From an uncultured Bacteroidia bacterium (GTDB lineage Bacteria > Bacteroidota > Bacteroidia > Bacteroidales > ML635J-15): DNA of 64,000 nt. Of the stretch, positions 1 to 64,000 are shown in pieces. The stretch spans positions 13,036 to 77,035 of the forward strand of contig CACYQN010000009.1 in assembly GCA_902776565.1 (NCBI GenBank). Reading direction: 5' to 3'. Positions within the stretch are counted from its first letter, which is position 1; every line of letters begins with the position of its first letter. A program made the translations under genes and the position numbers. The notes under the pieces were generated by a model. It searched no databases. It saw nothing but the letters and a program-made list of their open reading frames with translations, and was not told the origin of the DNA.

Positions 1-46
1 ACGAACTCACAAGCAACGTTCCTTATGCTGTTCGTTCTGTTTTACG
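1..46. repeat. Partial inverted copy of the 4.5-kb intergenic repeat
   Basis: The first 46 bases are, as reverse complement, nearly identical to 4459-4504 (about 3 mismatches, none in the first 35 bases). The second copy lies inside the MITE-like element at 4398-4686. The rest of this copy would lie left of the window. It shows that the core of that element is dispersed. Confidence 0.75.
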
Positions 47-243
47 GACCCTTTAGTGCACGAAGCTTGCGAGTAATGACTCAGAGGGCATAGGAAAAAT
101 CACATTGTGTCAACACGTATATAGTTTTTTTTTGAGATAACTATTTGTTTTTCTTGTGATTTCTGCTTTATAACCACGGTTCTTTCATTTGGACAGTGTT
201 GTTGCTTGTGATACAGACAGTTAGCGTTTGAATAAATCCGCTG

Positions 244-313
244 GCTGAGCTTGTCGAAGTCAAGGTAACGAAATGATATAATGCTACTAACCTTACCCTT
301 CGACAGGCTCAGG
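244..313. repeat. Long hairpin repeat, CTGAGCTTGTCGAAG type
   Basis: The left arm CTGAGCTTGTCGAAG plus GGTAA pairs with the right arm TTACC plus CTTCGACAGGCTCAG, giving about 20 bp with one mismatch and a 4-nt bulge around a loop of about 25 nt. Related pieces (TGAGCCTGTCGAA, TGAGCGTAGTCGAA) recur near 26790, 45550 and 62960, so it belongs to a REP-like intergenic family. Confidence 0.65.
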
Positions 314-390
314 GGGCGGTCAAATGAAAGAGCCGTGCTATATAACACCAAATAAATTTTATCGGAACCCATAAATTCCGAAAATTGTCT

Positions 391-398
391 TATCTTTG
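391..398 (+). promoter_or_regulatory. Putative -7 promoter box for arcA
   Basis: TATCTTTG fits the Bacteroidota -7 consensus TAnnTTTG and lies about 90 nt before the arcA start. No clear -33 TTTG is seen. Confidence 0.5.
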
Positions 399-440
399 CA
401 CCCGAGTGGAATTGTTGTCGTGAAACGGCTTTTCTGCTTG

Positions 441-470
441 ACGGAGAATGTTTTGGCTGATGTTCTCCGT
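441..470 (+). promoter_or_regulatory. 5' UTR hairpin before arcA
   Basis: ACGGAGAA and TTCTCCGT form a perfect 8-bp stem with a 14-nt loop, ending 17 nt before the ATG. It could influence translation of arginine deiminase. No known riboswitch class is recognised. Confidence 0.4.
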
Positions 471-487
471 GACCTAAAAAATAATTT

Positions 488-1732
488 ATGGATAACAAGG
501 TTAGACTTTATTCTGAAATAGGAAAACTCAATGCGGTTCTGCTGCATCGTCCGGGAATCGAGATCGAGCGTATGACTCCCGAAAATGCACACGAAGCATT
601 GTACAGCGATATTTTAAACAAAAAGTTAGTCGATGGCGAATATGCCAATTTCGAGGGCGTGCTCTCGCGTTGGACAAAGACTTATCAGGTAGTCGATTTG
701 CTTGCCGAAGTGCTTAAGAATGAGAATGTAAAGAAAAATCTCGTGGAAACTTCCTGCCGTCTTGACGACTGCGGTTTCCTTTGTGACGAACTCCTGTCGC
801 ACGATGAGAAGACATTGGCTCGCGAACTTGTCGAAGGCTTTGAATACAGGAGAGGGGTTGACCCTGCAAAATACGAGGACGAGCGCTTCATTCTCAAGCC
901 GTTGTACAATTTGTTCTTTACCCGCGATGCTGCATCGTCGATGTACAATATGCTTCTTATGAACACAATGTCGTTCAAGGTGCGTATGCGCGAAAACATC
1001 ATCTACCGTGCTATTTTCGAGAACTATTTCGGTTGCGAGTCGATAAATGCTGGCGAATGGGAGCCGACTGCCCGTACCGAGGGCGGCGATGTGCTGATAG
1101 TCCGCGACGATACTTTGTTCATCGGTAACGGCATCAGAACCAACAAGAAAGGAATTGAGTTTCTTGCCGAATATTTCAAGGCTCGCAAGCCCAAGTTCAA
1201 CATTCTTGTTCAGGAATTGCCCGAAACGCCCGAGTCGTTCATTCATCTCGATATGGTGTTCACCTTCCTCGACAAGGACCGTTGCATGATGTTTGAACCA
1301 ATCATCCGCAAGAATGCCAAGTATTCGCACTTGCAGACCACTCATATTGAGATAGATAACGGGAAAATTACATATCACCAGAAACCGAATTTCCTGCAGG
1401 GCGCACGCGATTTGGGCTTCGACCTTAATCCTGTCGTCTGCGGTGGCGACGATGCCTGGGTTCAGCAACGCGAACAGTGGCACAGCGGAGCAAACTTCTT
1501 TGCTTTGGGCGAAGGCAAGGTCATAGGTTACGAGCGCAACTGGAAGACCATCGAGGCTCTCGACAAGGCCGGTTTTGCCGTACTGAAGGCTGCTGATGTC
1601 TGCAAGGGCTCGGTTGATATGCACAACTACGAAAAGTTTGTCGTAACCTTTGCCGGCAGCGAACTTCCCCGTGGCGGTGGTGGTGCAAGGTGCATGACCA
1701 TGCCGATAAATAGGGAAGAAGTGAAGTGGTAA
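488..1732 (+). CDS. arcA: Arginine deiminase
   Basis: Hydrolyses L-arginine to citrulline and ammonia in the cytoplasm, the first step of the arginine deiminase pathway. The 414-residue length is normal for the family. Family signatures are in order: FTRD (near residue 145), EGGD (near 197), HLDMVFT (near 254) and a C-terminal glycine-rich GGGGARC segment in which Cys402 is the expected nucleophile, followed by the MP-x-NRE end. The start follows a promoter box and a hairpin leader. Ornithine carbamoyltransferase and carbamate kinase are not next to it, so the rest of the pathway must be elsewhere or absent. A peptidyl-arginine or agmatine deiminase is less likely given the motif set and length. 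Confidence 0.93.
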   Translation: MDNKVRLYSEIGKLNAVLLHRPGIEIERMTPENAHEALYSDILNKKLVDGEYANFEGVLSRWTKTYQVVDLLAEVLKNENVKKNLVETSCRLDDCGFLCDELLSHDEKTLARELVEGFEYRRGVDPAKYEDERFILKPLYNLFFTRDAASSMYNMLLMNTMSFKVRMRENIIYRAIFENYFGCESINAGEWEPTARTEGGDVLIVRDDTLFIGNGIRTNKKGIEFLAEYFKARKPKFNILVQELPETPESFIHLDMVFTFLDKDRCMMFEPIIRKNAKYSHLQTTHIEIDNGKITYHQKPNFLQGARDLGFDLNPVVCGGDDAWVQQREQWHSGANFFALGEGKVIGYERNWKTIEALDKAGFAVLKAADVCKGSVDMHNYEKFVVTFAGSELPRGGGGARCMTMPINREEVKW

Positions 1733-1861
1733 AGGGATTTACGATTTACGAATTACGATTGAGAATTTTAGATTTTTGGATTGACGATTGGGTTCGCTCC
1801 GATTGCATTTCCTATACGCCAAAAATCGTCTGAGTTTCCATTTTTTTACCGCTGCAAAAAC

Positions 1862-1877
1862 TCTGCTACTAGCAAAA
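1862..1877. repeat. 16-bp direct repeat, left copy
   Basis: TCTGCTACTAGCAAAA occurs here and, identically, at 4772-4787. Its core TGCTACTAGCA is palindromic. The two copies bracket the two unknown genes at 1934-2974 and 3117-4373, as boundaries of a small islet might. Confidence 0.6.
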
Positions 1878-1933
1878 CTCCCGTCCGCATCCATATATTC
1901 CATTATTTTGCATTGAAATCAAAGTAAGGAAAT

Positions 1934-2974
1934 ATGGAAATAGAGAAAAGGATTAAGGAATTTGCATTGTATCCACAGGACATCCAGAGGGCATTTTACG
2001 ATGAAAAACTGGAAATGCTACTTGCACAACATAACCAGAAACAGACACCGGACATAAAGGAAATGCTCACAAGTTGCAATGTCGAGACAATAGAAAGTTT
2101 TTTCCCGGATGCGACAATAAAAAAAATCGGACATTACTATGACGATTTGCTGGTAAAACTTAAAAATGTGGATTTTCATGTAAGTGCGCATATCAAGAAT
2201 AAAATCGTTGAAATAAAAAAGAATATCCATTGGTCTCCGCTGTATGTTGACAAAATTCCTAACTTTATTGAATACATAAAGGAGGTTGACCGCAGGATGC
2301 CCGAATGGGAAAAGGAGTTTGCCGACCTGATAGATACGCTCGGCGACAAAATAAAGGAAAGGCAGCGCAATTGGGTGTTGAAAGGGAAATGTTCTGTGGC
2401 TCGCATTCTGGAATACAGGATAGAGTCGTTTCTTCTGGAAAACCGCGAAAATACAGGAACAGGTGCCTCGCTTAACAAAACCTTGGAAGAGGCAAACATA
2501 TCATTTGAAAACTTCTCGGTAATAGCAAAAGACAACTGTATCATAATCCGTGTATCCGATAATTGTATGAAGAAATTTTACTATAAGGAGATTGGTGTGG
2601 AGCAACTGAAGCAACTGGACAAGATGTTCCCTGTTTGGAATGACGAGTTGGACGGATGGAACATAGAGAATAAAAAGCTGGAAATGTCGAAGGAAGTTGG
2701 GGATTTGGGCGTTACGGCACTGGTAAAGAAGAAAATGAAGTCGCTTGGGTGCGAATACCACATAAAACGAAACCTCAAGTCGATGTCGCTCTACATAAAA
2801 ATCGACAGGACTTGTGTGCTGAAACTTTTTTTGCCATACGACTCAATTGATAAAATTAGGAATAGGCTTGACAGCATTGACAATGTAATCAATGGCGGGA
2901 GGAAGTACGATATGTTCAGAATGAGCTACTGGGTGGAAAGTATAAACTGGACAATGGAACAGATGGAAATATAG
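1934..2974 (+). CDS. Unrecognised 346-residue cytoplasmic protein
   Basis: No family is recognised. The protein is charged and mostly helical, without signal peptide or membrane segment. Residues 90-150 and 235-275 are rich in Lys/Glu and could form coiled coils. There is no nucleotide-binding or catalytic motif that I can name. The ATG follows AAGTAAGGAAAT, and a TATTTTG box lies 13 nt upstream of it. It lies in the same direction as the next unknown gene, 142 nt apart with a separate promoter. The pair sits between 16-bp direct repeats, so it may be an accessory islet. Function unknown. Confidence 0.75.
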   Translation: MEIEKRIKEFALYPQDIQRAFYDEKLEMLLAQHNQKQTPDIKEMLTSCNVETIESFFPDATIKKIGHYYDDLLVKLKNVDFHVSAHIKNKIVEIKKNIHWSPLYVDKIPNFIEYIKEVDRRMPEWEKEFADLIDTLGDKIKERQRNWVLKGKCSVARILEYRIESFLLENRENTGTGASLNKTLEEANISFENFSVIAKDNCIIIRVSDNCMKKFYYKEIGVEQLKQLDKMFPVWNDELDGWNIENKKLEMSKEVGDLGVTALVKKKMKSLGCEYHIKRNLKSMSLYIKIDRTCVLKLFLPYDSIDKIRNRLDSIDNVINGGRKYDMFRMSYWVESINWTMEQMEI

Positions 2975-3025
2975 TTTTCTCGTACGGACTTTCTAATGAG
3001 ATAGTTTTTGATAATCATTCTTAAT

Positions 3026-3056
3026 TTTGATATTTCAGCAATAATATGTAATTTTG
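3026..3056 (+). promoter_or_regulatory. Putative -33/-7 promoter for the 418-residue unknown gene
   Basis: TTTG at 3026-3029, a 19-nt gap, and TAATTTTG at 3049-3056 match the Bacteroidota promoter consensus in both boxes and spacing. The start codon is 60 nt downstream. Confidence 0.6.
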
Positions 3057-3116
3057 TGATGCCTATGGTTTAAAGACATTGTAGAAAAATATAGAACTAA
3101 ACAAAAATATAACAGG

Positions 3117-4373
3117 ATGATTTTCGACTATACAACCACCTCGCTTCCAAGCCCAGTGCCGCTTCGCTACGACACAATTTACTATGTGGAAAGTCTCGCC
3201 AACGAGGCTCTGAATGACACAATGCGCCAGTTGCAACAGGATGGTCCGCTGTTCAGAGATAGGGATATGTTGCCGTTCGCGATAAAGTTGCAGTATGTGT
3301 CGCAGAAGGAACTTGATGGCGACTATTTGCGCTCGCAGTTGGGCGACAAATACGATGCCGAAGAAGTTGACGAAGTTGTAGAAAATATGCGCGAATGTCT
3401 TTGCGCCGACAAAGGCGGAAGTCTTACCGCCCGTTGCGTGCCCAAATTCACCATTGGCAATGTGATGGAAGACGATTACGCGGTTTGTTACTATCAGGAT
3501 TTTGACTCAATTTCCGCGGAAAATGCTTTTGGAAAAGCAAAATCGTTTGCCCGTTATGTGGCAGAGAAGGATTTCGGACGGCTGATGGGTAAATCGTATG
3601 CTGAATATCAGCACGAAAAAGAATATGATAGGTTTGACCAGTATCCAGGTCCGTCGTCAAGTGGCTTTGGGCTGATGATGGGTTTTCAGGTTACTAATCT
3701 GCCAGAGCCTAGGAGAGTAACTAGAGCTATGCAACAGGGATTATCGGAGATTGATGAAAAATTGGAACGAATTGCACACAATATCGGCATTACTCCTGAA
3801 GAACTTATGTCAACATATCTGAACGAGAAACAGAGAAAGGGCAAGTTGAGAAAGGTATGTCCGATTTTCATCAAGGACAATAACATTTACCTTAAAATCT
3901 CCGAAAAAGAAAACAAAAAGGTGTCGTTCGGTAGAGGCAATGTATCCAAAGTGTTATACATTTTTTATCTGCAGCAGATAGAACTTTTGGGATATAACTC
4001 GCCAAGATTTGTTTCTCAGGTCGAGCTGGAGAATTACAAGGAAGTTTTGCTGTCAATTTATTGGGATATAAGTGGCTCCGGCAGTAAGAGTGAAGCAGAT
4101 ATTATGTCATGGTGGGACAAGGGGGTGAACACATTTTTGCCTGCTGTTACCGCAATAAATAAATTTTTCAAAGAAGAATTTGATGTAGAGACACTAAAAG
4201 AAGAGTATAAAATATCATATCTTTTGGAAATTAAGGGCAAGGATTCATACGGCAATTCAAGCTATGGCATCGGTCTTTCCCAGGAATACATAGATTTAGG
4301 CAAGTTCAGTGCGAGAAACGAGTCGTATCTTAGATTGTACAGAAAAATAGAATCGGAAAGTTTTTCCAGATAA
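3117..4373 (+). CDS. Unrecognised 418-residue protein
   Basis: No family is recognised. There is no signal peptide or membrane helix. Residues 1-175 are acidic and mixed; residues 195-245 form a predicted helical segment with a run of basic residues (NEKQRKGKLRK) before a more hydrophobic part; the C-terminal third is helical. It has its own promoter and follows another unknown gene within the 16-bp direct-repeat bracket. Its 3' flank has been altered: a 289-bp insertion starts 24 nt after the stop and now separates the gene from what looks like its original terminator at 4720-4745. Function unknown. Confidence 0.75.
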   Translation: MIFDYTTTSLPSPVPLRYDTIYYVESLANEALNDTMRQLQQDGPLFRDRDMLPFAIKLQYVSQKELDGDYLRSQLGDKYDAEEVDEVVENMRECLCADKGGSLTARCVPKFTIGNVMEDDYAVCYYQDFDSISAENAFGKAKSFARYVAEKDFGRLMGKSYAEYQHEKEYDRFDQYPGPSSSGFGLMMGFQVTNLPEPRRVTRAMQQGLSEIDEKLERIAHNIGITPEELMSTYLNEKQRKGKLRKVCPIFIKDNNIYLKISEKENKKVSFGRGNVSKVLYIFYLQQIELLGYNSPRFVSQVELENYKEVLLSIYWDISGSGSKSEADIMSWWDKGVNTFLPAVTAINKFFKEEFDVETLKEEYKISYLLEIKGKDSYGNSSYGIGLSQEYIDLGKFSARNESYLRLYRKIESESFSR

Positions 4374-4397
4374 TATTTTACACTAACTTTAAAACAA
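4372..4397. repeat. 26-bp direct repeat, left (target duplication)
   Basis: The 26 bases directly before the left inverted terminus of the MITE-like element match 4687-4712 at 25 of 26 positions (A/G difference at position 15). Confidence 0.8.
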
Positions 4398-4686
4398 GGC
4401 TCTAGTTTTACAAACAACTGAAATTATTCTGATTTTTTTGCCAACCCTTTGCCGTCATTCCGTAAAGTTGAACGAACAGCATAAGGAACGTTGCTTGTGA
4501 GTTCACTTATACGGAATCCCCATTAAGTACACAAATGAGATTCCGCATAGTCGAACATTACAACGCTCCCCGTTCCGTATCGCGTGTATGTTCTGACTTG
4601 TGGAATGACGGTCTCTTTTCTTAACATAATGATAATCTATCTGTTATAAAAACCACAAAAAATCAGTTCAATATCGAACTAGAGCC
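4398..4686. mobile_element. MITE-like non-coding insertion
   Basis: The segment begins GGCTCTAGTT and ends AACTAGAGCC, perfect 10-bp inverted termini. After eight unmatched bases the termini again share AACTG and a CTGATTTTTTTG-like tract, so imperfect similarity reaches about 30 bp. It is flanked by 26-bp direct repeats that abut the termini exactly. It carries no gene. Inside it is a second inverted-repeat unit, 4452-4611. Part of the interior recurs inverted at 1-46. No transposase in the window explains it. The structure is directly visible; mobility is inferred. Confidence 0.75.
4452..4611. repeat. Inner inverted-repeat unit nested in the MITE-like element
   Basis: CCGTCATTCC at 4452-4461 and GGAATGACGG at 4602-4611 are perfect 10-bp inverted ends. 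Inside, ATACGGAATC and GATTCCGCAT (about 4509-4551) form a further 9-of-10 stem. The segment 4459-4504 is repeated inverted at the left edge of the window. Confidence 0.65.
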
Positions 4687-4712
4687 AATATTTTACACTA
4701 GCTTTAAAACAA
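4687..4712. repeat. 26-bp direct repeat, right (target duplication)
   Basis: Near-identical to 4372-4397 and directly abutting the right inverted terminus at 4686. Confidence 0.8.
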
Positions 4713-4719
4713 AACAATT

Positions 4720-4745
4720 GGACGGTCACAAGCCGTCCTTTTTTT
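4720..4745 (+). terminator. Rho-independent terminator
   Basis: GGACGG, a 7-nt loop and CCGTCC are followed by seven T. With the 289-bp insert and one 26-bp repeat removed, it would lie about 32 nt behind the stop of the gene ending at 4373. Confidence 0.8.
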
Positions 4746-4771
4746 ATGTGTTGATAATCAGCAACAAGTGT

Positions 4772-4787
4772 TCTGCTACTAGCAAAA
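4772..4787. repeat. 16-bp direct repeat, right copy
   Basis: Identical to 1862-1877 (TCTGCTACTAGCAAAA); it closes the bracket around the two unknown genes and the insertion. Confidence 0.6.
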
Positions 4788-4812
4788 ACCAAAGGTGCGT
4801 AAAAATGCCCTT

Positions 4813-4820
4813 TACCTTTG
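4813..4820 (+). promoter_or_regulatory. Putative -7 box for the leucine-rich-repeat gene
   Basis: TACCTTTG matches TAnnTTTG. It implies a 5' leader of about 140 nt before the start at 4967. Confidence 0.45.
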
Positions 4821-4966
4821 TCTCGTGAATGAACACCGAAAATAGTACCATGAAAAAATGAAAAAATGCCTTGCTGTTTTCCCTTCCGCTTCCGGTCTAT
4901 TTTGGGGATTGACCGAAGCGGTTAGGGGGCAAGAGGAATGATGAATTGAAAATTAATTAAAAATAA

Positions 4967-6886
4967 ATGTATATGAAAGACTTAGAAAAAGCATTAAAGA
5001 TTGAAGATGGCGTACTTGTAGAGTGCGATTGTGATTTCAGCGGAGAACTGGTAATTCCTGATTCCGTGAAAAAGATTGACAACCAAGCGTTTTACGCCTG
5101 CGATAATTTGACATCGGTTGTAATTCCAGATTCTGTAATGGAAATTGACAGTTATGCCTTTGATAGTTGCAAAGGTCTAGTAGAAGTGACAATTGGCAAA
5201 TCTGTTACAACAATCGGTACAGGTGCATTTGACCAATGTAGCAGTCTGAAAACCATCAACTACAATGCAACTGATTGTATGTCAATAGGATTTGACGACG
5301 AGGAGGGTTGTAATTATAGCATATTCGATGGTTGCACATCGCTTACGACCATAAATATTGGTAGCAATGTAAAAGGTATTCCTGATTCTGCTTTTTGGGA
5401 CTGTGACAGTTTGACTGCTGTGCATTTTGGCGGTGATATTGCCGGCTGGTGCAAAATATTTTTTGGTGACCTGCACTCGAATCCGCTTAATAAAGCACAT
5501 AACCTATACATTAATAACGAGCTGGTCACCGACTTGGTTATTCCCGATTCCATAACGGAAATAAACGCTTTTGCCTTTTCGTATGCGACTTGCTTGAAAT
5601 CGGTAAAAATCCCCGATTCCGTAACTAGCATAGGATGGAGTGCATTCCTAGGTTGCACAGGGCTTACAATGCTGACAGTCCCAAGTTCGGTAACTCGCAT
5701 TATGCCACACGCTTTTTCGGGCTGTAGCGGACTTGCGGGCATTACAATTCCCGAATCACTTACAAGCATAGCCAATAGTACATTCTTCGGCACCGCGTGG
5801 TACAACAGCCAGCCCGACGGAGTCCTGTATCTTGATGGATGGTGTCTCGGATGCAAGGGTAACTCACTTTCAGGCTCTTTGACAATAGCGGAAGGCACAA
5901 GGGGTATCGCTCGCAACGCATTTGGCGACTGCAACGAACTAACATCGGTTGTCGTTCCCGATTCGGTTGCATATATCGGTGATTTTGCATTTTCAGGTTG
6001 CAAGAAGCTCAAGTCGGCAACACTTGGTAAATCACTAACAAAAATTGGCAACGCTGTATTTTCTGATTGTAGCAGCCTGACTGGAATTGTGCTTCCCGAC
6101 TCGGTGACAGAAATTGGCAAGGATGCATTTGGCAGTTGCAAAAAGCTGAAATCGGTAGCATTGGGGAAATCTCTCACAAAAATTGGCAATTCGGCTTTTG
6201 ACGATTGTGTGAAACTGACAGACTTTACGATTCCCGATTCGGTGACAGAAATAGGAATATATGCGTTTAGGAATTGCGAGAAATTAAAGATGAAGATTCC
6301 CGCATCAGTGACGATATTTGGCGATTGTACACTTTCGGGTTGCCATAGAGATAGCACCGACATCGAATGCAAATATAATGTAGTCAAAAGCGACTTGTTG
6401 TGGAGTTGTAGATATGGAGTCCATATAACATTTAGCCTCGCCGAACAACCGGGCAAATGCCTTATATTGCTTCCCCGCCAGGACAATTATAATTATTTGC
6501 ACGTTGGCAATGAAACATCAGAACCGTTTGCCGAGGAAGAATTGGACAGACTGATACGAAGTGTTGCCGAATATATGCAGGTCGGTGAAAAATTAACAAC
6601 TCGTGGCGGTGTCACTCCGGGCGGACTGAACCTAATCAAGCGTTTCGCGAATTATGGTTTCGACAAGGTCGGCGAATATTGTGATGAATTTATGCTAATG
6701 TGGTCAGGGAAATCCTTATGCAAGGAGTTTAAACTCCCACTGATTTTAGATTATGAAAAGTTTGCAGAATGGCTGAACAATCCAGCACACAAAGACGACT
6801 TCAAGATATTGAAGGACAAAGCCAAATTAAGCGAGAAAAACACTTGTCCGATAGTGTGGGAGCTTGAAAAGAGAAATAATTTGTAG
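4967..6886 (+). CDS. BspA-type leucine-rich-repeat protein without signal peptide
   Basis: Residues from about 20 to 450 are tandem LRR_5/BspA-like repeats of about 23 residues with the recurring pattern IPDSVxxIgxxAFxxCxxL. Such repeats form a solenoid used for binding proteins or matrix. Unlike most BspA proteins it has no N-terminal signal peptide, no lipobox and no type IX sorting domain, so it is probably cytoplasmic. About residues 490-639 form a separate non-repeat, mixed-charge C-terminal domain that I do not recognise. The start at 4967 is followed by a second possible ATG two codons later. Neighbours give no functional hint. Partner unknown. Confidence 0.85.
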   Translation: MYMKDLEKALKIEDGVLVECDCDFSGELVIPDSVKKIDNQAFYACDNLTSVVIPDSVMEIDSYAFDSCKGLVEVTIGKSVTTIGTGAFDQCSSLKTINYNATDCMSIGFDDEEGCNYSIFDGCTSLTTINIGSNVKGIPDSAFWDCDSLTAVHFGGDIAGWCKIFFGDLHSNPLNKAHNLYINNELVTDLVIPDSITEINAFAFSYATCLKSVKIPDSVTSIGWSAFLGCTGLTMLTVPSSVTRIMPHAFSGCSGLAGITIPESLTSIANSTFFGTAWYNSQPDGVLYLDGWCLGCKGNSLSGSLTIAEGTRGIARNAFGDCNELTSVVVPDSVAYIGDFAFSGCKKLKSATLGKSLTKIGNAVFSDCSSLTGIVLPDSVTEIGKDAFGSCKKLKSVALGKSLTKIGNSAFDDCVKLTDFTIPDSVTEIGIYAFRNCEKLKMKIPASVTIFGDCTLSGCHRDSTDIECKYNVVKSDLLWSCRYGVHITFSLAEQPGKCLILLPRQDNYNYLHVGNETSEPFAEEELDRLIRSVAEYMQVGEKLTTRGGVTPGGLNLIKRFANYGFDKVGEYCDEFMLMWSGKSLCKEFKLPLILDYEKFAEWLNNPAHKDDFKILKDKAKLSEKNTCPIVWELEKRNNL

Positions 6887-6900
6887 AAAGCCGTTGTTTC

Positions 6901-6942
6901 AAGAAGGCATATTGGATGAAAGACTTCAGTATGCCTTTCTGT
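6901..6942 (+). terminator. Putative terminator after the leucine-rich-repeat gene
   Basis: AAGAAGGCATA and TATGCCTTTCT form a stem of about 10 bp just behind the stop codon at 6886; the T tract is weak and interrupted. Confidence 0.45.
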
Positions 6943-6950
6943 TTGTCTGT

Positions 6951-7122
6951 CCTTCGGGATTTGTACTCCCGAAGGCTAGAATATAAGGATTTGCAATCCT
7001 GTGAAATAACATCTATAAAGCCAACAATATCTCTATCCTTCGGGATTTGTACTCCCGAAGGCTAGAATATAAGGATTTGCAATCCTGAAAATAACATTTA
7101 TAATGCCAACAATATTCATAAT
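6951..7122. repeat. Two tandem 86-bp repeats, each with two hairpins
   Basis: The unit starts CCTTCGGGATTTGTACTCCC at 6951 and again at 7037 (period 86). Each unit contains the palindromes CCTTCGGG...CCCGAAGG and AGGATTTGCAATCCT. The two units are nearly identical for the first 55 bases and then drift by small changes. No open reading frame of note lies here. Confidence 0.8.
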
Positions 7123-7170
7123 GTTTGCAGTACATGAGCTAAAGGTTCGATATCCAGACAGTCAACATTG

Positions 7171-7198
7171 AGGAATGCACGAATTGCATTCCTTTTTC
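7171..7198 (+). terminator. Rho-independent terminator-like hairpin
   Basis: AGGAATGC, a 7-nt loop and GCATTCCT are followed by TTTTT. It lies between the 86-bp repeats and the gyrB promoter. Confidence 0.6.
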
Positions 7199-7309
7199 GT
7201 TTTCAAGCCTTTTCGCCTTCGAGCCATCAAACCTTTTTTTGTCAACTTTTCCCATCCAAAACGGTTAATAACTATCTTTAAAAACTTCGTTTTTCCGATG
7301 GAAAATTGT

Positions 7310-7317
7310 TACCTTTG
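7310..7317 (+). promoter_or_regulatory. Putative -7 box for gyrB
   Basis: TACCTTTG, 30 nt before the ATG, matches TAnnTTTG. Confidence 0.55.
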
Positions 7318-7337
7318 CGCACGTTTTTAGAAAATAA

Positions 7338-9332
<1,995 letters not shown>

Positions 9333-9385
9333 AAACATGTGTTATATAACAATTAAAAAAGCGATTGTAATTGATATAAAAGAAA

Positions 9386-9393
9386 TAAATTTG
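9386..9393 (+). promoter_or_regulatory. Putative -7 box for korAB
   Basis: TAAATTTG matches TAnnTTTG; ATTG lies about 19 nt upstream at the -33 position. The korA start is 26 nt downstream. Confidence 0.5.
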
Positions 9394-9418
9394 CGGTAAA
9401 ATTTTAAAATACACAGCA

Positions 9419-11275
9419 ATGAGTGATAAACAAAAGAAAATAGTAGAACTTGAAGAAGTTGTAATAAAGTTCGCCGGTGACTCTGGCGACGGAATGCAGC
9501 TTACAGGCACTCAGTTTTCAGATGCTTCAGCTTCATTTGGAAACGAATTATTAACTTTCCCGGATTATCCTGCTGAAATCAGGGCTCCTCAAGGAACCGT
9601 AGCAGGCGTATCGGGATTCCAGGTACATATCGGTGCAAAGGAAGTACAGACTCCTGGCGACCTTGCAGATGTTCTCATCGCAATGAACCCTGCAGCCTTG
9701 AAGACCAATATGAAGTGGGTAAAGCCGGGCGCAACAATCATAGTGGATGTTGACAGCTTCGACCAGAAGCACTGCGAAAAGGCAGGTTACGACTACGACC
9801 CGCTACAGAGCAACGACCTCGACGACTACACAGTAATCAAGGCTCCGATAACCTCGTTGTCGCGTTCTACAGTGAACGACCTCAACCTCGGAATCGATGT
9901 CAAGACTGCCGACAAGACTCGTAACCAGTTCGTTATGGGTATGCTTATCTGGTTGTTCAACCGCGATATGAAGGTTGAAGAAGAGTTCATCGAGAAGAAG
10001 TTCGCAAAGAAGCCCGCTTTGATTGCTCCGAATGTTGCAGTTCTTCACGCAGGTTACAACTACGCCGACACTCTCGAGGCTATTGCAACCCAGTTCTATG
10101 TAAAGCCAGTTGCTGGAAAGAAGGGTATGTTCCGTCAGATTACAGGTAACACTGCAACCGCTTGGGGTTTGATGGCTGGTGCTGAAAAGGCTGGTTTGAA
10201 GCTCTTCCTCGGTTCTTATCCTATTACTCCTGCTTCGGATATTTTGCACGAATTGTGCAAGCACAAGCACTTGGGTGTTAAGACTTTCCAGGCAGAAGAC
10301 GAAATTGCTGGTATTTGTACTGCAATAGGTGCAAGCTTCGGTGGAAATCTTGGTGTTACCTCGACATCGGGTCCTGGTCTTGCACTTAAGACCGAAGCTG
10401 CAGGTTTGGCTGTTATCACCGAATTGCCATTGGTAATCGTTGATGTTCAGCGTGGTGGTCCTTCAACAGGTTTGCCAACCAAGACCGAACAGAGCGACTT
10501 GCTTCAGGCAATCCACGGTCGTCACGGCGAATCTCCAATGCCGGTTATCGCTGCTTCGACTCCAGGCAACTGCTTCAACTTCGCATACGAAGCCTGCAAG
10601 ATTGCTGTTGAACACATGACTCCGGTTATCCTCCTTACCGACGGTTACTTGGCTAACGGTACCGAATTGTGGGAAATCCCCAACTACGAAGCTATACCAA
10701 AGATTGTTCCTCCTTTCGTAAAGGACAACGACCCCGAATATCAGCCTTATAAGCGTGATGCTGAAAAGTTGAACCGTATGTGGGCTTTGCCGGGTCAGAA
10801 GGGCTTGGAACACAGAATCGGCGGTCTTGAAAAGTCGGATGTTTACGGTGATGTTTCACACGACCCGATGAACCACCAGGTTATGACAAACTACCGTGCC
10901 GAAAAGGTACAGCGCATTGCCAACTACATTCCACAGCAGGAAATCATCGGTAGCCAGAACGGTGGCGAACTACTCGTAATAGGCTGGGGCGGTACTTTCG
11001 GTGCATTGAACATGGCTGTAAAGGAAATGAGAGAAGAAGGCTACGATGTCAGCTTGGCACACTTCAACTACATCTTCCCGTTGCCAAAGAACACCGAGGA
11101 TGTCTTGAAGAAGTTCAAGAAGCGTGTTGTTTGCGAATTGAACCTTGGTCAGTTTGCAGATTACCTGCGCACCCAGTATCCGCAGTATCCGTACGAACAG
11201 TACAACAAGGTACAGGGCTTGCCGTTCTTTATTAGTGAATTGAAAGAGAAGTTTAAACAAATGTTACAAAAATAA
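9419..11275 (+). CDS. korA: 2-oxoglutarate:ferredoxin oxidoreductase, fused gamma-alpha subunit
   Basis: With KorB it oxidatively decarboxylates a 2-oxoacid (2-oxoglutarate in the best-known relatives) to the acyl-CoA while reducing ferredoxin, an oxygen-sensitive reaction of anaerobic carbon metabolism. Residues 1-190 are the gamma domain with FAGDSGDGMQLTG near the start. From about 245 the alpha (pyrimidine-binding) domain follows with GSYPITPASDILHEL, AEDEIAGICTAIGASFGG, TSTSGPGLALKTEA and DVQRGGPSTGLPTKTEQ. The C-terminal domain II ends near 618. It is co-directional with korB, 5 bp apart. Substrate specificity for other 2-oxoacids cannot be excluded from sequence alone. Confidence 0.93.
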   Translation: MSDKQKKIVELEEVVIKFAGDSGDGMQLTGTQFSDASASFGNELLTFPDYPAEIRAPQGTVAGVSGFQVHIGAKEVQTPGDLADVLIAMNPAALKTNMKWVKPGATIIVDVDSFDQKHCEKAGYDYDPLQSNDLDDYTVIKAPITSLSRSTVNDLNLGIDVKTADKTRNQFVMGMLIWLFNRDMKVEEEFIEKKFAKKPALIAPNVAVLHAGYNYADTLEAIATQFYVKPVAGKKGMFRQITGNTATAWGLMAGAEKAGLKLFLGSYPITPASDILHELCKHKHLGVKTFQAEDEIAGICTAIGASFGGNLGVTSTSGPGLALKTEAAGLAVITELPLVIVDVQRGGPSTGLPTKTEQSDLLQAIHGRHGESPMPVIAASTPGNCFNFAYEACKIAVEHMTPVILLTDGYLANGTELWEIPNYEAIPKIVPPFVKDNDPEYQPYKRDAEKLNRMWALPGQKGLEHRIGGLEKSDVYGDVSHDPMNHQVMTNYRAEKVQRIANYIPQQEIIGSQNGGELLVIGWGGTFGALNMAVKEMREEGYDVSLAHFNYIFPLPKNTEDVLKKFKKRVVCELNLGQFADYLRTQYPQYPYEQYNKVQGLPFFISELKEKFKQMLQK

Positions 11276-11280
11276 TAGTT

Positions 11281-12288
11281 ATGGAAGAAGTACAGAAACT
11301 TACAAGAGAAGACTTTCAGACCGCAGGACCGGTAAAATGGTGTGCAGGTTGTGGTAGTTATTCAATTTTGGCTGCAGTGCAGAATGCTCTTCCGCAGATT
11401 GGCGTTCCAAAGGAAAAGATAGTGTTCGTATCAGGTATTGGCTGTTCGTCACGATTCCCGTACTACATGAAGACTTACGGCTTCCATACATTGCACGGAA
11501 GAGGTGCTGCTATTGCATCTGGTCTTAAGTCGGCTCGTCCAGACCTCAATGTTTGGCTTGCTACCGGCGACGGCGACTCGATGGCTATCGGTGGAAACCA
11601 TTTCATTCACCTGATTCGCAGAAACATCGACATCAATGTGTTGGTATTCAACAATAAGATTTACGGTCTTACAAAGGGACAGTATTCTCCTACAACTCCT
11701 TACGGTTCGATTACAAAGTCGTCACCCGATGGAACAATCGAGAATCCTTTCAAGCCGGGCGAACTTGTGATTGGTGCAGAAGGCAACTTCTTCGCAAGGG
11801 TTATCGACAAGGAGCCGCGCAACCTCGAAAAGACCTTTATCGCAGCAAATGCTCACAAGGGTGCTTCGATTGTTGAAGTTTTGCAGAACTGCGTGATTTT
11901 CAACGATAAGATTCACGAAAGCATTATTGGTAAGGATGTTCGCGACGACAATGTAGTAATGCTCGAACACGGCAAGCCAATGATTTTCGGCAAGGAACGC
12001 GACAAAGGTCTTGTTCTTGACGGTGCTGACCTCAAGGTTGTTAAGATTGGAGAAAACGGCATAACCGAAAAGGATATCCTCGTTCACGATATGACAACCA
12101 AGAATCCGAGCATCCACTACTTGCTCGCCAAGATGACTTACCCGCTGGCAATCGGTGTTATCCGTTGCGTTGACGATGCAACCTACGAAACCAAGTTGCA
12201 GGAGCAGGTTGACAATGCAGTTGCAACCACCAAAATCAAGACTGTTGACCAGTTGCTTCACAGCGGACAGATTTTCGAGATAAAATAA
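11281..12288 (+). CDS. korB: 2-oxoglutarate:ferredoxin oxidoreductase, beta subunit
   Basis: Thiamine-diphosphate-binding beta subunit of the enzyme encoded with korA. Residues 18-25 give CAGCGSYS, and SGIGCSSRFPYY lies near 50; these supply cysteines typical of the family. HTLHGRGAAIASGLK and the ThDP/Mg signature GDGDSMAIGGNHFIHLIRRN follow, then NNKIYGLTKGQYSPTT. The 335 residues are the usual length. It starts 5 bp after korA and is followed by a strong terminator, so the two genes form a complete transcription unit. No ferredoxin-like delta subunit is present, as is common for two-subunit KorAB enzymes. Confidence 0.94.
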   Translation: MEEVQKLTREDFQTAGPVKWCAGCGSYSILAAVQNALPQIGVPKEKIVFVSGIGCSSRFPYYMKTYGFHTLHGRGAAIASGLKSARPDLNVWLATGDGDSMAIGGNHFIHLIRRNIDINVLVFNNKIYGLTKGQYSPTTPYGSITKSSPDGTIENPFKPGELVIGAEGNFFARVIDKEPRNLEKTFIAANAHKGASIVEVLQNCVIFNDKIHESIIGKDVRDDNVVMLEHGKPMIFGKERDKGLVLDGADLKVVKIGENGITEKDILVHDMTTKNPSIHYLLAKMTYPLAIGVIRCVDDATYETKLQEQVDNAVATTKIKTVDQLLHSGQIFEIK

Positions 12289-12308
12289 ATTTTTCATAAT
12301 TAGTTTTT

Positions 12309-12339
12309 AGCCCGGGACTGATGTTTCGGGCTTTTTTTT
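12309..12339 (+). terminator. Rho-independent terminator of korAB
   Basis: AGCCCG, a 12-nt loop and CGGGCT are followed by a run of eight T. Confidence 0.85.
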
Positions 12340-12463
12340 GTTTCTCCTTTTTTTGTCATTCTGAACTTGTTTCAGAATCTAAAAAAAAGGAGTCTGTCTA
12401 ATTGTCTATATTTCTGTTAATAACTTTTTCGCAACATTTTTTCCATCCGTCCGAAAAATCACT

Positions 12464-12471
12464 TATTTTTG
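12464..12471 (+). promoter_or_regulatory. Putative -7 box in the CRISPR leader
   Basis: TATTTTTG fits TAnnTTTG and lies 164 nt left of the first repeat in an AT-rich stretch without a gene (12340-12634). If real, the array is transcribed left to right. The degenerate repeats at the right end agree with a leader on the left. Confidence 0.4.
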
Positions 12472-13095
12472 TATCGCTTTTTTGCAAAAGTTCTTTGACA
12501 TTCTGACCAAAATCCGCGCCTATTTTAGGTGTGGTTTCAAGGGAAAAAGGTACACTTTTTGGGAGAAAATTTCATAACGAAATGTTAAAATTGATATCTA
12601 AAGTCTTATTGCACAACTACTTACAAATTTTGCCCTCGCAGTGCATCTTCCATTAAAACAAGGATTAAGACTTTTGCGAATTCAAAACTCATGAACTTAT
12701 AGTCTATTAGCTCGCAGTGCATCTTCCATTAAAACAAGGATTAAGACTACTCATAGATTAATCGTTTAATGATTTGAGCATTCCTCGCAGCGCATCTTCC
12801 ACTAAAACAAGGATTAAGACGAAAGGTCTTGTTCCAGTTAGACGTTCGGCAATGTTCTCGCAGCGCATCTTCCACTAAAACAAGGATTAAGACAACTTAA
12901 TAGGGAGTCCCGGATGGAAAGTAAAAACCTCGCAGTGCATCTTCCATTAAAACAAGGATTAAGACAACTCCATATCAGATAAAACTACCAGGAATTCTGG
13001 CAGTTCACTCGCAGTGCATCTTCCACTAAAACAAGGATTAAGACCTCTTGAATCCCCGATCATTCACATAATATGGACGACTCGCAGTGCATCTT

Positions 13096-13210
13096 AGCAA
13101 TGCTGATTTTCTGTTAGAGAATGTTGGCATCACCTCAGCAATAATTGAACAAGTTCACCATTGCTTTCGGTTCGCACAACATTTTATTGCATTCGGTTTG
13201 CACTAAAATT
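13096..13210. repeat. Insert 1 inside CRISPR repeat R7 (115 bp)
   Basis: It splits R7 after base 15 (GCATCTT) and the repeat resumes with CCACTAAAAC. It starts AGCAATGCTGATTTTCTG and ends GCACTAAAATT. Relative to insert 2 it lacks about 35 internal bases. AGCAATG at its start is the reverse complement of CATTGCT about 70 bases on. Confidence 0.85.
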
Positions 13211-13443
13211 CCACTAAAACAAGGATTAAGACATTTATTTGTTTGTATTTAAAATTATTTTATCTCGCAGCGCATCTTCCACTAAAACAAGGATTAAGAC
13301 TGCTATAAGTGCAATAATTACATTCTTTTTCATTACTCGCAGTGCATCTTCCACTAAAACAAGGATTAAGACACAAATGAGTTAAGCCCATTCACATTGA
13401 TTGATACTATTCTCGCAGCGCATCTTCCACTAAAACAAGGATT

Positions 13444-13529
13444 TTACAAAGGCTTAAAGGCTTGCAGGCTCACAGGCTTGAAGTCTTTTGGCTGTTAGCC
13501 TTTTAGCCTTTTCGACTGTTAGCCTCTTT
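13444..13529. repeat. AGCC-rich tail segment between the two CRISPR modules
   Basis: It follows the truncated R10 and contains repeated AGGCTT and TTAGCCTTTT motifs. It is homologous to the segment behind R21 (14546-14610), sharing GGCTTGAAG, CTTTTGGCT and TTAGCCTTTTCGAC in the same order, with an extra stretch of about 25 bases here. Confidence 0.75.
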
Positions 13530-13537
13530 TGCATCTT

Positions 13538-13687
13538 AGCAATGCTGATTTTCTGTTAGAGAATGTTGGCATCACCTCAGCAATAATTGAACAAGTTCAC
13601 CATTGCTTTCGGTTCGCACAACATTTTATTTAGGCTGCACCTCAGCAAATCAAGTTCGCTTGTTTGCATTCGGTTTGCACTAAAATT
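13538..13687. repeat. Insert 2 at the head of CRISPR module B (150 bp)
   Basis: Preceded by a repeat remnant TGCATCTT and followed by the 22-nt 3' part of a repeat (13688-13709). It is the longest copy and is made of two related units: GGCATCACCTCAGCAA... ending TTCGGTTCGCAC, and GGCTGCACCTCAGCAA... ending TTCGGTTTGCAC, separated by a short AT linker. Confidence 0.85.
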
Positions 13688-14439
13688 CCACTAAAACAAG
13701 GATTAAGACTCATGCTTACAGTTATCGATATAAAATTTTTCTTTAATTCTCGCAGTGCATCTTCCACTAAAACAAGGATTAAGACCCCCACACATATTCA
13801 GTGCCTTCCTTAACTTCATTTTCGCTCGCAGCGCATCTTCCACTAAAACAAGGATTAAGACTTTACGTAAACTTTCATTTTTAAAAATATTAAAATTATT
13901 CAACTCGCAGTGCATCTTCCATTAAAACAAGGATTAAGACCTCTCGAAGATTCTATCATCAGCTTCTTGTAGTAGTTTACTCGCAGTGCATCTTCCACTA
14001 AAACAAGGATTAAGACAATAATACCCCAAGTGTACGAATAACATCCGCTAAAATCTCGCAGTGCATCTTCCACTAAAACAAGGATTAAGACCTTTCTAAA
14101 TGTGCTTTTGTGTAAGCCATAACTATCTCGCAGTGCATCTTCCACTAAAACAAGGATTAAGACTTCATTAGGACTCTGTTAACCCTGTCTTTACTAGAAC
14201 TCGCAGTGCATCTTCCACTAAAACAAGGATTAAGACTTCTTTGAATCGAGAGTGTAGTACTTTTGATACTGAACTCGCAGCGCATCTTCCACTAAAACAA
14301 GGATTAAGACTTTTCTTTACCTATGATAAGGTAAGTAGTATCCTCGGTCTCGCAGTGCATCTTCCACTAAAACAAGGATTAAGACGTATCATCTGACGGA
14401 TTTAACAATATGTATGGATCCAGGCTCGCAGTGCATCTT

Positions 14440-14528
14440 AGCTTCTCTGATTTTCTGTTAGAGAATGTTGGCATCACCTCAGCAATAATTGAACAAGTTC
14501 ACCATTACTTTCGGTTTGCTCAAAAATC
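14440..14528. repeat. Insert 3 inside the terminal CRISPR repeat R21 (89 bp)
   Basis: It splits R21 at the same place as insert 1. It starts AGCTTCTCTGATTTTCTG and ends TTCGGTTTGC plus TCAAAAATC, so it has a single unit, probably contracted from two. The truncated end of R21 (to GGATT) follows. Confidence 0.85.
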
Positions 14529-14545
14529 CCACTAAAACAAGGATT

Positions 14546-14738
14546 TTAAAAGGCTTGAAGCCTTTTGGCTTTTAGCCTTTTAGCCTTTTCGACAGCTAGC
14601 CCCTTTAAAGGCGAACAGTCTTACTGTCGTTTGGGCTGTTAGACTGACAGACTGGTCTTCCGCTAGGCTTTTAGCCCTGTTGGCGGAATATTGTCAGAAT
14701 GAAAGAGTTGAGTGTGCTAACAAAAATTCTCTGTAATA
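14546..14738. other. Array tail and gene-free flank
   Basis: The first 65 bases repeat the tail segment seen at 13444-13529. The rest contains several small inverted repeats (CCGC...GCGG, GGCTTTTAGCC) but no gene. Confidence 0.6.
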
Positions 14739-17681
14739 TTAATTCTTTATCACAAGCTTATTGATTGTAGTTCCGTTGGCACTTATGCGAACGCTATATG
14801 CGGACTTGGGGAATCCGTCAAGATTTAGTGTGGTTTCGTAGTAGTTGCTGGGGTTTGCTATTGTTTTGGTCGCTATTGTCTTGCCAAGCATGTCGAATAT
14901 TTCAATGGTTGTATTTTGTCCATCGAAGTTATATAGGCTTATTGTGAGTTCATCGTTGAATGGGTTGGGGTAGGCTTCTACCTGCATGTCGTCGGGTTTG
15001 TTGTCGCGACATTTGGCAACAATAATTTCCGATTGCGTGCGTGTGCCGTCGGTGTCGATTTGTACGAGACGGTAGTAGTTGTCTCCGCTATTGGGATTCT
15101 CGTCGGTGTACTGGTAGTTTATGGTTTCGATAGAATTGACAGAGCCGCTAATGCGGGCAATTTCCGTGAAATCAATGGCATTATGTGAGCGTTCGACAAT
15201 GAAAGCCTCGTTGTTCTTTTCGCTTTCGGTACTCCAAGTAATGTCAACTCTGTTGTTGTTGCAATCTGCTTCAAATCTTGAGAGTTCGATAGGAAGTATG
15301 ATTGTGCTTGCATCCTGGCAGAATTTGATGTCGGCACGGTACATGCTGGCAGAGCCATCGAATGACGGCAGTTTTGTGGTTGGATTGAGTGGTATTTCTG
15401 TAGCACCGCCAATTTCGCTTGACTGTTTGCCGACATATCTGGCAAGTTGGTCGGAATTTCGGGTGCAGAACTGGCAAGTTGGAGGAAGGTCTGTTTCATA
15501 TGTGTTTATGGCTACGAGAATGTTGCTTGTCCCGTCCCAGTCGAAGCCATCGGTAAGTTCAATGTATATCCAAGAATCTGGAACAAAACTTTTCTCGCCG
15601 TCAAATTTCTTTACAAATTCTGAAGATGGGGTTGCCCAGTTGTCATATAGGCTTGTTGCCGATGTAGGAGCAATGAACAATCTGAATTTCTGGCTAAAGT
15701 TTGGGTCTCCAGTCGGTCGTCCATAATAATGGAATGCAATCTTGTTCATTTTTCCTGTGCTTAGTCCCGATGCGCGGAGTTCTTCTGCTGGATATAGCAT
15801 CTGTACGTAAGATTGTGTGTAGTAGTTGTTTGTATAGAATGGCGATTCGCAATGGTCGGGAAGGTGTACACTGCAATTTCCTGATGTGAACGGCATGCAG
15901 TTTTCGTCGGGGGATACATATACAACGAATGTGGCAGTTTTCTGGCAGTAGTTTCCGCTCGAAGCCAGTTGTGCGGTAATTGTCGTGTAGCCTTCCGATA
16001 CGCCGGTTACAGCGCCAGAGCTTGGATTTACGGTGGCAATTGCTTCGTTTCCAGAACTGTATGTTATGTAGGATGAAGTGGAATTTGTCGTGTATGCAGG
16101 TGCCGAAACCGAATTTCCGATTGTGCAGAAAACGCCATGCTGAGAGAATTCGAAGCTTGGTTCGGTACAGGTTACGGTAAGCGTGGCTGTGGCATCGGCT
16201 TCGCAGTTTCCGTTGTATGCGTCAATGTGAGCCGTTATTGTTATTTCGCCGCCGACATGTGGAGTTATGGTAGTGCCAGAGATTGTTGCTTCGGTAGGAT
16301 TGCAAGTGTAGGTTACAGGACGACTTGTCGGGTTGCTGAGTGAGAATAGTGTGGTAAGGTCGTAGCTGCTGCCCAAAGCACAGGAGGCGGAGGCTGTTGT
16401 GAATAGAAATGTGGGAGGTTCGCAGTAGGGAGCCATGCAGAGTTTGAGAAGGGGAAGAGTGTTTTTTGTGCTACCGGAATCATAACTGCTGCCATTACCT
16501 TCGGGTATATGTGTACTATTGTTGAGATATATTTCATGACTACTAAGACTTGCTACTCTAACCATATTTGAGTTTGTTGTATAGTAAAATTTACGGTCAT
16601 AGTTGTTTTGTGGTTTAGTACTTGTATGCATTGTAATCACTAGGTTTTTCGTGTGGTCCCATACGAATCCGTCCCCATCAAGAGGTATTTCTATCCAGCT
16701 TTCTCTTCTGAATTCAATTGTTTTGTCATCGGCGACAAGTTGCAGACCGCTATTTACCCATCCGTCACTTAGGTCTGTTTTTGTTGTATTGGCCATATAG
16801 AGGTCAAATGTCATATTTTGGTTTGTTGTTCCATAGTATTTAAAATAAACTTTTTTAATCATCATGTTGTCGTCACAATCGCTGCATATATTATTCTTTA
16901 GGTATATTTGTTGAGTATATGAGTAATGCGTATTGTATGAATAGAAAGGAGCATATTCTCCTCCAGTGTTAGTTCCGTCGTTAATAGTCTTTACTTCACA
17001 CATTGTGTATTGTGCGTACAATGTAATGTCGTTGTTTAGCAGGGATATGTTTTCTCCTGCATTGTAATTCAAACCACTACCGTCTTCTTCTGTATTCCAC
17101 GCGAGGAAAATTGGAGCAGACGAGCATGTTGGAATCGTACTTGTAATTATAGTTCCGCTTGCTGTTGTTCCAGAGGGGGCTATGGTGGATGAACCAGAAC
17201 ATGTTGCTGATGTGTTATATGTTAATGTATGTGTTGAACATATATTAGAGCCTGAACATGTAACTTCGGCTATCCAACCTGAATATGTTGATGAAACATC
17301 GGATTCCCAGTTGATTATCAGTTTGCCAGACGTTGCTGTGTATGTTTCTGGTGACGACGATGTGAATCCATATCCTTTTATTGTTGCCAATAGTGTTGAT
17401 AGATTTCCGTCGTAAATATATAATTTGTCAGAGCTAAAGTCTGCCCCAAATTCTGTAATTGTTATAGTGACTGGATTACACGATTCAAATGTATATGTAT
17501 AATTCTCGTTGTTGCTATACTTTCCACCATCTCCGCCAGAATCATAAAAATAATAAGTTGTGCCACATTGAACGTATGTATTTTTTCCATTGCTAGTTTC
17601 ATTCAAAATTATTGTCGTACTTTGTCCGTATGCGCCTACAAAGGAAAATGCAATCAGAAATGCAATTGCACATCTGCGCAT
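14739..17681 (-). CDS. Type IX-secreted CUB/Ig-like surface protein
   Basis: I chose the start at 17681 because it places a clean signal peptide (MRRCAIAFLIAFSFVGAYGQ) at the N-terminus; an ATG at 17744 would add 21 residues. After the signal comes a CUB-like domain (about 25-145) with YIYDG and GWIAEV features, a short repeat region, then a domain of about 150 residues (Met-x-Lys-Val-Tyr-Phe-x-Tyr-Tyr-Gly...) that occurs twice (about 245-395 and 600-745). Between the copies lie Ig-like/Big_2 segments. The last 80 residues, beginning AYPNPFNDELTISLYN and ending KLVIKN, form a type IX C-terminal sorting domain. It is therefore exported through the outer membrane and probably surface-attached. 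It is a single gene, divergent from ridA. Ligand unknown. Confidence 0.88.
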   Translation of the reverse strand: MRRCAIAFLIAFSFVGAYGQSTTIILNETSNGKNTYVQCGTTYYFYDSGGDGGKYSNNENYTYTFESCNPVTITITEFGADFSSDKLYIYDGNLSTLLATIKGYGFTSSSPETYTATSGKLIINWESDVSSTYSGWIAEVTCSGSNICSTHTLTYNTSATCSGSSTIAPSGTTASGTIITSTIPTCSSAPIFLAWNTEEDGSGLNYNAGENISLLNNDITLYAQYTMCEVKTINDGTNTGGEYAPFYSYNTHYSYTQQIYLKNNICSDCDDNMMIKKVYFKYYGTTNQNMTFDLYMANTTKTDLSDGWVNSGLQLVADDKTIEFRRESWIEIPLDGDGFVWDHTKNLVITMHTSTKPQNNYDRKFYYTTNSNMVRVASLSSHEIYLNNSTHIPEGNGSSYDSGSTKNTLPLLKLCMAPYCEPPTFLFTTASASCALGSSYDLTTLFSLSNPTSRPVTYTCNPTEATISGTTITPHVGGEITITAHIDAYNGNCEADATATLTVTCTEPSFEFSQHGVFCTIGNSVSAPAYTTNSTSSYITYSSGNEAIATVNPSSGAVTGVSEGYTTITAQLASSGNYCQKTATFVVYVSPDENCMPFTSGNCSVHLPDHCESPFYTNNYYTQSYVQMLYPAEELRASGLSTGKMNKIAFHYYGRPTGDPNFSQKFRLFIAPTSATSLYDNWATPSSEFVKKFDGEKSFVPDSWIYIELTDGFDWDGTSNILVAINTYETDLPPTCQFCTRNSDQLARYVGKQSSEIGGATEIPLNPTTKLPSFDGSASMYRADIKFCQDASTIILPIELSRFEADCNNNRVDITWSTESEKNNEAFIVERSHNAIDFTEIARISGSVNSIETINYQYTDENPNSGDNYYRLVQIDTDGTRTQSEIIVAKCRDNKPDDMQVEAYPNPFNDELTISLYNFDGQNTTIEIFDMLGKTIATKTIANPSNYYETTLNLDGFPKSAYSVRISANGTTINKLVIKN

Positions 17682-17774
17682 AAATACACCTATATTTAAT
17701 ATATTAATGATGCTCGTATTTGTAATGTCTGCTTTAGTATTCATAGTTGTAAGTGCTTAAAATAACATACTATG

Positions 17775-17782
17775 CAAAGATA
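17775..17782 (-). promoter_or_regulatory. Putative -7 box for the CUB/Ig-like gene
   Basis: On the minus strand this reads TATCTTTG, matching TAnnTTTG, about 95 nt before the chosen start. Confidence 0.5.
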
Positions 17783-17860
17783 ATCAAATTTTAGAGAAAT
17801 AAAACTCATTTCTGAAAAAAAAGAATGTAAAAAATTATCTTCAAAACCAATAATTCATAT

Positions 17861-17868
17861 TACCTTTG
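17861..17868 (+). promoter_or_regulatory. Putative -7 box for ridA
   Basis: TACCTTTG, 26 nt before the ATG. Confidence 0.55.
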
Positions 17869-17894
17869 TCCTTTAAAATTTAAATATTTAGAAC

Positions 17895-18269
17895 ATGAAG
17901 AACATAATTCACTCAGACAATGCGCCTGCAGCAATCGGTCCTTATAGCCAGGCTGTCGAGGCTAACGGTATGATTTTTATTTCTGGTCAGTTGCCAATCG
18001 ACCCCAAAACGGGAACTATGCCCGAAGGCATTACAGCACAGACCGAACAGAGCATGAAGAACTTGGAAGCTATCCTTAAGGCTGCCGGCTGTACTTTCGA
18101 CAACGTTGTAAAGTCAACCTGTCTGCTAGCCGACATGAGCTATTTCGCCGACATGAACGCTGTTTACGGAAAGTATTTCACTGCAAATCCTCCCGCAAGA
18201 GCAGCTTTCGCTGTAAAGGAACTCCCCAAGAAGGCTCTTGTAGAAATTGAAATGATTGCTGCAAAGTAG
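17895..18269 (+). CDS. ridA: RidA family enamine/imine deaminase
   Basis: Hydrolyses reactive 2-aminoacrylate and related enamines/imines released by PLP enzymes, giving the 2-ketoacid and ammonia. The 124 residues are the standard length. Signatures are AIGPYSQAV at 13-21, FISGQLPID at 28-36, and PPARAAFAVKELPKKALVEIE near the C-terminus, where the Arg of PPARAAF is the expected carboxylate-binding residue. It is first in a short plus-strand run with a fucose-isomerase-like gene 27 bp downstream. Cytoplasmic; assignment is secure at family level. Confidence 0.95.
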   Translation: MKNIIHSDNAPAAIGPYSQAVEANGMIFISGQLPIDPKTGTMPEGITAQTEQSMKNLEAILKAAGCTFDNVVKSTCLLADMSYFADMNAVYGKYFTANPPARAAFAVKELPKKALVEIEMIAAK

Positions 18270-18296
18270 TCGATTGTAGAACTTAAATTTACAGCT

Positions 18297-19445
18297 TTGA
18301 AAATATTTTTAGCATCATCGGGTGACGACAGCGACATCCCTCCGTCGTCCGTCGTCACCGATTTTCTTGGACGTTTCAACCTTACGTCCGACGTTTTCGT
18401 ACAGTCGAATCCTGATGTAATATGGTTCCTCTCGGGTGGAACCGAGCACAAGGTGCTTAGCAGGATTGAATCAAAGAACCGATATTGTTTCCTCGCATCA
18501 CGCAACTGCAACTCGTGGGCTGCCGCTACCGAGGTGAAGGCTTATCTTAACGAAAAAGGCATCAATACCAAGCTTTTCGATGTGGATAAGCTCCAAAGTC
18601 TGCGGGAACTGGAGAATTATCTTACACCTCCGGCTCCGTCACCAACGACTAGGCTAGGGGTGGTCGGCGGAGTTTCCGACTGGCTGGTGTCGAGTACGCC
18701 AGACGAGGATTTGCTTGACGAAGTGCTTGACATTGAACTCGTTAATTTTTCGTGGGACGAATTGCTTGAATTGCCAGAAGGAGAAGATTTTTGCAATTTT
18801 GCTGAAACTTTCGGCAGGTTCGGACACGAAAGCTTTGGTTCGGAACTGTCGCTCGTGAAGAAATTCGATACGCTTATCAAGCAGAATAACCTTGATGCCA
18901 TTACGGTAGGTTGTTTCGGACTTATCGGTAAGGTCGGCAATACGATTTGTCTGCCTGTGTCGGCAATGAACAACTGCGGTTTCCCTGCTGCCTGCGAAGG
19001 TGACTTGTGCTCTGCCGCCGGTATGATGGCTGTTAAGCGTCTGACAGGCAAGATTCCGTGGATGGCAAACCTCAGTTTTGCCGACCGCGAGGCTGCTATA
19101 TTCTCGCACTGCACGGTGCAGCAGAATCTGCTAGAAAAAATGGACGTTACAACTCATTATGAGTCTGGCAAATACGCCGCAGTCAAGGGCGAAATGAAAC
19201 CTACAGATGTGACAATTTTCCGCATAGACAGGAATCTCGAACATTGCTTCTTGTCGCTTGGCGAGATTGTCGGCAACTGCGATTCGCCTACGGCTTGCCG
19301 CACGCAGGTAAAGGTGAAGATGTCGTCGAAAGGATTGTTCTCGCTACGCGAGTTCCCGCTCGGCAACCATCACCTTATAATCAATGGCGATTGTACCGAT
19401 GTGATTGCGGAATACTTTACAAATAAGGGATTTAGAATTGTGTAG
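18297..19445 (+). CDS. Fucose/arabinose isomerase-like protein
   Basis: The C-terminal half resembles the L-fucose isomerase-related family (COG2407 type): VGCFGLIGKVGNTICLPVSAMNNCGFPAACEGDLCSAAGMMAVKRLTGK-like blocks (a conserved CEGD) and GNCDSPTACRTQVKVKM near residue 325. These proteins interconvert aldoses and ketoses or are uncharacterised relatives. The N-terminal third is divergent. The start is a TTG at 18297, as no in-frame ATG lies near; the first residues KIFLASSGD fit a beta-strand start. The 382 residues are shorter than true FucI (about 590). Substrate is not predictable. It lies 27 bp after ridA, so the two are probably co-transcribed. Confidence 0.7.
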   Translation: MKIFLASSGDDSDIPPSSVVTDFLGRFNLTSDVFVQSNPDVIWFLSGGTEHKVLSRIESKNRYCFLASRNCNSWAAATEVKAYLNEKGINTKLFDVDKLQSLRELENYLTPPAPSPTTRLGVVGGVSDWLVSSTPDEDLLDEVLDIELVNFSWDELLELPEGEDFCNFAETFGRFGHESFGSELSLVKKFDTLIKQNNLDAITVGCFGLIGKVGNTICLPVSAMNNCGFPAACEGDLCSAAGMMAVKRLTGKIPWMANLSFADREAAIFSHCTVQQNLLEKMDVTTHYESGKYAAVKGEMKPTDVTIFRIDRNLEHCFLSLGEIVGNCDSPTACRTQVKVKMSSKGLFSLREFPLGNHHLIINGDCTDVIAEYFTNKGFRIV

Positions 19446-19505
19446 AATATTGCATTTGTCCGATGATACAAAGAATGTTATTGAATATTGAAAAATTCGA
19501 TTGTT

Positions 19506-21329
19506 ATGAAGCATAGTAAAATATTGTGCATATTGCTGTTTTTGCTGATTTCCTGTACGGTTATGTCGCAGGAAAAAAAGTCTCCAATAGATAGTCTTTT
19601 CGATGCTGCAAAACAATATGAGTCTAATTCAGATTTATATAATGCGTCTTTGTGTTATTCGGATGCAATAAAGATTGCCAGGAAATCCGATGAGTCGCGG
19701 CTTCCAGAATTGTTGCTTGCATATTGCAGGGCGCTTACCTATCTGGGCGATTATTCCGGCGCACTTATTAACATAGAGGAGGCAGAATTGAGAGCTCCGA
19801 GCGACAATGAATCCCTTCGAGGCAGATTGATGACGGCATACGGTACTATTTATTTCTTCCAAGGAAATTTTGACGAGGCTCTAAAATACTATGAGAAGGC
19901 ATTGGAATGTGCCGAGAATTACGGCAAGCCTTTGGGAATTTCAATTTCACAGACCAATATTGCCTGTGTTTACGGTGAAAAGAAGGAGTATGAAAAGGCC
20001 ATTGAAATGTTCGAGAAAAGTCTTGTTGCCCAGGAGGAAGCAAAAGACAGTTCGTCCATAGCGACTACAATCTTTAACATTGCACAATGCCACCTGGATT
20101 TAAAGAATTACGGTGAGGCATACAAGAGCTTGAATAAGGCGCTGGAAGTAGCAGAAAAGTCAAATACAGAAATCTTGACCTTATGCTTGCAGGGACTTGC
20201 AAAAGTTGAAGCGCACAATTCCAATTTCGAGGAAGCGGAAAGATTATTGGATAGGAGCGAGAGCATTGCCTATGAAAATCATTTCCGGCAGGCATTGCAA
20301 ACCCTTTATAGGGAAAAGAAAGACTTTTATGTGAATCAGGGCAGATATCGCGAAGCATACGAATACCTCTCAAAGTATCAGGAATTTTCCGATTCTTTGT
20401 TTTCCGAGGACACAAAGAATAAGCTTAATGCACAGAGGATTAGGTTTGAATTGAGAGAAAAGGAACTTCAGATTGAAGACCAGAAGGATACCATAGAGCA
20501 ACAAAAGTTGATGAGACTTTTCCTTTTTATAGTCATTGGCTTGCTCCTTGTCCTTATCGCTATGATTATAAGAATCTGGCATATTCAGCGTGTAAGAAAC
20601 AGGGAATTGGAGCAAATCAACCAGACGAAGGATAAGTTCCTGTCGATAATTTCGCATGACCTTAAGAATCCGGCCATTGCAATACGCAATGTGTTGCAGG
20701 TGATTGCAGAAAATTATGAGACATTAAGCAGGGAAGAAATATTGGAACTGGGTATTCAGGTGTTGCAGGCAAGCGAAGAGCAGGTAAAGCTTATTTACGA
20801 TTTGTTGAACTGGTCGCAGATGGAGGTCGGCAGAATGCCCTATGCACCGGCAAATATCAATCTGAATGAGGTCGTTAGCAATGTCGTGAATCTCAATAAG
20901 ATGAATGCAGGGAACAAGGGCATAAACATAAAGGCCGATGTGCCTGACGACATTGTTGTTTATGCCGACAGGAATATGTTGGAAACGGTTTTGCGTAATC
21001 TGCTCTCGAATGCGATAAAGTTTTCGTATGAGAATTCCGAAATCAATATTTCTGTCGAAAATGCTGGTCATAAGTACGTTGTTTCTGTTGTTGATAATGG
21101 CGTAGGTATTCCAAAGGAAAGGATTGACACCATTTTCAGTATGGATGCAAAATCCACTATCGGGACAAGAGGTGAGGCAGGAAACGGGCTTGGCCTTGCC
21201 GTATGCGACCAGATGGTAAGAAAGAACGGCGGGGAAATTTTTGTCGAAAGCGAACCCGACAAGTTTACAAAGTTTTATTTTACAATAAATAAAGCAGATG
21301 AAAAGACAACTGAGAATAGCCATAATTGA
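19506..21329 (+). CDS. TPR sensor histidine kinase
   Basis: Membrane sensor kinase. From the ATG at 19506 the order is: signal peptide (1-22, with a possible lipobox LISC), a periplasmic block of tetratricopeptide repeats (about 30-300), a coiled coil (310-335), one membrane helix (336-358), a HisKA domain with the H-box SIISHDLKNP (phospho-acceptor His384), and an HATPase_c domain with N-box LRNLLSNAIKFS, G1 VVDNGVGIP and G2 GNGLGLAV. An upstream TTG (19488) is also in frame, but ATG plus signal peptide is preferred. The last 32 bp overlap the response regulator gene, which points to translational coupling. The signal is unknown; TPRs suggest protein binding. Confidence 0.92.
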   Translation: MKHSKILCILLFLLISCTVMSQEKKSPIDSLFDAAKQYESNSDLYNASLCYSDAIKIARKSDESRLPELLLAYCRALTYLGDYSGALINIEEAELRAPSDNESLRGRLMTAYGTIYFFQGNFDEALKYYEKALECAENYGKPLGISISQTNIACVYGEKKEYEKAIEMFEKSLVAQEEAKDSSSIATTIFNIAQCHLDLKNYGEAYKSLNKALEVAEKSNTEILTLCLQGLAKVEAHNSNFEEAERLLDRSESIAYENHFRQALQTLYREKKDFYVNQGRYREAYEYLSKYQEFSDSLFSEDTKNKLNAQRIRFELREKELQIEDQKDTIEQQKLMRLFLFIVIGLLLVLIAMIIRIWHIQRVRNRELEQINQTKDKFLSIISHDLKNPAIAIRNVLQVIAENYETLSREEILELGIQVLQASEEQVKLIYDLLNWSQMEVGRMPYAPANINLNEVVSNVVNLNKMNAGNKGINIKADVPDDIVVYADRNMLETVLRNLLSNAIKFSYENSEINISVENAGHKYVVSVVDNGVGIPKERIDTIFSMDAKSTIGTRGEAGNGLGLAVCDQMVRKNGGEIFVESEPDKFTKFYFTINKADEKTTENSHN

Positions 21330-21936
21330 TGACCATCCATTGTTCCTGATGGGGACAAGGATGGCGCTTATGCCATTTTACGACATACATAGCATAAGGA
21401 CGTTTTCGTCGGGACCGCAATTCTTTGGGGAGATTTCCAATTTTAAGCCCGAAGTAGTTCTGCTTGACATAATTATGCCCGAAATGAATGGCTTGCAGGT
21501 CGCTCAGAAACTGCATGACGAATTTCCCGACATCAAGATTCTTATATTTTCGGCAGAAACCGACGAGGCTACCATTCTGAAAGCAATGGAAATAGGAGTG
21601 AACGGTTTCATCAGCAAGGCGTCGCAACCCGAAGAACTTTGCAATGCCATCGAAACCATCACAGAAGGAGCAGATTATTTTGGTCGCGATATTGCGCAGA
21701 TTCTCAAGGAAGTAAGCGCAACGAAAAAATTGCAGGATGAAATCTTTTCTCCGCGCGAACTAGAAATAATAAGGTATTGCGCCGACGGCTTGATGAGCAA
21801 GGAAATTGCCGAAAAGTTGTGCATCAGCGCAAGGACAGTCGAAGGTCACAAACTCAGCATCTTCCGCAAGATGGGCATTTCCAACACCGCAGAACTGATA
21901 AAGTATTCCGTTAAGCACGGTATTGTAAGATTGTAG
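21298..21936 (+). CDS. LuxR/NarL-family response regulator
   Basis: Receiver domain (about 5-120) with the acidic pair D11/D12, phospho-acceptor Asp57 in VVLLDIIMPEMNG and Lys in FISKAS (about 107). The LuxR-type helix-turn-helix (about 148-205) contains FSPRELEIIRYCADGLMSKE and ISARTVEGHKLSIFRKMG. The 212 residues are the normal length. It overlaps the histidine kinase gene by 32 bp in another frame, so the two form a cognate pair. A strong hairpin at 21969-22001 ends the unit. Target genes are unknown; the glycan genes downstream are candidates only by position. Confidence 0.94.
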   Translation: MKRQLRIAIIDDHPLFLMGTRMALMPFYDIHSIRTFSSGPQFFGEISNFKPEVVLLDIIMPEMNGLQVAQKLHDEFPDIKILIFSAETDEATILKAMEIGVNGFISKASQPEELCNAIETITEGADYFGRDIAQILKEVSATKKLQDEIFSPRELEIIRYCADGLMSKEIAEKLCISARTVEGHKLSIFRKMGISNTAELIKYSVKHGIVRL

Positions 21937-21968
21937 GAATCATTGAATTGTAAAATTTATAATATTAA

Positions 21969-22001
21969 TTGTAGAAGTCGTTGCTCGCAACGACTCTACA
22001 A
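21969..22001. terminator. Hairpin behind the two-component pair
   Basis: TTGTA plus AGTCGTTG pair with CAACGACT plus TACAA around a CTCG loop, with one small internal loop. The T tract is short. The same hairpin type recurs near 27695 and 62735. Confidence 0.55.
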
Positions 22002-22076
22002 TTTGAAAACAAAATGAAACAATTTTAAACCAATCTTGAACGTTGAACCATTTGAACGTTGAACTTTTAATCTGCA

Positions 22077-22106
22077 TTTGTACTTCGTAAATATTTCTTA
22101 CATTTG
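22077..22106 (+). promoter_or_regulatory. Putative -33/-7 promoter for the GT2 fusion gene
   Basis: TTTG (22077-22080), an 18-nt gap and TACATTTG (22099-22106) match both boxes. The chosen ATG lies only 7 nt further, so the transcript would be nearly leaderless. Confidence 0.5.
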
Positions 22107-22113
22107 CAGTCCA

Positions 22114-24063
22114 ATGAAATTGTCGGTCGTCATAGTAAACTACAACGTAAAGCACTTCCTCGAACAGTGCCTAAATTCGGTTGCCGCCGCTGCAAAACAT
22201 TGTGAAACAGAGGTTTTTGTCGTTGATAACAATTCCGTTGACGGTTCGTGCAATATGCTCCGCGAGAAATTTCCGTGGGTAAAACTCATCGAAAACAAGA
22301 AAAACTACGGCTTTTCATACGCCAACAATCAGGCAATCCGCGAATCGGCTGGCGAATATGTACTTCTGCTAAATCCCGATACGGTAATTGAAGAGGATAC
22401 TTTGAAGTCGGTTTGCGACTTTATGGACTCGCATCCCGATGCCGGTGGGCTGGGAGTGAAGATGATTGACGGCAAAGGTCGTTTCCTGCCCGAGTCGAAA
22501 CGTGGTCTGCCGACACCCAAGGTGGCGTTCTACAAGATTTTCGGCTTGTCGAAACTTTTCCCGAAGTCGAAAAAGTTTGGCAAGTACCATCTTACTTATC
22601 TCGACAAGGACGAAATCCACAAGGTTGATGTGCTGTCGGGTGCATTTATGCTTCTTCGTGCCGAGACCTTGAAGAAAGTAGGTCTGCTCGACGAGACATT
22701 TTTTATGTACGGTGAGGACATTGACCTGTCGTACCGCATTACTTTGGGCGGCTACAACAACTATTATTTTCCAAAGACGACAATCATTCACTACAAGGGC
22801 GAAAGCACCAAGAAGGGCAGTGTGAATTACGTAGTTGTGTTCTACAACGCGATGAAGATTTTCGCCCGCAAGCATTTCTCCGAAGGTGCCGGACTGATGA
22901 TTTTTTTCATCAACCTTGCAATTTATCTGCGAGCGGCAATGGCAATTGCAGGACGATTCATAACCAACGCCATAACGCCGATTATTGATGTCTTGCTTAT
23001 TTTGACAGGATTTCTGATAATCACGCCTTTGTGGGAAACTCATCTTTTCGGTGTCGAAAGTGCTTATCCGCACAATGTTTTTGTCGGGGCGATGGTAATG
23101 TACATTTCGGTCTGGTTGCTGTCGCTACTCCTTTCTGGTGGCTACGACAAGCCTGTGAAAATGAAGAACATATACAAGGGAATAGGCATTGGTGCTATTG
23201 TAATTCTTGCCGTATATGCCTTGTTGCCAACGCATTTGCGTTTTTCGCGTGCGCTCATTCTTCTTGGAACGGCGTGGACTCTGATAGTCCTTCCGCTTGT
23301 GCGTTTGTTGCTGAACTACACCAAGTTGCAGGTTTTCAAGGTTAATCTGCCAAAACGCAAGAAGGTGGCGGTTGTAGGTAGCAAGGAGGAGTGCCGTTCG
23401 CTGGTGGGACAGCTTATGTCGTCGCGCACAAAGATTGACATTGCTGCGTATGTAAGTCCCGATGCCGACACCGACAAGTTTTTTGCCGGCGACATTACCC
23501 AGCTTGACGAAATTATCAATATAAACCACATTGACGAACTGATTTTCTGTGCAAAAGACATTCAAGCACAGCAGATTATAAGGACAATGCTCAATCTTTC
23601 CTCATCCAACCTCGACTACAAGATAGCAAGTCCCGACGGCTTTTCGGTAATCGTAAGCAACTCGATAAATACTACTGGCGAACTTTATAACGTTGACATC
23701 AACGCTATTGACAAGCCAGAAAACCGCCGCTCGAAACGAATGTTCGACATTGTGGTGTCGTTCTTTATGATTGTGCTTTCACCAGTGCTGATTTGGTTTA
23801 TAAAGGGCAAGTTGAAAGCATACTCAAATTTGTTCTCAGTACTGTTCGGCAGCAAGACTTTTGTTTCGTATCGCTCTGATAAAAACGATGTTAGCCTTTT
23901 GCCAAAGATAAAGAAAGGTGTGTTCAGCGTGGATATGATTTATGGACGTGATGCCAAGAAGGATGTCGCTGACAGGCTTAACATTATGTACGCCAAGGAC
24001 TACAAGGTTTCGCACGATGCGATGATGGTTTTCAAGTTGTGGAGGAAGTTGGGATGCAATTAG
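22114..24063 (+). CDS. GT2 glycosyltransferase fused to a polyprenyl-phosphate sugar-transferase-like membrane domain
   Basis: The start at 22114 (MKLSVVIVNYN) begins exactly at the first GT-A beta strand; the frame is open 12 codons further up. Residues 1-260 are a rhamnosyltransferase-like GT2 domain with VDNNS, LLLNPDT and EDIDLSYR. Residues about 265-400 hold several membrane helices. A Rossmann-like stretch (KKVAVVGSKEECRSLVGQL) follows, then RRSKRMFDIVVSFFMIVLSPVL, which resembles the membrane anchor and start of a WbaP/PglC-type sugar-phosphate transferase. The final part is short and lacks a clear full catalytic block, so that activity is doubtful. Probably it acts in cell-envelope glycan synthesis at the inner membrane. 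It overlaps the next gene by 10 bp. Confidence 0.82.
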   Translation: MKLSVVIVNYNVKHFLEQCLNSVAAAAKHCETEVFVVDNNSVDGSCNMLREKFPWVKLIENKKNYGFSYANNQAIRESAGEYVLLLNPDTVIEEDTLKSVCDFMDSHPDAGGLGVKMIDGKGRFLPESKRGLPTPKVAFYKIFGLSKLFPKSKKFGKYHLTYLDKDEIHKVDVLSGAFMLLRAETLKKVGLLDETFFMYGEDIDLSYRITLGGYNNYYFPKTTIIHYKGESTKKGSVNYVVVFYNAMKIFARKHFSEGAGLMIFFINLAIYLRAAMAIAGRFITNAITPIIDVLLILTGFLIITPLWETHLFGVESAYPHNVFVGAMVMYISVWLLSLLLSGGYDKPVKMKNIYKGIGIGAIVILAVYALLPTHLRFSRALILLGTAWTLIVLPLVRLLLNYTKLQVFKVNLPKRKKVAVVGSKEECRSLVGQLMSSRTKIDIAAYVSPDADTDKFFAGDITQLDEIININHIDELIFCAKDIQAQQIIRTMLNLSSSNLDYKIASPDGFSVIVSNSINTTGELYNVDINAIDKPENRRSKRMFDIVVSFFMIVLSPVLIWFIKGKLKAYSNLFSVLFGSKTFVSYRSDKNDVSLLPKIKKGVFSVDMIYGRDAKKDVADRLNIMYAKDYKVSHDAMMVFKLWRKLGCN

Positions 24064-24575
24064 CAGGGAAGAAGATTTATCTCCGCAAGATGGAGCCAGA
24101 GGATTTGGAATTTCTTTACACGGTTGAGAACAATTCGGATTTCTGGCATGTGAGCGAAACCAAGTCCCCATATTCGCGCTGGGAACTTAAACAATATATT
24201 GAGAATTATTGCTACGACATATTTACAACCAAGGAGTTGCGTCTGATGATTTGCGACTATGTTTTGCAAAAGCCCATTGGTATTGTCGATTTGTTTGAGT
24301 ACCACCCTTTGCACAATCGTTGCGGTGTTGGAATTATCGTCCGACCGGAGCATTGGGGTATGGGCATTGCAACGGAAACATTGGAACTTATTGAGAATTA
24401 TGCATTTAAAACCTTGCTACTAAATCAGTTATGGTGCATTATTGATGAAAACAACGAGTCCAGCATTGCGCTTTTCCAGAAATGCGGTTTTGTGCGTAAT
24501 GGAATTTTAAGGCAGTGGAAGTTGACCGAGAATGGCTATGTGGACGTAGGTGTATGGCAGCATACGAAGAATTAA
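24054..24575 (+). CDS. GNAT family N-acetyltransferase, RimJ/RimL-like
   Basis: Acetyl-CoA-dependent acyltransferase. I chose the ATG at 24054, preceded by GGAGGAAG, over an in-frame GTG at 24039. The protein of 173 residues starts MQLAGKKIYLRKMEPEDLEFLY, typical of RimJ/RimL-type GNATs, and carries the acetyl-CoA-binding motif VRPEHWGMGIATETLELI near residue 100, followed by NESSIALFQKCGF. The gene overlaps the end of the glycosyltransferase fusion by 10 bp. The acceptor is unknown (N-terminal amine, small molecule or sugar amine). Confidence 0.88.
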   Translation: MQLAGKKIYLRKMEPEDLEFLYTVENNSDFWHVSETKSPYSRWELKQYIENYCYDIFTTKELRLMICDYVLQKPIGIVDLFEYHPLHNRCGVGIIVRPEHWGMGIATETLELIENYAFKTLLLNQLWCIIDENNESSIALFQKCGFVRNGILRQWKLTENGYVDVGVWQHTKN

Positions 24576-24666
24576 TAATGAAATCTGTAGCATTGCAATC
24601 CTTTGCTACCATTATTTAGCCTCAAAAAAAATCCAAAATCGTAAATCCTAAATCGTAAATTATTAT

Positions 24667-24674
24667 TATCTTTA
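24667..24674 (+). promoter_or_regulatory. Putative -7 box for pepP
   Basis: TATCTTTA differs from TAnnTTTG by one base; 25 nt before the ATG. A copy of the dispersed AATCGTAAAT-type repeat precedes it (24630-24660). Confidence 0.4.
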
Positions 24675-24698
24675 CAACCTGTTTTAAAATTTACGACT

Positions 24699-26084
24699 AT
24701 GAGAATGTTCAACCAAGAGGTTTATAAGGCTCGCCGTGAGAAACTTAAGTCGGCGATGAAGTCGGGTGTATGCATATTTATGGGTAACAACGAAGCCCCG
24801 ATGAACTATCCGGATAACTGCTACCAGTTCCGTCAGGACAGCAATTTCCTGTATTTCTTTGGAATTGCTCAGGCAGGCTTGAAGGCAATAATTGACGTTG
24901 ATAACAACCGCGATATAATTTTCGGTGACGAATTAACCGTTGACGATATTGTGTGGATGGGCGAGGTAGCTTCCATTAAGGAATTGGCTTCCCGTTGCGG
25001 TGTGGTTGATGTTCGTCCTGCTGCAGAGTTTGAAAAATATGTGAAGTCGGCAAAGGCTGAGGTTCATTTCCTTCCGCCGTATCGTCACGACAATATGATT
25101 TTCCTTTCGTCGGTGCTTGGTATTCCGATTCCAGAACTGCAGAAACGTTCGTCGCTTCCATTGGTAAAGGCTGTTGTCGCTTTGCGTAATGTAAAGGAAG
25201 TCTGCGAAATAGAGGAACTGAAGGCTGCTGCCGAAATTGGCTACGAAATGCACACCACCGCAATGAAGATGGCTAAGGATGGCGTTTCGGAGCACGAAAT
25301 CTATGGTACAATCGAGGGAATAAGCCTCAAGCACGGACTTTTAACTTCGTTCCACTCGATAGTTTCAAAGAACGGACAAATCCTTCACAACCATACTCAC
25401 GAGAATATACTTCACACTGGCGATTTGTTGCTCAACGACTCTGGAGCACAGACAGATATGGGCTATGCTTCTGATAATACGCGTACTTTCCCCGTTGGCG
25501 GAAAGTTCTCGCAGAGACAAAAGGATGTTTACCAGATTGTGCTCAATACGATTAACGGCTCGATTCCAATGATGAAGCCGGGCGAGACTTACCAGTCGAT
25601 TCACCTGAAGGCTTGCGAAATCCTTGCCGAAGGGCTCAAGGCTCTCGGACTTATGAAGGGCGACATGAAGGAGGCCGTACAGCAGGGCGCACACGCAATG
25701 TTTATGCCTCACGGACTTGGTCACATGATGGGTCTCGATGTTCACGATATGGAAGACCTCGGTCAGATAAATGTTGGCTACGACGAGGAAGTCCAGCCGA
25801 TAAAGATTTTCGGTGTGGCTTCGTTGCGTATGGGCAAGAGGTTGCAGGAAGGCAATGTCTTGACAAACGAGCCGGGTATTTATTTCGTACCACAGCTTAT
25901 CGACATCTGGGAACGCGAACACAAGTTCGAACAGTTCATCAATTATGCCGAGGTTGACAAGTACCGCGATTTCGGTGGCATACGTCTCGAGGACGACATC
26001 CTTATCACCCCGACAGGTTCACGCATTGTCGGTGACAGACGCATTCCTATCGAAATCAAGGATGTAGAAGATTTTATGAAATAG
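24699..26084 (+). CDS. pepP: Xaa-Pro aminopeptidase (aminopeptidase P)
   Basis: Metallopeptidase (M24B) that removes an N-terminal residue preceding proline. Residues 1-150 form the aminopeptidase P N-terminal domain (RREKLKSAM, FRQDSNFLYFFGI). The pita-bread catalytic domain supplies the dimetal ligands in LLNDSGAQTDMGYASDNTRTFPV (two Asp), HGLGHMMGLDVHD (His), TNEPGIYF (Glu) and GGIRLEDDILIT (Glu). The 461 residues are usual for this subgroup. It is first of a run of housekeeping genes with cmk 12 bp downstream. Prolidase is the closest alternative; the N-terminal domain favours aminopeptidase P. Confidence 0.94.
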   Translation: MRMFNQEVYKARREKLKSAMKSGVCIFMGNNEAPMNYPDNCYQFRQDSNFLYFFGIAQAGLKAIIDVDNNRDIIFGDELTVDDIVWMGEVASIKELASRCGVVDVRPAAEFEKYVKSAKAEVHFLPPYRHDNMIFLSSVLGIPIPELQKRSSLPLVKAVVALRNVKEVCEIEELKAAAEIGYEMHTTAMKMAKDGVSEHEIYGTIEGISLKHGLLTSFHSIVSKNGQILHNHTHENILHTGDLLLNDSGAQTDMGYASDNTRTFPVGGKFSQRQKDVYQIVLNTINGSIPMMKPGETYQSIHLKACEILAEGLKALGLMKGDMKEAVQQGAHAMFMPHGLGHMMGLDVHDMEDLGQINVGYDEEVQPIKIFGVASLRMGKRLQEGNVLTNEPGIYFVPQLIDIWEREHKFEQFINYAEVDKYRDFGGIRLEDDILITPTGSRIVGDRRIPIEIKDVEDFMK

Positions 26085-26096
26085 ACGCATTAATAT

Positions 26097-26792
26097 ATGG
26101 ATAAAAAAATAACAATAGCCGTTGACGGCTTTTCTTCCTGCGGGAAAAGCACCTTAGCCAAGCAACTGGCGGCGAAGCTAGGATATGTGTATATCGATAG
26201 CGGAGCAATGTACCGTGCGGTGACGTTGTATGCTTTGCGCAACAATATGATTGTTGACGAGGAACTCGATACAAAGAAGCTTATTGCAAGCCTTGACGAT
26301 GTCAAGATTCATTTCGAGCTTAATGTTAACGGCGAACCGCAGACATTCCTCAACGGAACCAATGTCGAACGCGAAATCCGCAAGATATATGTGTCGCAGT
26401 GGGTTAGTCCGGTGGCTGCTGTTCCCGAGGTTCGCCATGTGATGGTTGCCCAGCAGCAGAAGATGGGCGAGGCAAAGGGCGTTGTTATGGATGGTCGCGA
26501 CATTGGTACGACTGTTTTCCCGAATGCCGAACTGAAGATTTTCGTTACGGCTGAGGTTGATGTGCGTGCCCAGAGGCGTTACGACGAGATGCTCTCGAAA
26601 GGTGAGCCAGCCGACATGAATGAGGTCAAGCAGAACCTTCAGGAACGTGACCGCATTGACCAGAGCCGCGCAGAAAGTCCGCTTCGCAAGGCCGACGATG
26701 CCGTGGTGCTTGACAATTCGCATATAACTAGGGATGAGCAGTTGCAGGTCGCATACGACTGGGCTATGGAGAGGATAAAATCCGCCCATTGA
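26097..26792 (+). CDS. cmk: Cytidylate kinase
   Basis: Phosphorylates CMP and dCMP with ATP in the cytoplasm. The P-loop GFSSCGKSTLAKQLA lies at residues 11-25, YIDSGAMYRAVTLYA at 32-46, and the GRDIGTTVFP block near 134-143; the LID region contains QERDRIDQSRAESPL. The length of 231 is normal. It starts 12 bp after pepP. The spacing to the following ispH is filled by an intergenic AT-rich repeat. Confidence 0.95.
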   Translation: MDKKITIAVDGFSSCGKSTLAKQLAAKLGYVYIDSGAMYRAVTLYALRNNMIVDEELDTKKLIASLDDVKIHFELNVNGEPQTFLNGTNVEREIRKIYVSQWVSPVAAVPEVRHVMVAQQQKMGEAKGVVMDGRDIGTTVFPNAELKIFVTAEVDVRAQRRYDEMLSKGEPADMNEVKQNLQERDRIDQSRAESPLRKADDAVVLDNSHITRDEQLQVAYDWAMERIKSAH

Positions 26793-26820
26793 GCCTGTCG
26801 AAATGAGCGTGTTAGAAGTT

Positions 26821-26857
26821 CTAATTGTTAATTATCAATTGTCCATTGTTAATTAAA
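26821..26857. repeat. AATTGTTAATT-type dispersed intergenic repeat
   Basis: Short run of AATTGTTAATTATC, AATTGTCCATTGTTAATT units between cmk and ispH. The same words, in inverted orientation, build up 45444-45530. Confidence 0.6.
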
Positions 26858-27718
26858 TTGGTTGAGATAGACAAATATGCAGGTTTTTGCTTTGGCGTTA
26901 CCAAGGCCATCGGTTCGGCAGAAAAAGAACTGTCGGAGTTCGGTGTTGCATATTGTCTTGGCAAGATTGTCCACAACCAGAAGGAGGAAAGCCGTCTCGA
27001 GAAACTTGGACTTCATACGATTGACAGAGACGAGATGCAGACAAATCCACCGTCACGGATGCTGATACGAGCCCACGGCGAACCTCCGTCAACCTACGCC
27101 GACGCAAAACGACTTGGAATAACTATAGTTGACGAAACATGCCCTGTAGTGCTTAGGCTTCAGGGACTTATAGCCAAGACCTATCACGAAAATCCCGATT
27201 GCGCTATTGTCATCTTTGGCAAGAAAGGTCATGCCGAGGTTAACGGTCTTGTTGGACAGATAGATGGCAAAGCCGTTGTGGTTTCGTCGGTGGAAGAAGC
27301 TGAAAAACTGAACATAAGTGGTAAAATTGCTCTTTTCTCACAGACTACCGCTGATTTCCAATTGTATATGCAAGTAGCCGAGGCTCTGAAAAACAAGCAT
27401 TTGGATGTAGAAGTACACGAAACCGTCTGCGGAAGTGTAAAGAACAGAGTGCCACGGCTTAAGGAGTTTTGTGCAAACTACGATGTTGTAATTTTTGTCA
27501 GCGACGAGGCAAGTTCCAATGGCCGAATGCTTTATGAAGTGTGCCGTGCGACAAACAGCAGATCGTATTTTGTAACCGATGCAAACGATTTGCGTCCAGA
27601 ATGGTTCGTTGGTGCGACATCGGTAGGTATAAGCGGAGCGACATCGACACCGTCGTGGTTGCTGGAAGATGTAAAACAGAAATGCTGTAACATCGTTGCG
27701 TGCAACGATAAAAAATAA
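26858..27718 (+). CDS. ispH: 4-hydroxy-3-methylbut-2-enyl diphosphate reductase
   Basis: Last step of the MEP isoprenoid pathway: reduces HMBPP to IPP and DMAPP with a [4Fe-4S] cluster. The three cluster cysteines lie in GFCFGV (near 10), DETCPVV (near 93) and ETVCGSVKNR (near 190). RAHGEPPS and SQTT supply substrate-binding residues. I start at TTG 26858 (VEIDKYAGFCFGV), since an upstream TTG at 26825 would translate the intergenic repeat. The protein then has 286 residues, the normal size. Followed directly by cdd. Confidence 0.94.
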   Translation: MVEIDKYAGFCFGVTKAIGSAEKELSEFGVAYCLGKIVHNQKEESRLEKLGLHTIDRDEMQTNPPSRMLIRAHGEPPSTYADAKRLGITIVDETCPVVLRLQGLIAKTYHENPDCAIVIFGKKGHAEVNGLVGQIDGKAVVVSSVEEAEKLNISGKIALFSQTTADFQLYMQVAEALKNKHLDVEVHETVCGSVKNRVPRLKEFCANYDVVIFVSDEASSNGRMLYEVCRATNSRSYFVTDANDLRPEWFVGATSVGISGATSTPSWLLEDVKQKCCNIVACNDKK

Positions 27719-27725
27719 AAAGGCT

Positions 27726-28208
27726 ATGAAGGTTAACGAATTGAAGATTACCTATATTGAGAAATCGCATCAGGAATTGTCCGATGTCGAGCAAAGGCTT
27801 TTGAAAGAGGCTACGCAGGCAGCACAAAAAGCCTACGCACCGTATTCGCATTTTAGGGTAGGTGCGGCAGTGAAATTGGCAAACGGGGAAATCCTCAGCG
27901 GAAGCAATCAGGAGAATGCCGCCTATCCGTCGGGACTTTGCGCCGAGCGGGTGGCTGTATATTATGCAAATGCCAGATACCCACAATCGTCCATCGAAAC
28001 ATTGCTTATAACAGTGCTTGACGAAAACGACGACTATCGTTGCGAACCTGTTCCGCCGTGCGGTGCTTGCCGTCAGGTGCTTACCGAGACCGAAAGCCGA
28101 CAGAAATGTCCGATGCGTGTGTTGTTGGTCGGCAAGGACAAGGTTCTTGAATTTGCTTCGGCATCAGATTTGCTACCTTTTATTTTTACTAGTAACGAAT
28201 TATTGTAA
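27726..28208 (+). CDS. cdd: Cytidine deaminase
   Basis: Zn-dependent deamination of cytidine and deoxycytidine to uridine forms. From the ATG at 27726 the protein has 160 residues: SHFRVGAAVKL, then NAAYPSGLCAERVA (Zn-ligand Cys and catalytic Glu) and PPCGACRQVL (two further Zn cysteines). This is the homotetramer-type Cys-Cys-Cys pattern. The TAA overlaps the ATG of the next gene (TAATG). It starts 7 bp after ispH. Confidence 0.94.
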   Translation: MKVNELKITYIEKSHQELSDVEQRLLKEATQAAQKAYAPYSHFRVGAAVKLANGEILSGSNQENAAYPSGLCAERVAVYYANARYPQSSIETLLITVLDENDDYRCEPVPPCGACRQVLTETESRQKCPMRVLLVGKDKVLEFASASDLLPFIFTSNELL

Positions 28209-29257
28209 TGATTATGAATAAATTTAGATTGTTTTTTGTTAGTGCGTTGATTTTGCTTGGAATAGCAACCGTAGCAAATGCACAGAAGGAGTGTCCCGAA
28301 GAGTGGCAGGCTTATACTACCGATAAGCATTATTCGTATCTACAGCCTGGCGAGAACGAAGAAATCAAGCCTGAGGATGATTTTTTGTCCGGTTTGGAAA
28401 AGAATGCAGTAAATCATCTTTTGAAAAGCGTGAAGGTTGCTGTTCACAACTATGTTGCATTGCAGACATTGCGAATCGACGAGGATGCTGTGGTGAGCTA
28501 TCTCGAGGAAAATGGCTATAATTCAAACGTCGGTTTAAAGATAATCGAAAAGAAGAGGTTTTACAACAACTATACGCATCATGGTTGCGTAATAGCTTAT
28601 ATCGAAAAGGAGACTGCCAGCAAGTTGTATTGCGACGACATTTCATCATCGCAGAAAACTATAACGGAAGCTTTGTCCAAGGCTAAAGATTTTATTGCCG
28701 CAGGAAAAAACGATAGTGCAAGGTTTGCTCTCGAATCCATAGTCCCGAAACTGAAAAGCAATTCGAGCGAACTCATCCTTCTGAAAGTCTTCGGCTGCAA
28801 TCAGGAAACAATAGACGCTTTGCGCGAAAAGCACATGCAATGCATTGTCAACCTTAAGGAATGCTTCAGGACAATCGGTCCGAAGATTATGGTTGCCGTT
28901 GACTATAGTGCCGATGTTTTCGGAACTCCTTACTGGGATATGCAGGAGAGCATAAAGGACTGGCTGGCAACACGCGGTTTCGGCTACACAACCGAAAAGG
29001 CAAAGGCTGACTATGTGCTTGTAATAAGGTCGTCGTCAAGGAAATACAACACAATGTCGAATGGCACGCAGACAACATATTATTCGTATGTTGACGCAAA
29101 TGTTTCAATTCAGAAAAAGAATGTCGACAAGCCCGTATATGACAATAAACTTTCGATAAAGGGAAGTTTCCTGAAAAGCTACAACGAGGCTGCATACGTT
29201 GCCTACCGCGATTTGGAAAACAAACTGCTGAAGATTCTGGAAGATAACATCAAGTAG
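28208..29257 (+). CDS. Exported protein of unknown function
   Basis: The N-terminus is a signal peptide (MNKFRLFFVSALILLGIATVANAQ when started at the ATG 28214; the ATG at 28208 adds two residues). The mature part of about 325 residues has no domain that I can name. It has a helical middle (KDFIAAGKNDSARFALESIV, resembling a TPR-like pair) and a C-terminal part (about 235-340) with alternating beta pattern. Cysteines at several places could form disulfides. No type IX sorting domain and no lipobox, so a periplasmic location is likely. Translationally coupled to cdd by TAATG and followed 9 bp later by a glycosyltransferase. Confidence 0.8.
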   Translation: MIMNKFRLFFVSALILLGIATVANAQKECPEEWQAYTTDKHYSYLQPGENEEIKPEDDFLSGLEKNAVNHLLKSVKVAVHNYVALQTLRIDEDAVVSYLEENGYNSNVGLKIIEKKRFYNNYTHHGCVIAYIEKETASKLYCDDISSSQKTITEALSKAKDFIAAGKNDSARFALESIVPKLKSNSSELILLKVFGCNQETIDALREKHMQCIVNLKECFRTIGPKIMVAVDYSADVFGTPYWDMQESIKDWLATRGFGYTTEKAKADYVLVIRSSSRKYNTMSNGTQTTYYSYVDANVSIQKKNVDKPVYDNKLSIKGSFLKSYNEAAYVAYRDLENKLLKILEDNIK

Positions 29258-29266
29258 TTTTCTTAA

Positions 29267-30481
29267 ATGAAAATTCTCGTTCTAGCCAACAAGATGCCTT
29301 ATCCGCCAAAGGATGGCGGTGCGATTGCCACGCTTTCGCTTGCGCGTTCGCTGCGCAGGTGTTGCTGCGAGGTTGACTTGCTTGCTATGAACACCCCAAA
29401 GCATTTCTGCAGGGTAGAGGATATTCCTGCCGAGATTTCATCGGAAATAAATTTTTACGCAGTCGAAGTTGACACGACAATCAAGGCGACAAAGGCTCTG
29501 AAAAACTTGCTGTTCTCATCAAAGCCATACAATGCGGAACGATTTGTCAATGAAGCTTTTGCCGAAAGGCTAAAGGCTCTTTTGTCCGAAGAGCAGTACG
29601 ATGTCGTTCAGCTCGAAGGCTTGTATCTTTGTCCGTACATCGAGACGATTAGGAAATTTTCGTCGGCAAAAATCGCTTTGCGGGCGCACAATGTGGAGCA
29701 CGAAATATGGAAGCGTATGGTCGAAAACGAAAAGTCGCTTCCGAAACGGCTGTACAAGGGCATAATTGCTCGGCGGATGCGTAGGTTTGAACTGTCGTAC
29801 ATCAATTCATACGATTTGCTTGTGCCTATTACCGACCGCGATGCCGATTTCTTTGCGCAGAATGGAAATGCAAAACCTTTGTATGTTGCCCAGTCCGGAA
29901 TCGAACCAGAATCACCTTTGCTTTCAATCGACAACTCAAAGACCGACTACCCAACTTTCTCTTTTTTAGGCGCACTCGACTGGCAGCCCAACATAGAAGG
30001 ACTTGAATGGTTTGTGCGGAATGTATGGAATGTGTATCACAAGGGACATAATGGGGCGAAATTCCGCGTTGCGGGGCGAAATGCCAGCAAGGAATTTGCT
30101 GAGTTCTTGGTTTCCAATGGTATAGACGATCTTGGCGAACTGGAAAGTGTGGGGGATTATTATGCTTCCGGGACGATTTTCGTTGTGCCGTTGATGTCGG
30201 GAAGCGGAATGAGGGTAAAGATTGTGGAGGCGATGGCTGCGGGCAAGGTCGTGATTACAACTTCGGTAGGCACAGAAGGAATCGCTACGGAAAATCGTAG
30301 AAACATCTTCATTGCCGACAGTCCTGCTGATTTTCTTGCTTGTATGGAAATGCTTGCATCGGACAGAAATCTTTACAATGAAATTTCTGCGAAAGCTCGA
30401 GAATTTATTAGGAATAACTATGATAACAATGTGATTGCCACAAGATTGTTGGATTTTTATAAAGAGGCTGTGGTGAGATGA
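29267..30481 (+). CDS. Glycosyltransferase family 4
   Basis: GT-B fold retaining glycosyltransferase. The N-terminal Rossmann domain starts MKILVLANKMPYPPKDGGA with a Gly-Gly donor/acceptor loop, then LRAHNVEHEIWKRM. The C-terminal domain has FLGALDWQPNIEGLEWFV, VVPLMSGSGMRVKIVEAMAAGKVVITTSVGTEGI, with the EAMAAGK motif binding the nucleotide sugar. The 404 residues are normal. Its stop overlaps the start of the next GT2 gene by 4 bp (ATGA). Probably cytoplasmic-face assembly of an envelope glycan. Donor and acceptor unknown. Confidence 0.9.
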   Translation: MKILVLANKMPYPPKDGGAIATLSLARSLRRCCCEVDLLAMNTPKHFCRVEDIPAEISSEINFYAVEVDTTIKATKALKNLLFSSKPYNAERFVNEAFAERLKALLSEEQYDVVQLEGLYLCPYIETIRKFSSAKIALRAHNVEHEIWKRMVENEKSLPKRLYKGIIARRMRRFELSYINSYDLLVPITDRDADFFAQNGNAKPLYVAQSGIEPESPLLSIDNSKTDYPTFSFLGALDWQPNIEGLEWFVRNVWNVYHKGHNGAKFRVAGRNASKEFAEFLVSNGIDDLGELESVGDYYASGTIFVVPLMSGSGMRVKIVEAMAAGKVVITTSVGTEGIATENRRNIFIADSPADFLACMEMLASDRNLYNEISAKAREFIRNNYDNNVIATRLLDFYKEAVVR

Positions 30482-31644
30482 TTTTGGCATTTCAGATATT
30501 GTTTTGGGTTGTTGTAGCGTTGGTTTTCCATACATACCTTGGATTTCCAATATGGTTGTCACTGCTGTCGAGAAAAAAGAATTCGGAATACAAGGCGTTG
30601 GAGGAATATCCTGATGTTACGGTGATTATGTCGCTGTATAACGAGGAAGAGGTGATTGCTCAGAAATTGGAGTCGATTGTCGGTTCAAATTATCCGCTTG
30701 AAAAACTGCATATACTCATAGGTTCCGACTGCAGTTCCGACAATACCAACGAGATTGTTGCGCAATATTCGCAGAAATATCCGTTCATAAAACTGTTCGC
30801 CTACACGGAACGCAGAGGCAAGGCCAATGTAATTAATTCATTGATAGCGGATTGTCTGTCCGACATTGTGATTTTGTCCGATGCTAATGTGATGTTCGAC
30901 AAGGATACGATTTCCGAACTCATGAAGCCGTTTGTTGATGAAAATGTCGGACTTGTTGATTCAAACATGATAAATACCGGCTTGAAGAAGGACGGAATTT
31001 CCATTCAGGAAAAGTCGTACATATCGCGTGAAGTTCGCATAAAGAATCAGGAAGGCTTGCTGTGGGGAACTATGATGGGACCTTTCGGCGGTTGCTTTGC
31101 CATGCGTAAGAAACTTCATCTGCCAGTTCCCAAGAATTTCCTTGTCGATGACTTCTATATCTGCATGAATGTAATCCGACAGGGTTACAAGGCCGTAAAC
31201 AATGTAAATGCTCGTGTGTATGAGGATGTTTCCAACAACATTTCCGACGAATTTCGCCGTAAGGTGCGCATATCGACTGGCGATTTCCAGAATCTACACA
31301 AATTCAGGAGTATGTTGTTCTCGTCGCGTAGGGGATTGTCGTTCAGTTTTTGGTCGCACAAGGTTTTGCGCTGGATAACGCCTGTTTTGCTGGTTATATG
31401 GTATGCGGTGTGCTTGGCATTGGCATTTTATCTCAAACTTTACCTTGTCGCTTTCATTCTGTTTAATGCCTTGCTGTTGCTTATTCCGATTGATTTCTGT
31501 TTGCGCAAACTGAATTGCAACAATGTGCTGTTCAGGTTTGTAACACACTTCTTCTCGATGAACTTGGCTTTGCTAATCGGAATGTTCAAGGCAATGAAAG
31601 GAGTGGAGTCGGGGGTATGGAAGCCGACTAAGCGTAACCAGTAG
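30478..31644 (+). CDS. Membrane glycosyltransferase family 2 (processive type)
   Basis: N-terminal membrane helix (about 1-25), then a GT2 domain: VTVIMSLYNEEEVIAQKLESI, DCSSDNT, LSDANVMFD, the VDDFY block and VRISTGDFQNL in place of QxxRW. Two or more C-terminal membrane helices (about 295-365) follow. The arrangement resembles BcsA/PgaC-like or ExoA-like integral membrane synthases that elongate a surface glycan. It overlaps the preceding GT4 by 4 bp and ends the plus-strand run at a terminator. Confidence 0.88.
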   Translation: MILAFQILFWVVVALVFHTYLGFPIWLSLLSRKKNSEYKALEEYPDVTVIMSLYNEEEVIAQKLESIVGSNYPLEKLHILIGSDCSSDNTNEIVAQYSQKYPFIKLFAYTERRGKANVINSLIADCLSDIVILSDANVMFDKDTISELMKPFVDENVGLVDSNMINTGLKKDGISIQEKSYISREVRIKNQEGLLWGTMMGPFGGCFAMRKKLHLPVPKNFLVDDFYICMNVIRQGYKAVNNVNARVYEDVSNNISDEFRRKVRISTGDFQNLHKFRSMLFSSRRGLSFSFWSHKVLRWITPVLLVIWYAVCLALAFYLKLYLVAFILFNALLLLIPIDFCLRKLNCNNVLFRFVTHFFSMNLALLIGMFKAMKGVESGVWKPTKRNQ

Positions 31645-31648
31645 AAAT

Positions 31649-31680
31649 AAAAAAAGCGAACTTTAAAGTCCGCTTTTTTT
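31649..31680. terminator. Bidirectional rho-independent terminator
   Basis: AAAAAAAGCG and CGCTTTTTTT pair with an inner ACTTTAAAGT palindrome; A and T tracts on both sides serve the GT2 gene (plus) and the tRNA gene (minus). Confidence 0.8.
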
Positions 31681-31681
31681 G

Positions 31682-31755
31682 TAGCGAGAGGCGGGATTGA
31701 ACCGCCGACCTCATGATTATGAATCATGCGCTCTAACCAGCTGAGCTACCTCGCC
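31682..31755 (-). tRNA. tRNA with anticodon CAT (probably elongator Met)
   Basis: The 74-nt cloverleaf on the minus strand has an acceptor arm GGCGAGG/TCTCGCT (two G-U pairs), D stem GCTC/GAGC, anticodon stem CATGA/TCATG around TTCATAA, T stem GGCGG/CCGCC with loop TTCAATC, and discriminator A. CCA is not encoded. A first G-U pair argues against an initiator tRNA; tRNA-Ile2 (modified CAT) remains possible. Confidence 0.93.
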
Positions 31756-31786
31756 ATTGCCAAAATCTCGTTTGAAAATGGGACTG

Positions 31787-31794
31787 CAAAGATA
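31787..31794 (-). promoter_or_regulatory. Putative -7 box for the tRNA gene
   Basis: Reads TATCTTTG on the minus strand, about 30 nt before the mature tRNA end. Confidence 0.5.
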
Positions 31795-31905
31795 TATATG
31801 TTTTCTGAATTGTGCAAATCTTTTTGAAAAAAAATATACATAGAAATTTTCTAATATGAAAATAATGCTTAATTTTGACCACGAAATAACAAAAATATCT
31901 TGTTT

Positions 31906-32280
31906 ATGAAGAAGATAGAGTTAGAATTTGTTTTGAACACATCAGTAAAAGTTTTATATAGCCGTTTGAGCACAACGACAGGTCTCAACGAATGGTATGC
32001 AGACAAGGTTACTGAAAAGGACAATATTTTCACCTTTGAATGGGAAGGCGTGGAAGAGTCGGCAGAACTTGTCGCTTCGAAGGACTTGTCAATGGTGCGT
32101 TTCCACTGGCTTGAGTCGGAAGACGACGATTCGTATTTTGAATTTAGGATAGAGGAGCACGAACTCACAAACGATGTTGCTCTGATAGTCACCGACTTTG
32201 CCATCGATGACGAGGAAGACGAGGTCGTTGAACTCTGGAATACACAGATAGCTAATCTTAAACGCGTGATAGGAGCTTAG
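31906..32280 (+). CDS. START-like (SRPBCC) domain protein
   Basis: Small acidic protein of 124 residues beginning MKKIELEFVLNTSVKVLYSRLSTTTGLNEWYADKV, the usual first strand and helices of SRPBCC/AHSA1-type ligand-binding folds (W in a GLxEWxA-like context). FTFEWEG and ALIVTDFAIDDEEDE follow. An in-frame TTG two codons upstream is less likely than the ATG. Ligand unknown. It stands 11 bp before topB and may be co-transcribed. Confidence 0.82.
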   Translation: MKKIELEFVLNTSVKVLYSRLSTTTGLNEWYADKVTEKDNIFTFEWEGVEESAELVASKDLSMVRFHWLESEDDDSYFEFRIEEHELTNDVALIVTDFAIDDEEDEVVELWNTQIANLKRVIGA

Positions 32281-32291
32281 TCCCGCCCAAA

Positions 32292-34280
32292 ATGGGAAAA
32301 AATCTTTTCATAGCAGAAAAGCCTAGTGTTGCGAGGGAATTCGCTAAGGCTCTAAAGGAACCTATGTCGCGCAACGACGGTTACCTTGAGGGCAACACCT
32401 GTATAGTGACTTGGTGCGTAGGTCACCTCGTTTCGATGAGCTACCCCGATGCGTACGACCCTGTGATGAAGCAGTGGCGCATGGAGACTCTGCCGTTTAT
32501 GCCGAAAAAATATCTGTACGAGGTAATCCCAAACGTCAAGAAACAGTTCGATATTGTCAAGTCGTTGCTTACCCGTGCAGATGTCGATTGCATATACGTC
32601 TGCACCGACTCGGGACGCGAAGGAGAATACATTTACCGTCTTGTAGATAGGATGGCGGGAGTGCCTGCCGAGAAGCAACGCCGCCGCGTGTGGATTGATT
32701 CGCAGACCGAAGAGGAAATATTGCGTGGAATACGTGAGGCAAAACCGCTGTCGGCATACGATGCACTTTCCGATTCGGCGTATCTGCGCGCCAAGGAAGA
32801 CTACCTGATGGGTATAAATTTCAGCAGAATACTTACGTTGAAGTATGGCTATCCTGTAAAAAATTATTTGAAACTCGATAAAAACTGCGTTATTACCGTC
32901 GGTCGTGTTATGACCTGTGTACTTGGCATGGTTGTTAGGCGCGAACGCGAAATCCGTTCGTTTGTAAAAACACCGTTCTTCCGCATAATGGGACAATTCG
33001 GCGGTGACGAAGGCTCGTTCCAAGGCGAATGGAAGGCAGTGGAAGGTTCAAAATACTTTAATTCACCATTATTATATAAGGAAAACGGTTTCCGCAAGCG
33101 CGAAGATGCCGAAGCTTGTATCGGTGTTATGCAAGCCGAAGGCGAAACTGCGCAAATCGCTGGAATTGAGAAGAAAAAGGAAAAGAAAAATCCTCCTTTG
33201 CTGTTCAACCTAGCCGAATTACAGAACGAATGCTCAAAGTTGTTCAAGATTAGTCCCGACGAGACCTTGAATATTGTTCAGGAACTTTACGAAAAGAAAC
33301 TCGTGACATATCCGCGTACCGATGCGCGTGTGCTTTCGTCGGCGGTGGCAAAGGAGATAACGAAGAATCTGCACGGACTGGCTACACAATCTGAATATCT
33401 TGAGTTTACCAAGCAGATAAAAGGGTTCGGCCTATATGAGAAAATCGGCAAGAGCCGTTATGTTGACGACAAGCAGATAACCGACCATTATGCTATAATT
33501 CCAACAGGTCAGGGAGTTTCAAATTTGGCTTCGTGTTCCGACATAGCGCGAAAGGTTTACGACCGCATAGCTCGCCGTTTTCTTGCAATATTCTATCCGC
33601 CAGCCGAATACCGTAAGGTTTCGATTGATATGCAGGTCGGGACAGAACACCTGTTTGCCAATTTTAAGGTTCTGGAAGATGCTGGTTATCTTGTGGTTGC
33701 AGGATTGCCCAAGACCGACGACGACAAGCAGTCGCAGGACAAGGATGATGTTGTAGATTCGGGAAGTTTCGAGTTTGTAAACAAGTTGCGCAAGGGCTCT
33801 ACGTTGCCTGTTAAAGGTTACGAAATAAAGGAAGGCGAAACCACGCCACCAAAACGCTATAATTCTGGTTCTCTGATTCTTGCTATGGAAAATGCAGGTC
33901 AGTTGATTGAGGACGAGGAACTGCGCGAGCAGATAAAGGGAAGTGGAATCGGAACAAGTGCTACGCGTGCTGAAATTTTGAGCAAGTTGGTGAAACTGGA
34001 GTATCTGAACCTAAATAAAAAGACACAGACAATTACACCGGCCAAGTTGGGTGAAATGGTTTACGAGGTCGTTGCGGCTTCAATCCGCCAGATGCTTAAT
34101 GCAGAACTTACTGCAAGTTGGGAGAAAGGTCTGTCGATGGTGGCAAGCGGAACTATCGGCGAACAGGACTATATGGTTAAACTAGAGGCTTTTGTCGCCA
34201 AGATGACCGAATCGGTAAAGAGGCTCAACAACCAAAACTCGCTTTATGGCGCCTTCCAGTCGGTGGAAGCATTTTATTGA
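32292..34280 (+). CDS. topB: DNA topoisomerase III
   Basis: Type IA topoisomerase that relaxes negative supercoils and decatenates by cleaving one strand. TOPRIM domain at 1-150 (LFIAEKPSVAREFAKAL; DSGREGEYIYRLV). The active-site tyrosine is in KLVTYPRTDARVLS near residue 340. SGIGTSATRAEILSKL lies near 555. The 662 residues are normal for the TopB forms of Bacteroidota. It overlaps no gene and converges on rsmD with 3 bp between the ends. Confidence 0.95.
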   Translation: MGKNLFIAEKPSVAREFAKALKEPMSRNDGYLEGNTCIVTWCVGHLVSMSYPDAYDPVMKQWRMETLPFMPKKYLYEVIPNVKKQFDIVKSLLTRADVDCIYVCTDSGREGEYIYRLVDRMAGVPAEKQRRRVWIDSQTEEEILRGIREAKPLSAYDALSDSAYLRAKEDYLMGINFSRILTLKYGYPVKNYLKLDKNCVITVGRVMTCVLGMVVRREREIRSFVKTPFFRIMGQFGGDEGSFQGEWKAVEGSKYFNSPLLYKENGFRKREDAEACIGVMQAEGETAQIAGIEKKKEKKNPPLLFNLAELQNECSKLFKISPDETLNIVQELYEKKLVTYPRTDARVLSSAVAKEITKNLHGLATQSEYLEFTKQIKGFGLYEKIGKSRYVDDKQITDHYAIIPTGQGVSNLASCSDIARKVYDRIARRFLAIFYPPAEYRKVSIDMQVGTEHLFANFKVLEDAGYLVVAGLPKTDDDKQSQDKDDVVDSGSFEFVNKLRKGSTLPVKGYEIKEGETTPPKRYNSGSLILAMENAGQLIEDEELREQIKGSGIGTSATRAEILSKLVKLEYLNLNKKTQTITPAKLGEMVYEVVAASIRQMLNAELTASWEKGLSMVASGTIGEQDYMVKLEAFVAKMTESVKRLNNQNSLYGAFQSVEAFY

Positions 34281-34283
34281 TTA

Positions 34284-34823
34284 TCATTTCATCGGGTCAA
34301 AAATGCTGAAATGCACGCTGCCGTATCTTTTCATTGATACAAAATGCGGGAACGAGGAAAAATCGTTGCATTCGCCGTGTTCGATTATGAGATAGGAGGT
34401 ATCTGTGAGCAGATTGTTGCGAAATACTGAATGGTAGATTTCCTCAATGTTTTCGAGTGCGTAGGGCGGGTCGGCAAAAATGACATCAAATTTCTTTGTG
34501 CAGGTGTCCAGATAGCGGAAGACATCCGACTTGTAGATTGTTGCCTGTGAAAAACCTAATTCCTTGAAATTCTTCTCGATATATGCTGCGTGCTTTACGT
34601 TGCTCTCAACTGCTATAAGCGACTTTACGCCACGGCTTGCAAACTCGTACGAAATGCTTCCAGTTCCGCTGAAAAGGTCAAGGACATCAATGTTCTCGAA
34701 GTTGAAGTCGTTGTTAAGGATGTTGAAGAGAGCTTCCTTGGCAAAATCAGTGGTCGGACGTGCCTTGAAATTTGCCGGCGGAACGAAATTCCTGCCTCTG
34801 TATTTTCCGCCTATTATCCTCAT
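34284..34823 (-). CDS. rsmD: 16S rRNA (guanine-966-N2) methyltransferase RsmD
   Basis: SAM-dependent methylation of G966 in 16S rRNA. The start at 34823 gives MRIIGGKYRGRNF, the classic RsmD N-terminus, and a protein of 179 residues; the longer open frame only extends into the upstream gene. Motif I is DVLDLFSGTGSISYEFASRG and motif IV is FDVIFADPPYALE (DPPY). The ATG overlaps the stop of the upstream DUF3822 gene by 4 bp, so translation is coupled. Confidence 0.94.
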   Translation of the reverse strand: MRIIGGKYRGRNFVPPANFKARPTTDFAKEALFNILNNDFNFENIDVLDLFSGTGSISYEFASRGVKSLIAVESNVKHAAYIEKNFKELGFSQATIYKSDVFRYLDTCTKKFDVIFADPPYALENIEEIYHSVFRNNLLTDTSYLIIEHGECNDFSSFPHFVSMKRYGSVHFSIFDPMK

Positions 34824-35650
34824 TGGTTGATATTTAGGAAGTTGTAGAAATAGTGCGGCGAAAATTCTTGGAAGCGGAAGAAGTACTTGTAATCCCTGTT
34901 TATCGACTCGAAGTAAACCGTCCTTATGAATTTCTTTAAGTGTATTACGGTCAGGCTGTCCTGCTCGATGAATCCCGAAAATGCAACTTCGCATTCTTCC
35001 GGCGACAAGCCAAGCTGCTCGAAGCAGTTTACTATAAAGTAAAGGATGTCGTTTGCCGACTTATAATTATAGGTGTTGTAATTAACAATTTGCCCCTTGT
35101 CAATGACAAGTATTTCGAAGAAATTCTCGAACACCTGTACCAGCATCCTCTGTCGGTTTGGCTTCTCGCTGATTTTTGTCTTCGTAAGTCCAGTTTCGAT
35201 GAGCGGATACGATTGTGGATACAAGTTGTAGCGTGTGAACAGTTCGTCGAGTAGGGAAGAGGTTTCCTTTTCGATGGCAAATACTATTACTGTCTGTGAT
35301 TTTGGTAGTCTCGAATATCTGATTTCGTCGTCGGGCGAAATTTTTCTGTTGAGGGCATATATGCTTTCGGCAGAATTCTCGTCGAATATGGCATCGGGGA
35401 CAATAGTGACATTCCGCGTTGCATAGACTACATTTATGTTCTCGAACTGAGCATCCTTCAAGCCTTCGTCCTCGATAAACTTCCGAATCTCATCGGCTTT
35501 ATTGACTTCAAACTGCATTGAGACGAGAGCCTGCACCTTTTTGTCGTCGATGTCGTATATAGAATAAGAAAGTCCATCTTGAGAAATCAAGATGGACAGA
35601 CTATTTTTTGAGAGCAAATCAATGTCGCCCTTGATGCGGACAGATTTCAT
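34820..35650 (-). CDS. DUF3822 family protein
   Basis: A 276-residue protein of the DUF3822 type that commonly precedes rsmD in Bacteroidota, here overlapping it by 4 bp. It has an actin/HSP70-like ATPase look: a repeated LSILISQDGLSYSIYDI strand pattern at the start and VQVFENFFEILVIDKGQIVNYNTY near residue 170, as in FtsA/PilM-like folds, but no clear phosphate-binding motif. Cytoplasmic. The exact function is not known; linkage suggests a link to ribosome assembly or merely shared transcription. It is 2 bp downstream of the next minus-strand gene. Confidence 0.82.
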   Translation of the reverse strand: MKSVRIKGDIDLLSKNSLSILISQDGLSYSIYDIDDKKVQALVSMQFEVNKADEIRKFIEDEGLKDAQFENINVVYATRNVTIVPDAIFDENSAESIYALNRKISPDDEIRYSRLPKSQTVIVFAIEKETSSLLDELFTRYNLYPQSYPLIETGLTKTKISEKPNRQRMLVQVFENFFEILVIDKGQIVNYNTYNYKSANDILYFIVNCFEQLGLSPEECEVAFSGFIEQDSLTVIHLKKFIRTVYFESINRDYKYFFRFQEFSPHYFYNFLNINQ

Positions 35651-35652
35651 TG

Positions 35653-36474
35653 TTACTCCTGTTTTTTCTTTTCCATTGTAGCGTCCCAGTTACCTGCGTT
35701 GTTGTTTGCTTCGTCAAGTTTACCGACTCTCAGGCAGGTATCTTTGATTTTGTCCTTGTAGTTAACAGTGAGCTGTCTGTCAAGACCGTCAAGAAGGTCG
35801 TCGTACAAAGCATAGCACTGGAAAACCTTAACGGCAACACCCGAACCTGTCATAACGGTTGCGGTATCCATCTTGAATTCAACCTTGCGGCCAACTCTTG
35901 TGTATCTGATGTCTTCTACAGGATATTCGAGGTGCTTGAACAAGGAATCCTTTACAGGAACCAAAGTGGTATCACGGCTGAAATTCTTAAGTCCAGCCTC
36001 TTCAACTTCCTTCCAGTTGCCAGTCTTCTTTGCCTTTGCAATCATATCAAGAGCCTTCTTTTCGTTCAAGCCGGCTTTCAACTGCTCGTCGGTCAATGTT
36101 CCGATAGCCCTTACAACCTTCAAGTTGCCGTTGTTGATGAAGTTAATCAACTCGTCAAACGATGGAGTGTAAAGATGTTCGTATGTTGGAACTTTGCTCT
36201 TTACATATACGGTGTCGTTGCCATTGACTTCCTTTATTACTTTCTTGCCGTTCTTTACAGAGTCCTTGGTGTAAACCGGTGAAAGGACATTTTCCTTAAA
36301 AGCTACCTGTGCGGTACGTATTGCAATCAACTGGTCAACAGTGGTCTGGAAACGAGCCACCCTTTGTTCTTCGTATTCAATTGGCGTTTCAATGCCATCA
36401 ACTATCTTGTAAACCAAAAAAGCTACTAATGCAAGTAGTACAACCGAAACAACGATTCTAATTACCTTTTCCAT
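35653..36474 (-). CDS. Single-pass membrane protein of unknown function
   Basis: One N-terminal membrane helix (about residues 5-24, IRIVVSVVLLALVAFLVYKIV), then about 245 residues outside, probably periplasmic. A helix similar to coiled-coil follows (RVARFQTTVDQLIAIRTAQVAFKENV), then mixed alpha/beta sequence with a basic/acidic central part. No family is recognised. It is first of a tight minus-strand operon with DUF3822 and rsmD (2-bp and -4-bp spacings) and has its own -7 box. Confidence 0.82.
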   Translation of the reverse strand: MEKVIRIVVSVVLLALVAFLVYKIVDGIETPIEYEEQRVARFQTTVDQLIAIRTAQVAFKENVLSPVYTKDSVKNGKKVIKEVNGNDTVYVKSKVPTYEHLYTPSFDELINFINNGNLKVVRAIGTLTDEQLKAGLNEKKALDMIAKAKKTGNWKEVEEAGLKNFSRDTTLVPVKDSLFKHLEYPVEDIRYTRVGRKVEFKMDTATVMTGSGVAVKVFQCYALYDDLLDGLDRQLTVNYKDKIKDTCLRVGKLDEANNNAGNWDATMEKKKQE

Positions 36475-36505
36475 TATTGAAATTTTAAGTTTAATTTTGC
36501 AGTCG

Positions 36506-36513
36506 CAAAGTTA
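36506..36513 (-). promoter_or_regulatory. Putative -7 box for the membrane protein/DUF3822/rsmD operon
   Basis: Reads TAACTTTG on the minus strand, 32 nt before the start codon, in the 82-bp gap to the divergent helicase gene. Confidence 0.5.
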
Positions 36514-36556
36514 GATTTTTTTTGTGATAACACAAGCAAATATTTAAAAACTTTAA

Positions 36557-37987
36557 ATGACACGGGAAGAATTTAAGGAACGGCTGGGTTTTCTAATGAA
36601 TTGTGAACTGACTGTCGGGCAGTTATCTGCTTCTGACACACTATATTCGTTTATGGGAAACCGCGACAAGTTCAGCACTTTTCTTCTCAAGGGATATGCC
36701 GGAACGGGAAAAACAACCCTCATAAGTGCGTTCATAAAGCTGCTCGAAGAGGTAAAGATAAACACAGTTTTGCTTGCTCCGACAGGTCGTGCTGCCAAGG
36801 TTCTGTCCAACTATTCGGGACGGCACGCATCGACAATCCACAAATGCATCTACCGAAAAAAATCGACTGCCGACCCCGGAAGCAATTTTTCACTCAACTA
36901 CAATAATTTTAAAAATACGGTTTTCATTGTTGATGAAGCTTCGATGATTGGAAATGCGCAGAATCCCGAAAATGCCTTTGGCAGCGGGCGACTTCTGGAC
37001 GATTTGCTTGCCTACGTTTTCAACGACAACAACTGCCGACTTATTCTGCTTGGAGATTCAGCACAGTTGCCACCGATTGGGACGGTCATCAGTCCTGCAC
37101 TTGACGAAAATTACCTTAGCGCATACGGTATGACAGTTTTTTCGTGCGAACTTTCCGAAGTGGTAAGACAAGACGCTGATTCGGGCATTCTATTCAATGC
37201 CACGCAGTTGCGCAAAATGATGACCGATGGCAATTTCAATTTTCCAAAGTTGAAGTGCAAAGGTTTTCCTGAAATCCAGTCCATCACAGGCGCGGAACTG
37301 ATTGATGAAATTGAAAATTCGTATTCCCGCTACGGCAACGACGAAACCAGAATCATCTGCAAGACAAACAAATACGCCAACCGCTACAATATGGGAATCC
37401 GCAACCGCATTCTTTGGCGCGAAGAGGAACTTTCGTATGGCGACTTGCTGATGGTTGTCAAGAACAACTACTCGTGGCTACCCGAGAATGCCGAAATCGA
37501 CTTCATTGCAAACGGCGATATGCTTGAGGTTTTGAAAGTTAGACGGCACTACGAACTATATGGCCATAGGTATGTTGACCTGTATGTGCGGTTTGTCGAT
37601 TTTCCCGACTTGGAAATAGAGGTGAAGGCTCTTCTAGACACTTTGGCAATCGATTCGGCTAGTATGCCAAGCAATTATTACAAGGAACTGTGGGAACAAC
37701 TCGAAGTTGACTATCAAGACATTCTGGATACGAAAAAACGCCACGAAGCCATTCTTAAAGACCCGTACTACAATGCCTTGCAGATAAAGTATGCTTACGC
37801 GCTTACCTGCCACAAGTCACAGGGCGGACAGTGGAAGTCGGTTTTCATCGACCACGGCTGGCTCAACAAGGAAGAAATCACCGACGAAGGCAAATACGAA
37901 TTCCTTCGCTGGCTATACACCGCAATCACAAGGGCAACAGAAAAATTGTATCTGGTGAATTTCGACAAGGAATTGCTGGAAGAATAA
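36557..37987 (+). CDS. RecD-like superfamily 1 DNA helicase
   Basis: ATP-dependent DNA helicase of the RecD/Dda type. Walker A is LKGYAGTGKTTLISAF (residues 44-59), Walker B and motif II read TVFIVDEASMIG, motif III is ILLGDSAQLPPIGT, and the C-terminal UvrD_C_2-like block has YAYALTCHKSQGGQW and WLYTAITRATEKLYLVNF. The 476 residues lack a RecD2-type N-terminal extension. It is probably a repair or recombination accessory helicase; there is no recBC nearby. Monocistronic, divergent from the preceding operon. Confidence 0.9.
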   Translation: MTREEFKERLGFLMNCELTVGQLSASDTLYSFMGNRDKFSTFLLKGYAGTGKTTLISAFIKLLEEVKINTVLLAPTGRAAKVLSNYSGRHASTIHKCIYRKKSTADPGSNFSLNYNNFKNTVFIVDEASMIGNAQNPENAFGSGRLLDDLLAYVFNDNNCRLILLGDSAQLPPIGTVISPALDENYLSAYGMTVFSCELSEVVRQDADSGILFNATQLRKMMTDGNFNFPKLKCKGFPEIQSITGAELIDEIENSYSRYGNDETRIICKTNKYANRYNMGIRNRILWREEELSYGDLLMVVKNNYSWLPENAEIDFIANGDMLEVLKVRRHYELYGHRYVDLYVRFVDFPDLEIEVKALLDTLAIDSASMPSNYYKELWEQLEVDYQDILDTKKRHEAILKDPYYNALQIKYAYALTCHKSQGGQWKSVFIDHGWLNKEEITDEGKYEFLRWLYTAITRATEKLYLVNFDKELLEE

Positions 37988-38005
37988 CACTTTGACGGAT
38001 GCAAT

Positions 38006-39235
38006 TTAGTGCGTTTTGCGTATGTCTTCCATTACATTTATAAATTTATTCGCGAGAACCGAATAGGTATGATTTTTCAAGACATACTGATGCCCATTAC
38101 TGCCAAGTCTCTGCAATTCGTCGGCTGGCATAACCTTTAGTTTCATAATGGCATCCGCAATAGCTTCTGCATTCTCCGGTTCAACGCTTATTCCGCAACC
38201 AGCCTCTGCAACAGGGTCGTTTGCTGCTTCAACGGCATGAACAATAGGCTTTCCCGACATTTCATAGTCGAAAATCTTGTTGGGAGAAATGCCAAATCGG
38301 TACAAGGGATTTTTTCTCCAGCCAATGAAAAGCAAATCCATCAAAGAAAGCAACGATGGAACTTGTGTTTTTGGTATAGGGTCAAAAAAGAAAATATTAT
38401 TTATGCTCTCGTCTTCTGCCTTTTTAACAAGACGCTGTTTTTCAACTCCGTTGCCGACAAGCACAAAGGCAATGTCCTTTTCCGACAACATTTTCGCAGC
38501 ATCAACAAAAGAATCGAGGCTGTTTGATATTGCGTGACCGCCGAGATAGCCCACAATAAAACCGTACTTTGTTCTTATCTTTTCAATTTCGGAACGCAGG
38601 CTATCGCTTATGCCTTCAGGATTTTCCCAGTCTTCTTCGACAATGCCATTGGGGACATAGTAGAATTTTTCGCGTGGCAATCCGCGTTCTTCCGCGTGGT
38701 CTATCGCCTTGGGCAGCATCGACACGACAGCATCGACATTTGCGTAGGCAAAATCCTCGGCGCGCTGCATTACACGGATAAACGGATGTTTCGGACTATA
38801 TCCGCCAAGTTCCATAGGGGAGAGAGGCCATAGGTCGTGAATTTCGTAGATGTACTTTGCCCCATAATGGTCGGCAATCCTTTTTGCAGGGTAATTGTCG
38901 AGTGGATAGGTCGAAGAAGCAATGACGACATCGGGGACAAAACCATTAAGTATCTTTTTGTAGCGATACTTCAACTGCCATACAAACGAAAACATTGACC
39001 TTATGCGACCAACGCCATTGCCCTTGTATTCATTGGTTTTCACCCAGCGGTAATGAACGCCATCTATTATTTCGTCGGTCATCTGCGGTTGCTTTTTTCG
39101 CAGATGCGAAAATGTAGCACCGACAATCAGCACTTCGTGACCAGCCTTCTGCCATTCGCGAGCCATATAGTAGGGACGGAACTCCATTCCCAACTGTGGC
39201 GAACCTGCATAATGATTTATCAGTAATATATTCAT
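38006..39235 (-). CDS. Glycosyltransferase family 4 (last gene of the polysaccharide operon)
   Basis: GT-B glycosyltransferase of 409 residues. N-terminal domain: MNILLINHYAGSPQLGMEFRPYYMAREW, then VIASSTYPLDNYPA and EIHDLWPLSP, as in WcaI/WbuB-like enzymes. C-terminal domain: YVPNGIVEEDW, VGYLGGHAISNSLDSFVDAA, and EMSGKPIVHAVEAANDPVAEAGCGISVEPEN. Its ATG overlaps the stop of the upstream glycosyltransferase by 4 bp. Probably adds a sugar (a GlcNAc- or fucosamine-like residue is typical for relatives) to the repeat unit. Confidence 0.9.
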   Translation of the reverse strand: MNILLINHYAGSPQLGMEFRPYYMAREWQKAGHEVLIVGATFSHLRKKQPQMTDEIIDGVHYRWVKTNEYKGNGVGRIRSMFSFVWQLKYRYKKILNGFVPDVVIASSTYPLDNYPAKRIADHYGAKYIYEIHDLWPLSPMELGGYSPKHPFIRVMQRAEDFAYANVDAVVSMLPKAIDHAEERGLPREKFYYVPNGIVEEDWENPEGISDSLRSEIEKIRTKYGFIVGYLGGHAISNSLDSFVDAAKMLSEKDIAFVLVGNGVEKQRLVKKAEDESINNIFFFDPIPKTQVPSLLSLMDLLFIGWRKNPLYRFGISPNKIFDYEMSGKPIVHAVEAANDPVAEAGCGISVEPENAEAIADAIMKLKVMPADELQRLGSNGHQYVLKNHTYSVLANKFINVMEDIRKTH

Positions 39236-40338
39236 TTGTTTAGCAATGAGTTATACAAATCCAGCAAAACTGCCGACTGTGAATTCCAGTTGTACTTTTC
39301 TTCAACCGCCTTGCGTCCATTTGCACCCATAGTCCTTGCGGTTTCCTTGTCGTTGCATAGTCTTGCTATTTCATTTGCAATGGCTTCTGTGTCAAATGGA
39401 TTTACGCAAACGCCACAACCAGCCGACTCGACAATGCCTTTCCAAAGGGGAAAATCGGAACAAATGATTGGAATGCCGGCCGCCATATACTCGAACATCT
39501 TTATTGGTAGCGAATCGATGTAGCTTGGCATCGGGTGAAGAATTATAAGTCCGGCAACCGACCTGCTGTAAACTTCGTTTACCTGTTTCCTGTCAATATA
39601 GCCGAGATATTCAACTTTTTCCCATCCGTTTTCCGACTTTATGCTTTCCTGAAGCGATTCGGGGTCGAAGTTGCCGCCTAATATCAATTTGCATTGCGTT
39701 TTTCCGATTGCCACCACCATTTCGTGTATGCCACGGGTGTAGAATAGTCCTCCGACATAGCACACGGCGTTTTCCTTTTTGTCCCACGACGGACTGAACA
39801 TAATGTCATCTAGGACAGGGTAGTTGTTGACATTTCTGACTGGTGCGGAAGTCACTTCCTCAAAGCGTTCCTTTATATGCGGAGTGGCAGCAACAACTGC
39901 GCTAAGCTTCCTGACTTTCCTGTTTTCCATCCGTTCCGACATTCGCGAAGCCATTTTACGCAAAGGCTTTGGAATCCAAGGCTTTGTAAGTATCTGACGA
40001 GGTAAGTCCTCGTGGCTGTCGTAGATTACAGTCTTGCCTTTCTTCGCCAGTTTTACACCTGTTGAAAGCAATTCCGAATCGTGAAAATGATATATGTCGG
40101 CATTGAGTTCCAGTGCTTTACGAAATGCTTTGCGCGGAAATTTCAATATTCTTTGTATTCGTCCGTCCGGTTTGCCGACATCGAATATTTTTACACCATC
40201 AATGGTTTCGTCACCTTTGCCGTCGGCAACGATAAGGTTTACATCGCTGAAAGTCTTTGCCAGCGATTTACATTCCTTGATGAATATTCTTATATCATAT
40301 CGCGGATGAACAGTGGTTATGTGGCATATTTTTGTCAT
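39232..40338 (-). CDS. Glycosyltransferase family 4
   Basis: GT-B protein of 368 residues starting MTKICHITTVHPRYDIRIF, followed by IYHFHDSELLSTGVKL and VIYDSHEDLPRQ. The C-terminal nucleotide-sugar domain has VCYVGGLFYTRGIHEMV, and the motif MFEYMAAGIPIICSDFPLWKGIVESAGCG. The gene starts inside the 3' end of the polymerase gene (44-bp overlap in another frame) and ends in a 4-bp overlap with the next GT4. Such overlaps point to tight translational coupling in the operon. Confidence 0.9.
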   Translation of the reverse strand: MTKICHITTVHPRYDIRIFIKECKSLAKTFSDVNLIVADGKGDETIDGVKIFDVGKPDGRIQRILKFPRKAFRKALELNADIYHFHDSELLSTGVKLAKKGKTVIYDSHEDLPRQILTKPWIPKPLRKMASRMSERMENRKVRKLSAVVAATPHIKERFEEVTSAPVRNVNNYPVLDDIMFSPSWDKKENAVCYVGGLFYTRGIHEMVVAIGKTQCKLILGGNFDPESLQESIKSENGWEKVEYLGYIDRKQVNEVYSRSVAGLIILHPMPSYIDSLPIKMFEYMAAGIPIICSDFPLWKGIVESAGCGVCVNPFDTEAIANEIARLCNDKETARTMGANGRKAVEEKYNWNSQSAVLLDLYNSLLNK

Positions 40339-41590
40339 TGTCGGTATCTTTCATGAAAAATATCAGAATCAGCAGAAGGAACAATCCGCCGTGAGTCAAC
40401 ATGCTGGTAAACAATGCGCTGTTGAGGAAAAGCATTACAAATGCTATGACGATTCCAAAATAGGTCTTGTCGATGTTAAGAGATTCTATAAACTTGATAA
40501 TCACAGCAGTAATCATAACAAATAGGATAGAGCCAATGTGTCCGAAATTCATGAATCCGTCGGCAATGATTCCCGTGTTGCAACTTGTTCCCGGCTTGCC
40601 GTACATATAGTCGCCCATCAGGAATGCAGGTTCAAGCGAGTATGGATAGTCGCTAAAACTACTTAAAACACTGTGAGACAGGTATATTGGATTGCCGTCG
40701 TAAAAGTCGAAGCAGTAGTTGCAAATTTGTACCGGTAGGAAAAACATTCGCCTCACAAAGATTGATTCTGCGAGGATGTTGCCTGTGGTTGCGCTTACAA
40801 TTAATGATGTGAAAATCAGAATCAGTATGCCCGACAATATAAGGCCTGCTTTTGACCTGTAGTTGTCGAAAAAGTAGAAGGCAACAATCAGAAAAATTGA
40901 CAAGAACAATGCCTTGTGCGGATTTACAGCAAATATGTAAAGCATCAGAAGTATGCCTATTGCACTCATCCACAGCTTCTTTTCCTTTATGCCCAGGATT
41001 ATGACGATAGGGAGGACGACTTTCGTGAGCGGTCCCATAAGATAGGAGGTGAAAATGTTTCCTGCCGATTTTGCCGCTGCACGGGCTTCGTAAAGTTCCG
41101 AGCCAAAGGTGAACGACTTTGCGTTTATGTTGAATTTATATGTTAGCACAAATGGAATTAACATTATGATTGACAACAATATAAGAACTGGCAGTTTGTG
41201 CTTTTCCTTGACGGTTTTTATTCTGAATTTTGGAATGACAATGTATTTGCTCGTTATTGCATAGACAAACAACAGCGAGTAAATGGGGGCGAATATCGTG
41301 CAGTTGCCAAACTGGTACATTATTATTGATGGTACGGCGAAAGTAATTGCTACAAACATACTGATTGCGTAGGAGAAGTCGGAAATGCTTTTGTTGACAA
41401 ACAGACGCACCATAAGAGCGAAAAGCATTACAAATCCGACACATACGGTGGTTGTGTTGTATGCCAGCACAAAGTTGTTGACTGCGTACAATGGCACAAC
41501 AAACTCAAAGTATTCGCACACCATCACAAGGTAGAAGCACACGAACATCAGCAGATGCAGAATATTGTTTGATATGAGCTTAGCTTTCAT
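40295..41590 (-). CDS. O-antigen/exopolysaccharide polymerase-like membrane protein
   Basis: A 431-residue protein with about ten predicted membrane helices and a longer extracytoplasmic stretch containing CYCFDFYDGNPIYLSHSVLSSF and YMYGKPGTSCNTGIIADGFMNFGHIG. The topology and position between a flippase and glycosyltransferases are typical of Wzy-type polymerases, which are poorly conserved. The C-terminal residues are encoded within the overlap with the next gene. The start overlaps the flippase gene by 11 bp. The function is inferred from topology and context. Confidence 0.75.
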   Translation of the reverse strand: MKAKLISNNILHLLMFVCFYLVMVCEYFEFVVPLYAVNNFVLAYNTTTVCVGFVMLFALMVRLFVNKSISDFSYAISMFVAITFAVPSIIMYQFGNCTIFAPIYSLLFVYAITSKYIVIPKFRIKTVKEKHKLPVLILLSIIMLIPFVLTYKFNINAKSFTFGSELYEARAAAKSAGNIFTSYLMGPLTKVVLPIVIILGIKEKKLWMSAIGILLMLYIFAVNPHKALFLSIFLIVAFYFFDNYRSKAGLILSGILILIFTSLIVSATTGNILAESIFVRRMFFLPVQICNYCFDFYDGNPIYLSHSVLSSFSDYPYSLEPAFLMGDYMYGKPGTSCNTGIIADGFMNFGHIGSILFVMITAVIIKFIESLNIDKTYFGIVIAFVMLFLNSALFTSMLTHGGLFLLLILIFFMKDTDNDKNMPHNHCSSAI

Positions 41591-42857
41591 TTCCAGTGCG
41601 TTTGTCGTATTTGCGTGTGCAGTTGATAATCAGTAGGAAATATATCGTGTAGGCAACGATGTTGATGCCCGTGTATATTGCAAGGAAGTGTGTTATAGGC
41701 AGGTAACTCAAACTTAGCAAAGCGAGCACAGCACCGAAATAGCAAATCTGCCATGCGGCAAGGACTTTCAGTTTTTCAAGAACGGTAAAACTTATGCTCA
41801 ATGGCGAAACAATGAACTGTACGGCAAAAGCAGGTGCCAGTATTGCTGAGTAACTGCCTGATACTCTCCAAGTTTCGGAGAAGAAAAATGAAAACAGTCC
41901 TTCGCCCCAAATCATTATGACAGCCATAAACGGAATTATGCCGATGCTCAGGTACATTGCGGTTTTCAATATGCTTGGCGTTAGCTTAGCATTGTTTTTA
42001 ACTCTGTCGCTCAGCTCCTTTAGCAATACTTGAGATAAAGATGCCGTAATAAATGATATTGGTACAATTAGCATTTGTCTACTAAGGTCAAAATACCCTG
42101 CCGTTTCGGAACTGTAGAACTTGTTTATGAGGAATATTGGGAGCAACATGCTTGCTGTGTTCAGCACTGCGGGGATAGTCTGGTATTTAGGAAACGATGA
42201 ATATCTTCTTAGCGAAGCCTTTATCTTTCGCCACGACAAGTTGCTGAATGTGAATCCCTTGCGCTTCGCCTGATAAAAACCTGCGGTTATGTTGGCAGCA
42301 TTTCCGACAATGTCGCCCGTAAATAGTCCCGATGCCGATTTTACCGCTCCGAATATTGTCTGCACGATTCCTTCCGAGAGCCGTCTCGACACTTTGTTTA
42401 TGGAAATGGCCTTGAATGCGGAATTCCTTGTAAGCCAGTAGTTAAAGAACTGGTATGTAGAAAAAAGGAAGGTTGACAATGGCACAAAATAGAGCCAGTA
42501 TCCGTATTCTGCGGGAAAATCCAGCCATTTGATAATGTAAGCCTTGAAAATAATCGTTATGATTAGCACCAAAATGTTGATTGCCAGAGAAATGAGAATT
42601 CCTCCGGCGACAAGCCCAGAAGCTTTTCTGTCGTCTTTTGGAAGCACAACTGCAAGTTCGTAACGCATTGTCGATAAGATTACCAAAATCCCGACGATGC
42701 TCATATATACCGAAAAAGCCCCGAAAACTTCAGGAGAGTAGAGCCTGCGCAGGACAAGCTGAAAAAGCATCAGTATTATTTGTGCTATAGCGGTTCCCGA
42801 CACCAACAGTGTTACATTCTTTAATATGCGGTTGTTCAGGAGTTTACGAATTTCCAT
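41580..42857 (-). CDS. Wzx-type oligosaccharide flippase
   Basis: A 425-residue protein with about twelve membrane helices. The start (RILKNVTLLVSGTAIAQIILMLFQLVLRRLYSPEVFGAFSVYMSIVGIL-like sequence) is typical of polysaccharide exporters of the MOP superfamily that flip undecaprenyl-linked repeat units. It sits between the chain-length regulator and the polymerase in one operon, which supports a Wzx/Wzy-dependent pathway. The substrate cannot be inferred. Confidence 0.88.
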   Translation of the reverse strand: MEIRKLLNNRILKNVTLLVSGTAIAQIILMLFQLVLRRLYSPEVFGAFSVYMSIVGILVILSTMRYELAVVLPKDDRKASGLVAGGILISLAINILVLIITIIFKAYIIKWLDFPAEYGYWLYFVPLSTFLFSTYQFFNYWLTRNSAFKAISINKVSRRLSEGIVQTIFGAVKSASGLFTGDIVGNAANITAGFYQAKRKGFTFSNLSWRKIKASLRRYSSFPKYQTIPAVLNTASMLLPIFLINKFYSSETAGYFDLSRQMLIVPISFITASLSQVLLKELSDRVKNNAKLTPSILKTAMYLSIGIIPFMAVIMIWGEGLFSFFFSETWRVSGSYSAILAPAFAVQFIVSPLSISFTVLEKLKVLAAWQICYFGAVLALLSLSYLPITHFLAIYTGINIVAYTIYFLLIINCTRKYDKRTGNES

Positions 42858-42875
42858 CGTCGGACTGCTTGACTT

Positions 42876-43754
42876 TTAGGCTTGTGCTTTTTCGTCGCGG
42901 TTGTAGTTCCTATAGAAGTCGGCGAATATGAAGACAAACACCATAAACAGGAACGAAATTACTGCTGTTGCTACCAGTCGCATAAGTCTGTTTGGTGCAG
43001 GTGAAATCATGGTAGAAGGCACATGTAGCACATCAAAGAAACTGTCGAGTTCGCTGATGTCAATTGAAGCCTCGTTTATCATTGCGCTTGTGTTGGTTAT
43101 GTACTTTGCGTTTTGTTCAAGTCCTGCTTTAAGTTTCGCAATCTTAGGGTCTGTGTTTATTGCATTTGCAACATTGCTGTCAATCCTGCCTATAATCTGT
43201 TCGTATGTCTTTCCCGATTCTCCTTTCACGGCTTCATAAATTTCGACAATACGAGCTTCCATTAATTTCACAATGGAGTCATTCTCGGTATCTTGCGCCT
43301 TAATCTTGTCTGCCAGCGGTGCGCTGAGCTGGTCGAGATTTTCTGTAAGATACGACCTAATCTGTTCGTTGAACGATTGATATAGTATGTCTGCCAGACG
43401 AGTGGCTTCTTCCTTTGATTCGCCCTTTGCCGACAAGGTTGTCTTAGTGTCGTTTGTGATTAGTATGCGTTTGCTGTAGTTGTTTTCTGTCAGTTTGCTG
43501 TCTTCTCCAGCCTTGCTAATTATCGACTGCCTGAAATTTTCATCGTAGCGAACCGAATTTACAACATAATCAATGTCAATGAATCCGATACTCCTCACAT
43601 TTTTAGCGCGGAGTTCATATTTTGCTTCGTATAGGTAAGGCTTTACCGATGGCAGTGTGTAGATATATGATGCAACAGTTGCGACTGCGGTAACAGCCAA
43701 AATCCATATTTTCTTCTTCCATACTATTGATAGATAGTATTTTACAGTCTTCAT
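42876..43754 (-). CDS. Wzz-like chain-length determinant protein
   Basis: A 292-residue protein with membrane helices near both ends (about 15-32 and 260-282) and a long extracytoplasmic helical segment between, the usual plan of Wzz/PCP proteins that set polysaccharide length. The first residues KYYLSIVWKKKIWIL and a proline close to the second helix (SPAPNRLMRLV) are typical. No tyrosine kinase domain is attached. It is first in the operon, 18 bp before the flippase. Confidence 0.85.
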   Translation of the reverse strand: MKTVKYYLSIVWKKKIWILAVTAVATVASYIYTLPSVKPYLYEAKYELRAKNVRSIGFIDIDYVVNSVRYDENFRQSIISKAGEDSKLTENNYSKRILITNDTKTTLSAKGESKEEATRLADILYQSFNEQIRSYLTENLDQLSAPLADKIKAQDTENDSIVKLMEARIVEIYEAVKGESGKTYEQIIGRIDSNVANAINTDPKIAKLKAGLEQNAKYITNTSAMINEASIDISELDSFFDVLHVPSTMISPAPNRLMRLVATAVISFLFMVFVFIFADFYRNYNRDEKAQA

Positions 43755-43775
43755 ACAATAATTGTTATTTTAGTG

Positions 43776-43783
43776 CAAATTTA
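43776..43783 (-). promoter_or_regulatory. Putative -7 box for the polysaccharide operon
   Basis: Reads TAAATTTG on the minus strand, 22 nt before the Wzz-like start codon. Confidence 0.5.
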
Positions 43784-43799
43784 CATTGTTTTATTGATG

Positions 43800-43832
43800 T
43801 TTGCAATATTATATTTCTTTTTATTACTTTCG
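43800..43832 (+). promoter_or_regulatory. Weak -33/-7 promoter for nadE
   Basis: TTTG (43800-43803) and TACTTTCG (43825-43832) with a 21-nt gap; one mismatch in the -7 box. 19 nt before the ATG. Confidence 0.35.
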
Positions 43833-43850
43833 CACCAAAATTTATAAACG

Positions 43851-45443
43851 ATGAAAATAGCTCTCGCTCAATTGAACTACCACATTGGAAATTTCGAGTC
43901 CAATGCACAGAAAATCATTTCTACGGCAAGTAAAGCAAAGGAAAACGGTGCCGACCTTGTTGTGTTTTCGGAACTATCGGTTTGCGGATATTGTCCCTGC
44001 GATTTGCTTGAAAGGGCAGATTTCGTGTCGGAATGCAATGCAACCGTCGAAAAAATAATCGCAGAATGTGCTGATATTCCAATAATTATCGGTGCTCCTC
44101 TGGCTAATGTGGAAAATCGCGGCAAAAGGTTATTCAATGCTGCGCTCTTTATTGCCGACGGCAATGTCAAGTCGCAGTGCAAGACGGTTCTGCCCAATGC
44201 AAATGTGTTGAATGAACATAGGTTTTTCGAGGCAAGCGACAAGTTCGACCTTGTCAATCTGAATGGTGTAAAAATAGCAATGCTCGTAGGTGACGATGTG
44301 CTTGATTATCCTATGGATATGCTTGCCAAGTTAGAGCCAGACTTTATAGTGAACATTTCGGCTGTTCCGTATGCACACGACAATTTCCACCAGCAGAAAC
44401 TTTCGGAAGTTGCAAAGAAATACAAGTTGCCGTTGCTGAATGTAAATCAGGTCGGTGCGAATACCAATTTAATATATGAAGGTCGTAGCATTGCTTTCAA
44501 CGAGAACGGCAAGGTGATAGCCGAGTGCAAGTCGTTCGATGAAGATTTGCAATATGTTGAAACAAAATCGTTTAAGTTGGCAGGAGAGGAGCTTCGCAAA
44601 AATGATACCACCGAAAGTATTTTCAATGCGATTACGCTTGGACTGCGCGACTACTTTGCAAAGATGAACTTCAAGAAGGCGGTTCTCGGTCTGTCGGGAG
44701 GAATTGATTCTGCTGTTGTTTTGGCTCTTGCAGTGAATGCTCTCGGAAGTGAAAATGTTCATTCAATTCTTATGCCGACCTGCTATTCAAGTTCGCATTC
44801 AGTTGATGATTCTTTGGAAATGTTAAAACGAACAAAATCAAGCTATAACATTATTCCAATTGAAGATTTGCGTAAACAGTTTGGCATGGCTATGAGCGAG
44901 GCTTTCGAGGGTACGAAACCGGGACTTGCCGAGGAAAATATTCAGGCTCGTCTGCGCGGTAGCATACTGATGGCATATTCCAACAAGTTCGGCAACATTC
45001 TGCTCAACACTTCCAACAAGAGCGAGGAAGCCGTCGGCTACTCGACGCTTTACGGTGATATGTGCGGTTCGCTGTCGTTGCTTGGCGATGTGTATAAGAC
45101 TGAGGTTTACCGACTTGCACGCTATATCAACGAACATTGCGGAAACATTATCCCTGAAAATATCATCACAAAGGCTCCGTCGGCAGAATTGCGCCCCGAC
45201 CAGAAAGACCAGGATTCTTTACCGCCATACGATATTCTTGATGGCATCCTAAACTGCTACCTCGAAAACAATATGACTGCCGACGAAATAAAAGCCAAAG
45301 GCTTTGATGCAGAAACAGTTGACTTCGTATTGAAACTTGTCAAGCGTGTCGAATACAAGCGTTTCCAGGCTCCACCGATTCTGCGTGTTTCGTCCTGTGC
45401 TTTCGGACATTCGCAGGATGTACCGTTAGTGGCTAGATATTAA
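43851..45443 (+). CDS. nadE: NAD+ synthase, two-domain type with altered glutaminase site
   Basis: Amidates deamido-NAD to NAD with ATP. Residues 1-250 are a nitrilase-like glutaminase domain, 270-530 the synthetase domain with the P-loop LGLSGGIDSAVVLAL and LLNTSNKSEEAVGYSTLYGDMCG. In the glutaminase domain the Glu (E41 in VFSELSVCGY) and Lys (K111 in CKTVLPNANV) of the triad are present. The usual ICEDiW nucleophile segment reads LVGDDVL, with Gly147 (codon GGT at 44289) in place of Cys. One base change from TGT would give this. If so the enzyme would depend on free ammonia. The rest of the frame is intact and of usual length (530). Confidence 0.9.
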   Translation: MKIALAQLNYHIGNFESNAQKIISTASKAKENGADLVVFSELSVCGYCPCDLLERADFVSECNATVEKIIAECADIPIIIGAPLANVENRGKRLFNAALFIADGNVKSQCKTVLPNANVLNEHRFFEASDKFDLVNLNGVKIAMLVGDDVLDYPMDMLAKLEPDFIVNISAVPYAHDNFHQQKLSEVAKKYKLPLLNVNQVGANTNLIYEGRSIAFNENGKVIAECKSFDEDLQYVETKSFKLAGEELRKNDTTESIFNAITLGLRDYFAKMNFKKAVLGLSGGIDSAVVLALAVNALGSENVHSILMPTCYSSSHSVDDSLEMLKRTKSSYNIIPIEDLRKQFGMAMSEAFEGTKPGLAEENIQARLRGSILMAYSNKFGNILLNTSNKSEEAVGYSTLYGDMCGSLSLLGDVYKTEVYRLARYINEHCGNIIPENIITKAPSAELRPDQKDQDSLPPYDILDGILNCYLENNMTADEIKAKGFDAETVDFVLKLVKRVEYKRFQAPPILRVSSCAFGHSQDVPLVARY

Positions 45444-45594
45444 TGGATAATTGACAATTAACAATGGATAATGGACAATGAATAATTAACAATGGACAAT
45501 TAGCTACGCTGAGCTGAAGGTTGACAATGGATAATTAGCCGCTCCCTGAGCGTAGTCGAAGGGTCGGCATAATGAAATCAATGATTATTAGATT
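45444..45594. repeat. Dispersed intergenic repeat block (GACAATTAACAATGG type)
   Basis: Imperfect tandem words such as GGATAATTGACAATTAACAA, followed by GCTACGCTGAGCTGAAGG and CCCTGAGCGTAGTCGAAGG. The same families occur at 26821-26857, 244-313 and 62800-62970. No gene. Confidence 0.65.
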
Positions 45595-45629
45595 TATAGC
45601 GGCACAATGTATTGCGCCGCTATATTTTT
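45595..45629. terminator. Bidirectional terminator between nadE and hydF
   Basis: TATAGCGGC and GCCGCTATA form a perfect 9-bp stem with a 12-nt loop followed by TTTTT on the plus strand; hydF ends against it on the minus strand. Confidence 0.75.
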
Positions 45630-46824
45630 ACCTAAATATTTCCACGGCCTTGTCAAAAATTCCGCTCAAATAGGCGAGTGCCATTCCGTAGTTTGATATT
45701 GGAATGCCAGCATCAACAGCAGGCTTCAGCCTGTTCATCAGTTGTTTGCGTGTGACCATACAGCCTCCGCACTGAATAACCATAGCGTAGTCGGTAATCT
45801 TGTTGGGAATCTCATCAAGTCCTGCTACAAATGTGAAGGACAAGTCCTTGCCTGTGAATTTGCGCAGTCCGTTCGGGAGTTTAACACGGCCAATGTCTTC
45901 GCAGGAAACGTGATGGCTGCAACTTTCGAGCATTAGGATTTTGTCGCCGTCCTTCAAGTTGGAAATGTGCGGAGTGCCTTTCAGATAGTTTGCAAAGTCG
46001 CCCTTGCTACGGGCAAGGACTATCGAAAAACTTGTCAACGGAACATCGTTGGGAATCAAATTCTTAACCTTGTGGAACACCTGCGAGTCGGTTATGGCAA
46101 GGCGAGGCTTTATTCCACGGCTAAAAAATTCTTCTACTTCGGTATCCTGAATAACAATTGCCATACTATGGTTGTCGAGGCAATCGCGGAGAACCTGTAC
46201 CTGCGGCAGAATCATTCGACCCTGCGGGGCTTCGCTGTCTATAGGCGTGATTAGCAGCACAATGTCGTTGACATTTATGATGTCGCCAAGAAGCGAACCG
46301 AAGGTCCATGTGCTTTCCGGAGCAATCTGCTTTATTGTATCGAAAACGAGCTGTACATTGTCGCGATTGGTTGTCGTAAAGCCGATTACGGGAACGTTGA
46401 ACTCGTTCTCAAGGTCTGATTTAAGTTTGCTGTCGAGAGGGACAAGGTCCGACTTGTTGTGAATTATGAAGAAAACGGTCTTTAGTTCCTTCAGCCTGCT
46501 GATGATTTTGCGCTCGTAGTCGCCAAACTCGTTGTTTGAAATCACAACTATGGCGATGTCGATAATGTTGAGGGTTTCGAGCGACCTTTGGATTCTGAGC
46601 TGACCGGTTTCGCCTTCGTCGTCGATTCCGGCAGTGTCGATGAATATTACTGGCGCGTATCCGAGTATTTCAAACGAACGCTTTACGGGGTCGGTAGTCG
46701 TACCCTTCAAGTCCGATACAATAGAAATGTTTTGCCCTGACAGACAGTTGATTAACGACGATTTTCCGACGTTTCGCCTGCCGTAGATTCCAATGTGCGG
46801 CTTACTGTCCTTACCTTGTTTCAT
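45628..46824 (-). CDS. hydF: [FeFe]-hydrogenase H-cluster maturation GTPase HydF
   Basis: Scaffold GTPase on which the 2Fe subcluster of [FeFe] hydrogenase is built by HydE and HydG before transfer to HydA. The GTPase domain has GRRNVGKSSLIN (P-loop), GTTTDPV, DTAGID and HNKSDL. The C-terminal cluster domain has ESCSHHVSCEDIG and IQCGGCMVTRKQ, supplying the Cys/His ligands. I start at ATG 46824, 5 nt after the upstream stop, so the protein has 398 residues; the frame is open further up. HydE, HydG and the hydrogenase are not in the window. Co-transcribed with a thioesterase. Confidence 0.93.
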   Translation of the reverse strand: MKQGKDSKPHIGIYGRRNVGKSSLINCLSGQNISIVSDLKGTTTDPVKRSFEILGYAPVIFIDTAGIDDEGETGQLRIQRSLETLNIIDIAIVVISNNEFGDYERKIISRLKELKTVFFIIHNKSDLVPLDSKLKSDLENEFNVPVIGFTTTNRDNVQLVFDTIKQIAPESTWTFGSLLGDIINVNDIVLLITPIDSEAPQGRMILPQVQVLRDCLDNHSMAIVIQDTEVEEFFSRGIKPRLAITDSQVFHKVKNLIPNDVPLTSFSIVLARSKGDFANYLKGTPHISNLKDGDKILMLESCSHHVSCEDIGRVKLPNGLRKFTGKDLSFTFVAGLDEIPNKITDYAMVIQCGGCMVTRKQLMNRLKPAVDAGIPISNYGMALAYLSGIFDKAVEIFR

Positions 46825-46829
46825 TGTTT

Positions 46830-47231
46830 TTACTTTTTGCATTTGCAGATGGCTTCGTATAGTTCGGGCAGCCGTTTCGAGATTGCTATTGGGCGGTTGT
46901 TCTCGATGAAGCAGTGGGTGCTTTGGGCGGTGCATATTATCTTGTCGCCGACACGCATAACGTATGAAATGTCGAACTTCAGTTCGCTCACGTTTGCCAC
47001 CGAAACTTCGATTTCAATCACATCCTTGAATGTTGACGGACGCTTGTAGTTGCAGGAAACCGCAACGACAGGGGAGAAGACGCCTTCAGCTTCAACCTTT
47101 TCGAATCCAAACCCAAGCTGGTCGAGCCAGTCAACGCGGGCTTCCTCCATAAAACGTATGTAGTTTGAATGGTGAGTAACACCCATACGGTCGCATTCAT
47201 AGTATTTTACCTCGTGTCTGTAAGTATGCAT
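46830..47231 (-). CDS. Acyl-CoA thioesterase, 4HBT hotdog family (YbgC-like)
   Basis: Hydrolyses short or medium acyl-CoA thioesters. The chosen ATG at 47231 gives a 133-residue protein MHTYRHEVKYYECDRMGVTHHSNYIRFMEEARVDWL-like start: the Asp of YYECDRMGVTHHSNY is the catalytic residue of the 4-hydroxybenzoyl-CoA thioesterase class. A single hotdog domain of usual length. It is directly followed by hydF on the same strand and has a -7 box 21 nt upstream. Substrate unknown. Confidence 0.92.
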   Translation of the reverse strand: MHTYRHEVKYYECDRMGVTHHSNYIRFMEEARVDWLDQLGFGFEKVEAEGVFSPVVAVSCNYKRPSTFKDVIEIEVSVANVSELKFDISYVMRVGDKIICTAQSTHCFIENNRPIAISKRLPELYEAICKCKK

Positions 47232-47251
47232 AGCTTTTATTTTTAACCGTG

Positions 47252-47259
47252 CAAAGATA
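47252..47259 (-). promoter_or_regulatory. Putative -7 box for thioesterase-hydF
   Basis: Reads TATCTTTG on the minus strand, 21 nt before the start codon. Confidence 0.55.
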
Positions 47260-47393
47260 TGACTTTTTTGAAAAACGATTACGCAAAAAAGGACGGCAGT
47301 GAACCGTCCTTGATTTGTTGATTTGTGGATGTCGTCTATCTCTGTAAGGGAAGGTTTCAAACCTTCCCTTACAAAGATACGACACAAAACATT

Positions 47394-50315
47394 CTATTCC
47401 TTGATGAATTTCTGCTGGCTGAGCGTAGCCGAGGCCGTGCGGATTCTCACAACATACACCCCTGCTTTCAATTCTTCCACATCGCAAACCGTATTATCTG
47501 CGTTTACCTCAATTCTCTTTACCACCTGTCCCATAACATTCACAATCTCGATTTCCGAAATTGTTTCGGAGGATGTGATGTTTAAGATGTCGGTGGCGGG
47601 ATTCGGGAAGATGGCGATTTCGGAAACTGAATTTTCCTCGATGTCCGTAAGAGAAGTAAACGAAGCGGTGTATGTGACATCGCCAGTTACAGTAACAGTG
47701 CGCGGATTGTCGGTGTTGCCGTCGTTCCACTGCAGGAAACGGTAGCCGCTGTTGGCAGTAGCCATAATGATGGCGGTAGAATTGGTACAGGATGGCTCTT
47801 GTGTGACTGTTACATTACCCATGGTGCTGTTGCTGCTGCTGACGGTGATTTCGTATTCAAAATCGCCCTGTATGTTGGTGAACTGGTTCCAGTACTGGGC
47901 TGCATTGTAGTATGGCTCCGAATTGCATGGAACCTTTACGATTGCAGAAGTAGAAACACCATTAAAACCACCAGCACCGACATTAGGCGGATACTCGGCC
48001 TTTACTTTCATGGTTATTATGCCTGAACAGCCTTCAAATGCACTGCTGCCAATGCTTGCGACTTCCCGTCCAATAATCAGGTTTCTAATTCCACTGCACG
48101 AATTGAATGCAGAGTTACCAATGCTTGTAATAGAATTGGGAATTGTTAGCGATGCCAATCTGCTGCAACCATCAAATGTACCATTGCTAATGCTCGTGAT
48201 AGAATTGGGTAGAGTAACCGATATCATGTTGCAATTAGAAAATGCATATTCGCCAATACTCGTGACCGAACTAGGGATTGTAACAGATGTCAAGCATGTT
48301 GCACCGCAGAAAGTATTTGGTTTTATTTCTGTAACTGTTTGTGGAATATCCAATTCAGTAACAAGACTGTTGTTGATATATAGGTTATGTGCATAGGGAA
48401 GTGGATTTGCTCCTGCATTTTCGAATGTTATACCGCACCACTGTCCAATGTTGCCAGTATAATAAACCGATGTCAGCCCATTGCAACCAGCAAATGCCTG
48501 ACTGCCAATACTCGTAACAGAATTTGGGATTGTGACAGAAGGCAGTCCGCTGCAACCTTTAAATGCGTATGCAGGAATATTCCTTACGCTATTGCCGATA
48601 TTTAAAGATGCCAACGATGTGCAGTTTGCGAATACTGGATAGTCTGAACTTCCCATGCTTGTGCAGTTTGTTGCATTGTAGTTGACAGTAGTAAGTGCAC
48701 TGCAACCATAAAAAGCACCATTTGGAATATTTGTTACATCATTACCTATATTAATTGTAGTCAAAGATGTACATTCGCTGAAAACATGGTAGTCGGAAGT
48801 TCCTATTTCGGTGCAGTTGGTCGCATTGAAGTTGACCGTTGTTATCCCTGTACAATTTCCAAATGCACCTATACCAATGCTCGTAACCCCATTGCCGATT
48901 GTAACCGATGTAAGCATAGAACAATTATAAAATGCTCCATCCTGCAAACTACCGCCTGTTACAGTGACAGTTCTTAAGGCAGATGGAATATAATAGCATC
49001 TAGTGTAATCTAAGCCATAATTTTGATTTACAATAACGCAACCAGAACAATTATCAGTAGTGTACATATCAGACCTCCTCTCGAATATCCATCCGAAAAG
49101 ATTAGATTCGGATTGACCTGTTGATGTAGCATTACTACCGACAAATGGTATAGTCATCTCAGTCAGTCCACTGCAATGAGCAAACGCTTCAGAAGCAATG
49201 CTTGTTACCGAATTCGGTATGTTAATAGATGTTAGACTGCTACAGCCAGAAAATGCAGAACCGCCAATGCTCGTAACTGAATTTGGGATATTTAAAGATG
49301 TCAAGCCGCTGCAGCCATAAAATGCCGACTGCCCGATGGTCGTAACCGAATTGCCTATTGTAACCGTTCTCAATCCACTGCAACCAGAAAATGCACAAAA
49401 GCCAATACTCGTAACGGTATTGGGGATTGTAAACGATGTCAGTCCACTGCAATTTTGAAATTTAGAACTGCCAATGCTCGTAACGGAATTGCTGATTGTA
49501 ACCGATGTCAACATCGAGCAACCATAAAATGTGCCATAAAGCAAATCGCCTGTTACTGTAACCGACCTAAGTCTGGCTGGTATATAATAAGTAGTTGAAT
49601 TGTAACTAACAGAAGTACCTAGAGTATATCCACTCGTACCGAATATATATCCGAAATGCGTACTTGAAGATTGCGATGTCGCTGTAGCACTGCCGCCAAC
49701 AAATGGTATCGTCATCTCTGTCAGCCCGCTGCAACCATAAAATGCACCACTGCCAATGCTCGTAACGGAATTGGGAATTGTAATCTCAGTAAGTCCTATG
49801 CAACCGGAAAATGCTCCCCATCCAATGCTTGTAACTGAATTGGGTATTGTTATGGATGTCAGTCCGCTGCAATAACCAAATGCCCACCCACCAATCCTCG
49901 TAACGGAATTGCCGATTGTAACCGATGTCAGTCCACTGCAATCTTGAAATGCATTGCCACCAATACTCGTAACGGAATCGGAGATTGTAACTGATGTCAG
50001 ACCACTGCAATTTCGAAATGCCTGATCTCCAATACTTGTAACGATATAATACGTCGGAAAAAAACCACCAGTACCGTCATCATTTACCAATCTTGGTATT
50101 ATTAAGTCGCCAGTTGGATGAGAATCCCCAGAGGTAACCGACACCGTACCCACATTAAGGGTCACGCTAGGAACAGGAGAATAAGTATAAGCCGAAGAAT
50201 CAGTAATATTGTAGTACAGTGTCTGTCCGCTTTCGCAAACTGCGGAGAAATCGTATGCCATTGCATAGCCGCCACAAAGCACGGCAAAAATCAAAATTAA
50301 AAATACTCGTTTCAT
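47394..50315 (-). CDS. Secreted BspA-like leucine-rich-repeat protein with type IX sorting domain
   Basis: The start at 50315 gives a signal peptide (MKRVFLILIFAVLCGGYAMA). About residues 80-800 are LRR_5/BspA repeats (IPNSVTSIGxxAFxGCSGLTSV), interrupted several times by short inserts such as the EMTIPFVG... segment that occurs twice. A Divergent-InlB-like region with EYEITVSSSNSTMGNVTVTQ and GYRFLQWNDG follows, and the last 80 residues (SEIAIFPNPATDILNIT ... QQKFIKE) form a type IX C-terminal sorting domain. It is probably displayed on the surface and may bind host or matrix proteins. Very high internal repetition makes copy-number change likely. A longer frame to 50393 lacks a plausible signal. 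Confidence 0.9.
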   Translation of the reverse strand: MKRVFLILIFAVLCGGYAMAYDFSAVCESGQTLYYNITDSSAYTYSPVPSVTLNVGTVSVTSGDSHPTGDLIIPRLVNDDGTGGFFPTYYIVTSIGDQAFRNCSGLTSVTISDSVTSIGGNAFQDCSGLTSVTIGNSVTRIGGWAFGYCSGLTSITIPNSVTSIGWGAFSGCIGLTEITIPNSVTSIGSGAFYGCSGLTEMTIPFVGGSATATSQSSSTHFGYIFGTSGYTLGTSVSYNSTTYYIPARLRSVTVTGDLLYGTFYGCSMLTSVTISNSVTSIGSSKFQNCSGLTSFTIPNTVTSIGFCAFSGCSGLRTVTIGNSVTTIGQSAFYGCSGLTSLNIPNSVTSIGGSAFSGCSSLTSINIPNSVTSIASEAFAHCSGLTEMTIPFVGSNATSTGQSESNLFGWIFERRSDMYTTDNCSGCVIVNQNYGLDYTRCYYIPSALRTVTVTGGSLQDGAFYNCSMLTSVTIGNGVTSIGIGAFGNCTGITTVNFNATNCTEIGTSDYHVFSECTSLTTINIGNDVTNIPNGAFYGCSALTTVNYNATNCTSMGSSDYPVFANCTSLASLNIGNSVRNIPAYAFKGCSGLPSVTIPNSVTSIGSQAFAGCNGLTSVYYTGNIGQWCGITFENAGANPLPYAHNLYINNSLVTELDIPQTVTEIKPNTFCGATCLTSVTIPSSVTSIGEYAFSNCNMISVTLPNSITSISNGTFDGCSRLASLTIPNSITSIGNSAFNSCSGIRNLIIGREVASIGSSAFEGCSGIITMKVKAEYPPNVGAGGFNGVSTSAIVKVPCNSEPYYNAAQYWNQFTNIQGDFEYEITVSSSNSTMGNVTVTQEPSCTNSTAIIMATANSGYRFLQWNDGNTDNPRTVTVTGDVTYTASFTSLTDIEENSVSEIAIFPNPATDILNITSSETISEIEIVNVMGQVVKRIEVNADNTVCDVEELKAGVYVVRIRTASATLSQQKFIKE

Positions 50316-50373
50316 AATATAAAATTTAAAAATCAGCCTACTCTTCAAAGGATTTTCGGCAATCTCCTGTTGT

Positions 50374-51186
50374 CTATTTCTTGTTTCTTGCAATTATTTC
50401 CCTTAGTTCTTCTACTGTAATTGTACCCTTGCGGTGCAACATGGCGTGGCAGTTGGGGCATACCGGCACAAGGTCTTTTTCGGGATTAACCTCGTACTCG
50501 CCGTTGCGAGCCGAAACCGGTACAACATGATGCACATGTATAAAACCTTTTCCAAGTTCACCATACACCTTTTCGAACTCCATACCGCACACTGTGCATT
50601 TGTAGCCTTTCCTGCCGATACATTCCTGCCTTGCCTTAAGGTTGCGTTCGCGCGTAACGAGAGCGCCTCTTGTCTCTTTGCCTTCCGTAAGCGGCTGCTC
50701 GTCATTACATTCCAAGCGTTTGTCAATGATGCCGTATGCAACATCAAGAATGTATATAAGTGCCTTGCCGCTAATCCTATGTTGCCACTGCACACTGAAA
50801 CTGTTATCCCTTCCTTTTATTTCCCTGTAAGTAAGGTCAAAGCTGTTAATCGCTTCGACAATTTCCAGCAGACAGCTATGCTTGTATTTCGCTGCCGTTT
50901 CTTTTTTTGCCTTAGCGTTTTTCCAGAACTTATCCTCATTGTAGGGCAGAACGGGATTTTCCAAGTAAGGCTCAATTACCTTCATAAGAAATGTTATTCT
51001 GCTATTTGGCGCACTATCGTATAAAAATACAAGATCACCCTTCTTCAATTTGTTTTCTGTGCTGTTTGTCAGATGCCACAATACTAGATTGTGTTTCTTA
51101 AGACATGCATCAACATCAAAATCTGCCGATTTGTAAGGGAAAAGCCAGTAATTCCCCATGCTTTTCAATGTTTCTTCTTTTGCCAT
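50374..51186 (-). CDS. HNH endonuclease with N-terminal EVE/PUA-like domain
   Basis: The start at 51186 (MAKEETLKSMGNYWLFPYK) gives 270 residues. The N-terminal 110 residues contain LVLWHLTNSTENKLKKGDLVFLYDSAPNSRITFLMKV, a pattern resembling EVE/PUA-like readers of modified bases. The C-terminal HNH domain has a CTVCG/CPNC zinc knuckle pair, the HHVVP catalytic His pair and CPNCHAMLH. An EVE-plus-HNH layout is known from modification-dependent restriction enzymes, so a defence role is plausible but unproven. No methylase is adjacent. The hairpin RNA candidate at 51325-51439 lies directly upstream. Confidence 0.82.
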   Translation of the reverse strand: MAKEETLKSMGNYWLFPYKSADFDVDACLKKHNLVLWHLTNSTENKLKKGDLVFLYDSAPNSRITFLMKVIEPYLENPVLPYNEDKFWKNAKAKKETAAKYKHSCLLEIVEAINSFDLTYREIKGRDNSFSVQWQHRISGKALIYILDVAYGIIDKRLECNDEQPLTEGKETRGALVTRERNLKARQECIGRKGYKCTVCGMEFEKVYGELGKGFIHVHHVVPVSARNGEYEVNPEKDLVPVCPNCHAMLHRKGTITVEELREIIARNKK

Positions 51187-51296
51187 AGTCTTTCTGTTTT
51201 TTTGTTGCAAATTTCTGCTAATTATTTCATTGTTAAATGGTTCTTTTTTAGTCCTTTTTCATAAATGCCTTTTTGCCTATGCTTGGAGTACACAAC

Positions 51297-51304
51297 AAAA
51301 AAAA
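51297..51304 (-). terminator. U8 tract downstream of the hairpin element
   Basis: Eight A on the plus strand, i.e. TTTTTTTT on the minus strand, about 20 nt behind the hairpin 51325-51439 in the minus direction. It may end a small RNA; no second stem is needed if the main hairpin serves. Confidence 0.35.
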
Positions 51305-51324
51305 TCGTGAACTTTTATGTTTCA

Positions 51325-51439
51325 GATGGGAGGTTCTAGCATACCTGTATCACTAACACGAAAAGCCCACGATTTCTCGTGAGCATTTCTGACTTTTCGT
51401 CTCGTGATACTAAATAAGAAATGTGCTAGATTTCCCATC
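51325..51439 (-). ncRNA. Rod-shaped structured RNA candidate upstream of the HNH gene
   Basis: Outer stem: GATGGGAGGTTCTAGCA (51325-51341) pairs with TGCTAGATTTCCCATC (51424-51439), about 16 bp including two G-U and one bulge. An asymmetric internal loop (7 and 15 nt) follows. Inner stem: ATCAC...ACGAAAAG (51349-51365) pairs with CTTTTCGT...GTGAT (51393-51408), with a small internal loop. The apex has a CACGA/TCGTG hairpin. A -7 box (51548-51555) and a U8 tract (51297-51304) favour the minus strand. The plan (stem, central bubble, stem) resembles 6S RNA, but it could equally be a leader element of the HNH gene. Strand is inferred. Confidence 0.5.
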
Positions 51440-51547
51440 AAAGAGCAAAAAGCAAAAACGCCTTTATGTTTATATATCAATTAAGTATCAGTTTCTATTT
51501 CATCGGCAAATGTTTTTAAGTTCTACATTCGGTTAAAATTTACGGGA

Positions 51548-51555
51548 CAAAGATA
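51548..51555 (-). promoter_or_regulatory. Putative -7 box for the hairpin RNA/HNH leader
   Basis: Reads TATCTTTG on the minus strand, matching TAnnTTTG; about 100 nt upstream of the outer stem. Confidence 0.45.
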
Positions 51556-51598
51556 AAAAATATTTACGATTTTAGAATTACGATTGAAGAATTTATTT

Positions 51599-51965
51599 TG
51601 CCTTCGGCGTTTCTGGGGCTTCGCCGTTTTTCGCTGCGCTGTTTGAATGGCTGACGCCGTTTATATGCCTGCGGCGTTTCTGGGTTTTCGCTTCGCGTTT
51701 CAATGGCTAAAGCCGTTTATATGGCTACGCCGTTTCTCGCTGCGCTGTTTCTATGGCTACGCCGTTTCAATGGCTGACGCCGTTTGATGGGTTTGAAGTG
51801 TTCAAGAGTTCAACGTGAGCGTAGCGAACACATTAGTGCAAATTCGTGCCATTCGTGGTTAATGTTTGAATGGCTTCGCCGTTTCTATGTTTCACGTTTC
51901 TGGTTTCTATGCCTGCGGCGTTTCTAGGTTTAACTTCGTTGAGGGCTTCGCCGTTTAAAGGTTTG
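51599..51965. repeat. Degenerate GCCGTTT repeat block
   Basis: About fifteen imperfect units of the type ATGGCTACGCCGTTT, ATGGCTGACGCCGTTT and GGCTTCGCCGTTT, roughly 15-25 bp apart, interspersed with CTGCGGCGTTTC. No open reading frame is conserved across it. Confidence 0.7.
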
Positions 51966-51986
51966 AAGATTGTAGCGTTGCTAAAC

Positions 51987-52019
51987 AAAAAAGGCACCGA
52001 CTTGCGCCAATGCCTTTTT
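51987..52019. terminator. Terminator of the yidC operon
   Basis: AAAAAAGGCA and TGCCTTTTT pair; on the minus strand the stem is followed by a T run just behind yidC. Confidence 0.7.
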
Positions 52020-52037
52020 CACTTACTAACTTGTCAT

Positions 52038-54005
52038 TTATTTTCTTTTCTGTTGCTTTCTCAATTCTTCCTGCTGTCTTTTTGAGGCTTCTTCGAGACG
52101 CTGCATCCACTTCGATTTCTTCTTCGGCTTGTTCTTGTTGGCTTCCATCTGTGCAAGAAGCCTGTCCTCTTTTACTACGAATCGCTGGATAATCCAAGTC
52201 TGCAAGATAGAGAACAAGTTGGCCAACAGGTAGTAGTAGCTCAAACCTGACGAGTACTTGTTGAACCACAACAACATAAGTATTGGCATCATCCACATCA
52301 TAACCTTCATGCCAGGCATAGAGTTGCTTGGATTCTGGCTGCTTGTCATCTTCTGCTGTACAAACATCGATATTGCCATAAGCAGTGCAAACAAGCTGAC
52401 GTGGTTACCATAAAGCGAAGAAATGATTGGAATGTTTGTGCTCCACTCCAATATTGCATCGTATGACGAAAGGTCTGATGCCCAGAGGAATGGCTGCTGG
52501 CGCAATTCGATTGAGGCAGGGAAGAAGCGGAACATTGCAATAAGTATCGGGAACTGTAACAACAACGGCAGACAACCACCCATCGGACTTACGCCCGCCT
52601 TCTGGTAGAGGCTCATCTGTGCCTGCTGGCGTTCCATTTCCTTGCCCTTCGGGTACTTTGCTGCAATTTCGTCAAGTTGCGGCTTCAGTACACGCATCTT
52701 TGCTGTTGACATATACGACTTGTATGTAAGCGGGAAAAGTACCAACTTGATAATGATGGTCATCAGCAGAATGATGATACCGTAGTTGGCAATTCCACGA
52801 CCCAACAGGTTGAACATCGGGATGATGGCGTACTTGTTAACCCAGCCGAAAATTCCCCAGCCCAGCGGGATGACCTTTTCCATATCCATATCGTTGCCAT
52901 CCTTGTCGGTGTATTCCTTCAGCAACGAGTACTTGTTCGGTCCAAAATAGAAGCTGAAATCCTTTGACACCTTGTTCTCGTCGGGAAGTTCGAGGAAGAA
53001 ATCCGACTGGAAGGTCTTCAAGGCTCTGGGATTCTCGTTTTCGTTAAGTTTTACAAGCGAAATTTTCGGGTCACCCAATGCGTTGTCCTTGGAAATCAGG
53101 ATAGAGGAGAAGAACTGCTGCTTGTAGGCAATCCACTGTGCGCTTCCCTTTGTGTCGTAGCTGTCGGCATCCTTCATTTCGTTGAGGTTCTCGATTTCCT
53201 CGTCCGACATGCGCATAAAAATGGTAGTGTTGTTCGATTCCCAGTCGCGACCTCTTTCAAGTGCAAACACATCGACGTACCACTGCATGCGGGTGCTGGT
53301 GTTGTCCTTGATTTCGTCCTTCAGTCCAACAAGGTTGAGGCTGAAGTCCATCATATAGTCGTCGGGATGGATAACATAGTTGTACTCAATGTATTTGCCT
53401 GCCTCGGCATTCAGACGCATAACGAAATTCAAGTCGTTTTCGCCGACCTTTATCGTGTCGCCAGTAGGAGTCTTGCCTCCAGCCAACATCGGCTCGAAAT
53501 ACATATTGTTGGTAACCAACGGCTTTCCGCTAACCGACAATACCACGCCAAATGTTGAGTTTTCGTCGTTCTCAAACAGCACGAGCGGTTCCTTGTTGAA
53601 TGTGACATAGTCCTTCAACTGTACGGAATAGATTTTTCCGCCCTTGTTCAAGAAGGTGATTATCATCTTGTTGTTCTCGACAACGGTAAACTTGTTTTCT
53701 CCGACAACCGACTTTGCGAAAATGCCGTGCTCGTTGCGGAGCTTTATGTTCCTTATAGAATCTATTTGTTCTGGACTTAAGGTGTCGGCCATTGCAGCGG
53801 CTTCCTTTTCAGCCTTTTCGGCTTCTTCCTTAAGCAGTTCGGCTGCAACTCTGGCTTCTTCTTCCTTGACAAGCTGCTCGTGTGCAATGGAATCCTGCAC
53901 GCGCTGGCGTTCTGCAATCTCCTCCTTGCTCGGACGGGACAGAAACATATAGCCAATCAGCAGTATGCTTATGATTACAAGTCCAATAATCGTATTTTTA
54001 TCCAT
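52038..54005 (-). CDS. yidC: Membrane protein insertase YidC
   Basis: Inserts and folds inner-membrane proteins with or without SecYEG. N-terminal helix (about 4-22), a large periplasmic beta-domain with an Ala/Glu-rich linker (about 35-75), then the conserved five-helix core from about 380 to 610 including PMGGCLPLLLQFPILIAMF. The C-terminal tail is strongly basic (KNKPKKKSKWMQRLEEA ... KQQKRK), as expected for ribosome contact. The 655 residues are normal for Bacteroidota. Last gene of the minus-strand operon, 3 bp after pyrG. Confidence 0.95.
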   Translation of the reverse strand: MDKNTIIGLVIISILLIGYMFLSRPSKEEIAERQRVQDSIAHEQLVKEEEARVAAELLKEEAEKAEKEAAAMADTLSPEQIDSIRNIKLRNEHGIFAKSVVGENKFTVVENNKMIITFLNKGGKIYSVQLKDYVTFNKEPLVLFENDENSTFGVVLSVSGKPLVTNNMYFEPMLAGGKTPTGDTIKVGENDLNFVMRLNAEAGKYIEYNYVIHPDDYMMDFSLNLVGLKDEIKDNTSTRMQWYVDVFALERGRDWESNNTTIFMRMSDEEIENLNEMKDADSYDTKGSAQWIAYKQQFFSSILISKDNALGDPKISLVKLNENENPRALKTFQSDFFLELPDENKVSKDFSFYFGPNKYSLLKEYTDKDGNDMDMEKVIPLGWGIFGWVNKYAIIPMFNLLGRGIANYGIIILLMTIIIKLVLFPLTYKSYMSTAKMRVLKPQLDEIAAKYPKGKEMERQQAQMSLYQKAGVSPMGGCLPLLLQFPILIAMFRFFPASIELRQQPFLWASDLSSYDAILEWSTNIPIISSLYGNHVSLFALLMAISMFVQQKMTSSQNPSNSMPGMKVMMWMMPILMLLWFNKYSSGLSYYYLLANLFSILQTWIIQRFVVKEDRLLAQMEANKNKPKKKSKWMQRLEEASKRQQEELRKQQKRK

Positions 54006-54008
54006 ATA

Positions 54009-55625
<1,617 letters not shown>

Positions 55626-57947
55626 TTAGAATGTAAAGTTCAAACCAAAGCTCGGCATAATCGGCAACTGGTTGACGCGGTTATACTCAAGCCTGTCAAA
55701 GTAAAATATATTTTTTCTGTTGTAAACGTTGGTCACGCCAAGGTTCAGTTCCAGCTTCATATTGTGCTCGAAAGCAAACACCTTGTTTATCGTCAGGTCG
55801 AGGCGATGGTAGTTTGGAAGCCTTCCCGTGTTGAGTTCCGAGTAGGCGACGCCCAAAGTTCCGTTGTTCGACCAATACTGCGTGTTGATTCCGCCTGTGA
55901 AGTCAACATTTTCATACAATGCCGATGTCAGCGTGAACGGGAATCCCGAACCGTAGTTCCATCTTGCACTTGCGCTCCACGAATTGTGCTTTCCGAACTT
56001 GTATGTTGCCACAAGGTTCACATTGTGACGGCGGTCGTAGTTTGGCGCGTATGTTTCAACGCCATCGTTACGGCGCACCCAGCCAAGCGAATATACTGCC
56101 CAGACATACCATTTTTCGGTGTCGTACTTCAGCAGGAAGTCAACGCCGTAGGCATAGCCCGATTCAACAAGGAAATCCTTCTTCTGGTAATCGGGACGGG
56201 AAGCATTTACAGAATTGTCGTCATAAATCTTGTTGCGGTTGATTGTCGTTATCTGGTCGAAATTCTTCAGATAACCTTCAACGTTGAGATTCAACGAATT
56301 GACAATATCCCATTCAAAGCCGAAAATTATATGTTCCGACTTTTGAAGTTTCGTTTTCAGAATTTCACCCTTGTAGGTGTCGGGCATACTCGGCAAGTTT
56401 CCGCTGAGGAATCCGTAGAATAGGTTCACGACATCGCGGTCGCTGTTGGCAGCAACCAAATTCTGCGAATACAAGCCTGCAGCAAGTTTCAGCCTGAATC
56501 TCTCAACAACGTTGTACTTTATGCCAAGTCGCGGTTCTGGAGAAACGGAACCCATTGATGCATAATAATGTAACCTGAATCCGGGTTCTATGACAATGCT
56601 TCCGAGATTCCACTTGTATTTTGCGAAAGCAGCAAGTTCGGTGCTGTATTCTTCCTGCGAAAGTTCGCGTCCCACAGAGTTGAAATAGTCGTAATCGGTT
56701 CCAAATCCGAGCATTTCAAGCCCCCAAGTGAAATCGTTCTTTCCCATGTGGTAGATGAAGTCCAAGCCGACGTTAAAACCGTTGATTGAACTTGCGCTCG
56801 GATAATTCTGCAATGCCTGCATCGAAATTGCATAGTTGGAGTAGGAGACGTGTGCCTTTATCAGCATCGACGAACTTGGTGGCACTATGGAAATGTTTCC
56901 GCCGACACCGAATGTGCGCCAATGCAAGTCGCTCAGTCCCTGATAACTGACATTGTCGTTGAAGTTAAATCCGAACAGGTTCACACGGCTTCCGCCAGGC
57001 GATGCCAACGAAAGTTTTCCATAAATGTCGGTGAAGTTGAACGGCAATCCTGCGCCATCGTTGATATACCTATATATATATTTAGATGCCTGTTCAAGAT
57101 AAGAGGTCTTTGCCGAAACGATGTACGAAAGGCTTGTCTTTCCTTCCTTGAACTTCACAATCGGGCCTTCGAGCATAAGTTTTGCGCCGAAAGTGCTTGC
57201 AGAAAACTTTCCACCGAACTTCTTGGCGTTGCCGTCCTTCATAGTTATGTCCATAACCGACGACGACCTTCCGCCATATTCGGCATTAAATCCACCGGTA
57301 TAAACGTCGGCGTTTCTGATGATGTCGGAATCGAAAACGGAGAACAGACCGATGGAGTGGAATGGATTGTAGATTGTCATTCCGTCGATAAGCACAAGGT
57401 TCTGTATGTTGGAACCGCCTCTTATGTAGAGCTGTCCACCTTGGTCACCAGTGAATGTAACGCCTGGAAGCACCTGCAGGAACTGGGCAATGTCGGGTTC
57501 GCCACCAACAGACGGCAACTGCTTAATCTGGGTAGGAGAGACCTTGATTATGGAAGCCCTAACCTGTGTCATTTGCTCCTCACGTTCCGCCGAGACGACT
57601 GTTTCCTGAAGTATCACCGCCGATTTCACCATCATAAAGTTCTTCGACACAAGCTGTCCTTCCTTTGCAATGGTAAATTCCTCGGTCAAATCGGTGTAGC
57701 CCAAGTAGGTTATTGTAACAGAATGCGTTCCGACAGGAATTTTTGGAATGGAAAAATATCCGTTCGCATCGGTTGACGCGCCCAATGTTGTGCCGTTCAC
57801 AGGAATCGACACGTTAGCAAACATACAAGGCTCGCCATTGTCCTTGTCAAGAACGAAGCCCTTCAGCGTTCCGTGCTGGGAAAAAAGCATAGTTGCGCTT
57901 GTTACAAACGCAACTATTAATATCAAGAATTTCAATGCTTTATTCAT
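55626..57947 (-). CDS. TonB-dependent outer-membrane receptor with carboxypeptidase-like domain
   Basis: The start at 57947 gives a signal peptide (MNKALKFLILIVAFVTSATMLFSQ). Residues about 25-110 are a CarboxypepD_reg-like domain (GTLKGFVLDKDNGEPCMFANVSIPVNGTTLGASTDANGYFSIPKIPVG-type). The plug domain (about 120-240) includes LPSVGGEPDIAQFLQVLPGV, LYIRGGSNIQNLVLIDGMTIYNP and NAEYGGRSSSVMDITMKDG. The rest is a beta-barrel ending in aromatic MPSFGLNFTF, the usual outer-membrane C-terminus. No SusD partner is next to it, so the substrate is open. It overlaps the upstream DUF349 gene by 8 bp. Confidence 0.92.
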   Translation of the reverse strand: MNKALKFLILIVAFVTSATMLFSQHGTLKGFVLDKDNGEPCMFANVSIPVNGTTLGASTDANGYFSIPKIPVGTHSVTITYLGYTDLTEEFTIAKEGQLVSKNFMMVKSAVILQETVVSAEREEQMTQVRASIIKVSPTQIKQLPSVGGEPDIAQFLQVLPGVTFTGDQGGQLYIRGGSNIQNLVLIDGMTIYNPFHSIGLFSVFDSDIIRNADVYTGGFNAEYGGRSSSVMDITMKDGNAKKFGGKFSASTFGAKLMLEGPIVKFKEGKTSLSYIVSAKTSYLEQASKYIYRYINDGAGLPFNFTDIYGKLSLASPGGSRVNLFGFNFNDNVSYQGLSDLHWRTFGVGGNISIVPPSSSMLIKAHVSYSNYAISMQALQNYPSASSINGFNVGLDFIYHMGKNDFTWGLEMLGFGTDYDYFNSVGRELSQEEYSTELAAFAKYKWNLGSIVIEPGFRLHYYASMGSVSPEPRLGIKYNVVERFRLKLAAGLYSQNLVAANSDRDVVNLFYGFLSGNLPSMPDTYKGEILKTKLQKSEHIIFGFEWDIVNSLNLNVEGYLKNFDQITTINRNKIYDDNSVNASRPDYQKKDFLVESGYAYGVDFLLKYDTEKWYVWAVYSLGWVRRNDGVETYAPNYDRRHNVNLVATYKFGKHNSWSASARWNYGSGFPFTLTSALYENVDFTGGINTQYWSNNGTLGVAYSELNTGRLPNYHRLDLTINKVFAFEHNMKLELNLGVTNVYNRKNIFYFDRLEYNRVNQLPIMPSFGLNFTF

Positions 57948-59901
57948 TGCTTGTACCTTTAAGTTCTCTTTCTGCAATGTCTATCGCTTTTTTCTTGTCT
58001 TTCAGTACTGCAATTTCGTTTTTAATCTTTTCTATCTTCTTCTTGAACTCCTTCACAATCGAATCGGAACCGCTGGAGAAGAAGCCGAGATTGTTTTCAA
58101 TCTGGGCAATTTCAACAGTCAAGTCCTGAATCTTGTGTACGATTGCGCTTCTTTCTTTCTGCAAAGCCGATACTTCACCGCTTTCCTTAATCATCTCAAT
58201 CTGAGTGTTGAAGGCAGAAAGTTCCAAGTCGTTGCGGTTCAAGTTTATAGTGGCAAAAATCTTGTCGACTGCCTCTTTGAACTCCTTGTAAAGACGGTCC
58301 TTGTCGGCAGAAGCGACATAGCCAATTTCGTTCCACCTTGTGCGGAACTCCTTGATTTTCTCGACATTCTGAGCCTGGTCTTCAACTGGAACGTATGCCT
58401 TGACTTCAGAAATGAGGTTTTCCTTCTTTTCGAGGTTCATCTGATGTTCAGCCTCGATGTTTGAATAGAACTGGCTCTTTGCATCGAAGAACTTGTTGCA
58501 AGCAGCGCGGAAACGACCCCAAATCTGGTCGGAATGTTTCTTTGGTGCAGGACCGATTTCCTTCCATTTCCTCTGTAGGTCGTAGAACATTTCGGTAGTC
58601 TTTTTCCAGTCGGTGCTGTCCTGCAACGATTCGGCAGTAACGCAGAGTTCGGTCTTCTTGCGGAGGTTTTCCTCAAGGTCGCTGTTCATCCTGTCGAAGT
58701 ATTCCTTCTTGAGGTCGAAGAACTTGTTGCACGAAGTCCTGAACCTTTCGTAGATTTCGGTATTGACAGCGGTAGGAACCATACCTATGGTCTTCCACAA
58801 AGCCTGAAGTTCAAGGACTTTCTGTGAAGCGACAACCCAATCCTTACCGTTGGTAGGCAAAGCGTCATCGGCAACCATTGCTTCGATTCTTTCGCAAAGC
58901 AGAACTTTCTGCTCGTAGTTGGCTTCGCGTTCCGACTTCTGCTTCTCGTTGTATTCCTTGAAGTTGTTGAAAATCTTGGTGCGGACTTCGTTGAATCTGT
59001 CCCATATTTCCTCGCGCTTGTCGTTCGGAACCGGACCGATTTCCTTCCACTCGTTGAAAAGTTCAATCGACTTGCGATAAGCAGTTATGATGTTGGTTTC
59101 AAGCAGAAGTTCTTCCATCTTCTCGCAGAGGGCAATCTTCTGTTCGAGGTTCTTCTTGTAGTCGAGTTCGCGAAGTTCGCGATTAATTTTCAGCAAGTTA
59201 TAGTAGTTGGAAACGTGCATCTGGTAGTTTTCCCAGAGTTCCTTGTTCTTTTCTGCTGGAACCATACCGATTTCGCTCCATTCCTTCTGCAATGCGCGGA
59301 AATCGTTGTATGACTGCGAAACCGATTCGCTGTTACCCAACTGTTTGATTTTCTCTATTATAGCGAGTTTTTTCTCGTAGTTCTTTTCCTTTATTTCTTC
59401 CTGACGGCGCAGACGTTCTTCGCGTTGCTTGCGGTAGTCTTCCATAAGTTCCTTGAAATAGTCCTCGGTCGGGTCTTTAGGCATCTCTATTTCAACGCCT
59501 TCGCCAGCCTTTTCGCGCAGTTCACGCTTAAGGGTCTCGTGGTCTTCGCGCTGTCTTTCATAATACAGTTTGCGGAGAATGTCAATTTCCTTCTTGCAGT
59601 CTTCCTTCTCTGAATCGTGTACATAGTAGCGGATTTTCTCAAGGATTTCCTCCTTGTTAAGACCTGCAAAATCTGCTTCGGTAACTTCGGGTTCCTTTAC
59701 TTCGGGCTGAGCTTCAGCTTCGGGCTCTTGCTCCGGCACGACTTCCTGCAGTACATCGGCGACTGGTTCTGCAACCGGTTCCTCAAACTTCGGTTCTGCA
59801 TCCTGTGCTACCTGTTCAACTTCAGAAACAACTTGTGTTTCAATGTTTTCATTCTCGATAGAGTTCTCAATAGAGTTCTCGGTGTTTAATAATTCGTCCA
59901 T
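57940..59901 (-). CDS. DUF349-repeat protein
   Basis: A 653-residue, highly charged, helical protein. After an acidic N-terminal tail (about 1-90, rich in Glu, Val and Pro) it contains at least five DUF349-type units, seen as repeated W-x-E-I-G-x-x-P blocks (LQKEWSEIGMVP, FNEWKEIGPVP, LQALWKTIGMVP, LQRKWKEIGPAP, FRTRWNEIGYV). It ends in a coiled coil. No signal or membrane segment, so cytoplasmic. The function of the family is not well established. First gene of the operon with the TonB-dependent receptor, pyrG and yidC. Confidence 0.92.
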   Translation of the reverse strand: MDELLNTENSIENSIENENIETQVVSEVEQVAQDAEPKFEEPVAEPVADVLQEVVPEQEPEAEAQPEVKEPEVTEADFAGLNKEEILEKIRYYVHDSEKEDCKKEIDILRKLYYERQREDHETLKRELREKAGEGVEIEMPKDPTEDYFKELMEDYRKQREERLRRQEEIKEKNYEKKLAIIEKIKQLGNSESVSQSYNDFRALQKEWSEIGMVPAEKNKELWENYQMHVSNYYNLLKINRELRELDYKKNLEQKIALCEKMEELLLETNIITAYRKSIELFNEWKEIGPVPNDKREEIWDRFNEVRTKIFNNFKEYNEKQKSEREANYEQKVLLCERIEAMVADDALPTNGKDWVVASQKVLELQALWKTIGMVPTAVNTEIYERFRTSCNKFFDLKKEYFDRMNSDLEENLRKKTELCVTAESLQDSTDWKKTTEMFYDLQRKWKEIGPAPKKHSDQIWGRFRAACNKFFDAKSQFYSNIEAEHQMNLEKKENLISEVKAYVPVEDQAQNVEKIKEFRTRWNEIGYVASADKDRLYKEFKEAVDKIFATINLNRNDLELSAFNTQIEMIKESGEVSALQKERSAIVHKIQDLTVEIAQIENNLGFFSSGSDSIVKEFKKKIEKIKNEIAVLKDKKKAIDIAERELKGTSNE

Positions 59902-60105
59902 AAATAAGAATAATTAAGTGTGTATTAAATTATAATGTCAACCGCCCAAACGGCTGAAGAGTAAAAATTTCAATTTTATGGCGCACAAAAGGGGAGACGA
60001 CTGCGAATCGCCACGCATTGCACTGTTTTTCAACAATTTCAACCTTGCTATACATCCCTTCTGCAAGCAATTTTAATTATAAACTCAAATTCAATTTTAA
60101 AAATG

Positions 60106-60136
60106 CGAAGGTAACTAATATTGTGGGATTGACAAA
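60106..60136 (-). promoter_or_regulatory. Putative -33/-7 promoter for the DUF349-TonB receptor-pyrG-yidC operon
   Basis: On the minus strand TTTG (60136-60133), a 19-nt gap and TACCTTCG (60113-60106), one mismatch in the -7 box. Confidence 0.45.
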
Positions 60137-60179
60137 GAAATATTCCCGATTTAATTTATGAACAATGCTTTTTTTTCCT

Positions 60180-60209
60180 TTTGGAATAAAGGAATATGTT
60201 ATATCTTTG
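60180..60209 (+). promoter_or_regulatory. Putative -33/-7 promoter for the dciA-like gene
   Basis: TTTG (60180-60183), an 18-nt gap and TATCTTTG (60202-60209) match both boxes; 22 nt before the ATG. Confidence 0.6.
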
Positions 60210-60230
60210 CAACCCTTAAAGAAATGTTAA

Positions 60231-60524
60231 ATGGACAGGAAGGGTAACGAACAAGTCAACGCATTGCTATCTGCGGTAATTGCTTCTAATCCAAAACTTG
60301 CGGAAGGTTATTGCAAGCACAAGATTAAGTCGCAATGGCGAGACATTTCGGGTGAATACGTTGCCAATGCTACCGAGGAAATTTCTTTTGAAGGGCGTAA
60401 AATGTTTGTGAAGGTGAAGTCGTCCATAATAAGGAGCGAAATGCTACAGATTCGCAGACAGTTGGTTTGCCGCATCAACCAGACGGCTGGTGCAAATATT
60501 ATTGACGAATTGATTGTAAGATAA
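60231..60524 (+). CDS. DUF721/DciA-like protein
   Basis: A 97-residue basic protein of the DUF721 family. NPKLAEGYCKHKIKSQWRDISGEYVANATEEI gives the conserved W-x-x-I-x-G-x-x-V-x-x-x-T pattern, followed by the second beta-strand pair LFVKVKSSIIRSEMLQIRRQLVCRIN-like. DciA members help load the replicative helicase; in Bacteroidota the DUF721 domain stands alone as here. It has its own promoter and is 10 bp before hutI. Confidence 0.85.
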   Translation: MDRKGNEQVNALLSAVIASNPKLAEGYCKHKIKSQWRDISGEYVANATEEISFEGRKMFVKVKSSIIRSEMLQIRRQLVCRINQTAGANIIDELIVR

Positions 60525-60534
60525 CATATTGGAA

Positions 60535-61785
60535 ATGAAAACTTTAATACGCAACATAAAGGAACTCGTCAACGTTGACGAAAGCGGTCGCCTGATGGCA
60601 AAAGGAGAGGATATGTCGAAACTCCAGACAATAAAGGACGCATACCTTATTATTAATGACGACAAGATTCACTCATACGGCAAGATGGCAGACTTGAAGC
60701 CCGACTGGGACGACGACGAGGAAAAGAGCATCGAGATTGATGCCACAGGCAAGATGGTTTTCCCGTCGTTCTGCGATTCACACACGCATCTTGTTTATGC
60801 AGGAAGCCGCGAAATCGAATACAGCGACAAGATTCGTGGTCTAAGCTACGAAGAAATCGCAAAGAGGGGTGGGGGAATCCTGAATTCGGCAGAACGCCTT
60901 AGAAACAGCAGCGAGGACGAACTCTACAACCAGGCAATGGAACGCATCAACGAGATAATCTCGTTCGGCACTGGCGCTGTGGAAATTAAGAGCGGTTACG
61001 GACTTGATACCGAGAGCGAACTCAAGATGTTGCGAGTAATAAAGCGTATCAAGGAAACGACTCCGCTGATTGTACGCTCGACTTTTCTTGGCGCACACGC
61101 AACTCCGCTGGAATACAAGGAAGACCCTGATGCATACGTCGATAAGATTATAAACGAGATGCTGCCGCTTGTAGCATCCGAAGAACTGGCAGACTTCGTG
61201 GATGTGTTCTGCGACAAGGGATTTTTCACCACCGAGCAGACAGAACGCATACTTATGGCAGGTATTAAATATGGTATGAGACCGAAAATCCACGCCAACG
61301 AAATGGCAAAATCAGGAGGAATCCAAGTGGGAGTGAAGTACGACGCTCTTTCGGTTGACCACATCGAATACACTGGGGATGAAGAAATTGCAGTTCTGAA
61401 GGATAGCGAGACTATGCCGACAGTACTTCCCGGCGCAGCATTTTTCCTGAATATGCCGTATGCACCAGCTCGCAAGATGATTGCCGCAGGACTGCCAGTT
61501 GCAATTGCATCCGACTACAATCCGGGCTCGTCGCCGGCAGGAAACATGAAGTTTATGATGTCGCTTGCCTGTGTAAACTACAAGATGCTTCCCGAAGAAG
61601 CAATTATTGCTGCAACTTTGAATTCCGCATACGCAATGGGTGTCAGCGACATAGCAGGAAGCATAACGGTAGGAAAGAAAGCTAACGTATTCATTACGAA
61701 GGAAATACCTTCGATAGAATTTATGCCGTATGCATATTGCACCGACCTGATTGATACGGTAATTCTTAACGGACAGATTTTGTAG
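60535..61785 (+). CDS. hutI: Imidazolonepropionase
   Basis: Third step of histidine degradation: hydrolyses 4-imidazolone-5-propionate to N-formimino-glutamate. Amidohydrolase fold with the metal-binding HxH in CDSHTHLVYAGSR (about residues 80-90), ERLRNSSEDEL, GAHATPLEY, IHANEMAKSGG and ASDYNPGSSPAGNMKF. The ATG at 60535 is preferred to a TTG six bases earlier. The 416 residues are normal. Hut partners (hutH, hutU, formimidoyltransferase) are not in the window. Followed by a lipoprotein gene 41 bp downstream. Confidence 0.93.
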   Translation: MKTLIRNIKELVNVDESGRLMAKGEDMSKLQTIKDAYLIINDDKIHSYGKMADLKPDWDDDEEKSIEIDATGKMVFPSFCDSHTHLVYAGSREIEYSDKIRGLSYEEIAKRGGGILNSAERLRNSSEDELYNQAMERINEIISFGTGAVEIKSGYGLDTESELKMLRVIKRIKETTPLIVRSTFLGAHATPLEYKEDPDAYVDKIINEMLPLVASEELADFVDVFCDKGFFTTEQTERILMAGIKYGMRPKIHANEMAKSGGIQVGVKYDALSVDHIEYTGDEEIAVLKDSETMPTVLPGAAFFLNMPYAPARKMIAAGLPVAIASDYNPGSSPAGNMKFMMSLACVNYKMLPEEAIIAATLNSAYAMGVSDIAGSITVGKKANVFITKEIPSIEFMPYAYCTDLIDTVILNGQIL

Positions 61786-61826
61786 GACAATAATATTGAA
61801 GAGGTTACGTTAATAATAACGGACTT

Positions 61827-62657
61827 ATGAAGATGTCGTTTAGAAATAGGACATTTGTTTTGCTGGCAATTGGAATGATTTTCCTTTTGTCAGCGACATC
61901 TTGTTCTAACATAACTTCAACAAAATCATTGTTTTCGGCTATAGAAAAACGCTACGAATGCAACTGGTTCAACAACATCAAATATATGATTTCGGTCATA
62001 AGGTTTGATGACGACAACACAGAAAAACGCAGTACTTGCAGTGCCGAATACGTAAGGCCATCGCAGCATATCCTTAAGACAGATATGATTAACGACGACG
62101 GCTACATTTACATCAACGATACTATCTATGCATTTGTCGGAGGCGAATTGGTTTCGTCGCGTCCCGACATAAACGATTTTGTACTGGTAGTTATGGACTT
62201 ATACGGAATGACTGCAAAAGATGCAATTAATCGCATAAATGATTTTGGAATAGCAAACACATCTGAATTTTGCAGTTATACGGACACAGCCAATCATAAA
62301 TATTATATTGTCGGCATTGATAATTATAATGATAACACAGTGAATAAGAACCAGATATGGTTTGATTCAAAGACATTGTTGCCGAAGATGGTTCAGCGCA
62401 CAAAAGACGATGGTCACAAATATGCGATTACATTCGATAATTTCATCCAAGTTGGTGGCACGGGCTGGATTCCACAGAAAATAACGTATTCGAAGGATGA
62501 CAAGGTAAAAATTGTTGAGCGCATATACGACGCAGTAATTCCAATTTATGAAAAGAAAAAATTGTCGGTAGATAATTTCTGCAGCGACGAAACCTTGAAT
62601 GAAATGCAGCTTGACCCAAATTCAAATTTCTCGCTGAACTTTATGGTGGAACCGTAA
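61827..62657 (+). CDS. Lipoprotein of unknown function, LolA-like fold possible
   Basis: The N-terminus is a lipoprotein signal (MKMSFRNRTFVLLAIGMIFLLSATSC) with lipobox LSATSC, Cys26 being the lipidation site. The mature 250 residues show a long run of beta-strands (KYMISVIRF, QHILKTDM, YIYINDTIYAFVGG, HKYYIVGID, KNQIWFDSKTLLPKMVQRT, KYAITFDNFIQV, WIPQKITYS), which fits an unclosed beta-barrel such as LolA/outer-membrane lipoprotein-like folds, but no diagnostic motif is visible. Probably outer-membrane anchored. Function unknown. Confidence 0.8.
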   Translation: MKMSFRNRTFVLLAIGMIFLLSATSCSNITSTKSLFSAIEKRYECNWFNNIKYMISVIRFDDDNTEKRSTCSAEYVRPSQHILKTDMINDDGYIYINDTIYAFVGGELVSSRPDINDFVLVVMDLYGMTAKDAINRINDFGIANTSEFCSYTDTANHKYYIVGIDNYNDNTVNKNQIWFDSKTLLPKMVQRTKDDGHKYAITFDNFIQVGGTGWIPQKITYSKDDKVKIVERIYDAVIPIYEKKKLSVDNFCSDETLNEMQLDPNSNFSLNFMVEP

Positions 62658-63174
62658 AAGTTCAAAGGTTAAAAGTTCAAGGTTCAACAATTCAAGGTTC
62701 AACAATTCAAAGTTTAAGGTTCAACGGTAATTTGTAGCGACGCAATGCTTTGCGTCGGTGTTCAAAGATTCAAAAGTTTTTGGTTTAAGGTTCTAAGATT
62801 TGGCTACGCCGAGCTAAAGGTTGAGAATTTGATGATTCTCCACAAAATTTTTCTAACGCCAAAATTTTGCCGTATTTGATGTCTGACCAAGATTCGTTTC
62901 AAATTTTCGAAAATTTCGTCAATAATTCCCAAAGCCAGAATTTTTCAAAAAAATCCGCCGGTTGAGCGTAGTCGCACAAAGTTCAATGTTCAACGTTCAA
63001 ACGACAAAGGTTCGAATCGAATTGCTGAGATATGTTCAACGTTTAAAGTTCAAAGATTCAAAGTTCAAAGAAATCCCACAAAAACTCATTAAATTTTTTG
63101 CAGCCTCTTTTGTCTTATAATTTATATTATGTAAAATAGCATCTAAAAGAATCCTCCTATTCCATAGTCTTCAC
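62658..63174. repeat. Low-complexity intergenic repeat block (TTCAAAGGTT type)
   Basis: No gene. The first 120 bases and 62980-63085 are words of the type AAAGTTCAAGGTTCAACA and CAAAGATTCAAAG. Between them lie a GCGACGCAATGC...GCGTCG hairpin (62735) and a GGCTACGCCGAGC word (62811), both members of families seen elsewhere in the window. Confidence 0.6.
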
Positions 63175-64000
63175 CTAAATATCATTTGTTCGTTTTTGTT
63201 TCCTGTAATGCAACACTATTGCCCCGACAATTAGCAGAACCAGAACAGCAGATGCAATCATCTCGACTTTTTCCCACTTATTGAATGTCGGTGCTTCGTT
63301 GCGAAATTCAACTGTATGTTCTCCTGACGGAATTTCCATTGCTCTCAACAAATAATTTGCCCTTACATATTCAGCCGGATTTCCATCAATGTATGCACGC
63401 CAATCAGCACTATAATAAATTTCAGAAAATACAGCCAACGCATAATTGTTTGTACGCACAGAATATTTACGCAAATTTGGATTATAAGGTTTCTCAGCAA
63501 CCAAAGAAATTTCCGCCGTTGAGTCATGCACATAATTTGCCGACAATCCGCAAAATTCATTTTTGTTTACGATTGCCTTGTTTTTTAGATTCTCGTCATT
63601 TAGAGCCAAAATTTCCTCGTTGGCACAATCTACAAATTTTACAGAATCCACAAACCAGGCGTTTCCGTATGCATCGGCATTTCTCCGAACCTGATATTTG
63701 CCATCCTTAAATTTTAGGAAATATCTGATATTCAGCATGTTCATTACATTTTTGTTGTAATGTGCCAGATAAAATTCTATAACATCCTGATAACGCGCAA
63801 GTTTCACACCGCTATAACCGCCAGCCGAATGATGAAACGCCGATGTGCGTGCATCGTTGAAAGCCGACCCATATTTGGGCTTTATGTTGAACACACGATA
63901 GTCAACATCGTTGTTCTCGGCAGCCATCTGGTAAATCTGCTTGTCACCATCGTCGGGCTTAAAGTCCAACGAACTCTCCTTCACATACTTATCCTCATTA
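63175..64000 (-). CDS. YfhO-like membrane protein, C-terminal part
   Basis: The frame runs off the right edge of the window (the codons AAT GAG GAT AAG TAT precede the first GTG), so the gene is partial at its 5' end. The visible 275 residues contain DYRVFNIKPKYGSAFNDARTSAFHHSAGGYSGVKLARYQDVIEF, NMLNIRYFLKF, PNLRKYSVRTNN and VFSEIYYSADWRAYIDGNPAEYVRANYLLRAMEIPSGEHTVEFRNEAP, as in the extracytoplasmic domain of YfhO/DUF-type GT-C-like proteins. One membrane helix lies near the C-terminus (residues about 245-262) and a basic tail follows. Relatives are implicated in glycosylation of cell-wall polymers; the substrate here is unknown. Confidence 0.85.
   Translation of the reverse strand, partial: NEDKYVKESSLDFKPDDGDKQIYQMAAENNDVDYRVFNIKPKYGSAFNDARTSAFHHSAGGYSGVKLARYQDVIEFYLAHYNKNVMNMLNIRYFLKFKDGKYQVRRNADAYGNAWFVDSVKFVDCANEEILALNDENLKNKAIVNKNEFCGLSANYVHDSTAEISLVAEKPYNPNLRKYSVRTNNYALAVFSEIYYSADWRAYIDGNPAEYVRANYLLRAMEIPSGEHTVEFRNEAPTFNKWEKVEMIASAVLVLLIVGAIVLHYRKQKRTNDI

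What the first reader, a model, noticed from the sequence alone, without database searches (positions are those of the whole stretch)
13096..14528. Three related inserts at the same internal position of CRISPR repeats
Three segments of 115, 150 and 89 bp share the core CTGATTTTCTGTTAGAGAAT and lie at the same point of the 37-bp repeat (after GCATCTT, before CCACTAAAAC). R7 and R21 are split exactly; in the third case only the tail of the 5' half is left. CRISPR repeats are normally kept intact. Possible explanations: a sequence-specific small element targeting the repeat, or one insertion copied by recombination and then trimmed. The inserts carry microhomology to the repeat at both ends (GCATCTT and CACTAAAA).
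Basis: seen in the sequence. Interest (0 to 1): 0.78.

Follow-up and report, generated by a model that had tools for sequence, protein, structure and literature searches.

The report
Mobile DNA hairpins inside CRISPR repeats
Three CRISPR repeats in this bacterium are split at one point by copies of a short DNA hairpin whose relatives are scattered through many Bacteroidales genomes; it likely jumped into one repeat once and was then probably copied and trimmed by recombination, and related hairpins also split repeats of an unrelated CRISPR system in the same genome and in a sister species.

Summary
In detail: inserts of 115, 150 and 89 bp stand at one internal point of the repeat. They are whole or trimmed copies of a ~70-nt DNA hairpin element, not leader or spacer DNA. 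The outer stem covaries with almost no G-T pairs, which points to DNA rather than RNA.

The simplest form (71 nt) sits in the leader-proximal repeat of a sister array on contig C18. Insert 2 is that element with a second copy nested inside it; inserts 1 and 3 are deletion derivatives. One landing, one nested landing, then copying and trimming explains the three.

A separate, genus-type copy splits the last two repeats of the genome's type II-C array. Related hairpins split three consecutive II-C repeats in sister species G023 and survive as a relic in G022. Here all 7 exact-core copies lie in CRISPR arrays; a diverged subfamily (7 weaker hits) does not.

Repeat-specific targeting is not shown: the landing points share only a preceding TT. 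The mobilising enzyme is unknown; RAYT linkage was tested and not found. Functional consequences are untested.

The parts
12486..12634 (+). leader of the 37-nt-repeat array
   Evidence: aligned with the left flanks of the arrays on C18 and C27
12635..13448 (+). array block A: intact repeats at 12635, 12711, 12784, 12857, 12929, 13008, 13264, 13336, 13412 plus the split repeat 13081-13232; the repeat at 13412 runs into the trailer
13096..13210 (+). insert 1 (115 bp): 5' piece of element E1, nested element E2, 3' piece of E1
13119..13186 (+). large hairpin of E2 in insert 1 (model R1, 60.0 bits)
   Evidence: G000:C9:26154-26221
13449..13530 (+). trailer-like sequence in mid-array, homologous to the array tails at 14543 onward, on C18 and on C27
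13538..13687 (+). insert 2 (150 bp): E1 with E2 nested in its 5' arm
13561..13628 (+). large hairpin of E2 in insert 2 (60.0 bits)
13627..13689 (+). large hairpin of E1 in insert 2 (67.8 bits)
13749..14385 (+). array block B: nine intact repeats at 13749, 13825, 13904, 13980, 14055, 14127, 14200, 14274, 14349
14440..14528 (+). insert 3 (89 bp): 5' part of E1 and E2 fused to the 3' end of E1 by an internal deletion
14463..14530 (+). fused hairpin in insert 3 (44.6 bits)
14529..14680 (+). 3' half of the terminal repeat running into the array trailer

Best explanation
The three inserts are copies of one ~70-nt DNA hairpin element of a family found in many Bacteroidales genomes, which likely landed once in a CRISPR repeat, likely received a second copy inside itself, and was then probably multiplied and trimmed by recombination between repeats and arrays. 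Shown: the family, its conserved core, its covarying DNA-type outer stem, TT at the 3' end in 112 of 116 copies, TT just before a small 5' hairpin where that hairpin is clear, and intact neighbouring repeats as the empty site. Inferred: the order of events (E1 into GCATCTT^CCAC; E2 into E1 after GATTT; deletions giving inserts 1 and 3) and mobilisation in trans, most likely by a transposase that acts on single-stranded hairpins (HUH/Y1 kind), which I could not identify. Inferred too: the insert is tolerated, mostly at array ends, because it leaves the 3' part of the 37-nt repeat with its presumed 8-nt crRNA tag ATTAAGAC whole (tag rule recalled).
For: Outer stem over 112 distinct copies: 724 Watson-Crick, 8 G-T, 52 other of 784 cells. 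Alignment of 45 copies chosen for diversity out of 79: 106 cells changed on both sides against a shuffled mean of 29.4, 0 of 500 shuffles reaching it, and 19-27 when partners are slid. Edges: 27 of 29 copies with a small hairpin of at least 4 bp ending at -13 have TT just before it; TT at +8,+9 in 112 of 116. The C18 leader-proximal repeat carries the simple 71-nt form, ending where the repeat resumes. Alignment of the four forms shows nesting and internal deletions. Among the copies held, the E1 core (41 nt) is closest to a Muribaculaceae copy, E3 of the II-C array to copies of its own genus. II-C repeats are split in G000 (2) and G023 (3), with a relic in G022.
Against: No transposase is linked: Y1-like frames were found in 2 of 130 element loci, about 2 kb or more away, and none of 9 PF01797-hit loci in G000 has the element (best 9.2 bits). 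A clear small hairpin is present in only 29 of 112 copies (47 at 3 bp), and a neighbouring register gives 24; in the C18 copy it is weak. Two of five covariation measures (pairs changed on both sides; further pair types) do not exceed shuffles. Single-strand folding of the inserts is modest: z -1.48, -0.84, +0.18 for the C18 form and inserts 1 and 3; -2.15 and -2.58 for II-C copies. The strict core is patchy: 3 of 149 genomes of the relatives sample. No strain pair with and without the insert was compared. The order of events rests on four sequences. Assembly error inside the C9 array is not excluded.
Confidence: 0.72

Rival explanations
1. A sequence-specific element that seeks out CRISPR repeats and hit this array three times independently.
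For: All 7 exact-core copies in this genome lie in CRISPR arrays; two unrelated repeat types are hit in the same genome, and the II-C repeat also in G023, with a relic in G022.
Against: The three C9 inserts share a nested second element and derived junctions, so they are not independent. My detector found no array at 119 stretches from other genomes. Seven weaker, diverged hits in the same genome lie outside arrays. The landing points share only TT.
Confidence: 0.12
2. The element was carried in with the arrays by horizontal transfer, so its confinement to arrays here is a founder effect and not a preference. This can be true together with the best explanation.
For: Among copies held, E1 resembles a Muribaculaceae copy more than any copy found in its own genus (core score 37 against 27); three arrays with near-identical leaders lie on different contigs.
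Against: E3 in the II-C array is of genus type; no plasmid match for the leader region and no viral match for the repeat.
Confidence: 0.3
3. The inserts are assembly joins of repeats and intergenic sequence.
For: The genome is a 31-contig draft and inserts 1 and 2 share a long identical stretch.
Against: The same insertion point occurs on C18; II-C repeats are split on C6 and in another genome; the five spacers beside split 37-nt repeats measure 31-39 nt.
Confidence: 0.05
4. The hairpin was kept for a function, for example as an array boundary, transcription stop or cap, and persists at array ends because it is useful.
For: By my count 8 of 9 insert-bearing repeats sit at or next to the end of an array or array block (C18 first; C9 inserts 2 and 3; C6 last two; G023 three); one G023 copy has compensating changes in both arms.
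Against: Insert 1 is internal. Weaker selection at array ends would give the same pattern. Elsewhere the element has no single gene context: next gene on the same strand 64 times, opposite 31 times, inside a predicted ORF 17 of 126 copies.
Confidence: 0.12

Closest known systems
REP sequences linked to TnpA_REP (RAYT), subclass 2.6 / RAYT group 5 of Bacteroidetes (PMC6006769: section 25 and passages read)
   Same: Short dispersed DNA hairpins without genes; Bacteroidetes; that paper reports 'atypical secondary structures' flanking subclass 2.6 genes with copies elsewhere in the genome (its figure not seen).
   Different: No GT[AG]G foot in the base counts; no such gene flanked by this element in the loci tested; a covarying outer stem around a fixed core.
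PATEs, palindrome-associated elements related to IS605 (Haloquadratum, PMC3119063, passages read)
   Same: Non-coding, palindromes near the ends, no long target duplication, one mobile element inside another.
   Different: No parent IS identified here; an archaeal case, sequences not compared.
REPs inserted into palindromes (PMC3733652, passages read)
   Same: Small palindromic repeats that sit inside other palindromic repeats.
   Different: The targets described there are other palindromes, not CRISPR repeats, in the passages that I saw.
PINSR, Prevotella intermedia/nigrescens repeat (PMC4755523, passages read)
   Same: Dispersed non-coding repeat in Bacteroidales.
   Different: 188 bp, lineage-restricted, described as lacking terminal inverted repeats; its consensus letters were not seen.

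Membership tests
REP (RAYT-associated) | short imperfect palindrome, many copies, mostly extragenic | tested here: met
   17 of 126 copies fell inside a predicted ORF
REP (RAYT-associated) | copies flank a tnpA_REP gene | tested here: not met
   0 of 9 PF01797-hit loci in G000; 2 of 130 element loci hold a Y1-like frame, about 2 kb or more away
REP (RAYT-associated) | GT[AG]G tetranucleotide at the 5' foot | tested here: not met
   position-wise base counts of 116 copies; subclass 2.6 is itself described as atypical
PATE / IS200-IS605 derivative | palindromes close to both ends, no terminal inverted repeats, no target duplication | tested here: inconclusive
   large hairpin, TT at the 3' edge, small 5' hairpin clear in 29 of 112 copies; E2 and the II-C copies can be read with 4-5 bp T-rich duplications
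PATE / IS200-IS605 derivative | ends shared with a parent IS coding a Y1 transposase | not tested
   no parent IS was searched for by its ends
Structured RNA family | match to a curated RNA family | tested here: not met
   only a tRNA in the window at gathering scores
Structured RNA family | covariation with G-U pairs tolerated | tested here: not met
   8 G-T among 60 non-Watson-Crick cells, about what random mismatches would give
CRISPR leader or spacer of another repeat type | homologous to a leader, or a unit of 30-40 nt between repeats | tested here: not met
   the leader is identified and different; inserts lie inside repeats

The most novel reading that the evidence does not exclude
CRISPR adaptation itself has been copying a mobile hairpin: in the type II-C arrays of two species, consecutive repeats with a ~70-80-nt hairpin in the middle are separated by ordinary ~30-nt spacers, so Cas1-Cas2 duplicated enlarged repeats of about 116-128 nt, reading the repeat's ends and not its length, and the array served as an amplifier for a mobile element.
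Probability: 0.28. Interest if true: 0.82.

Novelty: new variant of a known kind. Interest (0 to 1): 0.55.

Why it matters
CRISPR repeats are thought to be held constant by function and by the way they are copied. Here a mobile hairpin splits repeats of two unrelated systems, persists in sister species, and sits in consecutive repeats with normal spacers. If such repeats were copied during spacer uptake, that would be natural evidence that the integrase reads repeat ends or a short ruler. For Streptococcus II-A, PMC6895254 (passages and section 20 read) reports that single-base insertions upstream of a ruler near the far end shift the second integration site by one base, with lower efficiency and some aberrant sites; a 70-nt insert would be a far stronger case. 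I found no name for the element family, but my literature look was narrow (see full report).

Tried and rejected
Leader or foreign-repeat piece: rejected. Rfam RNA: no match for it. PINSR: different length and description. Link to RAYT genes: not supported, though a decayed RAYT-like gene lies upstream of the C18 and C27 leaders. Idea that the outer arms are copied from the landing site: fits E1 (CACTAAAA) but not E2, nor G000's II-C copy; dropped. Idea that E3 of G000 and the G023 copies are simply one insertion by descent: arms and flanks agree, inner parts differ (49 of 70 columns for one pair; the closest inner matches are intergenic copies of the genus); left open. Plasmid look-up of the leader: no match. 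The split repeat against phages and plasmids gave one weak partial match each (E 0.08 and 0.9), not followed. The repeat in viral contigs: none. Order-wide pattern for split II-C repeats: 1 of 393 genomes, G000 itself (G023 was not in that sample and the pattern is strict).

Full report
Check of the observation. The window holds a CRISPR array of a 37-nt repeat (CTCGCAGTGCATCTTCCAYTAAAACAAGGATTAAGAC) from 12635 to 14550. Insert 1 (13096-13210, 115 bp), insert 2 (13538-13687, 150 bp) and insert 3 (14440-14528, 89 bp) stand at the same internal point. Eighteen other repeats in the locus match the repeat form used. The sequence before insert 2 is a copy of the trailer that follows the array end here, on C18 and on C27; I read the locus as two array blocks in tandem.

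The rest of the genome. The same repeat occurs in arrays on C18 and C27 (50 pattern matches in the three arrays, up to 2 mismatches), each with the same leader on the left. On C18 the leader-proximal repeat itself is split, at the same point, by a 71-nt insert. A CARF-HEPN Csx1-like gene lies upstream of the C27 array, so the 37-nt repeat probably belongs to a type III system; the only Cas1 found in the genome is the type II one on C9.

A second CRISPR type. Contig C6 begins with a type II-C array (47-nt repeat). Its two last repeats are split by inserts of 80 bp and about 80 bp with the same core. The repeats that one search detected as intact, 38 on C9 next to cas2 and 12 on C6, all show 0 mismatches to the consensus. 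That C9 and C6 hold one array is my inference from the contig starts. The split repeats would then lie at the end away from the cas genes, and the outermost one is degenerate.

What the insert is. It gave 11 stretches in viral contigs. The strict pattern is patchy: 3 of 149 genomes in a sample of the genus, family and order. In 112 distinct copies with enough flank, seven positions on the 5' side (-11 to -5) pair with seven on the 3' side (+2 to +8): 724 of 784 cells Watson-Crick, 8 G-T, 52 other. On 45 copies picked for diversity out of 79, six outer pairs change on both sides, 106 cells in the whole structure against 29.4 in shuffles and 19-27 when slid; two other measures, the number of pairs changed on both sides (7 against 6.4) and further pair types (21 against 20.7), do not exceed the shuffles. 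G-T cells are no commoner among failures than random mismatches would be, so I read this as a DNA hairpin.

Edges. A small hairpin of at least 4 bp ends at position -13 in 29 of the 112 copies, and in 27 of these TT stands just before it; other registers give 3 to 24 such hairpins and 0 to 6 TT cases. So the small hairpin is not clear in most copies, but where it is, the edge is sharp. Positions +8,+9 are TT in 112 of 116 copies. The C18 insert fits both edges: ATCTT | AGCTTCACT GA, outer stem, core, outer stem, TT | CCACTAAAAC; its own small hairpin is weak (2 pairs, not in the fold), while inserts 1 and 2 have AGC-AAT-GCT there. The CRISPR repeat is thus the empty site.

History of the three inserts. 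Aligned with the C18 form (E1), insert 2 is E1 with a second element (E2) inside its 5' arm; insert 1 has lost the 5' half of the E1 core; insert 3 has lost what lay between the two 3' half-cores. One landing, one nested landing, copying between repeats and two deletions explain all four. The order and the copying step (recombination between arrays, or repeat duplication) are inferred.

How exclusive is it to arrays? In this genome the exact core pattern has 7 matches and all 7 lie in CRISPR arrays, carried by six split repeats. A covariance model (R1) gives the same seven as the top hits (44.6-79.3 bits) and seven weaker ones (25.5-36.5 bits) of a diverged subfamily outside arrays; two more hits at 19.9 and 17.8 bits look like noise. 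Only 150 of 2187 first-look candidates were scored, so misses are possible. For the 119 stretches from other genomes my detector (a 22-mer at least three times at 50-95 bp spacing within 400 bp) found no array; the one flagged stretch, L120, is the element in tandem with itself. Among 26 genomes of the genus, 85 rows came back. I inspected 43 loci stretches; the rows left unread score 33.2 bits or less. Besides loci of G000 and G023, the detector flagged L244 (G007), where a palindromic 20-mer recurs beside a copy; I saw no regular repeat-spacer pattern there.

Sister species. G023 has three consecutive type II-C repeats split by related hairpins at the cas-distal end of its array, followed by fillers of about 31, 28 and 30 nt, and 15 intact repeats come after. 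The second copy has TGTTCGG/CGAACA where the others have TGTTTGG/CAAACA. G022 keeps one isolated relic with the ends of a II-C repeat, and its genome has no match to the strict intact-repeat pattern. G000's II-C insert shares arms and flanks with these, but its inner part is closest to intergenic copies of the genus, so common descent with exchange, or a second hit, remain open. E1 is closest to a Muribaculaceae copy among those held (2 differences in 41 core bases). On that ground I count at least two independent landings in CRISPR repeats, one per repeat type.

Mechanism. Most likely a hairpin-recognising single-strand transposase acted in trans; this is a prediction. G000 has nine PF01797 matches. 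Three of them carry NH.H and YIH motifs like those that PMC6006769 lists for Bacteroidetes TnpA_REP subclass 2.6, but none of the nine is near this element. A decayed RAYT-like frame upstream of the C27 array matches REP_Tyr_transpos at 24.1 bits, below the cut-off of 80.

Consequence. In the 37-nt repeat the insert leaves the last 22 nt whole; in the II-C repeat it lies about 19 nt from the leader-distal end if the leader is at cas2 (not shown). PMC6895254 (passages and section 20 read) shows for a II-A system that the second integration site is set by a ruler near the far end, and that a single inserted base upstream shifts the site by one, with reduced efficiency and aberrant sites in cells. 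By that logic an enlarged repeat could be copied whole, which two and three consecutive split repeats with ordinary spacers suggest. Gene conversion between repeats is the rival. PMC8092290 (outline read) has a section on a VI-B array using II-C Cas1 in trans, which bears on the single Cas1 here.

Literature. Nine searches of the open library turned up no paper, among the listings and passages that I saw, that names this element or reports such split repeats. The lists were partial: 15 of 146,566 papers and 10 of 45, the latter on unrelated subjects by title. Subscription papers were not covered, so absence from print is not claimed.

Noticed in passing
L080 5844-6330 (contig C27) and L079 4660-4900 (C18): Decayed RAYT-like transposase frame a few hundred bases upstream of two of the three array leaders; upstream of the array in the window stands the gene at 11281-12288 instead.
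   Followed up: partly
genome G000: One Cas1 match (type II, C9:3886-4587) for a II-C array and three arrays of an unrelated 37-nt repeat; possible adaptation in trans.
   Followed up: no
window 12672-12710 and L080 6762-6799: A spacer of the C9 array and one of the C27 array share 31 nt at an offset: overlapping protospacers.
   Followed up: no
G000:C9:12929-12990 (just left of the window) and six other places: Diverged second subfamily of the hairpin, in several copies next to a GCGATACGGAACGGGGAGCG-like flank.
   Followed up: partly
window 13449-13530 and 14543-14650: Array trailers consist of a dispersed AGGCTT/AGCCTTTT text; 52 rows of similarity in the genome at E up to 10.
   Followed up: no
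many of L108-L226: The 5' edge of many element copies falls right at a TAnnTTTGC sequence, which resembles the Bacteroidetes -7 promoter box (recalled); the element may often sit at transcription starts. Not counted.
   Followed up: no
G000 C9:1-120 and C6:1-105: The II-C array seems to be broken between two contig starts, perhaps by an insertion sequence.
   Followed up: no
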